Shown: piece by piece, positions 1 to 64,000 of the stretch
How the letters are laid out: each line of letters opens with the position of its first letter
Position numbering within the stretch: position 1 is the first letter of the stretch
Assembly (NCBI GenBank): GCA_030604525.1
Contig: JAUVVQ010000001.1
Coordinates: 1-64,000, forward strand
Direction of reading: 5' to 3'
Origin: Phycisphaerae bacterium
GTDB taxonomy: Bacteria; Planctomycetota; Phycisphaerae; Sedimentisphaerales; Anaerobacaceae
DNA: 64,000 bases
Program-made: the position numbers and the translations under genes
The notes under the pieces: generated by a model
What the model saw: only the letters and a program-made list of their open reading frames with translations
Database searches by the model: none
Told to the model about the DNA's origin: nothing

Positions 1-46
1 ACTCCGTTCTTCCTCTGAAAGCTGAACAATGTATTTTTTGACCATG
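1..46 (-). mobile_element. 5' end of an IS630-family-like transposase gene (truncated by window edge)
   Basis: Reverse complement reads GGAGATTTATC ATG GTC AAA AAA TAC ATT GTT CAG CTT TCA GAG GAA GAA CGG AGT = MVKKYIVQLSEEERS, the characteristic N-terminus of IS630-type transposases, with an SD-like GGAG. Only 15 codons are visible. Confidence 0.6.
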
Positions 47-120
47 ATAAATCTCCATGATAATTTAACCATAGAGAATTATCGGCAATACCCACCCAAA
101 TCTTTAACCGTGACAAAGCA

Positions 121-562
121 CTACCTTATAAATCGGATACAAAGAGGATAACGAAAGGATTTGCCATCATTGGCCTTCAGTGACGCAATAATGATAAATA
201 CTATATCAAAGATGAGCACTGACGGCAGCAGGAGTGCTCCTATACATGCAGCACAAAGAATTATAGACACTATTATATATGAGTATTGAAATCTGGAAAT
301 TCAACGCCTCCTTGCCCTGCTCATCTATAAATGTATGTTGTTCCTTTTTAACCTGCCAGAGAATCAACGGCAGTATAACACTGCCGAAAAGAGGCATAAT
401 AGGCAGCAGTCCCGCAATACCTCCTAAATGACAAAACATCGCCCACATACGGGAATCTTTATCAATTTCGGGACTCGATTCGGTTTGCCGCTTAGCCCCA
501 GTTTTCTCTGCCTTTTGCCCGGTTTGGATTTGTTCCTGCGGTTTTTCTTTTTTCTTTGCCAT
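121..562 (-). pseudogene. DUF4870 (Tic20-like) small membrane protein, frameshifted
   Basis: Frame of ORF 206..562 (MAKKKEK...MWAMFCHLGGIAGLLPIMPLFGSVILPLILWQVKKEQHTFIDEQGKEALNFQISILIYN) continues in another frame as VSIILCAACIGALLLPSVLIFDIVFIIIASLKANDGKSFRYPLCIRFIR-stop (stop at 121-123). The shift lies at the tattatatat run, about 271-280. Confidence 0.8.
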
Positions 563-710
563 AATGCGGTTCCCTTCCTTAAAATTTCAAAAGTTAAAAC
601 AAACTTTTAAACCCTTCTACCAAATACAAATCCCCCTGGCAAGTGAAAAAATGCCCCTGAAAATCCCGACAACCTAAAATCTGAGCAAGAAACCGCACAT
701 TCTTAAAAAA

Positions 711-1394
711 TCACCCTTCCCCAACAGCCGTAAGAAAATCCGCAGCTTCGGTAATATGCTCAGTTCGTGAAATCAAAAACAGCTTGTCACCTTCCTTTAT
801 AATCTGTTGACCTCTTGGTATGTTAAATTCCTCGTTTTCCTTATTATAAACGGCAACAAAGGTGCATTCAGACGGAAACCCGGCACTGGCGGCAATGTCC
901 TTAATGCTCATACCGCTTACCTTCGCTCCCTTCGGAACAGCCGTCATAAATATATCCGCCTGACCGTCGCCTATGGTGGTCACCTTGTGCACTTTCGGCT
1001 TCTCTATCTCCATCATCATCCGGTCAACAAGAATATCGGTAACTCGAAACGTCGTATCCACGCCTGCTATTTTATAGGCATTTTCATATTCCGGATTTCT
1101 AACGCGAACCAATATCTCCGAAACCCCCATGCTCTTGGCAAGTATCGCACAAGCCAGATTATCCGCATCATTTCCGCTGGCTGCCACCAAAAGGTCGGCT
1201 TTCTCAATCCCCGCATTGCGCAGCACTTCTATCTGCGTGCCGCTACCGTTAATTGCAATAACTCCTGTTTGAGCATACAACTTGTCGCAAATCTCTTTGT
1301 TAACGTCTATTATTACCACATCGTGTTTTTTATCAAGCAGCTTTTGTGCTAATCTGCTGCCTACCATACCGCCGCCTGCAATTATAATATACAT
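711..1394 (-). CDS. trkA: Trk potassium uptake system NAD-binding protein TrkA
   Basis: MYIIIAGGGMVGSRLAQKLLDKKHDVVIIDVNKE: Rossmann NAD-binding start plus TrkA-C domain; adjacent to TrkH. Confidence 0.93.
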   Translation of the reverse strand: MYIIIAGGGMVGSRLAQKLLDKKHDVVIIDVNKEICDKLYAQTGVIAINGSGTQIEVLRNAGIEKADLLVAASGNDADNLACAILAKSMGVSEILVRVRNPEYENAYKIAGVDTTFRVTDILVDRMMMEIEKPKVHKVTTIGDGQADIFMTAVPKGAKVSGMSIKDIAASAGFPSECTFVAVYNKENEEFNIPRGQQIIKEGDKLFLISRTEHITEAADFLTAVGEG

Positions 1395-1437
1395 TTAGAA
1401 ATTCCTCCAAATATCATTTATGCGCTGACAATTTTCA

Positions 1438-2973
1438 TTACCGCCACGCCCTCCGGCTGAATAAAAGCAACACTGGAAGTATCTCAAGCCGGCCTGCAAG
1501 CATACCGAATATATATGTTATTTTAACTACCGGATTGAGCTTTATCATCTCCTCCACGGAAAAATAGCACGGACCTATATTGCCAAGTGCTGAAAACATA
1601 CCTGAGAAGGACTTCCATGCTCCGAGTTCCGTGAAAAAAGCTGTTATTGTTCCGCCAATAATCAACAACAATATCCAGCCGAAAAACAATCCAGCTATAC
1701 GATGCGCCTCATCATCAGGCACTATTTGTTTATCAATAACCAGTGGGCTTGAAGCTCGTCCGGGCACTCGCAATCTAAACAGCTCCCTGAACAAAAGACG
1801 GTTCAGCACCGCCACTCGCAATACCTTAAAACCGCCCCCTGTAGAGCCCACACAGCCGCCGATTACCATCATAACCAAAAATAACTGCTTGGCAACGGCT
1901 CCGAAAAATTTCGAGCCGATATCCTCAGTGCCGAAGCCGGTGGTCGTAAGTATGGACATCACCTGAAATATGCTCTTGCGAAACACTTCTTCCAAAACCC
2001 TTATATTAAAGGACCCGTCGCCGGCGAACAAACCGCCCAGTGCTCCCGATTTATAAAAATGCTCAACGATAATTACAAAAGAAAAGACGAACAGCAATCC
2101 CCACCAGTAGCGAATCTCTATATTATCCCACAACGCTTTGAAGTCTCTTTTAAAAACTCGATAGTGAATCAGGAAGTTTATCCCGCCAAGCATCATTATA
2201 AAAGTCAACGTGTACTCGATAAGCTTGTAATGTGGATGGCCACTCAACTTGTAGTAGCCGATACTGGCGTCATGAGGAGAAAAACCGCCCGTTGACAACG
2301 CCGTCAGCGAGTGACATACAGAATCAAAAACCGGCATTTTCTCGAGTATAAGTATTGCTATCGAAAAAAAAGTGAAGCTTAGATATATCACCCACAAAAT
2401 TTTAAGAGTATTCAACAGGCTCGGAGCCGCTCTACCGGAAGAAATTTTGTGACTCTCCGCACTGAAAATATGATGAAAGCCGCCTTTGCCTCCTCCTCCG
2501 AATATAATTATCAGGAAAAAGGAAAGTATTCCAAGACCGCCAAGCCACTGAGTCAGAGAACGCCAGAAAAGGATACTATAAGGCATCGAGTCAAGTCCGG
2601 AATATACCGTTATGCCCGTAGTCGTAAAACCGCTCATTGCCTCAAAATAGGCATTGAGGTAGTTGGAGCCGATACCCAGCACAAAAGGCAGGGCTCCCAG
2701 CGCAGATACCAAAAGCCAGGCAAGTGCGCACATTATCATTGAGCCGGCCAAAGTCAGAGGACCACGTTTAAATAAACGCCGAATCAGAAAGCAACCCGCA
2801 AAAGAAATAAGCGAAGGTATCAAAAAAGCATAAAACGTTGCAGAATTCTCGCCGTTCCGGCCCCAATAGAAAAAAACAAGTATCAACGGAAACAAAAGTA
2901 TTAAGCCAAAGATACCAAGCAGATTACCCAGAAAATAAAATATACTATTAACCCGCTGATACTTGTTCCGCAT
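1438..2973 (-). CDS. trkH: TrkH/KtrB family potassium transporter
   Basis: Multi-TM protein with SGFTTTGITVYSGLD and LTTTGFGTED pore-loop signatures and GGCVGSTGGGFKVLR. Confidence 0.93.
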   Translation of the reverse strand: MRNKYQRVNSIFYFLGNLLGIFGLILLFPLILVFFYWGRNGENSATFYAFLIPSLISFAGCFLIRRLFKRGPLTLAGSMIMCALAWLLVSALGALPFVLGIGSNYLNAYFEAMSGFTTTGITVYSGLDSMPYSILFWRSLTQWLGGLGILSFFLIIIFGGGGKGGFHHIFSAESHKISSGRAAPSLLNTLKILWVIYLSFTFFSIAILILEKMPVFDSVCHSLTALSTGGFSPHDASIGYYKLSGHPHYKLIEYTLTFIMMLGGINFLIHYRVFKRDFKALWDNIEIRYWWGLLFVFSFVIIVEHFYKSGALGGLFAGDGSFNIRVLEEVFRKSIFQVMSILTTTGFGTEDIGSKFFGAVAKQLFLVMMVIGGCVGSTGGGFKVLRVAVLNRLLFRELFRLRVPGRASSPLVIDKQIVPDDEAHRIAGLFFGWILLLIIGGTITAFFTELGAWKSFSGMFSALGNIGPCYFSVEEMIKLNPVVKITYIFGMLAGRLEILPVLLLFSRRAWR

Positions 2974-3038
2974 TTACCCGCTCCGACATAACCCACACCG
3001 CAATGTGAAAACCAAGTTACGCCTGAAAAATTCTTTAT

Positions 3039-5495
3039 TCATCGTTTGGAGGGTTTCCGGCTCAGTTTGCAAAACTCGCTCATAAGTGACATTGACTTGT
3101 TCGTTTTCTCAGCCGAGCCATCCATCTTCACAAATACATCTACCAGCTCTAACAGCTCCGGCGCCGGGGCAACCCGGCCGTAATGATGGGCTGTATTGAC
3201 TATCGCAGTATCAAGACCATACTCCATCGCCTTGGCCAAATACGCCCGGCAGACGCCAATACTACGACCCGGAAGGTCTCGAACCGCATTACTTATTCCA
3301 AGGGAACAGTGAACACCCTTCATACGCTCATCGGTTTTGATTTTCCTGATTGTCTGAAAGGCCCGATACGTAAAACCCGGCACTCCCGGCTCCATCGGCA
3401 TATCTATCGCCAATGGAAATACCGTCGTATCAAAGTAAATCTCTCCCGGCTTAAACCCGTATTTACCCGTTGCCGTCTCGAATATCTGCCTAGCCAATGA
3501 ATAAAGCTCTTCAACCGAATGCGAACCGCCTGGCCCGCTCGGCTTTTCCTCGCTTATCAAAAGACCAATAAAAGAAAAATCAAAATCTTTCTTCAATGGA
3601 AGTATCTTATCCATCGTATAAGTCTTAACAGAATTCAACAAAGGCGGCTTTACTTTTTCAGAGCAATTATACCATTCTTTCAATCCTGCTATCAATACAT
3701 TATCATCACTGCTGTCGATGCAAATCGGAACTGACCGGCTCCACTTACGAACAAGACGAGCATACTCGATCATCATATCTACCGCCGTCTGAGGGTCATC
3801 CTCACTAAAGGCATCGAGATTAACCTCTATATAATCTGCACCGTCATCAACCTGAGAGTCAACTAACGTCCTGATATAATTCAACGGACCGCTCGAGTTA
3901 GTGTATGCGTCCTTCCCAAGTCCCGCAAGCTCCTTCATTACCTTACCTGACTTGGGAATCGATGCGTGTATCGATTCTCCAATCAATGTTACCGGATTGC
4001 CCATAGTATGGTCTTTCTTAAACAAATAATTCACAATTGATGATGTATTTAAAAGCTCTGGATTCCTTTTCTTATTCAGCGCTTTGCGCAACCGCTCTCT
4101 GCCGTCCTTCTGGGCCGCAGCAGCATTATATATCAGCTCTCCTACGCAATCTTTCTCAAGGTCGTTACCGCATTTACCGTCTATCGTTGCGTCTCCGCAA
4201 GGAGGATTACTAAGACCCTTCTCGCATCCGCCGAGTGAGCAATAACCAAAATTCTCCGGAAGGTAGCAATCACCGCAACTCTCACAATCAAAAAACAGAT
4301 ACTTAAACGACTTCTCGAATGCGTTAAAAAGTTTATAACACACCCCTTTGCCTTTATCCATCCCTAGAACCGCCAGCCCGCCCTTCAATGCCTTGCCGGA
4401 CAAAGTCTCCGGCTCCAGAACATTGTCATGGAAAAAGTTAAAGAAACGCTGCCTGAATTTTTTTCGCGGCTTTGATAACTTCACTCTCTGTCCCTGCTCA
4501 TCATAAAGATAAAATCCGCCTTTTTTAGGCCAGTAAAGATTATCTTTATACTCCTGCCAACCATCTCCTATCTGCCCGGCACGCTCGAATATCTTACTGA
4601 AAATTTCCAGGTCGCTGACACCGCTAATATCCACCCCCGCCGCCCCCATCGACTTATACATCGCAACCTGCTGGGCCGCTCGCTCTATGTGCTCTTCTAC
4701 AGTCTCGCTGTAAACCTTATTAAAAAGCTCATCGCTGACAAAACATCCCATCAGCTTACCATCATGCATCAAACGCGGCGCCGCCGTCATATTACTCAAA
4801 AAATATACATTAGCTATAACCGGAACCTCCAGTCGCTCATCCTGCATATAGCGGAAAAGCTCCGCCGATTTCCGCCAGTCCCAGCCCATCTGTGTGATAA
4901 AAAACTCCGCCCCGCAGGACATCTTCTTCTCCATCTTGTAATACTGCTGCATCTGCGAGGGCTCCGTGTACTTAAATGGCGATACCGCTGCTCCGGAAAA
5001 AAACTGCGGCACATTTCCAAGCGACTCAGGACGGGAACGCAAATAGGCATCACGGTTCATATCTGTCAGCAACTGCAAAAGAAGTATCGAATCAAGCTCA
5101 AATACGCCCTTCGATTTTGCCGGCTTATCACCCGTCAATGCTAAGATTGTCTCAACACCGGCGTCACGAAACTTAACCAGTGTACTGACTATATTATCCC
5201 TGTTGGCATCCTTACAACTGATATGCGGTAAAAAATCCAGATCACCCAGTAAATCTTTTGCGCGCAAACGCCCCAATACATCGGCCGGCTCTATATTGGC
5301 TACGCCGCTGGGATTCTCAGGCACCGTTATCCCAACAAAGTCAAATCCAGACGGTAACACTCCTGATTTTGTCTCTTTATAAGATTTTAAAAAGTTCTCT
5401 ATCGGAGCAAAATTAAATCGCGGGCCGCTCGCCAATTCCAATAATACCAAAAAATCACTACTTTTCTCTAACTTATGACGCAACCTGTTTTCCAT
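3039..5495 (-). CDS. Fusion: methylenetetrahydrofolate reductase (MetF-like) + Cys-rich MTHFR C-terminal (MetV-like) domain + pterin-binding/methyltransferase domain
   Basis: 818 aa; N-term TIM-barrel-like MetF region; middle FFDCESCGDCYLPENFGYCSLGGCEKGLSNPPCG; C-term TLIGESIHASIPKSGKVM...DYIEVNLDAFSEDDPQTAVDMM...VPICIDSSDDNVLIAGL typical of pterin-binding (DHPS-like) methyltransferases. Confidence 0.82.
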   Translation of the reverse strand: MENRLRHKLEKSSDFLVLLELASGPRFNFAPIENFLKSYKETKSGVLPSGFDFVGITVPENPSGVANIEPADVLGRLRAKDLLGDLDFLPHISCKDANRDNIVSTLVKFRDAGVETILALTGDKPAKSKGVFELDSILLLQLLTDMNRDAYLRSRPESLGNVPQFFSGAAVSPFKYTEPSQMQQYYKMEKKMSCGAEFFITQMGWDWRKSAELFRYMQDERLEVPVIANVYFLSNMTAAPRLMHDGKLMGCFVSDELFNKVYSETVEEHIERAAQQVAMYKSMGAAGVDISGVSDLEIFSKIFERAGQIGDGWQEYKDNLYWPKKGGFYLYDEQGQRVKLSKPRKKFRQRFFNFFHDNVLEPETLSGKALKGGLAVLGMDKGKGVCYKLFNAFEKSFKYLFFDCESCGDCYLPENFGYCSLGGCEKGLSNPPCGDATIDGKCGNDLEKDCVGELIYNAAAAQKDGRERLRKALNKKRNPELLNTSSIVNYLFKKDHTMGNPVTLIGESIHASIPKSGKVMKELAGLGKDAYTNSSGPLNYIRTLVDSQVDDGADYIEVNLDAFSEDDPQTAVDMMIEYARLVRKWSRSVPICIDSSDDNVLIAGLKEWYNCSEKVKPPLLNSVKTYTMDKILPLKKDFDFSFIGLLISEEKPSGPGGSHSVEELYSLARQIFETATGKYGFKPGEIYFDTTVFPLAIDMPMEPGVPGFTYRAFQTIRKIKTDERMKGVHCSLGISNAVRDLPGRSIGVCRAYLAKAMEYGLDTAIVNTAHHYGRVAPAPELLELVDVFVKMDGSAEKTNKSMSLMSEFCKLSRKPSKR

Positions 5496-6177
5496 TACGA
5501 AACCTCAAACTAAATTTCTCGTTCAGCTAAATCAAGTGTTCAGATTTTAGAAGCAAAGCAATTTCAAATCAATTCTCTTTCTTTTTTTTATTTATCATCA
5601 ATATTCACAAGAACTTACAAAAGCGAAAGTTTCAACACATCCGGTTCTCGAATAACGCTGGAAATTCATATTTGCCGTCAAACACTTAAAATATTGTGGA
5701 AAACCTGTTGAAAACTTTACATTCACAAGCACAAACTCAATCTCAACTTTGAGCAAAACCAGGACCAGAAAAACGACCCTGCAAAAACACCAACCCAAAA
5801 ACGGCAAAAACCTGAACTTATCAACCCTAAGTTCTTCAAAAATATAAACTTACAACACATCGTAGCTGATATTAAAAAAACTTAAAAGTTAACCTGTATT
5901 ACTTGCCATAATCCCAAAATTCTTACCTATCTTAACAGGCAGGATGCTAATACACAAATCTATCGTGGATAAGCACTGAAAAACATGCTCCGCAACCACG
6001 GGAAAGCAAGCTCAAAAAGCAAAATTCACCTGCCAAAAGACAATCCTATTTAACCCTTGAAAAAAACAAAACTCCAGCACCATAAAAATTGCATTCATAC
6101 GACCTGAATGAAAATCATAGACGGTTCCGGCTTGATAAACCAAAAAAACAAAAACCCAACAGGACTCCGAAAGGAAG

Positions 6178-7239
6178 CTAATCCGCAACGAAAGAGACAA
6201 TCTTCTCCTTCAATTCTTCGCACGCCGAACGGGGGTCTTCGGCTTCGGTAACTGCCGAACACACCGCAATCCTTTTAGCACCAGCTTGCAAAACCTGTTC
6301 AACATTCTCAACTGTTATCCCACCGATAGCTACCGCCAGCGCCGCCTTATCAGAAAGTTCATTTACACCATCCCTGACATATTCCAGTCCGACCGGCTCA
6401 GCTTCCGGCTTGGTTCCCGTGGGAAAAACCGGACCAAGACTTACATAGGTAGCTGCCTCAACACAACCCGCATGCAACTGTTCCAGTGTATGCGTACTCC
6501 TGCCGATTATCAAAGGCGAAAGCTCCAACTTGCGAACCTGCTCTACCGGCAAATCATTCTGGCCAATATGCACCCCGTCCGCACCGCTTGCTATCGCTAT
6601 ATCCGCTCGGTCATTGATAATACTTAGAACTCCCTGTGAGCGGCAAATCTCAACAAACTCCTTTGCCACGGCAAAAAACATATCCGTCTCAATATTCTTC
6701 GCCCGCAGTTGGATACAATCCGCGCCGCTGGTCGCACATTTACCTACCAAAGAAAGAATATCTCCGGGCAAATTGCTCGTTATTATCACATAAAGTGAAA
6801 CGCCCCTGAACTTCTCTAACGAGCGACTCAACACAAAAACTTCCTTCTCAAAACTATAAACAGAATAACGAAGCTGTTCAATCTCTTCGGAAACTTCACG
6901 GTCAATCGATTGGGTCACTTCCGAAAGCACTCGAAGCGCCTCGGTCAGCCGTTTACTCCCAGCCGTCAGACAATCCAGCAAATCAACACGAGAAAGCTGC
7001 CCGGCCACCTTCCGGCCTACACCAACATCACCGACAGTATCCCTGCTTGAGATTAACCGCTCAATTCCGAGCTTCATCACCGCTGAACAAAGAATATGAC
7101 GAAGCTCCTTTGCGCGACCGCTGTGTTCGGCACTGTTAAGAGAAAACCTGCAAAAATCCTCGATTACCCGCAACGCCTCACGTGCACGATTGAAATTCGC
7201 ATCTATAATTCTGTAAGCTGACTGTTCCATAACATACAA
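6178..7239 (-). CDS. thiE: ThiD2-ThiE fusion, thiamine-phosphate synthase
   Basis: N-term YRIIDANFNRAREALRVIEDFCRF (ThiD2 signature); C-term LQLRAKNIET...IINDRADIAIASGADGVHIGQNDLPVE...GRSTHTLEQ...VSLGPVFPTGTKP (ThiE). Confidence 0.9.
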   Translation of the reverse strand: MYVMEQSAYRIIDANFNRAREALRVIEDFCRFSLNSAEHSGRAKELRHILCSAVMKLGIERLISSRDTVGDVGVGRKVAGQLSRVDLLDCLTAGSKRLTEALRVLSEVTQSIDREVSEEIEQLRYSVYSFEKEVFVLSRSLEKFRGVSLYVIITSNLPGDILSLVGKCATSGADCIQLRAKNIETDMFFAVAKEFVEICRSQGVLSIINDRADIAIASGADGVHIGQNDLPVEQVRKLELSPLIIGRSTHTLEQLHAGCVEAATYVSLGPVFPTGTKPEAEPVGLEYVRDGVNELSDKAALAVAIGGITVENVEQVLQAGAKRIAVCSAVTEAEDPRSACEELKEKIVSFVAD

Positions 7240-7315
7240 ATTATAACCACCAGATGCTCTATTGAGTAGAAAAAACCGGGCACTTTAAAAACCCCCAAAA
7301 TAAAAATGAAAACAT

Positions 7316-7352
7316 AAAAAAACAGGGACCGCCCCTCCTCCGGAGCGATCCC
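7316..7352 (-). terminator. Rho-independent terminator (minus strand)
   Basis: Minus strand GGGATCGCTCCGGAGGAGGGGCGGTCCC stem-loop followed by TGTTTTTTT. Confidence 0.75.
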
Positions 7353-7413
7353 GCTTCATTAATATTAACAAAACCTGCATCAACCACTTACTACCCGGCA
7401 ATACAAATCCTGG

Positions 7414-7515
7414 TTACATTTCATCGGGCGGACTCATCCTCCTCCAAATATGTTTTTAGGATGCCCGCCCAATTATTTAACAATTATAAAGAGCAATAGG
7501 AAACCTATACAAAAA
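7414..7515 (-). ncRNA. Candidate small structured transcript / tiny-ORF locus (5' boundary uncertain; terminates at 7316-7352)
   Basis: Hairpin arms 7426-7431/7465-7470 (GGGCGG/CCGCCC) and 7436-7440/7458-7462 (ATCCT/AGGAT); SD-like GGAGGAGG plus ATG AGT CCG CCC GAT GAA ATG TAA (7437 to 7414); strong terminator about 60 nt downstream. Confidence 0.4.
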
Positions 7516-7956
7516 CTATGCCAGAACAAAAAAATAAATTTTTGCACACCCCCACCCAACAAAGCTAACCTCTTGTAAAATAAACGATTACCTACACAAC
7601 CTTATGCCATTAACACATCAAAAAAACGAAATTCAAGTTGTATCAATGCGTTTCTTTTTTAAGACATAAAACAGTTTATGTTACCTTCAAGTTCGCTTTT
7701 TATCGGTCTTGGAACGGCAAGAATCAAAAAAACCTCGAACAATGTTGAAAAAAAACAACGGCAATGTTCTTAAAATAAACATTAAACAGCCGCAAGCTAA
7801 AATACGCAGAATTACGAAGGAATAGTAGAGTCTATCCCCAAACCCTCGTTTTTGGCGTTACCAGTGCCATAAACAGCGTTTTTTGGGGGTTTTGGTATGC
7901 CTTCAAATTTTTTGTAAATAAGGAAAAGCCCCCTTTAACAGTCCCTGAAAAATCTC

Positions 7957-9939
7957 TTAATCCAAGCGTCCGAGATATTCCGCAGATGAAACCCTATCTG
8001 TCCAGTAACATCTCCATTGTTTGTATAATACCTTTTCGCCTTTTGGCTTCTGCCTTATTTTAAAAACACTTCTGCGACGCCAGTTCAAAATTTCCTCAGC
8101 TATTTGGTCACCGACCTGCCCTTCCACTTTTATCCGCATCCGCTCAAAAGGGTCGCTTCTCAAATGATAAGTATAAACTTCCCGATTCATAGGATTATAT
8201 ATATACTTGCGCTCGCCGAGAACCATTCCCAAAGGACTTTCCTCAAGCCATCCGGAAAAATATATCTTTCTCTCGTCCGGAATATCTAAAATCGCATCAA
8301 CGCCATCAAAACCCGTCGCTTTCGTCTGAAAACCTAAAAGCCCCAACAAGGTAGGAGTTACATCCACTGAGCTGACCGGTTTTGTCACCTCCCTGCCGGC
8401 AGATAACAAACCAGGGCAGCGAATTATAAAAGGTATCCGAAGCGATTCATCAAATCCTATCCGTTCGTGACCCAGCATACCATGCTCGCCGAATGCCTCT
8501 CCGTGGTCTCCGACAACACAGAATATCGTATTGGGCCAAAGGCCCAGCTTCAAAAGCTCTTCATTAAGCTGAGATATAAAGTCATCCGTATATGATATGC
8601 ACTGACGATAGCGTTGTCTCAGCTTCTGCGCCGGCTCACCATACCACTGCGGAACCACATAAGGGTCATGCGAAACTGAGCACATCAATGTCAACAGAAA
8701 CGGCCTGCTGTCAGCTTTTATCCATTTTAGTATCGGTCTCAACATCGAAAATTCATCCGAGCCCAGATACCCGATATACTCGTTCGGCTCTGCCACATCC
8801 TCACGACTGTAAAAATCATCGAAGCCAAGATTATGCACAAGCCCCGGCCGACACTCAAAGTCCCCCTTGGCCGACTGGAAAAAAGCCGTCCGGTAGCCGC
8901 ATTCATTCTGCAATATCGTAACCAGACTCCCATACGGCTCAACGGCCGGCACTGCCTCAGCTATGTCCTGTGAAATCGAAGGATAACGACCGGTAAGAAG
9001 CGAAAACAACGCCTTCGTCGTATGAGTAACGCTTGAACGCATATTACTAAATTCAACTCCCTCAGATGCAAGCTTTGAAAAAAAAGGAGTCTGTCCGCTG
9101 CCCTTGTTCCACAACGATGTATAACGGTACTGAATTCCTTCCAGCACAACTATCACTACATTGTATTGCTTAGAATTATTTCCTCCCAATACAAGCTCAA
9201 GCTCCTGGGAACCCGGCAGATGACACCTCGGCTCAGAGAACTCAGTCGAACCATTATGCCTCGACACCAAAGAAAATATATTTGCAACGGCACGTATATG
9301 AGAATTATATACAAACTCCTGAGAGCTTATGTGCCCCACTAATCCTACATTAAACAATACTCTTACAAAAATTAACCCAAGAATAATAACGCAGCTTACC
9401 ACTACCCGTCCTCTTATCCATTTCAGGCTGTGATTTGCAAAGCGAGGACGAACAAGCACCGAAACAAAAAAAACTATTGCCGCCGCACCGGGGACAAGCA
9501 AAAAGAGCGACGCAACCGGCATCTTGAGCATATTCACCCCGATAATTAAAAGAGAATTAAGCGGGTCTCGGAATAACGGCAAAAGAACCGTCGGTAAAAT
9601 CTGCGAACCGCTACGTATTATCCAACCCGCATTGAGAAACGACCAAAAACATATAATCGCTGCAAATATCGTTGCCGCACGAATAACCCACCTCTTACGC
9701 CAACGGTAACAAACATAAACCAATACAATCTCCAAACACAACAGCAAAGATATATCCGACAGGACCCAGAAAAAATACTCCCCAAGCAAACCCGTTCGAG
9801 ACGCATGACAAAACTTCACCAAAAGCGTGCAAAGCAATGCAAAAAACATAATGACACTGTATGGCTGTGCCGCTGAAAAACTATATAAAATTTTAAACTT
9901 CTTATACATCGCCTGCAAAATTAAAGACTCCACCCCCAA
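7957..9939 (-). CDS. Membrane sulfatase-fold protein, LTA synthase/phosphoethanolamine transferase-like
   Basis: N-terminal TM helices, then VVIVVLEGIQYRYTSLWNKGSGQTPFFSKLASEGVEFSNMRSSVTHTTKALFSLLTGRYPS ... VVGDHGEAFGEHGMLGHE; Thr/Ser at the nucleophile region rather than a CxPxR sulfatase motif. Confidence 0.85.
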   Translation of the reverse strand: MGVESLILQAMYKKFKILYSFSAAQPYSVIMFFALLCTLLVKFCHASRTGLLGEYFFWVLSDISLLLCLEIVLVYVCYRWRKRWVIRAATIFAAIICFWSFLNAGWIIRSGSQILPTVLLPLFRDPLNSLLIIGVNMLKMPVASLFLLVPGAAAIVFFVSVLVRPRFANHSLKWIRGRVVVSCVIILGLIFVRVLFNVGLVGHISSQEFVYNSHIRAVANIFSLVSRHNGSTEFSEPRCHLPGSQELELVLGGNNSKQYNVVIVVLEGIQYRYTSLWNKGSGQTPFFSKLASEGVEFSNMRSSVTHTTKALFSLLTGRYPSISQDIAEAVPAVEPYGSLVTILQNECGYRTAFFQSAKGDFECRPGLVHNLGFDDFYSREDVAEPNEYIGYLGSDEFSMLRPILKWIKADSRPFLLTLMCSVSHDPYVVPQWYGEPAQKLRQRYRQCISYTDDFISQLNEELLKLGLWPNTIFCVVGDHGEAFGEHGMLGHERIGFDESLRIPFIIRCPGLLSAGREVTKPVSSVDVTPTLLGLLGFQTKATGFDGVDAILDIPDERKIYFSGWLEESPLGMVLGERKYIYNPMNREVYTYHLRSDPFERMRIKVEGQVGDQIAEEILNWRRRSVFKIRQKPKGEKVLYKQWRCYWTDRVSSAEYLGRLD

Positions 9940-10038
9940 AAAAAATTCAAAAAAATCAATTAAACGATACTAAAATCCCCCCCGTCTCACAAGTCTATAA
10001 TCAAAAATACCATACTTCAGTAACAGAAGTCGCCCCCG

Positions 10039-11088
10039 CTAAAAACCCAAATCGGCAAGCACCTCTTGCAATAGCACCTCGGCAGAACAGATACTCCGGT
10101 CACCGGCACCGTAATAAATCTTAATCTTACCTTCCTCGCAAAGCAAGCCGCAGGTGAAAACCACCTCACCAAAAAATCCCTCTTTCTCATAATCCATCTC
10201 CGGCCTCAAAAGCGGTTTCTCACTCCTGGCCAAAACTTTCCACGGCTGCTCCAAATCAAAAAGAACCGCTCCAAGACAATAGCTGTCCTGAGACTCAGCT
10301 CCGTGATATATCTCAAGCCAACCCTTCGGTGTCTTAACCGGAACCGCACCAGCCCCGACCTTCAACCTATCCCAATAGCCCTGACGAACGCCCATCAAAT
10401 AACGATGATTACCCCAGTAGCGCAAATCATCCGACTCTGCAAGCCATATTTCATCCCTGCCGGAAAAACCCGAACTCGGGCGATCAATCGCATAAAACTT
10501 ACCGCCTATCCGCTCGGGAAATATCACCACGTCCTTATTATCCGGACAAAATATTACGCCAAGTCGCTCAAAGGAAGAAAAATCCTCCGTACCGGCAAGA
10601 CAGCTTGTCACACCAAAACTGCTGACGCCAACGTAACTGATATAATATTTGCCTTCGATAAAACTTATCCGCGGGTCCTCAACACCGAACGTTTCATAAG
10701 CACTTCCCGGACCAAAGGATATTCCCTCATCAATTTCGAAATTCACCCCGTCTTTGCTCCGGGCAACTCTGAAATGTGATATCGAAGTCAAATACGTCTG
10801 GCCGGAACTTGTTATCAGCCGAGGGTCAGAAAAATCATTCCTGCTATCGTCCTTCGCAAACTCTTTAAGGACTATCCTGCACTTTTTATCATCATATACA
10901 CCCGCCAATACTATTTCCGGGTGCGGACTAACCGGCCGCTCTGCTACTCGCAGCAAAACAAGCACCTCGTCTCCAATACGAACTACACCGCCGTTAAATA
11001 CGCCGATAATCTCAAAATCCCTGCGTGACGGCCTAATATCTCCGGAAACTATCAAAGGATTATATTGGCTTCTCTTAATCTCTATCAT
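10039..11088 (-). CDS. GH130-family glycoside phosphorylase (mannooligosaccharide phosphorylase-like)
   Basis: IVSGDIRPSRRDFEIIGVFNGGVVRIGDEVLVLLRVAERP ... VEDPRISFIEGKYYISYVGVS ... GWLEIYHGAESQDSYCLGAVLFDLEQPWKVLARSEKPLLRPE ... EVVFTCGLLCEEGKIKIYYGAGD. Confidence 0.88.
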   Translation of the reverse strand: MIEIKRSQYNPLIVSGDIRPSRRDFEIIGVFNGGVVRIGDEVLVLLRVAERPVSPHPEIVLAGVYDDKKCRIVLKEFAKDDSRNDFSDPRLITSSGQTYLTSISHFRVARSKDGVNFEIDEGISFGPGSAYETFGVEDPRISFIEGKYYISYVGVSSFGVTSCLAGTEDFSSFERLGVIFCPDNKDVVIFPERIGGKFYAIDRPSSGFSGRDEIWLAESDDLRYWGNHRYLMGVRQGYWDRLKVGAGAVPVKTPKGWLEIYHGAESQDSYCLGAVLFDLEQPWKVLARSEKPLLRPEMDYEKEGFFGEVVFTCGLLCEEGKIKIYYGAGDRSICSAEVLLQEVLADLGF

Positions 11089-11199
11089 TCTGCTTCTCTG
11101 ACCTTAAAAGTCCCAAAAAATAACGGAATACACTTTCAAATATATACCTTTAAGAAACTCTACGCAAGAATTTACACATAAATCTGCAAGCTAATTATA

Positions 11200-11228
11200 T
11201 TGACATCCATACCATTGTGTGGTAAAAT
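11200..11228 (+). promoter_or_regulatory. Sigma-70-type promoter for the CotH-family gene
   Basis: TTGACA (11200-11205), 17-bp spacer, TAAAAT (11223-11228), about 100 bp upstream of the 11330 start codon. Confidence 0.7.
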
Positions 11229-11243
11229 AGGTAAAGTTAGTGG

Positions 11244-11271
11244 GGGACTGTCTCGACATATAAGACGTCCC
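11244..11271 (+). promoter_or_regulatory. 5'UTR stem-loop
   Basis: GGGAC-T-GTCT ... AGAC-GTCCC inverted repeat just downstream of the predicted transcription start. Confidence 0.5.
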
Positions 11272-11329
11272 GTTTCGCTATTTAGGGTAGGAGTGTGAAA
11301 AGCTAATAAAAAAAAAGGAGACCGTAAAT

Positions 11330-14300
11330 ATGTCAAATATCAATGCCTTTCCGTCCGAGAAAAACACGCCAAAATTCGTCCTTTCCAAAAATTTCAAATT
11401 CGTCCTGTCAATATCATTCATCTTAGTCCTGGCTCTGGCCTGCATAGCTCAGGCAGAAGACGTTACCCCCCCTGACTTTGCCGGCGCAGCAAATAGTGGA
11501 CGCGTTTTCTGGGAATTTAATGCAGATAGTGACCAGCCGACAGATTATGATTACACTTCAGGGACCAAGAACGGAAACACTGATTTTGGCTTTCGGTATA
11601 ATGAGGGTTGCTGGACGTGGCAATCAGGCGGTTATATGAATATGAACTACTGCGAAGACAGTCTTGTCCAGCCGATTCCCGCAGGAACTGGAGCAAATTG
11701 CACAGTGTATTTTCAGGTTACCTGGCAGGGAGATGATTATGACCCCCCACTAAATCTGGGGGCAGAATTGTGGGCAGACTATGCCAATTCGCATCTTGCT
11801 GGTATCGAGGGTCTGGCCCCGATTGATGATTATACTGTCGGAGCTTGGCGGCAAACAACCTGGCAATACACATTTATGGAGTTCGATAAAGCAGCAACAC
11901 ATTTCCATATCATATTTAATTTAGACAATGTTGTAAATGTAACCATAGACGAGGTGGTTGTCGATATGGTTGTTCATGACGGGGAATCTCCGGTTGAGTT
12001 AACCGTCGGTAACACCGAGATCCTATCCAGCACAACCTCAATAAATAATAGAAGAGCTGTCCCATTCTCTATGCCGGAGAACGGCACAATCCGAAGCATC
12101 ACTATGTGGCACGGAGAAGGAAGCGCCGGCGACATGCTCTTCGGCCTATACGATGACGACAGCGGCAAACCAGGTTCGAGATTAGCTTTCACCGAAGAAA
12201 CTCCCACCACCTCTTCTGCGGGATGGCAGACAATCAATCTGACCATCCCCATCCTCGTCGAATCGCAGGCAAAAATCTGGCTCGCATTCCTGTATCAAGA
12301 TGCGCTCGATGTAAAATATGGGACAATCGCCTCGGAATGGGGCCAGGCCGTAACCGACCCGTCAAAAAATTGGACTAACATACCGAGAATGCCCGAACTA
12401 TTCGGAGGTTCTGATACCTCCATTGACCAAACTTATTCTATATATGCCACTTATACCCCCGGAGGAAGCCCGCCCGACCAAAATGCTCCGCAGCCGAACC
12501 CATCCACCTGGGAATTAGAACCAAATGCAATGAGCGCAACCGCTATTTCTATGACCGCCACTGAGGCCACTGATGACAGCGTTGTCCAATATTATTTCGA
12601 TTGTAATGAAACCATCAGCGGACCTGGAGGTGACGACAGCGACTGGCAATATGAAAATACTTATATCGATTCCGGACTCAGCCCGGAAACGCAATATACA
12701 TATAGGGTCAAAACAAGGGATATGTCACCATATAATAACGAAACCGATTTCTCTAATCCATGTTCCGCTACTACTCTCGCACCTGTCACCGACTGTCCGG
12801 AAGCAGACTTCAACGGTGACTGCGTAGTCGATGAATACGACCTCTATATCTTCACCGACCAGTGGCTCGACGGCCCCGGCTGTATAGGTGTTCCCACCGA
12901 CGAGTGTGCCGACCTCGACGGGCAGGATGACGGCATCGATTTCCAGGACTATGCTTACCTCGCTATGAACTGGAAAATTGAAGGCACCCAGCTTCGCATA
13001 AACGAATTTATGGCTTCGAACGACTCCACCATCTCCGACCCGCAGGGCGAATACGACGACTGGCTTGAAATCTACAACGCCTCCGGCGTAACTATCGACC
13101 TGGCCGGTTGGTTCCTCGAAGATAAAGGCAACAGATGGCAATTCCCGACCGACCGACCGACCGACACCACACTGCTGCCTTATAATTATATGATAATCTG
13201 GGCTGATGACGACTCGCTGGAAACCTCGGGACTGCATACCAACTTCAAACTCAGTGCCGGCGGCGACGAAATTGCTCTCTACTCAACCGACGGCACCACG
13301 CTCTTTGATTTTATCGCCTTCCAGGACCAGGTAACCGACGTATCCTACGGCCGATACCCCGACGCCTCCAATGACTGGTTCTATATGGCTCTCACAACTC
13401 CGGGCAACGCAAATCAAATCGGTATGGCAGGAGCTGTTTACTTCTCAAAACCGGGCGGCACCTTCACCAGCTCCTTCGACCTCGCCCTGACTACTAAATC
13501 CGCCACCGCCGATATCTACTACACAACTAACGGAAATGAACCTACCACCAGCGACACACAGTACACCGCACCGTTCTCTGTCACCGAAACCACTTGGCTA
13601 AGAGCAAGGGCTTACGAATCAGGACAAACCGCCGGAAGAATCACCAGCAGAACTTATATTAAACTGGACTCCGATGTTACAACCTTCCAGTCCAATCTGC
13701 CGATTGTGATAATTGAGTCGTTCGGCAAAAATATTGATACCGCAAATCGCGATTTCCATCCGGTCATCTCGGCCTTCATCGACACGGACGAAACCACCGG
13801 CAGGGCAGCCATCACCGACCCCGCCGACTACTCCGGTTGCGGCGGAATGCACATCCGAGGCAACAGCACTGAAGACTATCCCAAGAGACAGTTCAGATTC
13901 GAAACCTGGGACGAAAACAGACCGGACCCGGATCCAGTACACGCCAGATACTTAGACAAAGCTGTCTCACTCCTCGGCTTGCCTGCCGAATCCGACTGGA
14001 TTATCCACGGACCCTGGTCAGACAGAACACAGATGCGCAACTATCAGATGTACACCTGGAGCAACCTCATCGGGCGCTACGCATCGCGTACCGTCTTCGT
14101 CGAGGTCTTCCTTGACTATGATGGCAACGGAAAAATCGAGTGGGACACCGGCCTCGATAGCTCCACCACCGATTACCGAGGTGTCTACGTCCTGATGGAA
14201 AAAATTAAACGCGATAAAAACCGCGTTGATATCGAAAGACTTGAACCAATTCACAACTCAGAGCCCGAAATCACCGGTGGATATTTACTCAAAAAGGACT

Positions 14301-16828
14301 GGGACGATCACTTTGAAACGTCTATATACCATGACCTTCTCCTCTACTGGGACCCTGAGTACGGTGAACTTACATCAACACAGAAGAACTGGATACAGAA
14401 TTACATCGATGATTTTGAGGCGGTTTTGTCCGGTCCGAGCTTCGACGACCCGGTCACCGGCTATGTCCAGTATATCGACGTTCTTTCCTTCATCGACCAT
14501 CACATCCTTGTCGAACTCGCTAAGAACGTTGACGGCTTCGTCCTCAGCACATACCTGTCCAAAGACCGCGGCGGAAAAATCAATATGGGGCCAATCTGGG
14601 ACTACAACGGCTCGCTCGGCGGCGCCGATTACGTTTGTGACTATGACCCAGAGGGTTGGCTACACACGGCCAATACAGCAGAAGATTGTCCGGATGATTG
14701 TATGGGAGAAGGGGGAATATGGCCACTTGACCTGCCGGAGCATTACTTCTGGTATGAGCGCCTCTTTGAAGATTCTGAGTTCCTGCTGCAATACGCCGAC
14801 AGATGGTTCGAACTGCGAGAAGCCCTTTTCTCAACCGCCAGTATGACACAGGACCTCACCGACAATCTCAACCTGCTCACCGATAACGGTGCACCTGACA
14901 ATCCGGTAGATAGAAACTATGCTCGCTGGGACAACCTCGAGGACGAAATCTGGCCCAACTATTATGACAACTGCTGGGCCAGCGGAGCCACATATATGGA
15001 CTACTACAACTGGTTGTATGCCTGGGTCGTCGCTCGCCTCACCTGGATGGATTCAGAAATCGATGCCGAATACGGCGGCTTCCCGCCGGAAATTAAGGTC
15101 AACGGCTCGCTACAGAATACCGGCGGTTACATAACCGACACCGACGATGTCACCCTGACAGACGTAACAGGCACCATCTATTACACCACCGACGGCTCCG
15201 ACCCACGGCTGCACGGCGGCGCCGTCTCCGGCTCAGCATATACCTATTCGTCCGCACTGAACTTCAGCAAATCTACTCAAATAAAAACCAGAGCTGAAGA
15301 CAGCGAAAAGTGGACCGCTCTAAACGAAGCTACCTTCGCAGTAGGACCCGTCGCAGACAACCTGCGAATTACAGAGATTATGTATCATCCAGAAGAAACA
15401 GGTAATCCCGACGACCCCAATACCGAATTCATCGAGCTAAAGAACATCGGGCCGGAAACCATAAATCTCAACCTCGTCAAATTCACCAACGGTATCGACT
15501 TTACCTTCGGCGATATCTCTCTTGGAAACGGCGATTACGTCGTCGTCGCAAAAGACATCGCCGTCTTCAATGCAAAATACCAAACATTCTCCGGGAACCT
15601 TACCGGCCCATACCCAGGAAGATTAAACAACGCAGGCGAAAAAATCGAGCTCCAGGACGCCGCCGGACAAATAATACACGATTTCAGCTTCAAAGATGGC
15701 TGGTTCCACATAACAGACGGAAACGACTTCTCACTCAATATAATCAATCCGTCAAGCAGCGACCCCAATGATTGGGAATACAGTACTGGATGGCGGCCAA
15801 GCACCCATGCCCGCGGCACGCCTGGACAGGATGACACCGCCCAGGTTGCCCAGCCCGGTGACATCGTCATAAACGAAATCCTCTCACACTCCAACGGAAA
15901 CCCATACAACTACGACTGGATTGAACTGCACAACACCACCAGCTCATCAATCGACATCAGCGGCTGGTTCCTCAGCGAAGACAATGACGATTTCGCAAAA
16001 TACCAGATACCCGCATCTACCTCCATCTCTGCAAACGGTTACAAATGCTTCAGACAGGATACTGATTTCGGCAGTGCATTCGGCCTAAGCGAGCTCGGCG
16101 AAACCGTATATCTGTCAAGCGGCTCAGGCGGCGCACTTGACGGCGGCTTCTGTGTAAAAGAGGACTTCAAAGCAGCAGATGCCGATGTAACTTTCGGAAG
16201 ATTCACCAAGAGCACCTCAGACGTTGACTTCACCGCTATGAGCTTACCTACCTACGAAGTGGAAAACACCGCTCCGCCAAAGGTCGGACCTGTAGTAATA
16301 ACAGAGATTATGTATCATCCGGCAGGCAACAACTACGCCGAATACATCGAAATATACAATACCTCTGGAAGTCCCGTCAACCTCTACGACCCAGCGCATC
16401 CGGAAAACACCTGGAAATTCACCGATGAAGACGGCGGCATCGAATTTTACTTCCCGCAATACACAACCCTTGCAGGACACGAAACTATTCTTCTGGTCAA
16501 AAACGAATATGCTGTCACCCAGGAATTCGGTTCTCCAGGCGTTAGCACTTTCGAATGGCTCGAAGGCCGGCTCAGCAACGCAGGAGAAAAAATCAACCTC
16601 TGGATGCCCGGTGAACCGGAACCAGACGGATTCGTCCCTTACATCAGAGTTGACAGAATAAATTACAGCGACGGAAGCCATCCTGAGAACTTCCGGGAAA
16701 ACGGATTTGTTGACCCCTGGCCTACTTCACCTGACGGCAGCGGAAATTCACTGAACCGCGACACGCTTACCGACTACGGAAACGAACCGACAAACTGGAA
16801 CGATGCATCGCCGACTCCAGGTTCGTAA
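11330..16828 (+). CDS. Giant secreted CotH-kinase-family protein with lamin-tail (LTD), chitobiase-C-like, FN3-like and internal dockerin-like modules
   Basis: Signal peptide; DFNGDCVVDEYDLYIFTDQWL...DLDGQDDGIDFQDYAYLAMNWK (dockerin-like); LTD starts LRINEFMASND, LRITEIMYHPEE, IVINEILSHSN, VVITEIMYHPAG; CotH motifs GCGGMHIRGNSTEDYPKRQFRFE and INMGPIWDYNGSLGG; CHB_HEX_C-like DIYYTTNGNEPTTSDTQYTAPF and TIYYTTDGSDPRLHGG. Confidence 0.88.
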   Translation: MSNINAFPSEKNTPKFVLSKNFKFVLSISFILVLALACIAQAEDVTPPDFAGAANSGRVFWEFNADSDQPTDYDYTSGTKNGNTDFGFRYNEGCWTWQSGGYMNMNYCEDSLVQPIPAGTGANCTVYFQVTWQGDDYDPPLNLGAELWADYANSHLAGIEGLAPIDDYTVGAWRQTTWQYTFMEFDKAATHFHIIFNLDNVVNVTIDEVVVDMVVHDGESPVELTVGNTEILSSTTSINNRRAVPFSMPENGTIRSITMWHGEGSAGDMLFGLYDDDSGKPGSRLAFTEETPTTSSAGWQTINLTIPILVESQAKIWLAFLYQDALDVKYGTIASEWGQAVTDPSKNWTNIPRMPELFGGSDTSIDQTYSIYATYTPGGSPPDQNAPQPNPSTWELEPNAMSATAISMTATEATDDSVVQYYFDCNETISGPGGDDSDWQYENTYIDSGLSPETQYTYRVKTRDMSPYNNETDFSNPCSATTLAPVTDCPEADFNGDCVVDEYDLYIFTDQWLDGPGCIGVPTDECADLDGQDDGIDFQDYAYLAMNWKIEGTQLRINEFMASNDSTISDPQGEYDDWLEIYNASGVTIDLAGWFLEDKGNRWQFPTDRPTDTTLLPYNYMIIWADDDSLETSGLHTNFKLSAGGDEIALYSTDGTTLFDFIAFQDQVTDVSYGRYPDASNDWFYMALTTPGNANQIGMAGAVYFSKPGGTFTSSFDLALTTKSATADIYYTTNGNEPTTSDTQYTAPFSVTETTWLRARAYESGQTAGRITSRTYIKLDSDVTTFQSNLPIVIIESFGKNIDTANRDFHPVISAFIDTDETTGRAAITDPADYSGCGGMHIRGNSTEDYPKRQFRFETWDENRPDPDPVHARYLDKAVSLLGLPAESDWIIHGPWSDRTQMRNYQMYTWSNLIGRYASRTVFVEVFLDYDGNGKIEWDTGLDSSTTDYRGVYVLMEKIKRDKNRVDIERLEPIHNSEPEITGGYLLKKDWDDHFETSIYHDLLLYWDPEYGELTSTQKNWIQNYIDDFEAVLSGPSFDDPVTGYVQYIDVLSFIDHHILVELAKNVDGFVLSTYLSKDRGGKINMGPIWDYNGSLGGADYVCDYDPEGWLHTANTAEDCPDDCMGEGGIWPLDLPEHYFWYERLFEDSEFLLQYADRWFELREALFSTASMTQDLTDNLNLLTDNGAPDNPVDRNYARWDNLEDEIWPNYYDNCWASGATYMDYYNWLYAWVVARLTWMDSEIDAEYGGFPPEIKVNGSLQNTGGYITDTDDVTLTDVTGTIYYTTDGSDPRLHGGAVSGSAYTYSSALNFSKSTQIKTRAEDSEKWTALNEATFAVGPVADNLRITEIMYHPEETGNPDDPNTEFIELKNIGPETINLNLVKFTNGIDFTFGDISLGNGDYVVVAKDIAVFNAKYQTFSGNLTGPYPGRLNNAGEKIELQDAAGQIIHDFSFKDGWFHITDGNDFSLNIINPSSSDPNDWEYSTGWRPSTHARGTPGQDDTAQVAQPGDIVINEILSHSNGNPYNYDWIELHNTTSSSIDISGWFLSEDNDDFAKYQIPASTSISANGYKCFRQDTDFGSAFGLSELGETVYLSSGSGGALDGGFCVKEDFKAADADVTFGRFTKSTSDVDFTAMSLPTYEVENTAPPKVGPVVITEIMYHPAGNNYAEYIEIYNTSGSPVNLYDPAHPENTWKFTDEDGGIEFYFPQYTTLAGHETILLVKNEYAVTQEFGSPGVSTFEWLEGRLSNAGEKINLWMPGEPEPDGFVPYIRVDRINYSDGSHPENFRENGFVDPWPTSPDGSGNSLNRDTLTDYGNEPTNWNDASPTPGS

Positions 16829-16845
16829 CAAAAACATACGAAAAC

Positions 16846-16883
16846 AAAAAGCTGCCGACCCGAACAGGCCAGCAGCTTTTTTT
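16846..16883. terminator. Rho-independent terminator (bidirectional-type)
   Basis: AAAAAGCTGCCGACCCGAACAGGCCAGCAGCTTTTTTT. Confidence 0.8.
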
Positions 16884-16988
16884 ACATCCTGAACCGTCCC
16901 AGCCAAAAAACAAATTTCAATCCACCCCTTATTCCCATATAATACCAGCCGAAAACAGTGAAAATCTCCAATACAATCGAAACAGATT

Positions 16989-17873
16989 ATGAAAAACCAG
17001 ACCAAAGCACAACTCTATGCACTCGCCGCCGTCATCCCCTGGTCAACTGTTGCCACCGCATTCAAAATCACGCTCAGAGATACATCACCACTGACTATGC
17101 TGCTCTGCGCCTCTGTCACCTCAGCCGTCTTCCTGCTCTGTCACTTAACTGTAACCGGTAAAATCATACTCCTGAAAACCCTCACTAAAAAAGACTTCCT
17201 CCGCTGCGCCTCTCTCGGTCTGCTCAACCCTTTTGCCTACTACCTGCTGCTGTTCAACGCCTACAACCTCCTGCCGGCTCAATACGCACAAACTCTCAAC
17301 TACCTCTGGCCGATTGCTCTGGTTATCCTCGCCGTCCCGATGCTAAAACAAAAAGCTAAACCAACCACTTATATCGCAATCTTCATCAGCTTCGCAGGCG
17401 CCGCCGTCATCTTAACAAAGGGACGCTTGACAACCCTTGCACCAATAAACCTGCTCGGCGTCACTCTCGCCGTCGCAAGCGCATTCATCTGGCCGCTCTA
17501 CTGGATTTACAGCTTAAAACAAAAACGCGACAGAATCCTCACACTCTTTCTCAATTTCGCTTTCGGCTCAATCTTCCTCTTCATTGCTGCAATATCTCTG
17601 AACAAGCTCAGCCCGCTCAGCTTAAAAGCTGTTCTCGGCTCAATCTATATCGGACTGTTCGAAATGGGACTGACTTTCATCATCTGGCTAAACGCTCTCA
17701 AGCTATCGCAAAAAACCGCACACATCGCAAATCTTATTTACCTGACGCCCTTCTTCTCGCTTATCTTCATCCACTATATCCTCGGCGAGTCAATCCACCC
17801 CGCCACCATCATTGGACTCGCTCTCATCATCGCTGGAATCCTCATCCAGAAATCCTTCTCCTCAAATCCCTGA
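16989..17873 (+). CDS. EamA/DMT-family transporter
   Basis: 10-TM-like protein: PWSTVATAFKITLRDTSPLTMLL ... LNYLWPIALVILAVPMLKQK ... repeated EamA pattern. Confidence 0.88.
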   Translation: MKNQTKAQLYALAAVIPWSTVATAFKITLRDTSPLTMLLCASVTSAVFLLCHLTVTGKIILLKTLTKKDFLRCASLGLLNPFAYYLLLFNAYNLLPAQYAQTLNYLWPIALVILAVPMLKQKAKPTTYIAIFISFAGAAVILTKGRLTTLAPINLLGVTLAVASAFIWPLYWIYSLKQKRDRILTLFLNFAFGSIFLFIAAISLNKLSPLSLKAVLGSIYIGLFEMGLTFIIWLNALKLSQKTAHIANLIYLTPFFSLIFIHYILGESIHPATIIGLALIIAGILIQKSFSSNP

Positions 17874-17969
17874 AAAAAGACACGGCATAAAATTCAAACA
17901 TCGAGTAGCCGTCATTCGTTTAACATCTCAAAATGCTTTTGTCGATTATTAGTTGTTTTCGCATTAACT

Positions 17970-19538
17970 TCATCTTTTGGTTAGGTATTCAATAACAGTT
18001 TTTCGCATAAGCTCAGCGTTTCCGTCAGTGTCGGTGAAGAGCTTGAATTGGGCGGCGGCCTGGTTGACGAACATAGACAAGCCGTCGATGGTTTTTGCTC
18101 CTGTTTTTTCGGCTTGTTTTAATAATAAAGTTTTCGGCGGATTGTAAACAGTATCGAAGACGACCATTTCTTTTTTCAGGTATTCTTTTGGAACGGGCGT
18201 AGAGTTAGTATTCGGGTACATTCCTACGCTCGTGCAGTTGACGAGAAGTTTTGCGTCTAAATCATTTAAATCATCCAGACCGGCATAGGAACAATCGAAT
18301 TCGGCGGCAAGTTTTTCGGCTTTTTCGATAGTTCGGTTGTAGATTTTTATATTTGCTTTCAAGTCGGAGAATCCTGCGACGATGGCTCTTGCGACTCCAC
18401 CAGCTCCGATAACGGCTACGTTCAGATTTCTCAGGCCTTCTTTTTTTATTTTCAAAGCTGAGGTGATTGCATCGAGCGCAGCCGGGCAATCTGTATTGTA
18501 AGCGCTAAGAGAGTTGTCCCGGTTTATCAACAGAGTATTCGAAGCGCCTATTTTCCCAGCGAGGTTTTCGATGAAACCTTTTGTCTCAATGACGAAATCA
18601 AGAGCGTTTTGTTTGTGGGGTATTGTAACGCTGAAACCTTTGAAGCCAAGGTATGCTCGCCCCAGTATGTTTTGCAGAAAGAGGTTAAATTCTTTTTTCC
18701 CGCCAGCTACAAGCAAAGGCAGATATAGTTTGTTCAAATTGCTCTGCTGGAACCAGGCGTTATGAATCACAGGACTTGCGGAATGCGCTACGGGCGAGCT
18801 GATGATACCGAACAGTTCGGTGTTCGGCTTTATGCCATCGAAGCGGAAAGTTTTTTTAAATTGTTCTGCGGTAAGCTGGCCTGGAGCGGTGGCTGTTTTT
18901 TCATCGATAGATGCAAAGGTAACAAGAGAGCCAAGTTTTTTGGCGAGGATTCGGGATATAAGTCCCGCCTGTCCCATACAGAAAATTATGGAATCCTGTT
19001 TTGTGCCTCGGAGCAAATCAAAGGCGTCGAAACAATCGTTAATATGCTTTGCGGTGTAAACAAGCTTGGGGACAGCATTCGGATAAGCATTCAGGATTTG
19101 CCGGTGCAGCTTTTCCAAATCCGGAAATTTTCCTTCGAAATCGTGAGCGGAGAGAATAAGCCGGGGCTTGGTTTTCTTTTTCAAGGCGGAGAGTAAAGAA
19201 TTGTCTTTATCGAGTTTGATATAGTTATCAAATTCTAAATCTATGAAATCCGCACCAGCTTCTACGGCAGCGGCGAGAACATCAATTCTCAAGCTGAAGG
19301 GATGGTCGATTGCCCCGCCCTGCTTTTTGTCCCGGCAGGTAACGATGGTCGGGATGCCGGAATTCCTAAGAGATTTCGCCTTGGAGATTAGAGTTTCAAC
19401 GGCATTAACATTAAGCTGTTCGAGGTAGTCGATTCTTAACTCGATTATTTCAGCTTCAGCCCTGAGGGCCTTTTTGATTTGCTCTTGGGCGGAGTTTAAA
19501 TCAGGTGCTGCTATCGGGATTGCGAGTTTCGTTTCCAT
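17970..19538 (-). CDS. aroDE: Bifunctional type I 3-dehydroquinate dehydratase / shikimate dehydrogenase
   Basis: N-term IELRIDYLEQLN...IPTIVTCRDKKQGG...LILSAHDFEGKFP...KLVYTAKHINDC (AroD); C-term LFGIISSPVAHSASPVIHNAWFQ...GFSVTIPHKQ...NTDCPAALDAI...GAGGVARAIVAG...NCTSVGMYPN (AroE). Confidence 0.95.
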   Translation of the reverse strand: METKLAIPIAAPDLNSAQEQIKKALRAEAEIIELRIDYLEQLNVNAVETLISKAKSLRNSGIPTIVTCRDKKQGGAIDHPFSLRIDVLAAAVEAGADFIDLEFDNYIKLDKDNSLLSALKKKTKPRLILSAHDFEGKFPDLEKLHRQILNAYPNAVPKLVYTAKHINDCFDAFDLLRGTKQDSIIFCMGQAGLISRILAKKLGSLVTFASIDEKTATAPGQLTAEQFKKTFRFDGIKPNTELFGIISSPVAHSASPVIHNAWFQQSNLNKLYLPLLVAGGKKEFNLFLQNILGRAYLGFKGFSVTIPHKQNALDFVIETKGFIENLAGKIGASNTLLINRDNSLSAYNTDCPAALDAITSALKIKKEGLRNLNVAVIGAGGVARAIVAGFSDLKANIKIYNRTIEKAEKLAAEFDCSYAGLDDLNDLDAKLLVNCTSVGMYPNTNSTPVPKEYLKKEMVVFDTVYNPPKTLLLKQAEKTGAKTIDGLSMFVNQAAAQFKLFTDTDGNAELMRKTVIEYLTKR

Positions 19539-19780
19539 AAGGGGACGATATAACAGAGAAAAGGCCGAAAGGCAAGTTTTAAAACAGACAGCCGAAGAGC
19601 CGATTTACAAGAACGCAGAATGTTTTGCAAGTGGTTGAATTTGTTTTTTTTTCTTGCCTTTTTGCCATCTTTGTATAGATTGTACTTAAATCCAGCGGGA
19701 ATGTGAAAATCCGCAAAAACGAGTGGAGAATTGCGGATGCTGAATGAGAATTTTATCAATTGAAAGTTTAGTTAGCTCTT

Positions 19781-20596
19781 TTGCAGTTGGAGGTTTTCAG
19801 GATGATAGGCAAAAAGATAAGACTCGAGAGGATAATCGACAGGAATTCGGGTAAGACGGTGATAGTTCCGATGGATCACGGGGTTACAGTAGGCCCGATT
19901 GATGGTCTGACGGATATGCGTTCGGCGGTCAGTAAGGTCGTGGAAGGTGGAGTCAATGCGATATTGATGCATAAAGGTATAGTTCGAGCGGGCCATCGGG
20001 GCTCTGGCAGAGACGTAGGTTTGATTATTCATCTTTCCGGTGGGACATCTTTGAGTCCCGACCCGAACGCCAAAGAGCTGGTCTGCAGTGTTGAAGAGTC
20101 GCTCAAGCTCGGTGCAGATGCGGTAAGTGTGCATATCAATCTCGGGGCTGAAACGGACAAGGAGATGCTTGGTCAATTAGGTTTTGTAAGCGAGCGATGC
20201 CTCGATTGGCAGATGCCGCTTGTAGCGATGATGTACACTCGCGGCGCTGGTATTGAAGATGAATTCGATGTATATAACGTCAAACACGCTGCCAGAGTCG
20301 GTGCCGAATTAGGTGCTGATATTGTCAAAGTGCCCTATACCGGCAGCATTGAAAGCTTCAGCGAAGTAGTTCAGGGCTGCCCGGTGCCGGTGGTAATTGC
20401 AGGCGGCCCTAAAATGGACAGTGATGAAGATATATTCAAAATGGTCGAAGGCGCTCTAAAAGCCGGCGCCATCGGTGTATCAATCGGCCGAAACGCCTTC
20501 CAGCATAAGAACCCGAAAAAAATGGTCGCCGCACTGTGCAAAATGGTCCACGAAAATGCGCCGGTCGAAGAGGCAATGAAATTTTTGCAAAGCTGA
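19781..20596 (+). CDS. 2-amino-3,7-dideoxy-D-threo-hept-6-ulosonate synthase / class I FBP-aldolase family (AroA')
   Basis: [39 protein letters not shown]...[33 protein letters not shown]...[30 protein letters not shown]; immediately followed by DHQ synthase II. The Met at 19802 is a plausible alternative start. Confidence 0.88.
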
Positions 20597-20617
20597 AAAC
20601 AAAAAGGAATAAGTTTT

Positions 20618-21613
20618 ATGAAGAAGTTCTGGGTAAACGCCAAACCATATAATAAAGAAATAGTACTAACCGCTCTGGAGAGCGGGGCTGAGGCGGTTAT
20701 GCTGCCAGACGGCAAAAGCGAGACCGTGCGGGAGTTCGGCAAAATAAAAACGGTCGTAAAAGACGGTGACATCGTGCCGGGCAGGGATGTCGAATTTATT
20801 GATATTGAAAGTAAGGGCGATGAAGACAAGGCGGCGGCAGTGCCGGAAAATAAAATCGTTGTTCTGCGAATGCTCGACTGGACGATTATCCCGATAGAGA
20901 ATCTGTTAGCCCGTCGCGGTAAAAATATTATGGTGCAGGTTGAATCCGGCGAGCAGGCAAAGCTTATGATAGAGATTCTCGAAAAAGGAGTTGACGGTGT
21001 AGTGCTTAATACCACCGACATAAACCAGATAAAGAAGGTCTCAGAGATAATTCAGGGCATAGGGGGCAAGCTCGATCTTGTTACAGCAACTATTACAAGC
21101 ACGAAGCAATTAGGAATGGGTGACAGGTCCTGTCTTGATACGTGCAGTCAGATGACACTTGGCGAAGGGATGCTGGTAGGCAATACAGCATCCGGTTTTT
21201 TCCTTGTCCATTCCGAATCCATCGATAATCCCTACGTAGCATCTCGGCCTTTCAGAGTAAACGCCGGAGCGGTTCATGCATACACTTTATCTGCCGGCGG
21301 GAAAACGAAATATCTTGCGGATTTGAAGTCCGGAGATGAGGTTCTTCTGGTGAATTCGGAAGGCAAGACGAAACCGGCCTATCTCGGCAGAAACAAAATA
21401 GAGAAAAGGCCTATGATGTTAATAGAGGCCCAGGCGGAAGGTCAGAATATAAGTTTAGTTATGCAGAACGCCGAGACGGTACGTCTGGTTGAGCCGACAG
21501 GTAAGGCGGTTTCGATTACAAAACTGAAGAAAGGCAACAAGGTGCTTGCCCGGCTTGAAAAGAGCGGAAGACATTTCGGTATGCAAGTCGAGGAGACATT
21601 GATAGAAAAGTAA
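20618..21613 (+). CDS. 3-dehydroquinate synthase II (AroB')
   Basis: LDWTIIPIENLLARRGKNIMVQVESGEQAKLMIEILEKGVDGVVLNTTDINQIKKV...GMLVGNTASGFFLVHSESIDNPYVASRPFRVNAGAVHAYTLSAGGKTKYLADLKSGDEVLLVNSEGK. Confidence 0.92.
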   Translation: MKKFWVNAKPYNKEIVLTALESGAEAVMLPDGKSETVREFGKIKTVVKDGDIVPGRDVEFIDIESKGDEDKAAAVPENKIVVLRMLDWTIIPIENLLARRGKNIMVQVESGEQAKLMIEILEKGVDGVVLNTTDINQIKKVSEIIQGIGGKLDLVTATITSTKQLGMGDRSCLDTCSQMTLGEGMLVGNTASGFFLVHSESIDNPYVASRPFRVNAGAVHAYTLSAGGKTKYLADLKSGDEVLLVNSEGKTKPAYLGRNKIEKRPMMLIEAQAEGQNISLVMQNAETVRLVEPTGKAVSITKLKKGNKVLARLEKSGRHFGMQVEETLIEK

Positions 21614-21665
21614 AACATTAAACAAAGAGCAAGAAAGCGTTCCGTTTTAAAGGCATATTATTTCT

Positions 21666-22769
21666 ATGCGAGTATTAGCACTTGAGCCGTATTACGGGGG
21701 CAGTCACAAGGCATTTCTCGACGGTTGGTCAAATCGGAGCCGACACAACTGGACGGCATTAACCCTGCCTGCTTATAAATGGAAATGGCGAATGCGGCAT
21801 TCGGCTGTTACTTTTGCCAAAGAAGTTACAGAGCGTAGTGAATCAGGGGAAAGCTGGGATGTGATTTTTTGTTCTGATATGCTGAATCTGGCAGAGTTTC
21901 TGGGTCTTCTGAGAAGCGATGTGCGGGATTTGCCGAGCGTGGTATATTTTCACGAGAACCAGTTGACGTATCCGGTAAGGTTCGAGAGTGAGCGTGATTT
22001 CCAATTTGCGATGACGAATTTGACGACGGCTCTTGCGGCGACAAAGCTGTGGTTCAACTCGTCATTTCATCGTGATTCATTTCTGGAAGCCTTTGGAGCT
22101 TTTCTTGGTAGGATGCCGGACTTTCAGCCGATAGAGGAGACAGAGCAGCTAAGGGAAAAATCATTCGTTTATCCGCCGGGGGTCAAAGAGATAAAGCTCG
22201 AAAGTAACAGGGGCAATGGGGCTTTGCATATACTCTGGGCGGCACGATGGGAATATGATAAGAATGCGGAGGATTTTTTTGAGGCATGCAAAATTCTGAA
22301 GAGTAACCATACTGCTTTCAAGCTAAGCGTAATCGGAGAACAGTTCAGAAACAGGCCGCAGGTTTTCAACTGGGCAAAAGAATACTTCGCAACGGAGATT
22401 GTAAATTGGGGTTACCAGCAAAGCAGAGCGGAATACGAGAAAATATTGGCAGAGGCGGATGTAATGGTTTCAACGGCAGGACATGAGTTTTTCGGGATAA
22501 GTGTGATAGAGGCAATATCAGCGGGAGTTTTGCCGATTTTACCGAGACGGCTTTCGTACCCTGAGATACTCGGGGAGGGAGAAAATGAAGGGACGGAAGT
22601 TTTTTTTTATGACGGTGACGTAAAAAGTTTAGCGGATAAACTAAATTTATTAGCATCAAAGAAAAAAAACGGGAACTTATGGGAGAAAATCCCGAAGCTA
22701 AGCAAATCCGTCGAGCGCTTTAAATGGTCCACTGTCTCAGGTATTTTAGATGCAGCTTTAGAAAATTAA
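21666..22769 (+). CDS. Glycosyltransferase with DUF3524 / tRNA-queuosine alpha-mannosyltransferase-like domain
   Basis: MRVLALEPYYGGSHKAFLDGWSNRSRHNWTALTLPAYKWKWRMRHSAVTFA N-terminal signature; GT4-like C-term DVMVSTAGHEFFGISVIEAISAGVLPILPRRLSYPEIL. Confidence 0.85.
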   Translation: MRVLALEPYYGGSHKAFLDGWSNRSRHNWTALTLPAYKWKWRMRHSAVTFAKEVTERSESGESWDVIFCSDMLNLAEFLGLLRSDVRDLPSVVYFHENQLTYPVRFESERDFQFAMTNLTTALAATKLWFNSSFHRDSFLEAFGAFLGRMPDFQPIEETEQLREKSFVYPPGVKEIKLESNRGNGALHILWAARWEYDKNAEDFFEACKILKSNHTAFKLSVIGEQFRNRPQVFNWAKEYFATEIVNWGYQQSRAEYEKILAEADVMVSTAGHEFFGISVIEAISAGVLPILPRRLSYPEILGEGENEGTEVFFYDGDVKSLADKLNLLASKKKNGNLWEKIPKLSKSVERFKWSTVSGILDAALEN

Positions 22770-22788
22770 CCGAGGTAGAATAATCTTG

Positions 22789-22930
22789 TACCAATTAGAT
22801 TTAGGGCGTGTTGCCAATTAATTTTTTCGCATTGGTCCAACAGAGTCCGGAGCGCAAGCGACGGGCAAAAAGGATTTACGTGGCAAATCACCGTCAGACC
22901 ACGTGCATATATTAAATACAATTGGTATTA
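22789..22930. repeat. Degenerate repeat element, left copy, with inverted-repeat-like ends
   Basis: TACCAATTAGATTTA (22789-22803) and TAAATACAATTGGTATTA (22913-22930) are near-perfect inverted repeats; internal CCAACAGAGTCCGGAGCGCAAGCGACG (22837-22863) matches 24/27 the reverse complement of 25398-25424. Confidence 0.55.
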
Positions 22931-22934
22931 GTTT

Positions 22935-25127
22935 TTATTTCCAGATGGAATCCAGCTCATAGACGTTGAGATAATTGAGTCTGGTTTTCCCGCCTTTGGA
23001 GAAAACTTTGATAGCAGGGTCTTTATCGACGAGATAAACACCCATTGGAAAGTAAAATCGGCCGTCGTTTGGATATATTTCTACCATAGTTCTGTCAACG
23101 AGTATATCGAGACTAACTTTTCCATCCACCGGTTTAAGAGGTGCTGAGCGAGGCTCGGAAAATCTTTCTCGACCGATGCTGCTTTCAGGCCCTTTACAGA
23201 TAATACGCCCTTCTTCTGCATTATAGGTTATCTTAAATTCTCGAACGACAAGGCCGAAAGAACTCGCTGCGCCAACTTCAAATTCCGCTTTGATGTGAAA
23301 AAGCTCCCCGTTGATTCCAGGCAAAGTTTCAGCACCATCAATTGTCATGTTACTGAAGGAATGTCTTTTCTTATGAAGTTTTTCGACTTCCTTTACCGGT
23401 TCTGCAAACATTCTGATGCCCTGGTCAGTACTTCTTAAGGTAAGCTCTACGGGGAAGGTTATCATCTGGTTAAAGGGCATATCAGGCATAGGCACCTGTC
23501 CCCAGCCCATCTGGATACGCCTGCCGTCTTCTCGGGGGATATCGTTGAAGGTCTGCGAGGCGTAGAAGGCGTTGCCGTAGTTGAACTTAATCGCTTTGGT
23601 TTCCGGCTTGAATTCTTTACCGTCAAAGTTTCCGACAAAGTAGTCACCGCTGGCGCCAGAGAGAATCCATTTTTTGTTCTGCTTGTCGGCAACCGGCAGC
23701 TCAAACAGCTCCGGACACTCATGAAAGCTCTTTATCCGGCTCTGTTCCGTCCAATTCTTTAGGTTGTCAGATGTAAAAAATGCCATCTCTCCCTCCTCGA
23801 TGTAGAGCACAAGCACCCATTGTCCGCTGGGCTTATACCAGATGACTTTAGGGTCGCGGTTTCCTCCTCTTATATGCTTGATGACAGGATTGCCGTCATA
23901 CCTCGTGAAGGTTCTGCCGCGGTCGTTGCTGTAAGCGATTGACTGAGTAAAGGGCTGTCCTTCTGACCAGGGGTTTGTGCCGCCTGCGGAGGTGTAGAAG
24001 CAAACGATAGGTTTTTCGCTGCCGGTCTGGAAGCCGGCGGTGTTGTTTTTATCGACGACTGCGGAACCGGAAAAAATAGTCCCCAACTCGTCCGGATGGA
24101 TAGCATCACCGATTTCCTTCCAGTGAATCATATCGCTGCTGACAGCGTGTCCCCAGCTCATATTCCCCCACGGCCAGCCATAAGGGTTATGCTGATAGAA
24201 CATATGATACTCACCGTCATAATAAACCATCCCGTTGGTATCGTTGTTCCAGCCGCGCTTGGAAGTAAAATGAAATTGCGGTCGAAGTTTTTCGTGATAT
24301 ATATTTTCGCCGCCTATAATATAATCCGCCTGTTTGAGCTGGTTGAGAATTTTGTCATTTTTAGCCATCCCCTCACTTTCAATGGTCATTTGTTTACCTT
24401 TGAATTCGCTGACGTCGGCTACCACCCAATAATCTGCTTCGCCTTGCGCAAGAGCGATAACAAACTCACGGACTATGCGGCCATCAAGGAGAAGGCGAAT
24501 TCTTTGTCTATTGTTGTCGTTGGCAACCGGCAGATTTATGTATTTTTCCCTGATTGTCATTTTTCTGGTGAGGGTTCTATTTCGATAGAGCGGTTTTTCA
24601 TCAATTATGTTTTCAGATTTCGGGACATTGCTTTGTACGATATTGTCAACGTTAATATGTCCCCAACCCTCGCTGGTGTGGTCCATAATTCGAATGACAC
24701 CTTCTTTGCCGCGGAATTCAGTAACATCAAAGGTAGCCCATTGAAGTTTTTCACTGTTTTTTCCGGTAGCGGTTCTGGCAGTTTCGCCGTCGATTCGGAG
24801 AGTTACACCTGCACGAGAGGGATGCTTTCCTCCGCCGATAAGAAAATTAATATATTTTCGCTCGATTTTGAAACTCGGAGAAATAAGGGTGCCTTGGAGC
24901 TCATCGCCTGCATATAAATGTGAGTTGACAAGTCCTTTTCCTAAGAAGCCGGTTACCTCCCGCTGGTGGGGGAAGGTCCCTTTAGCGGGTCCGTCGCCAA
25001 AACATTCTCCGCGAACTTGCCATGAGCCGTAATCATCCCCCTCAAAATCAGCGATTAGAATATCATCGGCTCCGTAAGCTAATGAACAACAAATCAGAAG
25101 GGTTAAAAGAACTGTTTTTTTGAACAT
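22935..25127 (-). CDS. Secreted GH32 glycoside hydrolase (levanase/invertase-like)
   Basis: LRPQFHFTSKRGWNNDTNGMVYYDGEYHMFYQHNPYG...HWKEIGDAIHPDELGTIFSGSAV...GNRDPKVIWY...FHECPELFELP. Start set to MFKKTVLLTLLICCSLAYGA (signal peptide) with SD GGAGG; the ORF track start at 25172 is upstream of this. Confidence 0.92.
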   Translation of the reverse strand: MFKKTVLLTLLICCSLAYGADDILIADFEGDDYGSWQVRGECFGDGPAKGTFPHQREVTGFLGKGLVNSHLYAGDELQGTLISPSFKIERKYINFLIGGGKHPSRAGVTLRIDGETARTATGKNSEKLQWATFDVTEFRGKEGVIRIMDHTSEGWGHINVDNIVQSNVPKSENIIDEKPLYRNRTLTRKMTIREKYINLPVANDNNRQRIRLLLDGRIVREFVIALAQGEADYWVVADVSEFKGKQMTIESEGMAKNDKILNQLKQADYIIGGENIYHEKLRPQFHFTSKRGWNNDTNGMVYYDGEYHMFYQHNPYGWPWGNMSWGHAVSSDMIHWKEIGDAIHPDELGTIFSGSAVVDKNNTAGFQTGSEKPIVCFYTSAGGTNPWSEGQPFTQSIAYSNDRGRTFTRYDGNPVIKHIRGGNRDPKVIWYKPSGQWVLVLYIEEGEMAFFTSDNLKNWTEQSRIKSFHECPELFELPVADKQNKKWILSGASGDYFVGNFDGKEFKPETKAIKFNYGNAFYASQTFNDIPREDGRRIQMGWGQVPMPDMPFNQMITFPVELTLRSTDQGIRMFAEPVKEVEKLHKKRHSFSNMTIDGAETLPGINGELFHIKAEFEVGAASSFGLVVREFKITYNAEEGRIICKGPESSIGRERFSEPRSAPLKPVDGKVSLDILVDRTMVEIYPNDGRFYFPMGVYLVDKDPAIKVFSKGGKTRLNYLNVYELDSIWK

Positions 25128-25229
25128 ATCAATTTCCTCCAATATCTTGACCTGAATTTTGCGAACAATCAATTAAATACATTGGTGATGGTTATAACTT
25201 ATGCCGTTAAAAACGTCAATGTAAAATTT

Positions 25230-25458
25230 GCGCAAAGCAAAAGGCCAGCTCATTCCCGGAACCGGCCTTTATATAAGTCCCAGCAATTAGCATAAGAACC
25301 CTCAAGGCAAACCTGAGATCTGCTATGAGGTCCACCATAGGTTTGCCTGCGGCGAATCTTGTTAGCTTTCGATTTTGAGTTGGGATTGAGATTGCCACGT
25401 CGCTTACGCTCCAGACCCTGTTGGGGCAATGGGCAAACATTAAATCCAATCGGTATAA
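25230..25458 (-). repeat. Degenerate repeat element / structured region, right copy (inverted relative to 22789-22930)
   Basis: 25398-25424 CGTCGCTTACGCTCCAGACCCTGTTGG is an imperfect inverted copy of 22837-22863; 25441-25458 TAAATCCAATCGGTATAA matches the end motif of the left copy; perfect 10-bp inverted repeat AGGCAAACCT/AGGTTTGCCT (25305-25314/25339-25348). Confidence 0.5.
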
Positions 25459-25513
25459 TAACGTGATAGTGACTGTAGCTAAGGAAAGTGGAATATAACC
25501 TGAATTTACTTTT

Positions 25514-27760
25514 TTACTTTGTCTTTTTTTTTCGATGGGGTTTTGCGGGGATGAGATTCAAGTGTCTTGCGGGAACATTAACGGAAGCTATTTGGACTGT
25601 CATAGCTGAGCCGAACTGGATTTTACGTCGAGATTTTTTGTTGTAAATGCATTGTGTTTTTTGCTTGAATCTCCATCTGCCGGGACCTAAATCTTCGAAT
25701 CTGATGAGTCCTTCGATACCGAATTTTGGAATATTAACGAAGGCGCCGAAGGAAGTCAGGCCGGTGACGAATCCTTTGTGAATCTCGCCGAGGTGTTTGG
25801 TTAACATCTGAAGTATCAATACAGTTTTGAGGTCGTTTTCGGCATCTTCAGCCCGCTGTTCCATGAAGGAGAGGTGTTTTCCGATTTCGGTCAGGTCCTG
25901 GTTCGGGTCTATAGCATTAAAATCGTTTTTCAGGAAAGCATCTACGATTCTATGAACCAATAAATCGGCATATCGTCTTATCGGGCTGGTAAAATGACAA
26001 TATTTAGATGAAGCGAGGGCGAAATGTCCTATGTGAAGCGGCGTATATTGAGCTTTTTCCAAAGACCTTAAGACAAGCAGATTTACAGCGAGAGACAAAT
26101 CGGAGCCGGCGGCGGCCTGCAGGACTTTCTGTATGGCCTTTCGGTCAGGGTCGTTCGGTAATGCAACGCCCAATGTTCTTAAAGCTTTCGAGAGGCCTTG
26201 CATACTCAAGCTAACGGGCTTAGGGTGTATTCGCCTTATAAAGGGGACATTTCGTTTATCCAGGATGGAAGCTACAGCCTCATTTGCCTCAACCATAAAC
26301 ATTTCTATGATGGTGTGGGGATAGCTATCGTCGGCAGGGGAAACATCCTCAACGAGTCCTTTTTGATTCATTTTAATTTCCGTTTCCGGCAAATCGAGGT
26401 GCAGCATTCCATTTTTTTCTCTTCTTTTTTCAATATCTCGGCTAAGCGCTTCCATATTTTTGAGCAAGTCAACGACTTCGTGTTTTACATTTTCGGCGTT
26501 GCCTTTGAGAGCTTTGTCAGCCTGCCTGTAAGTGAGTCTCTGGGTTGAGGAGATAAGCGAGTTTGCAAGTCTTCTTTTGAGGACGTTTGCATTCCTGTCG
26601 TAAGTCAGATATATGCTTTTACAGAAGCGTTTTTGAGCCGGCTGAAGCGAGCATATTCCGTTACTCAGGAGCTCCGGTATCATAGGAATGGTTTTCTCAG
26701 GCAGGTATATACTGTTGCCTCGGAGCTTTGCCTCGTTATCCAAAGGTGTCTGTGGAAGGACAAAATTGGTTACATCCGCTATGTGCACACCAAGTATCCA
26801 GTCGCCCTTTTCATTTTTTTCCAGACTTATGGCATCATCGAAATCTTTTGCATCTTCCGGGTCGATAGTTATAACAACTTTTTCGGTAATGTTTTCCCTG
26901 TTATCATTTTTTTCCAGACTTATGGCATCATCGAAATCTTTTGCATCTTCCGGGTCGATAGTTATAACAACTTTTTCGGTAATGTTTTCCCTGTTATCAT
27001 TTTTTTCCGGGTTGAATTGTGAAGCCACTTTTTTTGCCTGTTCGAGGCAGGTGTCATCGAATTCGCAGGGCAGGTGGAATTGGTGAATCACTGAATTTAT
27101 TTCGGTTTGGTATTTTCCCGCCCTTCCGAGGACATCAACAATTACTCCTCGAGGCGGATAATTTTTAGTTGGCCAGGAGATTATCTGAACCACAACTTTG
27201 TCATTTTGTTTTGCGTTTTTTGCATTTACATCATCGACACGGATGGATTCAGTAAAGGCAGAGCCGTCAGGCTGCACGGCCCAGCCGTCAGATTTTTGAA
27301 TTAAAGTACCGACAAATTTACTCCTGCCCCTTTCAAGAATCTCTACTATACGGCCGGAATATTTTTTTTGTTCTTTTTCTCGATAGCCATGTCGAGATTT
27401 TCCGGAAGCGTGGACGACTTCTGCGGCGACAATATCGCCGGTCATTGCATCAGCGGTATTATTTGGAGGTATGAACAAATCGCCATGAGAATTTATTTCA
27501 AGCGGAGCTACAAAGCCAAATCCCTTCTGGTTTGCCCTGAACTTTCCGATAATCCGTCCTGAAGGATAAGGGAGCGTAACCAGGTTATTTGATGCGATTA
27601 CAACCCGTCCCGAATTTTGCAATTGCTCTACGGCAGTTTTAAACTGCGAGTAATTTTGTTTGCTTACCTCTAAAGCCGCAGCTAACTGTCTGGTTTTTAA
27701 GGGTGTGTAATCGCTGTGTTTCAGAAGATTAATTATTCTATTTTTGAAAAAATCCGGCAT
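25514..27760 (-). CDS. rnr: Ribonuclease R (RNB family), with internal catalytic-motif duplication
   Basis: FRANQKGFGFVAP cold-shock domain; DPEDAKDFDDAISLEK RNB catalytic motif (twice); GNSIYLPEKTIPMIPELLSNGICSLQP; C-terminal S1 domain. Confidence 0.93.
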   Translation of the reverse strand: MPDFFKNRIINLLKHSDYTPLKTRQLAAALEVSKQNYSQFKTAVEQLQNSGRVVIASNNLVTLPYPSGRIIGKFRANQKGFGFVAPLEINSHGDLFIPPNNTADAMTGDIVAAEVVHASGKSRHGYREKEQKKYSGRIVEILERGRSKFVGTLIQKSDGWAVQPDGSAFTESIRVDDVNAKNAKQNDKVVVQIISWPTKNYPPRGVIVDVLGRAGKYQTEINSVIHQFHLPCEFDDTCLEQAKKVASQFNPEKNDNRENITEKVVITIDPEDAKDFDDAISLEKNDNRENITEKVVITIDPEDAKDFDDAISLEKNEKGDWILGVHIADVTNFVLPQTPLDNEAKLRGNSIYLPEKTIPMIPELLSNGICSLQPAQKRFCKSIYLTYDRNANVLKRRLANSLISSTQRLTYRQADKALKGNAENVKHEVVDLLKNMEALSRDIEKRREKNGMLHLDLPETEIKMNQKGLVEDVSPADDSYPHTIIEMFMVEANEAVASILDKRNVPFIRRIHPKPVSLSMQGLSKALRTLGVALPNDPDRKAIQKVLQAAAGSDLSLAVNLLVLRSLEKAQYTPLHIGHFALASSKYCHFTSPIRRYADLLVHRIVDAFLKNDFNAIDPNQDLTEIGKHLSFMEQRAEDAENDLKTVLILQMLTKHLGEIHKGFVTGLTSFGAFVNIPKFGIEGLIRFEDLGPGRWRFKQKTQCIYNKKSRRKIQFGSAMTVQIASVNVPARHLNLIPAKPHRKKKTK
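26815..27000. repeat. Exact 93-bp tandem duplication inside rnr
   Basis: Copy boundaries recur as TCATTTTTTTCC at 26811, 26904 and 26997; the two intervening 93-bp units are identical; 31 codons each. Confidence 0.95.
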
Positions 27761-27824
27761 CCGACTGGTTCTGGATAAACCCTAATTACTGAGAAGAGAA
27801 AGGTTATAAATCAAGCTTTTCAAA

Positions 27825-28100
27825 CTAATCCTGCTGTTTTTTAAGCGTATTAAGCCGCTTTGCAAGCGAGGATTTTCTTCGAGCAGCAGTTTTCTTATGC
27901 ATTGTGCTTGTCGATGAGACCTTATCCAACTTTTTAACAACCTGTTTAAGCTGTTTTTCTGCAGTTTCGAGGTCGCCGTCGCTGAGAGTTTTTTCTAAAT
28001 TCTTAATTTGTGTTTTTAGCTGGCTTTTTCTTGAACGATTGATTTTTCTTCTCTTGGCGTTTTGTTTTATTGTTTTCTTAGCAGATAACGAATGTGCCAC
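27825..28100 (-). CDS. rpsT: 30S ribosomal protein S20
   Basis: MAHSLSAKKTIKQNAKRRKINRSRKSQLKTQIK...SSTSTMHKKTAARRKSSLAKRLN. Confidence 0.95.
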   Translation of the reverse strand: MAHSLSAKKTIKQNAKRRKINRSRKSQLKTQIKNLEKTLSDGDLETAEKQLKQVVKKLDKVSSTSTMHKKTAARRKSSLAKRLNTLKKQQD

Positions 28101-28170
28101 TTTGAACTCCTCAAAAAAGTCAATTTTTTCTAACGTTGTTTTTATTACAGATTAGCATTTTACAAGAAGG

Positions 28171-29571
28171 TTAATTTTCATTTTCCATTTTTCTCAGTTT
28201 ATCCACCCTGTTTCTTACATCTTTGTATCCGAAATCCTGCTGGGCGATTTTTCTATAAATTGCCAAGGCTTTTTCTATATCCTTTTGTTCTTCGTAAGCC
28301 CGGCCTAAATTGTATTGCAGCTCTTTTGCGACCGAGTCGTCTTTAATATTATATGTTTTTATAGTCTCGCTAAAGACATCAACAGCATCTGCATACCATT
28401 CTTTTTTGAAAAAACACAGGCCTATTTTAGTCATTGCAGGGATTTTGTGTTTTGGGTCTTTTGTTGTTTCCTGGAACAAAGGAATAGCGTCATCATATTG
28501 TTTATTTTGGACCAGTCTGACGGCATATTCATATTTAGCCCGCACATCGGTCGGATAGTTTTTGACACAAAGCCGGTAATGTTCGAGTTCAACATTGTTT
28601 AATTCTTTAGCTGTTTCTGTAATCTGTTCTTTTAACTGCCGGTCATCCGGTTTGTTTTCTGAAGCACTTTTCAGTTTTCCGATTTTGCGTTTTAGCTGTT
28701 TGATTTTGATCTGGCCGGCATTTTGTTTGAAGCTGAAGTCCTTCCTCTTTTGATATTCATTTTCCAATAAGTCAATTGCTTCTTGATCCATCTGATCGTT
28801 TTGCAAATCCACCAATGCGTTTACCAGTCTGAAGATATTTTTTGAAGAGTCCTGGTCTTGTTTAAAAGCTTTTCTTGCTTCTTCGATTTCAGACGTTCGG
28901 TACTCCCTGGATTTTACGACACTCTGTTGTGACTGGAGTTTTTCCTGTGCCTGCCGGTTTTTAATAGCTTTTCTAAAATCCCCTTTCTGGTCGTATTTTC
29001 CTCTTGCAACAGTAAGCTCTGCAGAAAGCCGCTGGAGCTCGTCCGCTAATTGGCCATCATTTGGTTTCAATTCTGCGGCTTTCTGACAAGCGATAATGGC
29101 TCTATCGAATTGTCCGATGGCAGAATATGAATCCCTCAGCAAGATATAGGTGCGAAACGAAGGTTTTTTTGCTGCATTGTTTGCCTTGAAGAGCAGGTCG
29201 GCAATCCATTGGGTAGTTTTTTTGAGTTCTGCAGCAGCGGCGGCTTTTAAGAGAGCTTCCCCGTAAGCAAGGTGGTCGGGGTCTTTTGCAAAAAGGAACT
29301 CGGCGTTCAGCATTTTATCTATTGTAGTTTTCCCCCGCAGGAGTTTGACTTTTTCCATCATAGAGGGTTTTTTTGCGCCCCTTTCTTTCCTTACAATTGC
29401 CAGGTCTCTTAACGGCAGGTGTCCTTCCTGGAGCGCTTCGGGGTTGCACCTCAGTCCCTCTAAGTACATATCAATAGCGTAATCGAAATTTTCTTTTTCA
29501 GCAGCCCTTTCCGCTCTTTCGAAGAAAGCCGCCGCTTTAGCTGAAGCTTGTGCCGAATTTTCCTGATTCAT
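28171..29571 (-). CDS. TPR-repeat protein
   Basis: Multiple TPR units (e.g. YILLRDSYSAIGQFDRAIIACQKAAELKPND; LQYNLGRAYEEQKDIEKALAIYRKI). Confidence 0.8.
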   Translation of the reverse strand: MNQENSAQASAKAAAFFERAERAAEKENFDYAIDMYLEGLRCNPEALQEGHLPLRDLAIVRKERGAKKPSMMEKVKLLRGKTTIDKMLNAEFLFAKDPDHLAYGEALLKAAAAAELKKTTQWIADLLFKANNAAKKPSFRTYILLRDSYSAIGQFDRAIIACQKAAELKPNDGQLADELQRLSAELTVARGKYDQKGDFRKAIKNRQAQEKLQSQQSVVKSREYRTSEIEEARKAFKQDQDSSKNIFRLVNALVDLQNDQMDQEAIDLLENEYQKRKDFSFKQNAGQIKIKQLKRKIGKLKSASENKPDDRQLKEQITETAKELNNVELEHYRLCVKNYPTDVRAKYEYAVRLVQNKQYDDAIPLFQETTKDPKHKIPAMTKIGLCFFKKEWYADAVDVFSETIKTYNIKDDSVAKELQYNLGRAYEEQKDIEKALAIYRKIAQQDFGYKDVRNRVDKLRKMENEN

Positions 29572-29715
29572 TTTACCGAAAACCTTTTATTTACACCTGT
29601 TTATGTTAAATATGTTAACCGACGCCTGGATTTTGTCAATAAATAAATACTTGTATGAGGATTGAGGGTATGTTATAAAAATTTAAATTTAAGAATTGTT
29701 TAAGGAGAATGCGTT

Positions 29716-30966
29716 ATGGCATCAATACTTGAGAAGCACGACTCTGAAATTTACGAGCTTATAGTCAAAGAAGAATCCCGTCAGAACGGCTCAATCCGTC
29801 TTATACCTTCCGAGAATTACGTTTCCAAAGCAGTAATGTCAGCGACGGGCAGTATTCTGACGAATAAGTATTCCGAAGGTTATCCGGGCAGGCGATATTA
29901 TGAAGGTCAGCAAATAACAGATATTGTGGAAACCACTGCCCAGGAGCGAGCGAAGAAGCTGTTCGGGGTTGAGCATGTCAACGTTCAGCCCTATTCCGGC
30001 TCGATAGCGAATTTAGGTGCCTATCTTGCGTTAGTTGAGCCGGGAGAGACGATAATGGGTCTGGCTCTGCCGGACGGCGGTCATCTTACACACGGGTGGA
30101 AGGTCAGTACCACCGGTAAAATTTTCAACTCGGTACAATACTCGGTGAATCCTGAGACGGGCAGGTTCGATTTCGATAAAATTGCAGAGCTTGCAAAAAA
30201 GCATAAGCCGAAAATTATCATAACTGGTGCGTCGGCACATCCTCGCGAGATAGATTTCGAGAAATTCGGTGAAATAGCAAAGGACGTTGGTGCGTATCAT
30301 ATAGCTGATATAGCTCATATAGCCGGTCTGGTAGCCGGCGGTGTCCATAAAGACCCTGTGCCTTACAGCGATATAGTTACTACGACGACGCATAAGACTC
30401 TTCGAGGTCCTCGAGGTGCGATGATATTATGCAAAGAGGAATTAGCGAAACAAGTGGACAAATCGATTTTCCCGGGCCTGCAGGGCGGTCCCCATATGCA
30501 CACAATCAGCGCAATTGCGGTAGCATTGGGCGAAGCGAGCAAGCCGGCATTTAAAGAATACGCCCGGCAGATAATTAAAAACGCCAAAGTTTTGGCAGAG
30601 AGACTTCTTGAACACGGATTTGAGCTCGTATCCGGGGGGACGGATAACCACTTGATATTAATCGACCTTCGTAACAAGGAGATACCAAGCAAGAAGTTAT
30701 CTAAGGCATTGGATAAGGCGAAGATAGTAACGAACTGCAATTCGATACCCAACGACCCGGCATCACCATTTAATCCGAGCGGTCTTCGCTTAGGGACGCC
30801 GGCCATTACGACACGGGGGATGAAGGAAGAACAAGCAAAACAGATTGCTGATTACATAAACCAGGTGACAGAGAATATCGATAACGAATCGGTGATAGAA
30901 ACGGTAGCCAAAGAAGTTTCAGAACTATGTGCGCAATTTCCGGTGGCGGATTACTTTGTTGCATAA
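29716..30966 (+). CDS. glyA: Serine hydroxymethyltransferase
   Basis: IRLIPSENYVSKAVMSATGSILTNKYSEGYPGRRYYEGQQ...TTTTHKTLRGPRGAMILC. Confidence 0.98.
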   Translation: MASILEKHDSEIYELIVKEESRQNGSIRLIPSENYVSKAVMSATGSILTNKYSEGYPGRRYYEGQQITDIVETTAQERAKKLFGVEHVNVQPYSGSIANLGAYLALVEPGETIMGLALPDGGHLTHGWKVSTTGKIFNSVQYSVNPETGRFDFDKIAELAKKHKPKIIITGASAHPREIDFEKFGEIAKDVGAYHIADIAHIAGLVAGGVHKDPVPYSDIVTTTTHKTLRGPRGAMILCKEELAKQVDKSIFPGLQGGPHMHTISAIAVALGEASKPAFKEYARQIIKNAKVLAERLLEHGFELVSGGTDNHLILIDLRNKEIPSKKLSKALDKAKIVTNCNSIPNDPASPFNPSGLRLGTPAITTRGMKEEQAKQIADYINQVTENIDNESVIETVAKEVSELCAQFPVADYFVA

Positions 30967-30998
30967 GGATGAATAACAGCAGTTAAGGAATCGACGGT

Positions 30999-31646
30999 AT
31001 GGCCAAGGAAGAACAGGTACTGGTTATCGAGCGAAAAGTTCTTGAGCAGATAGGGATGTTCCAGGGAGTTATGCTGGACGTGGACCGGTATCAGGGTAAG
31101 CTGTTCTCTCCGGGTGTTCTGAGGTTCATATCGAGGCCGCAGGCGGAAGCGGACCCCAGCTATAAGCAGCTCATTCCATACGTAATTATGAGCAATAACG
31201 GCAAGTACTTCAGCTACGTTCGGGGCAAGCGGGCAGGCGAGAAACGATTAATTGGTCACAGGTCCATCGGCATAGGCGGTCATATAAACCCCGTCGATGA
31301 CATGCCTTTATTCAACGCTGATTTCCGCGAAACCTACCTTGCTGCAGTTGAACGTGAAGTAGCCGAAGAGGTCTCAGTCCAAACCAATCATACCGACAGC
31401 ATTGTTGGTCTGCTCAATGACGACTCCAACGAGGTCGGACGGGTGCACTTAGGGATTGTCCACTTCTGGATTCTCGATGAACCAAAGGTTGACAAGCGAG
31501 AGCAGATGATTACCCAGATGGCGTTTATGAGCTCTGCTGAACTGCAGGAGGTCCGTGATACTTTAGAGACGTGGTCGCAGTTGTGCCTGAGTCAGCTTGC
31601 CGAGATGACGGAAAAGAGTAAAAAGGATAACAAAGATATAACGTGA
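30999..31646 (+). CDS. NUDIX-fold predicted phosphoesterase/hydrolase
   Basis: IGGHINPVDDMPLFNADFRETYLAAVEREVAEEVSV resembles a NUDIX box; SD and spacing suggest an operon with glyA. Confidence 0.75.
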   Translation: MAKEEQVLVIERKVLEQIGMFQGVMLDVDRYQGKLFSPGVLRFISRPQAEADPSYKQLIPYVIMSNNGKYFSYVRGKRAGEKRLIGHRSIGIGGHINPVDDMPLFNADFRETYLAAVEREVAEEVSVQTNHTDSIVGLLNDDSNEVGRVHLGIVHFWILDEPKVDKREQMITQMAFMSSAELQEVRDTLETWSQLCLSQLAEMTEKSKKDNKDIT

Positions 31647-31865
31647 ATTGTGAATCCGTTCGAGCCGACTCAGGATAGACTATGAGCAGGGCAACGAAAT
31701 TGTTTGGCGGGGAGTTCAGGTTTTCGGTCATAATAGTCGGTGATTCAAATTTCATTATCAAATGGGGTGAGAGAGAGATATATTTTAACATTTTCTTTTC
31801 CGGCTAATGGCTGTAAAATTACAGGGACCGAGAGTATCTGTTGAGAACCTTTATAGTTTCATAAA

Positions 31866-32921
31866 GTGAATGCAAAAATGAGTACAAATAAACTAACAAC
31901 GGCAGTGTTAGGTTTGAATGCGAATGGGCTGCGATTACTTTCGGCGGTCTCGGAGATGAGTTTTTTTGAAATTGCAGCAGTAGCTGATAAAGATACGAAG
32001 TTAGCAGAAAAGGTGGCCGGGGAGTATGGATGCAAGTGGTATGATGACTACCGTCAATTGGTAATACAGAATCAATTTGACTGTTTATTAGTAGCTGAGG
32101 GGCTTCATCGCTGCGAAGAATATATCCGTACCGGGATGAAGAAGAAGTTTAACATATTAAAATATCCTCCCTTAGGCAGGAACCTGGAAGAGGCAAGAGG
32201 ATTTGTTCGTTTGGCGGAAGAGAACGGGATAAAATTTGCCGTCATCAATACAGGGAGGTTTTCTGAGAGCTTTATTTCGTTTCGCAGGTTTATTCAGGAA
32301 GGTTCGCTAAAGAGAATTTTTTTAGTAAAGGGTGTCTGCAATTGCGTTGATGACGAGGAACCTTCGTGGCATTACGATAAAGAACTATCCGGAGGCGGGG
32401 TATTACTGAGAAGCTGCTACGAACTAATCGACCAGATATTATGGAATTTCCATTCCCCAAACGAGGTTTACTCAGCTTTTACAAATACAGCCAGCGACAG
32501 GCAACAAAGCCAATATTTAACCGAGGATACGGCATTATTGACGATGAAATTCAGCAAGGGCTTGATAGGACATCTAAGCGCGAGCAGGGTTTTTGGTCCT
32601 AATAAAATTTTTCTGGAGGTTTTCGGGAAAGAGAAAATTTTAACGGTAACCAATTGTCATTTGACAGTCAGAAGCATTTCCGGAGAAATCATCGAAGCCC
32701 AAGATTACGGCAATGATGAATTGGTATTGATGAAAGGTCTTCTTGAGAATTTTGCTCTAAGTATAGTTTCGCCTGATAATAACAAGCTTTTCGGCGGTGG
32801 TGAGGAGGGCTTAAAGACTATGTCCGTTATCGAGTGTGCTTATCTTTCAGGTCGCACGGGCATGCCGGAATCACCAAGCAAAATTTGGGAAATCGGCGAA
32901 AAAGAACCTGCGAGTATTTAA
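31866..32921 (+). CDS. Gfo/Idh/MocA-family oxidoreductase
   Basis: VLGLNANGLRLLSAVSEMSFFEIAAVADKDTKLAEKVAGEYGCKWYDDYRQLV...NILKYPPLGRNLEEAR. Confidence 0.82.
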   Translation: MNAKMSTNKLTTAVLGLNANGLRLLSAVSEMSFFEIAAVADKDTKLAEKVAGEYGCKWYDDYRQLVIQNQFDCLLVAEGLHRCEEYIRTGMKKKFNILKYPPLGRNLEEARGFVRLAEENGIKFAVINTGRFSESFISFRRFIQEGSLKRIFLVKGVCNCVDDEEPSWHYDKELSGGGVLLRSCYELIDQILWNFHSPNEVYSAFTNTASDRQQSQYLTEDTALLTMKFSKGLIGHLSASRVFGPNKIFLEVFGKEKILTVTNCHLTVRSISGEIIEAQDYGNDELVLMKGLLENFALSIVSPDNNKLFGGGEEGLKTMSVIECAYLSGRTGMPESPSKIWEIGEKEPASI

Positions 32922-33021
32922 TGTTCTGAAATAAAAATTAAGGAATTGACAAATATGCAAGTAAATAATAATGTAGTGGTAAATCGCTAATAACTTTATT
33001 TCCGTTTTTGGAGGCCTAAAT

Positions 33022-33489
33022 ATGAAAATCAGCAGAAAAAAGAAAGGAATCAATAAATTGCCGGCAGGTTTCTGGGGTATGTCCAAACCCGTAATGGGAG
33101 TAGTTGTTGTAATTTTTTTAATAATAGCCGGGGTAATATTCTATCTTCGTGCTTCAGGAGGAAGCGGTCTTGATAGTACCATAGAATCTCTAAAAGGACA
33201 AATGCAGTGGATGAAATGCAACAACCCGTCCTGCGGTACAACATACGAAATGGACAAAGGCGAATATCAACAATATTTAAAGGACCATCCAGGCGAGGTA
33301 ATGGCGTACTTAGGTAACCCGCCTTTGCCCTGTAAAAAATGCGGAGAGCAAAGTCTTCTTCCTGCTATAAAATGTCCCAAATGCGGTAATGTCTTTTTCA
33401 AAGGCGCTATGGGTAAAGGTGAATTTGCCGATAAGTGTCCCAAATGCAGTTATAGTGCGACGGAAGAGAAACGTAAAAGAAAGAGATAA
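33022..33489 (+). CDS. Single-TM zinc-ribbon protein
   Basis: N-term TM, then CNNPSCGTTY...CKKCGEQ...CPKCGNVFF...CPKCSYS. Confidence 0.7.
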   Translation: MKISRKKKGINKLPAGFWGMSKPVMGVVVVIFLIIAGVIFYLRASGGSGLDSTIESLKGQMQWMKCNNPSCGTTYEMDKGEYQQYLKDHPGEVMAYLGNPPLPCKKCGEQSLLPAIKCPKCGNVFFKGAMGKGEFADKCPKCSYSATEEKRKRKR

Positions 33490-33599
33490 CTCCCAACTTT
33501 AGAGTCACAAAACAGGTAGTCTGGGATTACCCCAAGAAGTCTGGAAGCATTGGCAAAGATATAAGGTTTTGTCTGTATTTGAAGTTATTATGATATAAG

Positions 33600-33637
33600 A
33601 ACAGCCCGGTCCGAGGGAGAGCTGGGCTGTTTTTTCC
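33600..33637. terminator. Rho-independent terminator (bidirectional-type)
   Basis: AACAGCCCGGTCCGAGGGAGAGCTGGGCTGTTTTTT. Confidence 0.8.
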
Positions 33638-33677
33638 TATAATTATTCTTAACCCGGTATTTTCTTTGGAAGTTTTT

Positions 33678-34481
33678 TTAATTTTCGAGCCGGTTTAAAA
33701 CATTTTTTTGATACTCGTTTTCACCTATTTTTAACTGAGAAATCCGGGTGTATTTTTTTTGGATTTTTTGCGTAATATACCGGATACGATTTTGTGGTGA
33801 TGGATGTGTTGAAAAGAATTCAATTGCTGCTTTTTCATTTTGCTGCTGGAGCATTTTCATAACTTCAGCCATTGCATAAGGATTATAACCGGCAGAGACC
33901 AGATAATCCAAGCCCGTCAAATCAGCCAGTCGTTCGTCTTCTCTGCTGTATTGCAGTGTTATGATTTTCCAGGTTAAGTCAGTGACCATCAAAGCGTTTT
34001 CAGAGGTTTTCTCTGAGCTGACAGCAGAGATTAAGAGGTTAAAACCGATTTGTTTGCTCATAGCGGCAGAGGAGTGTCGAGCGACAACGTGAACGATTTC
34101 GTGTGCCAGGATAGCAGAAAGCTGAGCTTCGTTTTGAAGTTTTTGGAGCATTCCTTTTGTGATAAAAACAAATCCCCCCGGCAGTGCAAAAGCATTGACG
34201 GATTTGTCCTGCAAAGCAATGAATTTATAAGGCCAATCAGGTCTGTGGCTTTTCCGAGCAAGTTCGGAACCGATACGATTAATATAATTCTGCAAATATT
34301 CGTCAGGTATTTTTCCTCCTAATTGTTTTTCTATTTCCGGGGCGTATTTACGTCCGATTTCAACATCCTGGTTCTCCGGGATAAACATCAATTGTTTTTG
34401 GCCGGTGACAGGATTGACCGCACAGCCGAGCGTGAAAGAAGAAGTGACAAACAAAAATAAAAGAAAAAGCTTTCGTTTCAT
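33678..34481 (-). CDS. M48-family metallopeptidase, probable lipoprotein
   Basis: FTLGCAVNPVTGQKQLMFIPENQDVEIG lipobox; ILAHEIVHVVARHS HExxH motif. Confidence 0.92.
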   Translation of the reverse strand: MKRKLFLLFLFVTSSFTLGCAVNPVTGQKQLMFIPENQDVEIGRKYAPEIEKQLGGKIPDEYLQNYINRIGSELARKSHRPDWPYKFIALQDKSVNAFALPGGFVFITKGMLQKLQNEAQLSAILAHEIVHVVARHSSAAMSKQIGFNLLISAVSSEKTSENALMVTDLTWKIITLQYSREDERLADLTGLDYLVSAGYNPYAMAEVMKMLQQQNEKAAIEFFSTHPSPQNRIRYITQKIQKKYTRISQLKIGENEYQKNVLNRLEN

Positions 34482-34582
34482 AATTTAACTTTCCTTAAAT
34501 ATCTTTTGTTCTAAAAATTATATTTGAAAATACCTCAGATTTCCATTATAAGAATGCTTTATTTTAATAATAAGAGCAAAAG

Positions 34583-34888
34583 ATGGATAAGAAAGAATCC
34601 TGTCAAGGATGTGAAGAAAAAGACGACTGCAAGCTAATATACAAGGAGCTTGGACAGCGTGAAGGTCCGTCTGTAGTTTATATGGTATTAACCGCCTTTT
34701 TGCTGCCAATAGTGGTTTTCATCATCAGTCTGCTGCTTTTCGAGAACCTTTTGTCAGAGGCGATAGAAATTGAAGGTTACAGAACGGGTTTAAGTTTTTT
34801 TCTTGCCCTTGGAGTAACAAGTATCGCAATTTTCGCAGTGAAACTGCTAATAAAGTTTTTTGGTCAATCAAATAAATCGGGTTGTTAA
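34583..34888 (+). CDS. Small Cys-rich membrane protein upstream of rnfC (RseC-like)
   Basis: N-term CQGCEEKDDC followed by two TM segments; overlaps/abuts rnfC. Confidence 0.55.
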   Translation: MDKKESCQGCEEKDDCKLIYKELGQREGPSVVYMVLTAFLLPIVVFIISLLLFENLLSEAIEIEGYRTGLSFFLALGVTSIAIFAVKLLIKFFGQSNKSGC

Positions 34889-36273
34889 TAATGAAAACAG
34901 ATAGGAAAGGCAGTTTTACATTTCCCGGCGGCGTTCATCCTTCGGATAAGAAAAATCTCACTGCGGACAGCAAGATACAGTATGGTTTCACCGGCAAAGA
35001 ATCAGCAATTATGCTATGCCAGCACATCGGCGCTGTCTGCCAACCATTAGTTTCAAAATCAGATGAGGTCGAGGAGGGACAGAAAATCGGCGAGAACGAA
35101 GCTTTTGTTTCTGCACCCGTACATTGCCCAATAAAGGGTAAAGTCAAAGGTATAGAGCTTCGTCCCCATGCGGTTTTAGGTCGTAGTGAAGCAATAATCA
35201 TAGAGGGCGATTCGGAAGAGCGAGCGAGGCGGCCCAGCGAAGGGGAAGATGTATTCGGTTCAGCTTTTGATGAAAGTCAATACACATCGGAGCAGATATG
35301 CCAGGCAATTCGAGAAGCAGGGATTGTAGGAATGGGTGGAGCAGGTTTTCCGACGGCGGTGAAGATAGGTATCAATGCAAAACAGCCAAAGGAAGTTCTG
35401 ATAGTTAACGGCTGTGAATGTGAGCCGTATATTACGTGCGATTACAGGATAATGTTAGAGTGGACATATAAAATTCTTGCGGGCGTGAGACTGGCTCAAA
35501 AGGTGTCTGGCTGTTCGAAGGTATTGATTGCTATCGAGGATAATAAGCCCGAAGCAATTGAGGCAATGAGTGAGGCGATAAGTAAGCTATCTATGGATGG
35601 AAAGATTGGAATAGCAGCGGTGAAGACGAAATATCCTCAGGGCGGCGAAAGACAGCTTATAAAATCCGTGCTAAAAAGAAATGTTCCCACCGGCGGGATT
35701 CCTCCGATGATAGGTGTTCTGGTTTTAAACGTTGCAACAACAGCGGCGATAGCAGAGGCGGTGGTTGAGGGAACAGCATTGACTCACAGAGTCGTAACCG
35801 TTACTGGCGAAGGGATTAAGGAACCTAGTAATTACTATGCTGCGATAGGCACATCCGTCGAGGAACTTATAGATTTCAGCGGCGGTTTAACTGAAGAGGC
35901 GGTGGAAGTAATTCTGGGCGGTCCGATGATGGGGATATCGATAGCGGATTTATCAACTCCCATTACTAAAACCACTGGAGCGATAACAGTATTGACAAGG
36001 GAGCAAATCGGTGAGGCCAAATTCAGTGGTCGCCAGACGGCTTGTATCCGCTGCGGCAGATGCCTTCTGGCGTGTCCGGAAAATCTAAACCCGACGAAAA
36101 TCGCCCATGCCGTGAAAAATAATATGCTTGATTTAGCAAAAAAATATTATATCTCCGGATGTATGGAGTGCGGAGCCTGCAGTTATGTTTGTCCGGCAAA
36201 TATAGAACTGACGGGTTATATAAAGACCGGCAAGATTCTAATCGCCAAAGAGAAGAAAACGAATGCGGAGTAA
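34882..36273 (+). CDS. rnfC: Rnf electron transport complex subunit C (start probably 34891)
   Basis: FPGGVHPSDKK...GEREAx-type NADH/FMN region GMGGAGFPTAVKIG...VNGCECEPYITCDYRIM; CIRCGRCLLACPENLNP and CMECGACSYVCPANIEL 4Fe-4S motifs. Confidence 0.95.
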   Translation: MLIMKTDRKGSFTFPGGVHPSDKKNLTADSKIQYGFTGKESAIMLCQHIGAVCQPLVSKSDEVEEGQKIGENEAFVSAPVHCPIKGKVKGIELRPHAVLGRSEAIIIEGDSEERARRPSEGEDVFGSAFDESQYTSEQICQAIREAGIVGMGGAGFPTAVKIGINAKQPKEVLIVNGCECEPYITCDYRIMLEWTYKILAGVRLAQKVSGCSKVLIAIEDNKPEAIEAMSEAISKLSMDGKIGIAAVKTKYPQGGERQLIKSVLKRNVPTGGIPPMIGVLVLNVATTAAIAEAVVEGTALTHRVVTVTGEGIKEPSNYYAAIGTSVEELIDFSGGLTEEAVEVILGGPMMGISIADLSTPITKTTGAITVLTREQIGEAKFSGRQTACIRCGRCLLACPENLNPTKIAHAVKNNMLDLAKKYYISGCMECGACSYVCPANIELTGYIKTGKILIAKEKKTNAE

Positions 36274-36339
36274 TTATCCGGTGAATTATTGTTTTGATTT
36301 CAAGATAAGGAATTAGAGTTCAAAAACAGGAAGGTATAA

Positions 36340-37362
36340 ATGGCAGCGAGAATAAGGGTTTCACCTTCGCCACATATAAGCGAAGGTCTTTCAACAAGGA
36401 AGGTAATGTTCGATGTAATCATCGGTCTGGTTCCGGCTATGATTGGAGCGGTTTATTTTTTTCGTCATTATGCAATTATTTTAATATTGACCTGCGTTAT
36501 ATCCTCGGTAGTTACCGAATTGCTTTGCAACCTGATACGTAAGGTAGAGAGGCCTTTCGAATCATTAGGAGACCTCAGTGCAATAGTTACAGGTATAATA
36601 CTCGCATTTTCGGTGCCGCCGAGCTTGCCGATATGGGCGGCTGTTATAGGCAGCGTTTTTGCGATAGCGATAGGCAAGATGGTATTCGGCGGGCTGGGAT
36701 GTAATATTTTTAATCCTGCTATGGTTGGGCGGGCATTTCTTACGGCCTCGTTCGGGATGCTGATGACGACGTGGGTTGTGCCGGCGACGGTGGATGCTGA
36801 TATGCCCACAATAAGCGCCTCGAATGTTAGTGTCGATGCAAGGACCCAGGCGACGCCCTTAGCACAAAGCAAAGAGGTGCAGAAAAAGGACATAGATAAG
36901 GAAATAGTAAATAAACAAATGGGAGCAATGCTCTTCGGCGAAGTTGGAGGCTGCCTTGGTGAGACAAGCGCTGTTGCTTTGCTAATCGGTGGAATATACC
37001 TGCTTATAAGAAAGACGATAACATTCCATATTCCGCTTGCAGTGCTGGTTTCAACAAGTGTTTTCGGTGGAATATGTTATTTGATAAATTCTGACGCTTA
37101 CGTATCGCCCCTGGTTCATTTATCGAGCGGCGGGCTGTTACTGGGTGCGTTTTTCATAGCTACGGACCCTGTTACTGCGCCCTTGACGCGTCGAGGGATG
37201 TGGGTTTTCGGGATTGGCGTCGGAGCTTTGGTGATGCTCATCAGGGTTGTAGGCGAATATCCGGAGGGCGCGATGTACTCGATTCTTTTGATGAATGCGG
37301 TGACGCCGTTGATTGACAGATTCTGCAGGAAGGTGCCGGCAGGAGGTAAGCCCAATGTCTAA
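36340..37362 (+). CDS. rnfD: Rnf complex subunit D
   Basis: SPSPHISEGLSTRKVMFDVIIGLVPAMIGAVYFF; flavinylation-like VDARTQATPLA; IATDPVTAPLTRRG. Confidence 0.95.
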   Translation: MAARIRVSPSPHISEGLSTRKVMFDVIIGLVPAMIGAVYFFRHYAIILILTCVISSVVTELLCNLIRKVERPFESLGDLSAIVTGIILAFSVPPSLPIWAAVIGSVFAIAIGKMVFGGLGCNIFNPAMVGRAFLTASFGMLMTTWVVPATVDADMPTISASNVSVDARTQATPLAQSKEVQKKDIDKEIVNKQMGAMLFGEVGGCLGETSAVALLIGGIYLLIRKTITFHIPLAVLVSTSVFGGICYLINSDAYVSPLVHLSSGGLLLGAFFIATDPVTAPLTRRGMWVFGIGVGALVMLIRVVGEYPEGAMYSILLMNAVTPLIDRFCRKVPAGGKPNV

Positions 37363-37972
37363 AATCAAATACTTTCTCAAACAGAGCTGGTTATTAATTA
37401 TCTGTTCTTTTTGCTTCGGCTTATTGATAGCTGTTGTAAATGCAGCGTGTTTAGACAGAATCGAGAAAAACAAAATTGAGAAGCTTAATAGTTTGATGAG
37501 CGGCTTAATGCCTAAAGCAGAACAATTCGAGAAGGCAGAGAGCTTTACGATAAAAACCACGCAGGGCAAAGAATTCGAAAGTAATATATATAAAGCAATC
37601 GGCTCAGGCGGTGTTGTTGATGGGTGGGCTTTTAACTGTCAGGGTCCCGGCTTTCAGGATAAAATTGAATTGGTGGTGTCGGTTGACAAAGTTTTCGCGC
37701 GATTCAACGGTTTTGCAATCCTGGCAAGTAATGAGACGCCCGGTTTTGGCGACAGGATTAAGAACTCTTTTTACCGCAACCAATATATCGGCGCCCCAGC
37801 GGGAGAGCTACAACTAGTCAAAACAGGGAACACTGAAACAATTGATTCGAAGATAGTAGCTATAAGCGGCGCCACGGTCAGCAGCAAATCGGTGCTGAAT
37901 ATCATCAACAGCAATGTGAGACAGATAAAGGCCAAAATGATAGACAAAGGATTATTAAGCAATGGCAAATGA
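37355..37972 (+). CDS. rnfG: Rnf complex subunit G
   Basis: IDSKIVAISGATVSSKSVLNII FMN-binding motif; start at MSKIKYFLKQSW (37355) preferred over the ORF-track start. Confidence 0.93.
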   Translation: MSKIKYFLKQSWLLIICSFCFGLLIAVVNAACLDRIEKNKIEKLNSLMSGLMPKAEQFEKAESFTIKTTQGKEFESNIYKAIGSGGVVDGWAFNCQGPGFQDKIELVVSVDKVFARFNGFAILASNETPGFGDRIKNSFYRNQYIGAPAGELQLVKTGNTETIDSKIVAISGATVSSKSVLNIINSNVRQIKAKMIDKGLLSNGK

Positions 37973-38582
37973 ATTAGAATTATCAGGCAATCAATATAAG
38001 GATACGTTTTTAGCGGGTTTGTGGCGTGAAAATCCTGTTTTCAGACTTTTGTTAGGTATGTGTCCGACGCTTGCGGTAACAACGGCCTTGAAGCCAGCAT
38101 TGACGATGGGATACAGCGTTATATTTGTTCTGTTATGCAGCAATATTGTTGTGAGCTTAATGCGAAATCTGTTAAAGCCGCACCTTCGAATTTTGATGTT
38201 CACCCTGACGATAGCAACCTTTGTGACGATAGTCGATATATTCCTTAAAGCATTTCAGCCGGAGATGAGTGCGATGCTCGGTCCTTATGTACCCTTGATT
38301 ATTGTAAACTGCATCATTATCTGCAGAGCGGAAGTGTGTGCAAGCAAGAACGGTCTTGGTGTAAGTATTATCGACGCTCTTGGAATGGGTATAGGATTTA
38401 CGCTTGCGCTTTCTGTTCTTGGAGCAATCAGAGAAATTTTTTCGACGGGTAAGATATTTGAAATTCAGATAATGCCCGACTGGTTCGTGCCATGTGCGGC
38501 AATGGCTATGCCGGCGGGAGCGTTTATAACTTTAGGCATGCTCCTGGGACTGGTTAACTTAATCAGCAAAAGGAAATCTTAA
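37962..38582 (+). CDS. rnfE: Rnf complex subunit E
   Basis: NPVFRLLLGMCPTLAVTTALKPALTMG; RAEVCASKNGLGVSIIDALGMGIGFTLALS. Confidence 0.95.
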   Translation: MANELELSGNQYKDTFLAGLWRENPVFRLLLGMCPTLAVTTALKPALTMGYSVIFVLLCSNIVVSLMRNLLKPHLRILMFTLTIATFVTIVDIFLKAFQPEMSAMLGPYVPLIIVNCIIICRAEVCASKNGLGVSIIDALGMGIGFTLALSVLGAIREIFSTGKIFEIQIMPDWFVPCAAMAMPAGAFITLGMLLGLVNLISKRKS

Positions 38583-38593
38583 GAGAGGTTAAT

Positions 38594-39184
38594 ATGGATA
38601 CAGTTACAACATTAGTTTTAGGTTTTATCTCGATAGTGGTGGTCAACAATCTTGTGCTGACGAAATTTCTTGGTATTTGCCCTTACCTTGGAGTATCGGG
38701 CAGGATAGATATGGCGTTCGGGATGGGTCTGGCGGTTACGTTTGTGGTGACGTTGAGCGGGACGTTAACGTGGCTTATAGACCATTTAATTCTGATGGGG
38801 ACACCTTTCGAAGTTACTCGATATGTATGTTTTATAATGGTAATCGCCGGTGCGGTTCAATTAGTGGAGATGTACTTGCGCAAGTTTTTCCCCTCATTGT
38901 ATGACAGTTTCGGGATATTTTTGCCATTGATAACGACGAACTGTGCGATACTGGGTTTATGTCTTTTCATAAATTTATGGGGCATTGATAATCTTGCCGA
39001 AGCGGTGGTACTGAGCTTCGGAGCTGGTATTGGTTTTACGATGGCGATATGTATAATGGCGGGTATCCGAGAGAATTTAAATCTTGCCAACGTACCTGAG
39101 AATCTACAAGGGGCACCGATAACACTTATAACAGCCGGATTGCTTAGTCTGGCGTTTATGGGATTTGCAGGGATGATACGATGA
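38594..39184 (+). CDS. rnfA: Rnf complex subunit A
   Basis: VNNLVLTKFLGICPYLGVS; ITTNCAILGLCLFINLWGI; MAGIRENLNLANVPENLQGAPITLITAGLLSLAFMGFAGM. Confidence 0.95.
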   Translation: MDTVTTLVLGFISIVVVNNLVLTKFLGICPYLGVSGRIDMAFGMGLAVTFVVTLSGTLTWLIDHLILMGTPFEVTRYVCFIMVIAGAVQLVEMYLRKFFPSLYDSFGIFLPLITTNCAILGLCLFINLWGIDNLAEAVVLSFGAGIGFTMAICIMAGIRENLNLANVPENLQGAPITLITAGLLSLAFMGFAGMIR

Positions 39185-39254
39185 GAAAAGCGTAAACTGA
39201 AAACGAAAAATGTGAAATCGAAATGTAAACTTTAAACCTTTTGAGCTTTTAATT

Positions 39255-40139
39255 ATGATTTTAGCTGGTATTTACGAATTGTGGCAGTCATCCTGGCCTG
39301 CGGGCGTGATAATGCTTGGCCTGGGTGGTAGTTTTGCATTGGTTTTATTGATAGCAAGCGAGAAGCTGAAAGTAGAAGAGGACCCGAAGATTGCACAGAT
39401 ACACGAAGCTCTTCCCGGACTTGATTGCGGCGGTTGCGGTTATGCAGGGTGCGGTCAGTATGCCAAAGCGGTGTCGCAAAATCCTGAGCTAATCGGTCGA
39501 TGTGCGCCGGGCGGTAAAAAAACCGCAGATAAAATAGCTTCGATATTGAATCTTCAAATAAGCGATTCGGGTGCGCCGAAAAAACCCATAGTTCATTGTC
39601 GGGCACATACTGAGGATAAAACCTTCTACGGGGATTACAGGGGGATAACGACGTGTACGGCAGCTAACGCCCTTGCCAGCGTGCAGGCGTGTAATTTCGG
39701 ATGCCTCGGCTTCGGAGACTGCACGAGGGTCTGCAGATTCGATGCTATTCATATTGTTGACGGTCTTGCGATGGTGGATTATGAGAAATGCACGGGCTGC
39801 GGGGCCTGTGCGAAGGCATGCCCTCGTGGTCTGATTGAGATGGTGCCCTTTACTTATGAAAATATGATGACGGTTGCGTGTCGCAATAAGGAAAAGGGGA
39901 AAGTAACACGTTCGATGTGCAAGGTAGGCTGCATCGGCTGTAAGCTATGCAGCAAAGTCAGTGATGTATTTACAGTCGAAGATAATTTGGCCAGGGTAGA
40001 TTATGGAAGGTACAAACCCGACGAAGCCAACGAAAAGGCCCGGGGTAAATGCCCTACTGGAGTAATTATTCTTGCAGGTAAAGGCGCCCCCGCCCAGCAA
40101 GAGGCAAAAGCAGGAAAAGCAAAAGCCAGCAGCGGCTAA
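39255..40139 (+). CDS. rnfB: Rnf complex subunit B
   Basis: LPGLDCGGCGYAGCGQYAKAV...GCLGFGDCTRVCRFDAIHI...CTGCGACAKACPRGLIEMVPF...CIGCKLCSKVC-like clusters. Confidence 0.95.
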   Translation: MILAGIYELWQSSWPAGVIMLGLGGSFALVLLIASEKLKVEEDPKIAQIHEALPGLDCGGCGYAGCGQYAKAVSQNPELIGRCAPGGKKTADKIASILNLQISDSGAPKKPIVHCRAHTEDKTFYGDYRGITTCTAANALASVQACNFGCLGFGDCTRVCRFDAIHIVDGLAMVDYEKCTGCGACAKACPRGLIEMVPFTYENMMTVACRNKEKGKVTRSMCKVGCIGCKLCSKVSDVFTVEDNLARVDYGRYKPDEANEKARGKCPTGVIILAGKGAPAQQEAKAGKAKASSG

Positions 40140-40203
40140 ACCGCCGGGCTCAAAAGTCAGCCCAGTTATCTGTAAACGTATTTTTTAGAAACAGGAGGTT
40201 ACA

Positions 40204-41661
40204 ATGGTTAAGAAAGAACGTCCTTTAATTCTGGTTGCTTTAGTGTGTTGTTTGGCAACGGCAGCGTTTTTCGGTTTATGCGAAAGGTTATACGGAGCTG
40301 AAGGGTATTATGAACCGACGTGGAGGTCATTGAAAGAACACAGCATTCCTCAATGGTTAAAGGATGCCAAGTTCGGAATCTACTGCCACTGGAACCCGGC
40401 ACGACGAGGAGAAGTTTCGCCTGAATTCGGCAAGAATTTTGACGCTGAAGAATGGGCGAAACTTTTCAAGAGAGCAGGCGCTCAATACGCAGGTCCTGTT
40501 GCGGAGCATTGGGGCGGATTTGCGATGTGGGACAGCAAGTATACTGAAAATAATTCTGTGGACAAATATCCCCATGTTGACATAGTCGGAGAGTTGAGTA
40601 AGGCGATAAAGAAGCGTGGGATGAAGTTCTTTGTCTCTTTTCACCGTCCGGAACAAAAGCTGGCTGAGGAGCTGGGGACTAACGACCGCGAGGTGGTGGA
40701 GAAATACCAGCCGGACCTGGTTTGGTTTGATGTAAGTCTGGGCGGGACGCTGGATGCGAGAAACTGGGGCAGATATGTCGGAGGAAAGAACATACATAAT
40801 AAAGATAATTATCTTCTTGCTGAGAAACCCGGCTTTCCTTCGGGCGGAGTGAAGGAACAATATCGAAAAGAATTTATCGCATATTATTACAATAAAGCAA
40901 AAGAATGGGGCAAAGAGGTAGAGGTACTCTACAAGGAATACGACCTTCCTCCGGGTGTGGGTATGCTGGATATCGAAGACGGTCGAATGTGTAAATTATC
41001 CTATGTTGAATGGATAAATGATATGGGAATCGGCGAGCCAACGTCGTGGTGGTATCATAAGGGTATGAATTATAAATCCGCCAACACGCTGATTGACGAG
41101 CTTGTGGATATGGTCAGCAAGAACGGACGTCTTTTGTTAAACGTGGGTCCCAAGCAGGATGGGACTTTCACGGAAGCGGCGAAGGAACGTCTTCTTGAGA
41201 TAGGAAAATGGCTTGACGTAAACGGCGAAGCGATTTACGGGACGACGGCATGGGTTATTTACGGAGAGGGTCCGACCGAGCTGACGGACAATGATGTGTA
41301 TGAATATGCACGAAAGTCTGATTTTGATTTTGAGCGTCTTAACAGCTTGATTGAGGAAGGGAAAATCCAGACCGGCCATTACACGCAAGATTATAAAGTG
41401 AATTATAAGCCGGAGGATATAAGGTTCACGGTTAAAGGTGATTGTCTTTACGCAATCTGCCTTGGCTGGCCCGGGGAGGAGATTACGATTGAGTCCTTAG
41501 GGAGTCGAGCAGCTTTAAAACCCGGCGAGATAAAGAAAGTTATGATGCTTGGGGTGGATAAGCAGTTAAAGTGGGACCACCGGGAAGAAGGATTGACGAT
41601 AAAGACGCCGAGAACCAAACCCTGCAAGTATGCTTATAGTTTTAAGATAATAAGGAAATAG
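40204..41661 (+). CDS. GH29 alpha-L-fucosidase family protein, secreted
   Basis: IPQWLKDAKFGIYCHWNPARRGEVSPEFGKNFDAEEWAKLFKRAGAQYAGPVAEHWGGFAMWDSKYTENNSVD; YQPDLVWFDVSLGG; SANTLIDELVDMVSKNGRLLLNVGPKQDG. Confidence 0.9.
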   Translation: MVKKERPLILVALVCCLATAAFFGLCERLYGAEGYYEPTWRSLKEHSIPQWLKDAKFGIYCHWNPARRGEVSPEFGKNFDAEEWAKLFKRAGAQYAGPVAEHWGGFAMWDSKYTENNSVDKYPHVDIVGELSKAIKKRGMKFFVSFHRPEQKLAEELGTNDREVVEKYQPDLVWFDVSLGGTLDARNWGRYVGGKNIHNKDNYLLAEKPGFPSGGVKEQYRKEFIAYYYNKAKEWGKEVEVLYKEYDLPPGVGMLDIEDGRMCKLSYVEWINDMGIGEPTSWWYHKGMNYKSANTLIDELVDMVSKNGRLLLNVGPKQDGTFTEAAKERLLEIGKWLDVNGEAIYGTTAWVIYGEGPTELTDNDVYEYARKSDFDFERLNSLIEEGKIQTGHYTQDYKVNYKPEDIRFTVKGDCLYAICLGWPGEEITIESLGSRAALKPGEIKKVMMLGVDKQLKWDHREEGLTIKTPRTKPCKYAYSFKIIRK

Positions 41662-41747
41662 ATTTTATAAAGTAATTTCAGTCAAGCGAAAGTTTTAATG
41701 GGCTTGAGTGCTGTTATTTAAGTCGGAAGGCGAGCGTGCACCGGCAG

Positions 41748-42785
41748 CTATTTGATATATTTATCTGCCCTGCTGGTTTTAATAATCTTTCCCTTGTTTT
41801 CCGAAGATATTAAGATTGCCTCGGTTTGAGGCAGTTTTTCGATGAGGTTGAGTCCTTTATCTTTTCCCATAACGCTGACGGCGGTAGCGAGGGCGTCGGC
41901 TTTTGCGGCATTTTCAGTAATGATGGAGACACTGGGTAGCTTGTTAGCGTTATAACCGGTATGTGCATCAAAGATGTGGCTGAATTTTTGACCTTCGATG
42001 AAATAAAATCTTCTGTAATCACCGCTGGTAGCGACGGCGGTATTGTTTAGTTTCAGGACTAAGAGATAGTTATCTTTCGCAATATCAGTTTTTGTAATAT
42101 CCGGGTTCTGCAGGCCGATAAGCCAGGAATGTCTGCCATTCGGTGGTTCACCAAAGACGCGAATGTCACCTCCTATATCAATCATTCCGCCTGCAGCCCC
42201 GGCATTTTTCATCGCTTCAACGGCGGTGTCGATGGCGTATCCTTTAGCAATCCCGCCTAAATCAATTTTCATACCTTCGACTGAGAATTTAACGGTTTTA
42301 TTGACAATATCCAGGATAAGCTTTTGAAAACCGATTTTTGAACGTGCATTTTCAATTTCGTTCTTTCGAGGTAGAGAATTTACATCTTCCGCCTTTTTGA
42401 AAAGCTCAACCAGAGGCGCCACCGTTATGTCAAATGCTCCATTGGTCAACTTGCTGAATTTAATTGCTTTTTTTATAACTTCAAAGGTATCATCGCTTAC
42501 CTGGACGGGCTGATTGTAAGCATTATCATTGACTTTGTTTATTTGTGAATCAGTTCGGTAGGAACTCATCAGTTTCTCTACTTTTTCGAACTCTCCGAAA
42601 GCTTTTTCGACAGCATTTTTGGCAATATGCAAATCAGGTGCGAGAGCGATAACATTTGCGAAAGTCCCCATAACGGGTCTATGGCCGCTATCGAAATATG
42701 CATTTTTGCCAGATAATAATTTTAAAGATACAAGCAGCGAGATGACAACGAGGATAACAGCAAAAATCGTTTTGTTTTTTTTCAT
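41748..42785 (-). CDS. apbE: FAD:protein FMN transferase ApbE
   Basis: MGTFANVIALAPD...GAFDITVAPLVELF...IDLGGIAKGYAIDTAVEAMKNAGAAGGMIDIGGDIRVFG...FSHIFDAHTGYNA...AKADALATAVSVMG. Confidence 0.95.
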   Translation of the reverse strand: MKKNKTIFAVILVVISLLVSLKLLSGKNAYFDSGHRPVMGTFANVIALAPDLHIAKNAVEKAFGEFEKVEKLMSSYRTDSQINKVNDNAYNQPVQVSDDTFEVIKKAIKFSKLTNGAFDITVAPLVELFKKAEDVNSLPRKNEIENARSKIGFQKLILDIVNKTVKFSVEGMKIDLGGIAKGYAIDTAVEAMKNAGAAGGMIDIGGDIRVFGEPPNGRHSWLIGLQNPDITKTDIAKDNYLLVLKLNNTAVATSGDYRRFYFIEGQKFSHIFDAHTGYNANKLPSVSIITENAAKADALATAVSVMGKDKGLNLIEKLPQTEAILISSENKGKIIKTSRADKYIK

Positions 42786-42871
42786 CTTTGCAAACCTTTA
42801 ACTAAAATATTCGTCAGTCACAAATATAATAATCAATAGAAAATAATCAATGAACATTTTATAATACTTCT

Positions 42872-44668
42872 ATGAACGAAAAGGAAATACGACAGTGCAG
42901 GTTGAAATTTGAAAAAGATTTCATAGCTTATGTCCGCAGGCCGAGCAGATATATCGGGGGCGAGGTGAACGAGAGCAAAAACGAGCTTGCGAAATGTAAT
43001 CTGAGTGTGGCGCTTTGTTTTCCTGATGTTTATGAAGTTGGGATGAGCCATACGGGTATGGCAATCATTTACGAGATACTCAACAGTATTGAGGGCGTGG
43101 CTGCTGAGCGTGTTTTTGCTCCGTGGTCAGATGCAGAGAAGATAATGCGTGAGAAAGGGGTGCGGCTGTTCAGCTTAGAATCCAAAGCTCCTGCAGCCAG
43201 CTTCGATATAATCGGGTTCAGTCTGACTAACGAGCTATGCTACAGTAATGTATTAAATATGCTGGATTTGGCTGGTTTGAATGTGCGCAGTAATCTAAGG
43301 GGAGAAAAAAGCCCGATTATAATCGCAGGCGGTTCGCAAGGAGCGGCATGTGAGCCGATATCAGCATTTATCGACGTGTTCCTATTAGGTGACGGAGAAG
43401 AGGCGGTTGTCGAATTGTGTGAGCTTATTAAATCCGAGCAGCAAGAAGGGCTGAAAAAACGAGAGATACTAACTAATATTGCCCGCACCTTCGAGTGGGC
43501 ATACGTTCCATCGCTGTACAAATTTGAATACAAAGAAGGAAGCATAATGTCTTTTCGGTCGGAATCCTCGGAGTTGCGAAGCCAATTTAAGGCGGCAGTA
43601 GTTGAAGACCTGGACAATGCCGCAGTGCCGAGCAAACCGATTGTCCCTTTCAGGCAGGCAGTTCATGAACGGATTAGCATAGAGATTATGCGCGGCTGTC
43701 CGGGCAGATGCCGATTTTGCCAGGCGAGTTTCTGCAAGCGGCCAGTTCGTTATCGGAGTGTTGACAAGATTGTGAATCTGGCAAAAGAATGCTACCAGAG
43801 AAGCGGCTTCGATACGGTCAGTCTGCTAAGTCTTTCGACATCGGAATATCCGAAACTTGAAGAGCTGGTTGAGAAGCTCAACAATTACTTCCATGATAAA
43901 TATGTAGGCATTTCCCTACCAAGTCTGCGAGTGGACCAGCAATTAAAACTTATACCTGTGCTTGTAACCAGCGTGAGGAAAAGTGGTTTAACCATAGCGG
44001 TTGAGGCGTCCAGCGAAAGACTTCGTCGGATTATCAACAAACCGCTGAAAGATGAGGACTTATTTGCGGCGGTTGAATCGGCCTATCGTGCCGGCTGGCA
44101 GCGTTTGAAGCTCTACTTTATGGTTGGACTGCCCGGAGAGAAAGAAAACGAAATTCGAGAGATAGTGAAATTAGCATACGAATTAGGCAAGGTTCGGCAA
44201 AAAGTTGACGGAAAAACAGGCCAAATTAACGCATCAGTAAGCTGGTTCGTTCCTAAAGCACATACTCCCTTCGGATGGGTGGAGCAAAGAGCCAAAAGTT
44301 ACTTTGAAGAAGCAAGGAGATTAATCTTAGATGAGAAAAAGAAACTAAGGGGAAGATTTTTGCGATTCAAATTTCATAATATTGAGAGAAGTATTCTCGA
44401 ATCAGCAATGGGGCGAGGTAACAGGTTATTATGCGATGTTGTTGAAGAAGCGTGGCGTAACGGTGCGAGGTTTGATTTATGGGGTGAATGTTTTGATTAC
44501 GAATTATGGCACAAGTCCTTCGAGAAATTCAATCTGGATATAGAAACAGAAGCCGGCAGAGAATTTGAGGATGATGAGATATTGCCGTGGGAACACCTGG
44601 GCGGGCCGGATAAAAAGTATTTGCTAAGACATTTAAGAAATGCTCAGAAGCAGATACAACAACAGTAA
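42872..44668 (+). CDS. B12-binding/radical SAM protein, TIGR03960-like
   Basis: FIAYVRRPSRYIGGEVNESK...LCFPDVYEVGMSHTGMAIIYEILN; ISIEIMRGCPGRCRFCQASFCKRPVRYRSVDKIV radical SAM CxxxCxxC-type cluster. Confidence 0.88.
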   Translation: MNEKEIRQCRLKFEKDFIAYVRRPSRYIGGEVNESKNELAKCNLSVALCFPDVYEVGMSHTGMAIIYEILNSIEGVAAERVFAPWSDAEKIMREKGVRLFSLESKAPAASFDIIGFSLTNELCYSNVLNMLDLAGLNVRSNLRGEKSPIIIAGGSQGAACEPISAFIDVFLLGDGEEAVVELCELIKSEQQEGLKKREILTNIARTFEWAYVPSLYKFEYKEGSIMSFRSESSELRSQFKAAVVEDLDNAAVPSKPIVPFRQAVHERISIEIMRGCPGRCRFCQASFCKRPVRYRSVDKIVNLAKECYQRSGFDTVSLLSLSTSEYPKLEELVEKLNNYFHDKYVGISLPSLRVDQQLKLIPVLVTSVRKSGLTIAVEASSERLRRIINKPLKDEDLFAAVESAYRAGWQRLKLYFMVGLPGEKENEIREIVKLAYELGKVRQKVDGKTGQINASVSWFVPKAHTPFGWVEQRAKSYFEEARRLILDEKKKLRGRFLRFKFHNIERSILESAMGRGNRLLCDVVEEAWRNGARFDLWGECFDYELWHKSFEKFNLDIETEAGREFEDDEILPWEHLGGPDKKYLLRHLRNAQKQIQQQ

Positions 44669-44953
44669 GTTCAAAGAAAGAGTTAACCCGTATTTTCCAG
44701 GTGAAGTGTTGCAAACAATAAAGAACCTGATAGAATAGCACCTGTCGAAAAGATTTGTTTAACTTTTGCCCATCTGTAAGGGCAGAACCGGATGTGTGAA
44801 AGAAGCAAGGATGCTCTCAGAGGTATCTTTTGTCGCAAATTGAAGTTTGAATTTCATAGAGTGAAAGTCACCAGTGATGCCGGTTTGTCGGCATATTTAG
44901 CAATAGATTTATAATAATTCGGAGAAGATAAATCATTTTTAAGGAAACGGATA

Positions 44954-45616
44954 ATGTTACAGGACGGTGAAAAGGGGGTAATTATCCAGCGGGACAAAAA
45001 GAATTATGCTGTCGCCCCACATATTCCGTGTGGAGTTGTTCAGCCAGAAACGTTGCGGAAACTGGCTGATGTGTCGGAGAAATACGGTGCCCAGGCGCTG
45101 AAGATAACCAGCGCCGCCAGAATAGCAATAGTCGGCGTGGAGGAAAAAGACGTTGACAGCATCTGGTCAGAGCTTGGGATGAAACCGGGTTTTGCGGTTG
45201 GGCTTTGTGTGCGTAGTGTCAAGGCCTGTCCCGGCACTACATTCTGCAAACGAGGTATACAGGACAGTCTTTCTTTAGGTCTGAAGCTTGACGGCAAATA
45301 TCACGGTTTGGAATTACCCAGCAAGTTTAAGATTGGTGTCAGCGGCTGTCCAAACCAGTGTGCGGAGACGTGCATAAAGGATATCGGTCTTGTGGGAAGG
45401 AAGAACGGCTGGATGCTTCTTGTGGGCGGAAACGGTGGCGCCAGGCCGAGACTTTCCCGTGAAATTGCCAGAGACCTTACTGAAGAGGAGGCACTCGAAC
45501 TGATTCATAAGATTATCGAATTTTATAAATCGAGTGCGAAACCACATCAAAGATTAGGTGCGATGATAGAGAAAATGGGATTTGAAGAATTTAAGGCAGC
45601 GATTCTTGGTGATTAG
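44954..45616 (+). CDS. Small nitrite/sulfite reductase-like siroheme [4Fe-4S] protein
   Basis: ACPGTTFCKRGIQDSL...KIGVSGCPNQCAETCIKDIGLVG siroheme/4Fe-4S cysteine pattern in a 220-aa protein. Confidence 0.85.
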   Translation: MLQDGEKGVIIQRDKKNYAVAPHIPCGVVQPETLRKLADVSEKYGAQALKITSAARIAIVGVEEKDVDSIWSELGMKPGFAVGLCVRSVKACPGTTFCKRGIQDSLSLGLKLDGKYHGLELPSKFKIGVSGCPNQCAETCIKDIGLVGRKNGWMLLVGGNGGARPRLSREIARDLTEEEALELIHKIIEFYKSSAKPHQRLGAMIEKMGFEEFKAAILGD

Positions 45617-46463
45617 GCAGATTAGACAAGTAAAAGATGTGTTGGAAAGGTTGTACGAAAAGTATAACCACCACAGTCTTATAAAGCCGGACCCGCTGCA
45701 GTTTGTTTATAAATATCGCCGTAAGGCCGATATGGAAATCGCTGCATTTATGGCATCTGCTCTTGCTTACGGCAGAGTGGGTCAGATTGAAAAAAGTCTG
45801 ACCGACCTCTTTGGGCGTATGGGTAACAGTCTCTACGATTTTGTGATGAGCTTTGGAGAAAGAGACCAGATAAAACTAAAAGATTTCAAGTATCGTTTTA
45901 CGACCGGTCAAGCTATCAGCGATTTGCTCAAGCTGTTAAAAAACATTCTGAAAAGATTCAACAGCATCGAAATTTTTTTTGTTCAGGGTTATCACTCAAG
46001 TGACAAAAACATTATCCCTGCATTATCACGATTTTGTAATTCACTTCTGGAGATACATAGTAAAAGCAATAATGGTCAAGTTTCAAAGGGGCTTTCTTAT
46101 CTGCTGGCCAGGCCTGAAACCGGCAGTGTCTGCAAGCGGCTTAATCTTTTCCTGCGTTGGATGGTGCGGGATGATGATGTGGATACGGGTTTGTGGAAAG
46201 AGGTTGATAAGAGAGGACTAATTGTTCCGGTAGACGTACATATGAGTAGATTGTGCAGAGTTTTAGGGCTTTACAATAGAAAGACGGTTTCCTTGTCGGC
46301 TGCTGTGGAAATAACAAATAGTTTTGCAGAAATTGAACCGAACGACCCGGTAAGATATGATTTTGCATTGAGCCGAATTGGAATTATTGAAAACTGTAAC
46401 GGCAATTTCCGTCCGGAATGTAAATCCTGTGAATTGGCCGAATTGTGTCAATTTGTGGAATAA
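45582..46463 (+). CDS. TIGR02757-family conserved protein (start may be downstream of 45582)
   Basis: LYEKYNHHSLIKPDPLQFVYKYRRKADMEIAAFMASALAYGRVGQIEKSL...RPETGSVCKRLNLFLRWMVRDDDVDTGLW...LIVPVDVHMSRLCRVLGL. Confidence 0.85.
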   Translation: MKNLRQRFLVIRQIRQVKDVLERLYEKYNHHSLIKPDPLQFVYKYRRKADMEIAAFMASALAYGRVGQIEKSLTDLFGRMGNSLYDFVMSFGERDQIKLKDFKYRFTTGQAISDLLKLLKNILKRFNSIEIFFVQGYHSSDKNIIPALSRFCNSLLEIHSKSNNGQVSKGLSYLLARPETGSVCKRLNLFLRWMVRDDDVDTGLWKEVDKRGLIVPVDVHMSRLCRVLGLYNRKTVSLSAAVEITNSFAEIEPNDPVRYDFALSRIGIIENCNGNFRPECKSCELAELCQFVE

Positions 46464-46486
46464 TAAAAATGGAGAATCGGATTTAA

Positions 46487-48202
46487 ATGAACTCCGACCA
46501 ATTGGAAAAATACAGTTCTGCGATAACGCTTTCAGATATGGAAATCTTTGTATTTCCGGAGCTGATGTTCAGCTTGGTTTTGGCTAATATTATAAGCCCT
46601 GTTATCTGGCAATGGCGGCAGCTTGACTGTTTCAAAAAGCTGGAGGGTAAGAGCAGCTACAAGAAGCTGATGCGTCTGAAGCAATTCATAATGGATGAAT
46701 ACGAGTTTAATCTTGACCTTGAAACGTGGGGGCTTACCAACCAGACTGAGGAGCTTAAACGATTTGAGAAATTTATCTCGCCTGAAGATATTGCCGGAAG
46801 CAACGCACTGTTCGGCTATCACGGTGATAAGTATTATTTCGATGTTGATATTCGCAAGCATTTCGGCCTGGATAAATATGACAGCAACATTATTCCTTAT
46901 TGGAAGACAGAAACAATCGAGGCGATGAATGCTTTTGGCTTTAAGCAAAATTACGAAAAAGCGGCCGGCGAATGCGTATCGCTTGCCGCTCTTTACGCAG
47001 CGGCAGCTTTCGTTGTCTGCCGGATACCGCTGGAAGATATCTATATGATACTGACACCGCTGCACTCACAAAATTTTGTCGATACAAATAGCGGCGTGCT
47101 GACTAACAACAGAAGAATCGCTACCAAAACTATGTGGTTCAACGGCACTGCTATTTCTGAGAAGGCCCAGCGGGCGCTGCGAAATGAACAGGTTACGATA
47201 GTAGCCCACAATACCGGTTTTGTGCACTGTTTTTATAAAGATGCAACAATGAAGCAAAGTGCTTACGAACATTTCGCCGAGCAGCTTGGCAGCTATCTTT
47301 CTGCGGATTTGAGCACGCTTACCCTGGCGAATTTTCTGCGATGTCACCGTGAGTACCAGAGGAATTTCCAATTCTGTTGTGACCAATGTAAGCGGGGGTC
47401 GAAATACGCCAAAGCTGAGGTGCTTTTTCATTATGAGCACGGCAGTAATTTCAGGATTGCTGATGATACATTTGAGAAACTGCTTGAAGAGGTAAGCGAT
47501 GAGGATTTATCGCCGGATAAGCTGCCGGACAGAATGTGCTGCCGTCAACTCTGTGCTTTTGCAGACTATGAAAACCTGGACGTAAGAGGAGAATCTGACA
47601 GGCCCGCAATCAGAAAATATCTGGCTCCCTTTGTGCCGCAAGTCGATAAATTCTTGGAGGAGCTTGGTGTGTTCTTACACGTTGAGCCGAAATTGCCCGG
47701 CTTTGAGAAAACCTTTGTTGATAGCCCGTCCATCAATCTTTCAGCCGAATATAGCAGGAAACAGATAATCGACTATCTCGGAGCAATTCGCAAAAGCAGC
47801 ACTACCGCCGACTTGGCCTTTTACGCATACCGTGATATGGAAAATTGTGATTGGCAGCCGTTTATCAAAGCAGCCATAGAACGTAACCCTGTTTCAATAG
47901 AGGCAACGAAGTCAATGTCACTTGATGCGGTGTATAACTGGCTTGAGCAGATGGAAAACGACTCGATTTATGATGGTAAACGCCTGGGACAACCTGACGA
48001 GGTTGCAAATTATAAAAGAGGCGATGGGCTGGAAAAAGCCTTTCTGTTAGCTGCCGTTGCTCGCCGGAGAAATCCCGAACAGGACATTAAAATGACAGCA
48101 GCTAACAATAATGTGCTACTGGAGGTAGAGAAAAAATACGAGTTTAGGTCCGACAAAAGACTTACTAAAGAGATTAAAATCCCAATGGTGGACTCAGTTT
48201 GA
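46487..48202 (+). CDS. Uncharacterised 571-aa protein, possible transglutaminase/Cys-peptidase-like core
   Basis: Long ORF 24 bp after the TIGR02757 gene; EKAAGECVSLAALYAAAAFVV and MILTPLHSQNFVD suggest Cys/His dyad spacing; CCDQC and CCRQLC clusters. No family recognised with confidence. Confidence 0.7.
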   Translation: MNSDQLEKYSSAITLSDMEIFVFPELMFSLVLANIISPVIWQWRQLDCFKKLEGKSSYKKLMRLKQFIMDEYEFNLDLETWGLTNQTEELKRFEKFISPEDIAGSNALFGYHGDKYYFDVDIRKHFGLDKYDSNIIPYWKTETIEAMNAFGFKQNYEKAAGECVSLAALYAAAAFVVCRIPLEDIYMILTPLHSQNFVDTNSGVLTNNRRIATKTMWFNGTAISEKAQRALRNEQVTIVAHNTGFVHCFYKDATMKQSAYEHFAEQLGSYLSADLSTLTLANFLRCHREYQRNFQFCCDQCKRGSKYAKAEVLFHYEHGSNFRIADDTFEKLLEEVSDEDLSPDKLPDRMCCRQLCAFADYENLDVRGESDRPAIRKYLAPFVPQVDKFLEELGVFLHVEPKLPGFEKTFVDSPSINLSAEYSRKQIIDYLGAIRKSSTTADLAFYAYRDMENCDWQPFIKAAIERNPVSIEATKSMSLDAVYNWLEQMENDSIYDGKRLGQPDEVANYKRGDGLEKAFLLAAVARRRNPEQDIKMTAANNNVLLEVEKKYEFRSDKRLTKEIKIPMVDSV

Positions 48203-48376
48203 TAGTATTGTGTGTGGCCGATTTTTGCTTTTGAGTGGTTCTTTAGGGCGTCTGCGGTATTTCCTTCCGCCTCGCCACGTCCTTCGAAGTATTACAATAA
48301 ATCTGCGGTTGGCGGACGGTCGTGGCCTTACATCCATTCCTAAACTCCCCACACAAAATATACGAGTGGTAATGCT

Positions 48377-49639
48377 TTAGCTTTTGAAATGTTTGCGGTG
48401 GCCGTGATATGACTTTTTTGCTCCGGAGGTGCGTTTACTTCTCGGCCGTTCCTTGTGTCGCGAGGGTTTGGAGCTTTTGGCGGTCTTCGGCTCTGGCGGC
48501 GGGGACTTGACGTATGAGAAGCCCTTGCACTTCTTCGCCGTGAGTTTGCGTTCTATGAACTTGCCGACCTCGCGCAGGTACTTTTTCTCTTCGCTTGAAA
48601 CAAACGTGATCGCGTCGCCGGTGGCCGTCGCTCGGCCTGTCCGGCCTATCCGATGGACGTAATCCTCGGCGTGAGTGGGCACATCGTAATTGATAACATG
48701 TGATATTCCCTCGACGTCGATGCCGCGGGCGGCGATGTCGGTGGCAACCATGACCTGATACTTGCCGCTACGAAAGCCGTCGAGTGCTCGCTGCCGCTGG
48801 TTCTGGGTACGGTCCGAATGCATCGAGACAGCGACGATGCCGGCGCGTTTGAGCCGTCTGCTGATTTTGTCTGCCCCGTATTTGGTCCGTGAGAACACCA
48901 GCACGCTGAACATCCGCCAGTCCTCAATCATATATAGCAGAAGGTCCATCTTCAGCGCCTTCTCGACTGCATAGATATGCTGCGTGATGGTATCGATCGG
49001 GTTGCGGGGCCGGCCTATCTGTATCACCTTCGGCTTTTTCAGTATGTCGGCCGCCAGGGTCCGAATCTCCGGCGATATCGTCGCCGAAAACAGCAACGTC
49101 TGGCGTTTCTTCGGGAGCCAACCCACGACCCGCCGCACGTCGTTGACGAAACCCATATCGAGCATCCGGTCAGCCTCGTCCAGCACGAGCACCTCGACGC
49201 TGCTCAGTCGGATCGTGTTGCGTCCGATATGGTCTATCAGACGTCCGGGCGTGGCGACCACGATATCGACGCCGCTGCGCAATGTTGCGATTTGCTTGTT
49301 GATGCTGACGCCGCCGTAAACCGCCAGGGCCTTAATGTTCGTGAACCGCCCGTAGCCGAGTATAGATCTTTCAATCTGCACGGCCAGTTCGCGCGTGGGA
49401 GTGAGGATTAATGACCTGACAGCCCGCTTCCGCCCGGGCCGCTCGTGGCTGAGACGATCCAGTATCGGCAGCACAAAAGCCGCTGTCTTGCCTGTACCCG
49501 TCTGGGCGCAGCCGATGATATCGCTGCCCTTAATTGCCGCCGGTATTGCCTGCAACTGTATTTCCGTGGGGGCTGTGTAACCTGTCGCCAGTATCCCACG
49601 AACCAGCGGGTCTGAAAGACCAAATGTTTTAAATGGCAT
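48377..49639 (-). CDS. DEAD-box RNA helicase, RhlE-type
   Basis: CAQTGTGKTAAFVLPIL, LTPTRELAVQ, VATPGRLIDH, VLDEADRMLDMGF, FSATIS, VATDIAARGIDVEGISHVINYDVP, HRIGRTGRA. Confidence 0.97.
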   Translation of the reverse strand: MPFKTFGLSDPLVRGILATGYTAPTEIQLQAIPAAIKGSDIIGCAQTGTGKTAAFVLPILDRLSHERPGRKRAVRSLILTPTRELAVQIERSILGYGRFTNIKALAVYGGVSINKQIATLRSGVDIVVATPGRLIDHIGRNTIRLSSVEVLVLDEADRMLDMGFVNDVRRVVGWLPKKRQTLLFSATISPEIRTLAADILKKPKVIQIGRPRNPIDTITQHIYAVEKALKMDLLLYMIEDWRMFSVLVFSRTKYGADKISRRLKRAGIVAVSMHSDRTQNQRQRALDGFRSGKYQVMVATDIAARGIDVEGISHVINYDVPTHAEDYVHRIGRTGRATATGDAITFVSSEEKKYLREVGKFIERKLTAKKCKGFSYVKSPPPEPKTAKSSKPSRHKERPRSKRTSGAKKSYHGHRKHFKS

Positions 49640-49980
49640 TTAATTGTCCTAAAATAAGGTTTCGTAAGTCAAAATAAATACTCGCATCAGTTTAACTTTA
49701 ATCACCGAGGCCGACAGGGACACCGATTCAAAGGGATAAATAATAACCTTGGATTTCCCCTTTACACGGTTAAGAAGCATACTTTTCTCAGTACGACAGC
49801 AATAATCTTACCAAATTCACCTTAAACTATCAAGAAATCCAAATCCATCGGGCTCACCTCGATCGCAGTCGAAGGACACTAAATCATTCTTGACTTAATT
49901 GGCTTTTCGGACTTGCCTTGCTCGCCATGATGCGTCGCAACGAGCCAGAATGCTTCGGGGCACTGAACACCACTGGGCAA

Positions 49981-50088
49981 TTATTTATTCTTCTTTTCTT
50001 TTTTCAATCTTCGCTTTTCCTTTAGACTAAGCTGGGCCTTTTTCTGTTGTTCTCTTCTGCCTTTATCTTTTTTCCCACTATCGCCCAT
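49981..50088 (-). CDS. 35-aa very basic small protein (not in supplied ORF track)
   Basis: Minus strand CTGAAAAAGGAGAAATAGAT ATG... = MGDSGKKDKGRREQQKKAQLSLKEKRRLKKEKKNK-stop; AAGGAG SD at good spacing. Confidence 0.7.
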   Translation of the reverse strand: MGDSGKKDKGRREQQKKAQLSLKEKRRLKKEKKNK

Positions 50089-50414
50089 ATCTATTTCTCC
50101 TTTTTCAGATTAGGTAATAACAATGATTATACAGTCTACATAAAACGCCAAACATAGACTTTTTTCCATTTTAACAAGTTCCCGTTGCTTCTTCAATATT
50201 TATCCGGGCCTATGGCGGACTCGTCCAATCTCTTGTGCTGCAATTATATGAATTTGCGGGATTAATACAAGGTATTTCCTTTGACGGCAAGTGTGGTGCG
50301 GGCGGTTGCATTGACTCAAAATTACAGCAGTATAATACAGAACTTGACAAAAGATTTTAACTATTCGATAATTAACTTCAGAATTGTTCAAGATTTATTT
50401 GAAGACGATTAATA

Positions 50415-51434
50415 ATGACTGATTTTGCTAAAACAATGGTGATTGATTTTTGGGCTACCGTGGCGGAGATGTCGCCATATTTATTGTTTGGTTTTTTGGT
50501 GGCAGGAATCCTTTCGGTGCTTATATCGCAACGTGTAGTGGAAAAACACCTTGGCGGTAAAGGAATATGGCCTCTGGTTAAAGCATCGCTTTTTGGTGTT
50601 CCACTGCCTTTGTGTTCGTGCGGCGTTATTCCGGTATCGATGTCACTGCACAAACACGGTGCGAGCAAGGGCTCCGCCGTCTCTTTTCTACTCTCCACAC
50701 CACAAACCGGTGCCGACAGTATTTTTGTAACATTGAGCCTTCTTGGGCCACTTTTCGCCATTTTCAGACCTTTGGCGGCATTTATAACCGGTATTATCGG
50801 GGGTACATTAGTCAATATGTTCGACAAAGAGCCGGATGATAAAGAACAGAAGTCGCAGGAATATACGGAACAACACTACCGTGGAAAGCAAGACAAAAAA
50901 ATCTTTAGAGGCCTAAGATATGGTTTTGTTACACTGCCGCGGGATATTGGCAGAGCTATGTTAGTGGGTTTGATTATTGCGGCTGTTATTTCCGCATTGG
51001 TGCCCGATGGCTACTTTGCCGAACATCTGGGTACGGGGATTTTTGCGATGGTGGTTATGATATTTTTGGGGATACCGGTTTATGTCTGTGCGACCGCATC
51101 GGTACCAATTGCCGCTGCTATGATTGTAAAAGGACTCGCACCAGGGGCCGCCTTAGTTTTCCTTATGACAGGTCCAGCAACGAATGCTGCGTCATTTGTC
51201 ACCATCTGGAAAACGCTTGGCGCAAAAACCGCTCTCGCTTATATTATCTCCATCATCGGTTGCGCACTCACCGCCGGTTTGCTGCTCAATCAGCTCGCAG
51301 AAGGACTGGATTTAAACGTTACTGCAAAAGCTTCCTGGATGCTCCCGAACTTCGTCAAAAACGCCTCCGCCGTCGCCCTTATCGCCATCTTAATCATACC
51401 AATCATCAAAAAGAACAAGGACTCAAACAACTGA
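50415..51434 (+). CDS. SO_0444-type permease (DUF318/ArsP-like metal efflux transporter)
   Basis: PLPLCSCGVIPVSMSLHKHGASKGSAVSFLLSTPQTGADSIFVTLSLLGPLFAIFRPLAAFITGIIGG. Confidence 0.88.
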   Translation: MTDFAKTMVIDFWATVAEMSPYLLFGFLVAGILSVLISQRVVEKHLGGKGIWPLVKASLFGVPLPLCSCGVIPVSMSLHKHGASKGSAVSFLLSTPQTGADSIFVTLSLLGPLFAIFRPLAAFITGIIGGTLVNMFDKEPDDKEQKSQEYTEQHYRGKQDKKIFRGLRYGFVTLPRDIGRAMLVGLIIAAVISALVPDGYFAEHLGTGIFAMVVMIFLGIPVYVCATASVPIAAAMIVKGLAPGAALVFLMTGPATNAASFVTIWKTLGAKTALAYIISIIGCALTAGLLLNQLAEGLDLNVTAKASWMLPNFVKNASAVALIAILIIPIIKKNKDSNN

Positions 51435-51553
51435 TTGACACCTAACGAGAGGTCTTTGTCTTAAAAAACCATTTTTGTAAAAGCGGAAATGGTTTTATGT
51501 GATTCAGTTGGTTCTATAGCTTTTGTGATTCAGGATTTGTTATTCTGCTGGGT

Positions 51554-52243
51554 TTAAGGTTTTCTCATTTCGGATGGCATCCGCAGGCCGGCGGTCCCTT
51601 TAGCATCTCTGAAATCGGTTATAATTTTCACAGCATCTTCCGGCTTATCAACGAGGTCAAAGACATCAATGTCCTGTGATAAGATATAATTGTGTTCGGC
51701 AAGCATTTTCTCTTTTATCCATTTAATCAGTCCCTCCCAATAATCGGTACCAATCAAGACGACGGGGAATGAGACCTGCTTTAGAGTTTGTATTAAGGTA
51801 AGCGACTCGAATAGTTCATCCATTGTGCCGAATCCGCCTGGGAAGACGATAAAGCCGTGTGCATATTTGAGGAACATCATCTTACGGCAAAAGAAATACC
51901 TGAAGTGCAGTGAGAGATTTTGAAATTTATTTGGAATCTGCTCAATTGGCAATTCCATATTCAGTCCGATGCTTTTACCTCCTGCTTTGTTTGCGCCTTT
52001 GTTAGCGGCTTCCATAATTCCTCCGCCTCCGCCTGTTATAACAGCGAATCCGGCATTGGCCAATTGTTTAGAAGTTTCTTCGGCAAGCTCATAATGCTGG
52101 TGGTCCGGCTTAACTCGAGCGGAGCCGAAAATTGAAACGGCAGGACCAACGTCAGCGAGCTCCTGGAATCCTTCGACGAACTCCGCCATTATTCTGAATA
52201 CTCTCCAAAGGTCCTGAACAGGACTATCTATCATTGAGGTCAT
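51554..52243 (-). CDS. LOG/TIGR00730-family Rossmann protein
   Basis: VSIFGSARVKPDHQHYELAEETSKQLANAGFAVITGGGGGIMEAANKGANKAGGKSIGLNMELP; HGFIVFPGGFGTMDELFE. Confidence 0.93.
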   Translation of the reverse strand: MTSMIDSPVQDLWRVFRIMAEFVEGFQELADVGPAVSIFGSARVKPDHQHYELAEETSKQLANAGFAVITGGGGGIMEAANKGANKAGGKSIGLNMELPIEQIPNKFQNLSLHFRYFFCRKMMFLKYAHGFIVFPGGFGTMDELFESLTLIQTLKQVSFPVVLIGTDYWEGLIKWIKEKMLAEHNYILSQDIDVFDLVDKPEDAVKIITDFRDAKGTAGLRMPSEMRKP

Positions 52244-52280
52244 AATTTACAGCTCCTTTCATAATGGCCCGTTTTAAGGT

Positions 52281-53003
52281 CTATCGCAAATCGGGTTTAT
52301 CTGCTGCCGGACAATACTTTGCAATCGGGCAATTTTCACAATCAGCTTTTCTTGCTTTACAAATATTTCTTCCGTGAAAGATTAACAGGTGGCTGAAAAT
52401 TGTCCATTTATTCTTTTGTATTATTTTGGCTAAATCAAATTCGAGCTTTACAGGGTCTTCGTATTTTGAAAGGCCGAGTCTTCGAGAAAGCCGAATGACA
52501 TGAGTGTCGCAGGTTATTGTCTGCTCACCGAAGGCATTTGCAAGTATGACGTTGGCGGTTTTTCGTCCCACACCCGGCAACTCGAGAAGGTCTCTGATAT
52601 TATCCGGCACCTTGTTCTGATATTTATGTGCAATTACAGAACAGGCATTTTTGATATTTTTCGCTTTATTACGATAAAATCCGGTACTTTTGATATCCGT
52701 TTCGATATCTTTTACATCGGCGTTTGCCCAATCGGAAGCCAACTCATATTTTTTAAAAACATCTTTTGTAACAATATTGACACGTTTATCGGTGCACTGA
52801 GCTGAGAGGATTGTTGCGACAAGAAGCTCGAGAGGATTTTTGAAAATAAGCGATGTTTTTGCATTCGGGTAAGTTTTTTTAAGCACCGGCAGGATTTTTT
52901 TAACTCTTTGGGCGGCGGTCATTCCATTCAATTTATCTATTTTGTTTTTTGCAGCTTTCCCGGCAGCCCTGACAGTTTTTTTTGGAGTTTTCTTTTTTGT
53001 CAT
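52281..53003 (-). CDS. nth: Endonuclease III
   Basis: LVATILSAQCTDKRVN; LPGVGRKTANVILANAFG; TCDTHVIRLSRRLGLS; CKARKADCENCPIAKYC Fe-S loop. Confidence 0.96.
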   Translation of the reverse strand: MTKKKTPKKTVRAAGKAAKNKIDKLNGMTAAQRVKKILPVLKKTYPNAKTSLIFKNPLELLVATILSAQCTDKRVNIVTKDVFKKYELASDWANADVKDIETDIKSTGFYRNKAKNIKNACSVIAHKYQNKVPDNIRDLLELPGVGRKTANVILANAFGEQTITCDTHVIRLSRRLGLSKYEDPVKLEFDLAKIIQKNKWTIFSHLLIFHGRNICKARKADCENCPIAKYCPAADKPDLR

Positions 53004-54836
53004 TTACTTTTTCAAATCCGGTAGTTTTTCAATGATTTCGGTGAGCTGTTTTTTATCGAAGGTGCCGCGTATTTTTTCTATTTCCCCGTCCGGCAGAATT
53101 ACAATGGTTACCGGCACATTTCCCGCCTCGCCGTAGATTTTCTTAAAGTCAACAGTAGCAGGATAGTCATTCAGGGTTGTATCCGCTTTGATTGTCAAGA
53201 CGTTTTTCTTATCGAGAAGCTCAGCCATTTTTTGGTTCTGGTAAACTTTTTTATCCACTACTTTGCAACTGGCACACCAGTCTGCGGTGAATTTCAGGAG
53301 AACGGGTCTTCCGTTCGCGGTTGCCTGTTTTACAAGAGCGGCATCATATTTCTGCCAATCAATAGCTTGTTTGGCAGGAGCAGGCAGGAGGTAAAGTCCT
53401 GCTGCAACGGCGATAACTAAAGCAACGAGTCGGACTGTCCACTTTTTACCCGCAGGTGTCGAGAAGCTGACCCACTTACCCCACATCCAGAGGCAAAAGC
53501 TGAAGATTATTCCGTAGATAAGCACATTTACGAGTCTATCTTTCGGCAGTGCCGCCAAAGTAAGCTTAACAGCAATAAAGAAGAGCAGGAAGGCAGTTGT
53601 CTGTTTAAAAATCTCCATCCAATTACCGGGTTTTGGAATGCGTTCCAGAAGTGATGGAATCAGCACGATTACGGCATAGGGCAGTGCCATTCCTACTCCC
53701 ATAAGGACAATAGCTATGCTGCTGACCAGTAATGTCTGTGTTTGTGCCCAGACGAGGACAAATCCAAGCAAGGCCCCGCTACAGGGAGTACTTAGTATTC
53801 CTGCAAAAAAGCCCATACCGGTTGAGCCGGCGATGCCGGAAGCAGAACTCTGTTTGCCGGCGACGGATGATGGCAGTGCGAACGTGACAACATCCAACAT
53901 TACGAGTGCAAAGAAAACGATAGCTAAAAACAGGAATATGACTGCAACGGGGTAGCGAAAGAGACTGTTTAAATCAAGAACCGCTCCGGTGGAAAGGTTT
54001 ATGATTGCCGATACCACTGCGAAGGTTGCGAAAAATAGAATGACTCCGGCGCAGAAGGCCATTCCGGAGGTGATTCGTCTTCTGCTGGAATGTTCCGCCT
54101 GCTTGATAAGCCGCATCATAATCAGCGGTATGACGGGCAGGACACAGGGCATAATGTTTATGGATATACCAGCTACAATTGCCAGGAGATAATAGAGTGC
54201 TGTGCCGTACGGCAGAATCTTCTGCCTTTGTGGCTCAACTTTTGCGGAAGAGGTCAATGGTATTTTTTGGTCAGGCGTTTTGGCAATGATTTTCTTCCAG
54301 GAGTCAGTCTCGGCAAGATTGATTGAATATTTGAAAGCTTTTTTGAAAGGCAAACAAATCTTAGAAGTGCAGGCAAGGCCGGAGATTTCAAGATTAATAT
54401 CCGCCCGCCCATAATCAGATTCAGTTTTCTGAGAATCAATTGGGACAAAGACGGTGAATTGGCCGACATACACCTCAACATTTTTTTTCTGGTCTTTATC
54501 ATAAAAGACCTCGGGGTTCGGAAATATCGGTTCACCGAAGTTAAGTGTCTTTGATTTTGCCTGGACTTTCAGGTTAAAAGCTCCCGGTGCCGTCTGCTCA
54601 TTCGCATAATAATGGATGTCGTCAGTTCCCTGAAACATTACGGCCAAGGCGTTCTTCTGGTTTCTGCGAACAGGTTCAAGGCGAGCAGCGGAATACTCGT
54701 TTTGATATCTTACAATCTCCAGCGGTTCTGAAGTGAGCTGACCGTTGGTCTGCGCTAAAATGACACTATTGAGAGCCAAAAGGACAATGATGGATTTGAA
54801 AAAGCTCTTTGCCAACAAAACCACCCTTAATAACAT
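53004..54836 (-). CDS. dsbD: Thiol:disulfide interchange protein DsbD-like
   Basis: MPCVLPVIPLIMMRLI TM Cys; GILSTPCSGALLGFVL; C-terminal thioredoxin FTADWCASCKVVDKKVY. Confidence 0.93.
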   Translation of the reverse strand: MLLRVVLLAKSFFKSIIVLLALNSVILAQTNGQLTSEPLEIVRYQNEYSAARLEPVRRNQKNALAVMFQGTDDIHYYANEQTAPGAFNLKVQAKSKTLNFGEPIFPNPEVFYDKDQKKNVEVYVGQFTVFVPIDSQKTESDYGRADINLEISGLACTSKICLPFKKAFKYSINLAETDSWKKIIAKTPDQKIPLTSSAKVEPQRQKILPYGTALYYLLAIVAGISINIMPCVLPVIPLIMMRLIKQAEHSSRRRITSGMAFCAGVILFFATFAVVSAIINLSTGAVLDLNSLFRYPVAVIFLFLAIVFFALVMLDVVTFALPSSVAGKQSSASGIAGSTGMGFFAGILSTPCSGALLGFVLVWAQTQTLLVSSIAIVLMGVGMALPYAVIVLIPSLLERIPKPGNWMEIFKQTTAFLLFFIAVKLTLAALPKDRLVNVLIYGIIFSFCLWMWGKWVSFSTPAGKKWTVRLVALVIAVAAGLYLLPAPAKQAIDWQKYDAALVKQATANGRPVLLKFTADWCASCKVVDKKVYQNQKMAELLDKKNVLTIKADTTLNDYPATVDFKKIYGEAGNVPVTIVILPDGEIEKIRGTFDKKQLTEIIEKLPDLKK

Positions 54837-54893
54837 AAGGACCTCAAAGAAAATTGTTTCGATAGAGAAGCTCCGTTAAGCTGATTTCTCCGA

Positions 54894-56864
54894 CTATTTT
54901 TTGTCCGCCTCCGATTGTTTTTCTTTTTCGGCAGTTAATAAATCAGCAACAGTAGGTTTGTCCAACTTTTTGCCTTCCAAGATGGATTCGACGTCATCGG
55001 CATCAAGTGTTTCATATTTCAATAATGCCTTTGCGATATTTTCGAGTTTGTCCTTGTTGTCTTCAATTAACTGCCTGGCTTTTTCATACGCCTGGTGGAT
55101 AATTTTTTTGATTTCCCCATCGATTTCTTCGGCGGTTTTTTCGGAATATTCTTTTTCTGTAGGCAAAAGATATGACAATTTATCCATTCCCTGCTCCGAA
55201 CCATAGTTAATCAGTCCAAGCTGAGAACTCATACCCCAGGTTAAAATCATCTGTTTTGCGATTTTTGTAGCTTGTTGAATATCCGACTGAGCCCCGCTGG
55301 ATATATCATCGCAGAAGAGCTCTTCGGCGATTCGTCCTCCTAAGCATACCTGCAAAAGCGCCATACAATATTTTTTTGTAAATATAGTTCTATCTTTTTC
55401 AGGCAAAGCGAATGTAGCTCCCCCCATCGGACCTCTGGGGATGATGCTTACTTTATGAAGTGGGTCGGCATCCTTTAAAACCGACTGCACCAAGGCGTGT
55501 CCGGCTTCATGATAAGCTGTTATGTTTTTTTCTTCCTGGTCGATAAGCCGGCTTTTTTTTGCTCTTCCCCACCTGACCTTATCGCGAGCTTCTTCCAGGT
55601 CCTCCATTTCGACATATTCTTTATTCGCCATAGTAGCAGCGAGTGCAGCTTCATTTATAATAGCCGCCAAATCGGCTCCGCTAAACATTGGTGTTCCTCT
55701 GGCCAGTCTTTCCAAAACAATATCTGGTCCGAACTTTACGTTTCTGGCATGGACCTTCAGAATGTCCAATCTTCCTTTCAAATCCGGCAACGGGACAACA
55801 ACCTGCCTGTCAAATCTTCCCGGGCGTGTTAATGCGTGGTCCAGGATATCGGACCTGTTTGTTGCGGCAACTACAATAACCTGGTCATCCGTTTCAAAGC
55901 CGTCCATCTCAACCAAAATAGCATTTAGAGTCTGCTCTCTTTCATCGTGCCCGCCGCCGGCATAACCACCCCCCCGTTTTCGGCCGATAGCATCAACTTC
56001 ATCAAGGAAAATGATGCAAGGAGAATTATCTTTTGCCTGTTTGAAAAGGTCTCGGACTCTTGAGGCGCCGACTCCGACAAACATTTCAACAAAATCGCTT
56101 CCAGATATGCTAAAGAAAGGGACGTCCGCCTGCCCTGCTATAGCTTTTGCGAGTAAAGTTTTCCCACAACCGGGCGGCCCTATAAGTAATACGCCTCTCG
56201 GTATACGTCCGCCGAGCCGCTGGAATTTCTTCGGGTTCTTGAGGAATTCGATTATTTCAGCTACTTCTTCCTTTGCTTCCTGGATACCGGCAACATCTTC
56301 GAAAGTAACTTTAACCTTGTCTTTGCTTTGCAGGTGATGTTTGCTTCGACCAAAGGACATCAACATTCCGCCGGCACCGCTACGGAGGTTTCTTGCGAAG
56401 ATAAAATAAAAGAACATCACCAATAAAATTATCGGCAAGAGCATTCCTATCAGATTCCAAAGCCAGCCCCTTGAGGGTTCGGCTTTATATTTAACATTGT
56501 ATTTTTCCAGCAAGTCCCCGATTATCTTCCCATTAACCTGTGGTTTGTAATTAACGACAAAACGTTTTTCCTTAAGATTCTGGTTCTTCAAATATTCAGT
56601 TTCAAAGGTGCCGGTAAGCTCGGTTTCTTTTATAGTTACCTCTTCGACGTGGTTATTTTTGACGTGTTCTACGAACTCATCCAATCTGATTTCCTGAACT
56701 CCCTGCCATTGCTGTAGCAAAAGCATTATCGTAAAAATTGCCAAGGCGATAAGCAGCCAGCTAAAGGGGCTTTTTTTATAAGCTTGCAACTGCTGTTTTC
56801 TGCCCTGCTGGTTACTCTTATTCGTGGGGACTTGAGGTGGTTTTTTGTTTTGATTGTTACTCAT
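54894..56864 (-). CDS. ftsH: ATP-dependent zinc metalloprotease FtsH
   Basis: [52 protein letters not shown]. Confidence 0.98.
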
Positions 56865-56907
56865 AATTGGAATATTACCTATATTTTCTGTTTATTTTTT
56901 GAAATAG

Positions 56908-57474
56908 TTACCATGGTTTTTCCATTAACTCTACGATTTTTTTTGCCAGGTTGTTTGCAGCCAGAGTGGAAGCATAATCGAAGTTTTGCTGCTGCCATTC
57001 GGAATAGCTTGCCGAGGCACTGATGGTTCTATTGTCCAGGAACAATTGTCCGGTTTTGAAATTTTTCCAATTAACCACAGCGCTAATCTCAACTTCCTTT
57101 TCCAGAGCTCTGCCGGTTTCCCGCTCGGTGCTAAGGATAGGTCTTGAGACTGATGTTATCTGTCCTGTAATTACAGTATCAGCTCGTTCTCTGCTTGAGA
57201 CCACTTTATATGGTGTTTCAACTTCAATGCGTTTTGCAAGTGCATCGGTAAGCTCATATTCGACCCCCCTCCAGAAGGTTCTGTTATCAAACATCTCGAT
57301 GTAAACGGTAGTAATATTTTCTGAGGGGAAAAGTGATTCCTGCGAATAGTCGCTTAGTCCGGTGCAACCGGCGAAGAGCCCACAAATGCCACTCAGGACA
57401 AAAAGCATTAAAGGCAAAGGGCATTTTTTTATGAAGAAGCTTTTGTTCATCCTGTTACCTTTTTCCTTTCTCAA
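56908..57474 (-). CDS. LptE-like lipoprotein
   Basis: LSGICGLFAGCTGLSDYSQESLFPSENITTVYIEMFDNRTFWRGVEYELTDALAKRIEVETPYKVV; lipobox and LptE-like pattern; start likely at internal MNKSFF. Confidence 0.78.
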   Translation of the reverse strand: MRKEKGNRMNKSFFIKKCPLPLMLFVLSGICGLFAGCTGLSDYSQESLFPSENITTVYIEMFDNRTFWRGVEYELTDALAKRIEVETPYKVVSSRERADTVITGQITSVSRPILSTERETGRALEKEVEISAVVNWKNFKTGQLFLDNRTISASASYSEWQQQNFDYASTLAANNLAKKIVELMEKPW

Positions 57475-58424
57475 TTATTTTCTAATTTTTCACATGCAAG
57501 CTTTGCCGCTGTAGTTTCCGACCATTTATCCTCATCCACAATCATCCGGTAATAAAGGTTTGCAGCAAGCGTGTTTCCAGTTCTTTCATAAAAGTCAGCG
57601 ATTTTAAATTTTTTTTCGGCCAACAATTCATTTATATTTTTTATTTTTTCAGGGATACCTATTTTCTGAGCATTCTGAGGATATTTTAGTTTGAAGTTTT
57701 CATAGTAAGTTTTAGCACTGATTAAATCAGAAGCATCATAACGCGGTCCGCCATAAGCAGCATACTTACAACGAGCCATTTTTAACAAGGCGATTTGACC
57801 TGTTTTTCCTGCGGACCACTTTGAGTAAACTTCCGACCATCTCTGGTAGGCGTTTTCAAATTTTTTTCTTTTTTCATAACTTTCGGCAACGGCCACGGCA
57901 GCTTTTTTTGCTATCGGCATATCCGGGGCATAGTCGATGATTTTATCCATAATTTTTTCGCCTTGAGCATATCCCTTGATTTTAAACAGCTTGAGTATTT
58001 TCAGCTTTCGTCCCGCCAGGAAGGCATTAGCGATTGCAAACTCTCTATCCAAAGCTACCTGATAAAGTTTACTTTCCGGAAACTGCGAAAGGAATTTATC
58101 ATAACTGTTTACAGCTTTGATGAATTTATCCTCTGCAAAAAGTATCTCAGCTTTAATGAAGGCATCCAGGCCATCGCCTTTGATTTCGGGGAAATCACCC
58201 TTTATTTTATTCCAGGCATCCCGCACTTTCCGGACTTCTCCTTTGTTTAGCGAGTCTTTTATTTTTGCAGCTTCCAAGAGCAGCTTGTCCTGGGTCTGGT
58301 TATCCAAAGGTTCCCATATCTTTCCCTGTTCCAGATGCCAGGTTTCAGCTATAGATACTGAAGAGGACGCCAGGATAAACGTGAGGGCAAAAACGCATTT
58401 TAAAGGATTTTGATATCCAGACAT
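57471..58424 (-). CDS. Exported TPR/BamD-like protein
   Basis: Signal peptide plus AEILFAEDKFIKAVNSYDKFLSQFPESKLYQVALDREFAIA repeats. Confidence 0.75.
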   Translation of the reverse strand: MSGYQNPLKCVFALTFILASSSVSIAETWHLEQGKIWEPLDNQTQDKLLLEAAKIKDSLNKGEVRKVRDAWNKIKGDFPEIKGDGLDAFIKAEILFAEDKFIKAVNSYDKFLSQFPESKLYQVALDREFAIANAFLAGRKLKILKLFKIKGYAQGEKIMDKIIDYAPDMPIAKKAAVAVAESYEKRKKFENAYQRWSEVYSKWSAGKTGQIALLKMARCKYAAYGGPRYDASDLISAKTYYENFKLKYPQNAQKIGIPEKIKNINELLAEKKFKIADFYERTGNTLAANLYYRMIVDEDKWSETTAAKLACEKLENN

Positions 58425-58877
58425 AAGAACAAATCCTAAAATGAAGGCCTTAATTCAGATTATAAAACATTCTCGTATTATACCTATTATCAAACCGATT
58501 GAAAAGACCCAACTGAAAAATAGCAACCTGCTAATTTTTCGTCAAATCGAGCTGTTTTCCTTCAACCCGCCAAAGGCGGGGGCTGCTGAAGCAGTTATTT
58601 TCCCAATCAAATCAAATTAAAAGCAGGTTGGTTTGCTTTTTTTTGCAACATTTCGGCTGGGGATTCCGTCTAAACATATGTAAAAGAGCTTTCAGTGTTA
58701 ATTCGATAGTTTATACAAGCTGTTGAAATCAATAGGTTTACAAGAACTTTCAACCGAAAAATACGTATTGTTTCAATTGTTTTTGTTTAAAAGGACCATA
58801 TATAGTCGATTTTGCTTTTTTTTTGTAACTCTTTATTGTATAATGAGATAGGTACTAATGCTACTACCAATGAATGA

Positions 58878-60542
58878 TTGGGGTGTATCGGAGCAGGGAT
58901 GATGTCTGTAAAGTTAAGTCGCAAAAAAGTTGTTTTGTGCTGTCTTTTGACAGCAATATTGTTTGTTCTGGCAAACGGTTGTATGAGTCCGGATGAGTAC
59001 AAAGCTGATGCCGACAAGGAGGTATATAAAGTCATCGAGGACAAATGGGAGGGTAGTTTCGGTGAGAGGACCAATTATAAGATATCCGATTCGGAGCCGT
59101 CGCCCAATGATATTCAAACACCAAATCCGGCTGGAATCTCAGGGGTACTGGCACTCGCAGAGGCGGCAGCGATAGCAACAGCGAACAATCGGGACTACCA
59201 ACAGCAAAAAGAATCACTGTATGGGGAAGCTTTGCGTTTGACCGGCACCCGACATCAGTATGCTATACAATGGTTCGGTGCAATTGATGGTAAATATACA
59301 GATGATAAAGGCAGCGGGTATGAAGAGTTCAAAGTCGGAGGCGAAGGAGACGAAATAGGCGTAAGCGATGAGGAAGTTTTCAGCAACGGCGTTCTTTTTT
59401 CAACAAATCTTGCGCTTAACTGGGCCCGTTTTCTGACAGGGGACCCCCGGAATACACTCGGCTCGGTTTTAAGCGGGGATATAACAGTTCCATTGCTGGG
59501 AAATGGGGCCGGCAAGCAGGCGTGGGAAACTTTAACCCAGGCGGAACGAAGTATGCTATACCAAATACGAACATTTAACCGATACCGCAAAACGTTCGTG
59601 GTAGGCATTATAAATGCTTACTACGGGGTTTTACAACGAAGAGATTCGGTAATAAACGCCAGGAATAACCTGGCAAGGAAGCAGGATTCTACCAAGCGGC
59701 TTGAAATGGAAGCAGAGTGGGGGCGTAAGGCGCAGCTTGACGTGGATGAAGCGAAACAAAGTGAATTGAGTGCTCAAAATCAATACGTGGCAGCTCAACG
59801 AGGCTATGAATCTGCGCTGGATAATTTTAAAGTAAAGCAACTTTCCCTGCCAACAGATGCAAATATTTCGCTGGACCCCAACGAGTTGAAGGCATTGGAA
59901 GAGATAAAGATAGGCAAACCCGACTTCACTTTGGAAGCATCGATTGATACGGGCTTAACACAACGGCTGGATTTGGCGAATACTTACGATAAAATTGATG
60001 ATGCAGTTCGCAATCTCGAACTTGCGTCTGAAGGTCTTGGCCCGCAGGTGAACATTAGCGGAAGTATTAATGTAAACTCAAGAGCAGATACTGATTTTAG
60101 CCAGTTGCAGTTTCAGGAAGGTAGTTACAGCACAGGTTTTGGTGCGGATTTGCCGTTTGACCAAAAAGATGAGCGTAACTCTTACCGGAGTGCTTTGATA
60201 ACCTTGACGCAGGCACAGAGAAGTTATGATAAAGCCCGTGACAATATTGAACTAACGATAAAAGACGATTACCGTCAGGTTCTTGAGACGGCAGAGCGGT
60301 ATCGAATACAAAAGATGAGTCTGGGATTAGCTCAAAGCCGGGTAAGGAATAATGAGATGATGCTTGAGATAGGCCGAGGGACAGTGCGTCAATTACTGCT
60401 GTCTCAGGATGCACTACTGGATGCGCAAAACGCAGTTATCAGCGCCTTGATAAGCCATACGATGAAAAAGTTAAATTTTTACACAAATGTAGGTGTTTTA
60501 CAAGTAAGACCGGACGGAATGTGGGAGATAAAAGCTAAATGA
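58878..60542 (+). CDS. TolC-family outer-membrane efflux protein (start may be 58899)
   Basis: Lipobox-like FVLANGCMSPDEY; AEAAAIATANNRDYQQQKESLYGEAL; repeated coiled-coil TolC pattern. Confidence 0.88.
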   Translation: MGCIGAGMMSVKLSRKKVVLCCLLTAILFVLANGCMSPDEYKADADKEVYKVIEDKWEGSFGERTNYKISDSEPSPNDIQTPNPAGISGVLALAEAAAIATANNRDYQQQKESLYGEALRLTGTRHQYAIQWFGAIDGKYTDDKGSGYEEFKVGGEGDEIGVSDEEVFSNGVLFSTNLALNWARFLTGDPRNTLGSVLSGDITVPLLGNGAGKQAWETLTQAERSMLYQIRTFNRYRKTFVVGIINAYYGVLQRRDSVINARNNLARKQDSTKRLEMEAEWGRKAQLDVDEAKQSELSAQNQYVAAQRGYESALDNFKVKQLSLPTDANISLDPNELKALEEIKIGKPDFTLEASIDTGLTQRLDLANTYDKIDDAVRNLELASEGLGPQVNISGSINVNSRADTDFSQLQFQEGSYSTGFGADLPFDQKDERNSYRSALITLTQAQRSYDKARDNIELTIKDDYRQVLETAERYRIQKMSLGLAQSRVRNNEMMLEIGRGTVRQLLLSQDALLDAQNAVISALISHTMKKLNFYTNVGVLQVRPDGMWEIKAK

Positions 60543-62545
60543 GAAATAATAATAACAAAAAGAATAGGGCAAAAAGGCAAGGGAGTAAAGGTGGATTTAT
60601 GAGGAACACTAAGTGGTGGTGGGTAGTCTTAATTCTGGTGATAACAGCGGCGGGGTCGGTATTTTCCTTTGCGTTGATAAAAACAAGGAGTTCCAACGAT
60701 TCGTCTGGGAATCTCAGCACATTCACCATTCGCAGAGATAATTTGCTGGTAACTGTTACCGAAGGGGGCAGCATCAAGGCGCGTAATATGAAACAAGTTA
60801 AAAACGAGGTGGATGAAAGGCAGATGACTATAATGGAGATAGTCGATGAAGGGACTTATATAAGCAAGGAAGATGTCAATAACGGCAAAGTGCTTGTAAA
60901 ACTGGATTCTTCTGCTTTGAAGGATAAAGTAACACAAAGCAAAATGAGCTTTGCCAGCGCCGAGTCGAGCTATTTGCAGGCGCAAGAGGGCTTAACAATT
61001 CAGAAGAACCAGAATGAAAGCACTATTGCCGCAGCCAAGCTGAAAGTTAAATTTGCTCTGATGGACCTGCAAAAATATATCGGGCAGGAAATAGCTGACC
61101 GAATCATCGAAGATGTAAACAAGGCAGAAGAAATAACGTCATCTTATATAAATTCCCTCCTTTCCGACCCTAACAAATTAGGCGGAGGAGCTTCCCAAAA
61201 GTTAAAACAATACCGGGATAGCATTGCCCTTTCAGAACAACAATATAAGAAAGCAGAGAACCAGCTAATCGGGACACAAAGACTCCGCGACGCAAATTAC
61301 GTCTCCGCACTTGAATTGACACAGGATAATCTGAATGTTGAAAGCAGTAAATACAAGAAAGAGCAGGATGCACTTTCACTTGAGCTATTTAAAAGATATG
61401 ACTTTCCGAAGCAATCACAAAAGCTTTTAAGCGACTACAATGAATCGAAGCGTGCGTTGGTAAGGGCTCATGCTGAGACGCGTTCCAGACTTGCTCAAGC
61501 GGATGCGCAACTTAAAAACGCAGAATCAAGATACGAGAATGAAAAGAAAGACCTTGACGACGACCAGCAAGACTTAGCGAAGTGTATAATCAAGGCCCCT
61601 GCGTCTGGTTTAGTAATTTACGGGACCGGTTCAAGCGAGGATGCGTTCAGGCGTATGCGCGGCAGCGGTATCATTGATGAAGGCGAAACGGTTTATCGCG
61701 GCCAAGTTCTTATAACACTGCCGGATATGTCGAAGATGGAGGCAGAAGTTCAGGTTCACGAATCATCTGTGAATAAAATAAAGCCGGGTCAACGCGCCCA
61801 GATAGTTATGGATGCTTTTCCTGATATAACCCTGGATGGTGAAGTTGCCCAAATTGCTCCTCTTCCGAGCACAACTCGCGGCTGGTTTAATCCGGATACA
61901 AAGGTTTATGATACCAAAGTAAATATAAACGGGACGTATGATTATCTCAAGCCGGGGATGTCGGCCAAAATTACAATTTTTGTTGAGCAGTTAAAAAATG
62001 TTATCATAACCCCTATTCAGACAGTATCAAATCAGATGGGCAAGAAGATATGTTATGTTCTGGCATCGGAAACTCCGAAGCGAAGAGAGGTCAAGACGGG
62101 TTCATACAATGATACCTTTGTTGAAATTACTGACGGTCTTAAGGTCGGGGAGAAAGTGCTTTTAAGTCCTCCTAAAGTTACAGGAGCAAAATCTCAGTCT
62201 GAAGCACAACCAAAAGAAGAGATTGAAGGCAGCACAAGCAAGCCCGAAAGTGAAGGCAGCACAAGCAAGCCCGAAAGCCAAGGCAAAGGTAAAAGTGGCA
62301 GGCCGCAAGGACAAGGATTTGAACTTACGGATGAAATGACAACTCGTATATTAGGTTATATCGAACAGTCAGACCCCAACAAAGCTGAGGAACTTAAACA
62401 GCTTAAAGAAAGCGACCCTGAGAAGTTTAAAACCGAACTTAGAACACTTATGCGAAACCAAGCACAGCAATTCAGACGAGGTAGAGGTGATGGACAAAAG
62501 CGAGGAAGCAATGCAGCAGGTCGCCGAAAACGGCAAGCTCAATAA
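60539..62545 (+). CDS. HlyD/MacA-type periplasmic adaptor
   Basis: N-term TM; FTIRRDNLLVTVTEGGSIKARN; IIKAPASGLVIYGTG; AEVQVHESSVNKIKPGQRAQIVMDAFPDITLDGEVAQIAPL. Confidence 0.9.
   Translation: MRNNNNKKNRAKRQGSKGGFMRNTKWWWVVLILVITAAGSVFSFALIKTRSSNDSSGNLSTFTIRRDNLLVTVTEGGSIKARNMKQVKNEVDERQMTIMEIVDEGTYISKEDVNNGKVLVKLDSSALKDKVTQSKMSFASAESSYLQAQEGLTIQKNQNESTIAAAKLKVKFALMDLQKYIGQEIADRIIEDVNKAEEITSSYINSLLSDPNKLGGGASQKLKQYRDSIALSEQQYKKAENQLIGTQRLRDANYVSALELTQDNLNVESSKYKKEQDALSLELFKRYDFPKQSQKLLSDYNESKRALVRAHAETRSRLAQADAQLKNAESRYENEKKDLDDDQQDLAKCIIKAPASGLVIYGTGSSEDAFRRMRGSGIIDEGETVYRGQVLITLPDMSKMEAEVQVHESSVNKIKPGQRAQIVMDAFPDITLDGEVAQIAPLPSTTRGWFNPDTKVYDTKVNINGTYDYLKPGMSAKITIFVEQLKNVIITPIQTVSNQMGKKICYVLASETPKRREVKTGSYNDTFVEITDGLKVGEKVLLSPPKVTGAKSQSEAQPKEEIEGSTSKPESEGSTSKPESQGKGKSGRPQGQGFELTDEMTTRILGYIEQSDPNKAEELKQLKESDPEKFKTELRTLMRNQAQQFRRGRGDGQKRGSNAAGRRKRQAQ
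62224..62277. repeat. Perfect 27-bp tandem repeat x2 in the adaptor gene
   Basis: tgaaggcagcacaagcaagcccgaaag repeated exactly, encoding EGSTSKPES twice. Confidence 0.95.
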
Positions 62546-63236
62546 AGATATGCCGATTCTGTCGATGAAAAAGCTGAGCAAGAACTATCTTCTCGGTGAG
62601 GTGGAAGTTCATGCCTTACGTGAGATAAATTTAGCAATTCAGGAAGGTGAATACATAGCTATCATGGGACCGAGCGGTTCGGGCAAATCCACTTTGTTGA
62701 ATATGATAGGTTGCCTGGACCATCCGAGCAGCGGCAGTTATTACCTTGGCGGCGAAGACGTTTCTTTGCTCGATGACAACCGGCTATCTTTAATTCGCGG
62801 TGAACGTATCGGATTCATATTCCAATCATTTAATTTAATAAACCAACTGAATGTTGTTGAGAACATAGAGGTTTCGATGTACTACCAGGGTATAGCAGAA
62901 AGAGCAAGTTTCAAGCGAGCTAAAGAATTAGCGGAGTTAGTCGGTCTCGGCGAGAGGTTACATCACCGGCCATTTGAATTAAGCGGAGGCCAGCAGCAAA
63001 GAGTAGCAATCGCCCGAGCACTGGCAAACGACCCTTTAATTATTTTAGCAGACGAGCCAACGGGTAATTTAGATTCGGAAAGCGGAACTGATATTCTTGT
63101 CATCCTTGACCGTTTACATAAAGAGGGTAAAACGCTTATATCTGTTACCCACGATGAAAGGATTGCCAGTCACGCTGAAAGGGTTATACACCTTTTTGAT
63201 GGAAAGATAAGTAAACAAGAAGACCAAAGGGTATAA
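62487..63236 (+). CDS. MacB-type ABC transporter ATP-binding protein (exact start uncertain)
   Basis: MGPSGSGKSTLLNMIGCLDHPSSG; FELSGGQQQRVAIARALANDPLIILADEPTGNLDS. Confidence 0.95.
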   Translation: MMDKSEEAMQQVAENGKLNKDMPILSMKKLSKNYLLGEVEVHALREINLAIQEGEYIAIMGPSGSGKSTLLNMIGCLDHPSSGSYYLGGEDVSLLDDNRLSLIRGERIGFIFQSFNLINQLNVVENIEVSMYYQGIAERASFKRAKELAELVGLGERLHHRPFELSGGQQQRVAIARALANDPLIILADEPTGNLDSESGTDILVILDRLHKEGKTLISVTHDERIASHAERVIHLFDGKISKQEDQRV

Positions 63237-63239
63237 GAG

Positions 63240-64000
63240 ATGTTCTTATTTCGTGTAAAACGCACGGTTAAATTAGGCATAAAAAGTCTTTGGATGCATC
63301 GGATGCGTTCTATACTGACGACGCTTGGTATCATATTCGGCGTGTCCTCTGTAATTGCCATGCTTGCCATTGGGGAAGGAGCCAGTAAACATGCACAGGA
63401 GCAGATTGCCAAGATGGGCAGTCAGAATATCATCATAAAGAGTGTGAAGCCGCCCGAAGATCAGGAGGCCACGGGTCAGCAGCAAAGTCTGCTTGAGTAC
63501 GGTCTGACTTATTCCGATGCGGAGCGTTTTCGCAACAGTATACCCGAGGTGGAAGTAGTAGTGCCGAATCGAATTCTTTCCAAAAAGGTATGGTATCGCA
63601 ATCGGAGAATAGACACAACAGTAATCGGGACAGTGCCGTGGTATCCTGAGCTGGCACCGATTGAATTAAAGATGGGACGGTTTATCAGCAGTGTTGACAC
63701 GCATTACACACAGGGTATTTGTGTTGTTGATGAAATGGTAGTGGATAAACTGTTCGTATTTGATTATCCTTTAGGCCAGGATGTAAAAATAGGAAGCGAT
63801 TATTACCGCGTAGTTGGTGTAGTCAGTCCTTATGAAAGCAAGTCTAACGGTAATAATCTTAACAACGGTGCTTCATCCGGGCAAACGCAATCTCAGGAGG
63901 GGACCAATGTAGGCAGGATTTATATTCCTTTGACTACTGTTAGAAACAGATTTGGTGAAATATCGATACAAATTTCCGGAAGCTCAGGTGCCAACGCAGA
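63240..64000 (+). CDS. MacB/FtsX-type ABC transporter permease (truncated by window end)
   Basis: MFLFRVKRTVKLGIKSLWMHRMRSILTTLGIIFGVSSVIAMLAIGEGASKHAQEQIAKMGSQNIIIKSV in open frame to the window edge. Confidence 0.93.
   Translation, partial: MFLFRVKRTVKLGIKSLWMHRMRSILTTLGIIFGVSSVIAMLAIGEGASKHAQEQIAKMGSQNIIIKSVKPPEDQEATGQQQSLLEYGLTYSDAERFRNSIPEVEVVVPNRILSKKVWYRNRRIDTTVIGTVPWYPELAPIELKMGRFISSVDTHYTQGICVVDEMVVDKLFVFDYPLGQDVKIGSDYYRVVGVVSPYESKSNGNNLNNGASSGQTQSQEGTNVGRIYIPLTTVRNRFGEISIQISGSSGANA

Follow-up and report, generated by a model that had tools for sequence, protein, structure and literature searches.

The minus-strand reading frame at 25514-27760 of the window (by which we mean the whole stretch of 64,000 nucleotides analyzed) encodes ribonuclease R (RNase R; gene rnr), as judged from its family, domain and structure matches, and exoribonuclease activity is predicted for it. 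The product scores 680.5 bits against the curated equivalog model TIGR02063 (cut-off 597.85), contains the Pfam domains RNB, CSD2 and OB_RNB, and matches the solved RNase R structure PDB 8cdu with E = 2e-119; it is laid out as an N-terminal region, two cold-shock domains, RNB, S1 and a Lys/Arg-rich tail. The catalytic D-x5-D-x-D-D motif of RNB, whose aspartates have an established role across the family (PMC12320835), is present at D300, D306, D308 and D309, all four being invariant in an alignment with 66 relatives. Apart from the duplication described below, rnr is intact, with all catalytic residues kept. A second RNB-domain gene was not found in the draft assembly (2.35 Mb, 89 contigs, 82% complete), and backup by another functional RNB gene was rejected as a candidate on that ground.

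Within rnr, Tandem Repeats Finder reports at 26811-27008 an array with a period of 93, 2.1 copies (2.13), 100% matches and no indels, and direct comparison of the array at an offset of 93 finds 105 consecutive identical bases. The reading frame is open through both 93-bp copies (31 codons each) over the full 748 amino acids, and the four aspartates of copy 2 recur in copy 1. The features are as follows.

25514..27760, minus strand: rnr, ribonuclease R, 748 aa (TIGR02063, Pfam, PDB 8cdu)
26997..27008, minus strand: 12-bp box GGAAAAAAATGA, 5' end of copy 1, ancestral site 1 (NPEKND)
26916..27008, minus strand: duplication unit copy 1 (N-terminal copy), approximately E252-L282; exact repeat
26904..26915, minus strand: 12-bp box GGAAAAAAATGA, novel junction between the copies
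26823..26915, minus strand: duplication unit copy 2, approximately E283-L313, running on into the native RNB sequence downstream; exact repeat
26811..26822, minus strand: 12-bp box GGAAAAAAATGA, 3' end of copy 2, ancestral site 2 (SLEKNE)

The array boundaries coincide exactly with the box at all three places (the box is given on the coding strand and reads TCATTTTTTTCC on the plus strand), and the sequence across the junction of copies 1 and 2 is DDAISLEKNDNREN. A preliminary description of this region had claimed an exact tandem duplication of 93 bp in an RNase R gene, preserving the frame, doubling the Asp cluster and bounded by a plausible slippage or recombination site; its coordinates and peptide are correct, and each of these claims agrees with our results. 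The duplication is known from one assembly, whose tandem repeats we scanned by stretches over 0.95 Mb; in that sample no other exact tandem repeat has a period longer than 53 bp, and the rnr array is therefore not a chance occurrence.

Origin of the duplicated unit

The preliminary description had also proposed a comparison with related strains, and we found one Asp-cluster motif per rnr in all of approximately 109 relative loci, the single-copy state that is expected of relatives if the array arose by slippage or microhomology-mediated tandem duplication. These loci came from 38 genera and from GTDB contigs (nearly all planctomycete MAGs, mostly Phycisphaerae/Sedimentisphaerales); they include some genes fetched twice, and 88 are distinct in the region compared. 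We also ran a 114-aa probe that covers both copies against 298 genomes of the class, 260 of which had a match. Among the matches listed, only the window's own genome covers the probe from residue 1; the others, which thus hold one motif, start no earlier than probe residue 14. An old or family-wide duplication was rejected on the single motif of the relatives, both at the roughly 109 loci and among the class-search matches listed; judged from these sequences, the duplication is private to this lineage and not ancestral. It had been described as recent, and it probably is, being confined to this lineage and with its age gauged solely from the zero differences between the copies over 93 bp.

With one unit removed, GGAAAAAAATGA is the sole exact direct repeat of at least 12 bp in rnr; in the relatives, the longest in-register match between the two box sites is 8 bp. 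The single-unit lengths are ancestral: the end of CSD2 and TIDP are separated by 43 residues in 84 of 88 relatives, and TIDP and GVHIAD by 26 residues in all 88. Both flanks being at ancestral length, the two outer boxes (which encode (P)EKND and (L)EKNE) belong to the single-copy ancestor; the short direct repeat at which the unit ends was already present on either side of the single copy, as a slippage or microhomology duplication requires. We then permuted synonymous codons while keeping the protein and its codon usage; a repeat of at least 12 bp within 300 bp appeared in 10% of trials (the two boxes were identical in 6%), indicating that the box is a plausible product of chance and a natural hot spot. 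These frequencies, together with the match of at most 8 bp in relatives, point to a hot spot that arose through ordinary drift in the AT-rich codons of this lineage.

We infer the duplication event itself from this arrangement. The two boxes would have drifted into identity in Lys/Asn-rich codons 93 bp apart, and slipped-strand mispairing, template switching or another RecA-independent microhomology-mediated event between them would then have produced a 93-bp in-frame tandem copy; the product of mispairing or template switching between the boxes would be exactly the array seen. That the array ends on GGAAAAAAATGA is, as we read it, the signature of slipped mispairing or microhomology-mediated duplication and not of random joining. 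Stem-loop-driven slippage was considered and rejected, the single-strand folding of the unit being no better than that of shuffles (z of 0.67 and 0.82); the proposed origin does not call for secondary structure. Origin from a dispersed palindromic repeat was also rejected (the one family tested is absent from the window, and the unit is rnr sequence).

Placement of the extra 31 residues

Because the copies are identical, either may fill the core. With copy 2 in the core, the extra 31 residues would lie in the linker between CSD2 and RNB; with copy 1 in the core, copy 2 would be looped out and the additional residues would fall in the hairpin that follows DDAI. In the relatives that depart from 43 residues, the CSD2-RNB linker before the motif is 47, 50, 65 or 79 residues long (insertions of 4, 7, 22 and 36 amino acids), whereas the hairpin after the motif is fixed in length. 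Structure modeling had been suggested as a means of seeing whether the extra residues can loop out, and AlphaFold2 with a 67-sequence alignment (mean pLDDT 84.4) places copy 2 in the RNB core with high confidence (block-mean pLDDT of 87-96 for residues 291-330); most of copy 1 comes out disordered (below 50 over residues 258-277). This preference is biased and not independent, as the alignment had placed the relatives on copy 2. The alignment-free run gave an uninformative pLDDT of 35. Foldseek matches the AlphaFold2 model to RNase R structures throughout.

Copy 2, with D300, D306, D308 and D309, is thus the likely occupant of the catalytic core on the modeling. The preliminary description had the duplication enlarging the active site by a segment; this is the less likely arrangement compared with a loop-out in the linker, because the length variation among relatives lies in the linker, with none in the hairpin, and the AlphaFold2 model agrees. 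As modeled, the protein most likely keeps the RNase R fold and draws its catalytic aspartates from copy 2, and the extra residues probably hang harmlessly in the flexible linker. Since copy 1 would then sit where relatives naturally carry additional residues, the change is probably near-neutral and prone to revert.

In-frame inserts in the CSD2-RNB linker of RNase R were also seen in three relatives, L004 (G021:C217), L015 (G015:C20:28990) and L091 (G314). Each insert belongs to a different dispersed palindrome-like repeat, present at no fewer than 21 sites, in 24 copies and in 13 copies in the respective genomes, and they recall the palindromic elements of Rickettsia. On these sequences, the linker seems to be a place where small palindromic elements land repeatedly.

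Competing interpretations

We consider it likely that rnr carries a recent 93-bp in-frame duplication produced by slippage or microhomology, and that the protein most likely folds with copy 2 catalytic and copy 1 forming 31 flexible linker residues, the change probably being near-neutral. The origin is well explained on this reading, and the functional significance is probably small. An artefact of the assembly or the population is unlikely: dominant cells might carry one unit, the junction having come from a minority variant or from a wrong path through the assembly graph, or a copy number above two might have been collapsed. The genome is a fragmented and incomplete draft, and an exact repeat of 105 bp is near short-read and k-mer lengths, leaving the copy number insecure. 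However, 12 bp of microhomology is shorter than the usual assembly k-mers, and a single-copy template should not create the junction; a random join is not expected to end on an exact 12-bp homology; the array sits 26.8 kb into a contig of 116,642 bp, well away from its ends; and the absence of any other such repeat in the 0.95 Mb scanned indicates that there is no general over-duplication in the assembly.

We give little credence to the idea that the duplication damages RNase R, by making it misfold or by putting an Asp strand in the wrong place; such an allele would be transient or mildly deleterious, and the lineage might tolerate it if RNase R is dispensable there. The copies, being identical, can compete for one position in the core, the lack of drift between them fits an allele that has not lasted, and the assembly yielded no compensating RNB protein; yet the gene is otherwise intact with its catalytic residues in place, an insertion of 31 amino acids falls within the range of 4-36 tolerated at the linker, and the insertion is in frame (one in three by chance). 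It is more doubtful still that competition between the two Asp-cluster segments for one core position gives two folded forms of RNase R (with the loop-out either in the linker or at the active-site hairpin) that differ in activity and a reversible copy number in the population. We regard as the least probable reading an adaptive or phase-variable expansion, in which RNase R activity would be tuned by reversible changes in the number of repeats: copy-number variants were not seen (in one assembly), no relative examined has a repeat at the site (approximately 109 loci, and the class-search matches listed), a 93-bp unit cannot switch the frame, and there is no mechanism by which the length of the linker would act as a switch. 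Because the unit does not shift the frame and the array stays in frame at any copy number, an on/off frameshift switch is excluded.

If real, the slippage or microhomology duplication is a clean natural case of a chance 12-bp repeat duplicating a catalytic motif in frame, with no obvious harm, since the boundaries of the unit lie in a flexible linker and a turn; the tolerance of identical competing core segments by natural enzymes then becomes open to test. Only if copy-number variation or a pair of conformers were demonstrated would it matter more widely for the biology of RNase R.

Known systems and other repeats

A literature search found no paper on a tandem duplication inside a bacterial rnr. 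Among 42 blaKPC variants, in-frame tandem duplications of 3-84 bp are attributed to slippage or, for the larger ones, to microhomology-mediated events (PMC12593533). The rnr copies are likewise exact, in frame, private and tandem, but the unit is 93 bp with a 12-bp box, lies in a housekeeping exoribonuclease, duplicates a catalytic motif and has no known selection. The protein shares with characterized RNase R (TIGR02063; PDB 8cdu, 5xgu, 7dic) its domain order, RNB catalytic Asp cluster and predicted overall fold, and differs in that a second copy of 31 residues with the Asp cluster precedes the RNB domain. In Mycobacterium tuberculosis, tandem-repeat copy number can be phase-variable (PMC12817950); those repeats too are short tandem units that slippage or recombination can add or remove, but they are mainly in promoters and their variation has been seen, whereas the rnr array is coding and in frame, with no variation seen in the one assembly. 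The rnr array belongs with the known in-frame duplications by slippage or microhomology, an ordinary mutation in an unusual place.

Two other tandem repeats were observed. Elsewhere in the same genome (L147:1820-1934), a 53-bp stretch is exactly duplicated in tandem, with 9 bp of terminal homology, in sequence that resembles a dispersed non-coding repeat. A MacA/HlyD-like membrane fusion protein encoded at 60539-62545 of the window, upstream of a MacB-like ABC transporter (both family names assigned by eye), has a low-complexity C-terminal part with a 27-bp in-frame tandem repeat at 62224-62285 (94% matches), which encodes EGSTSKPES twice.
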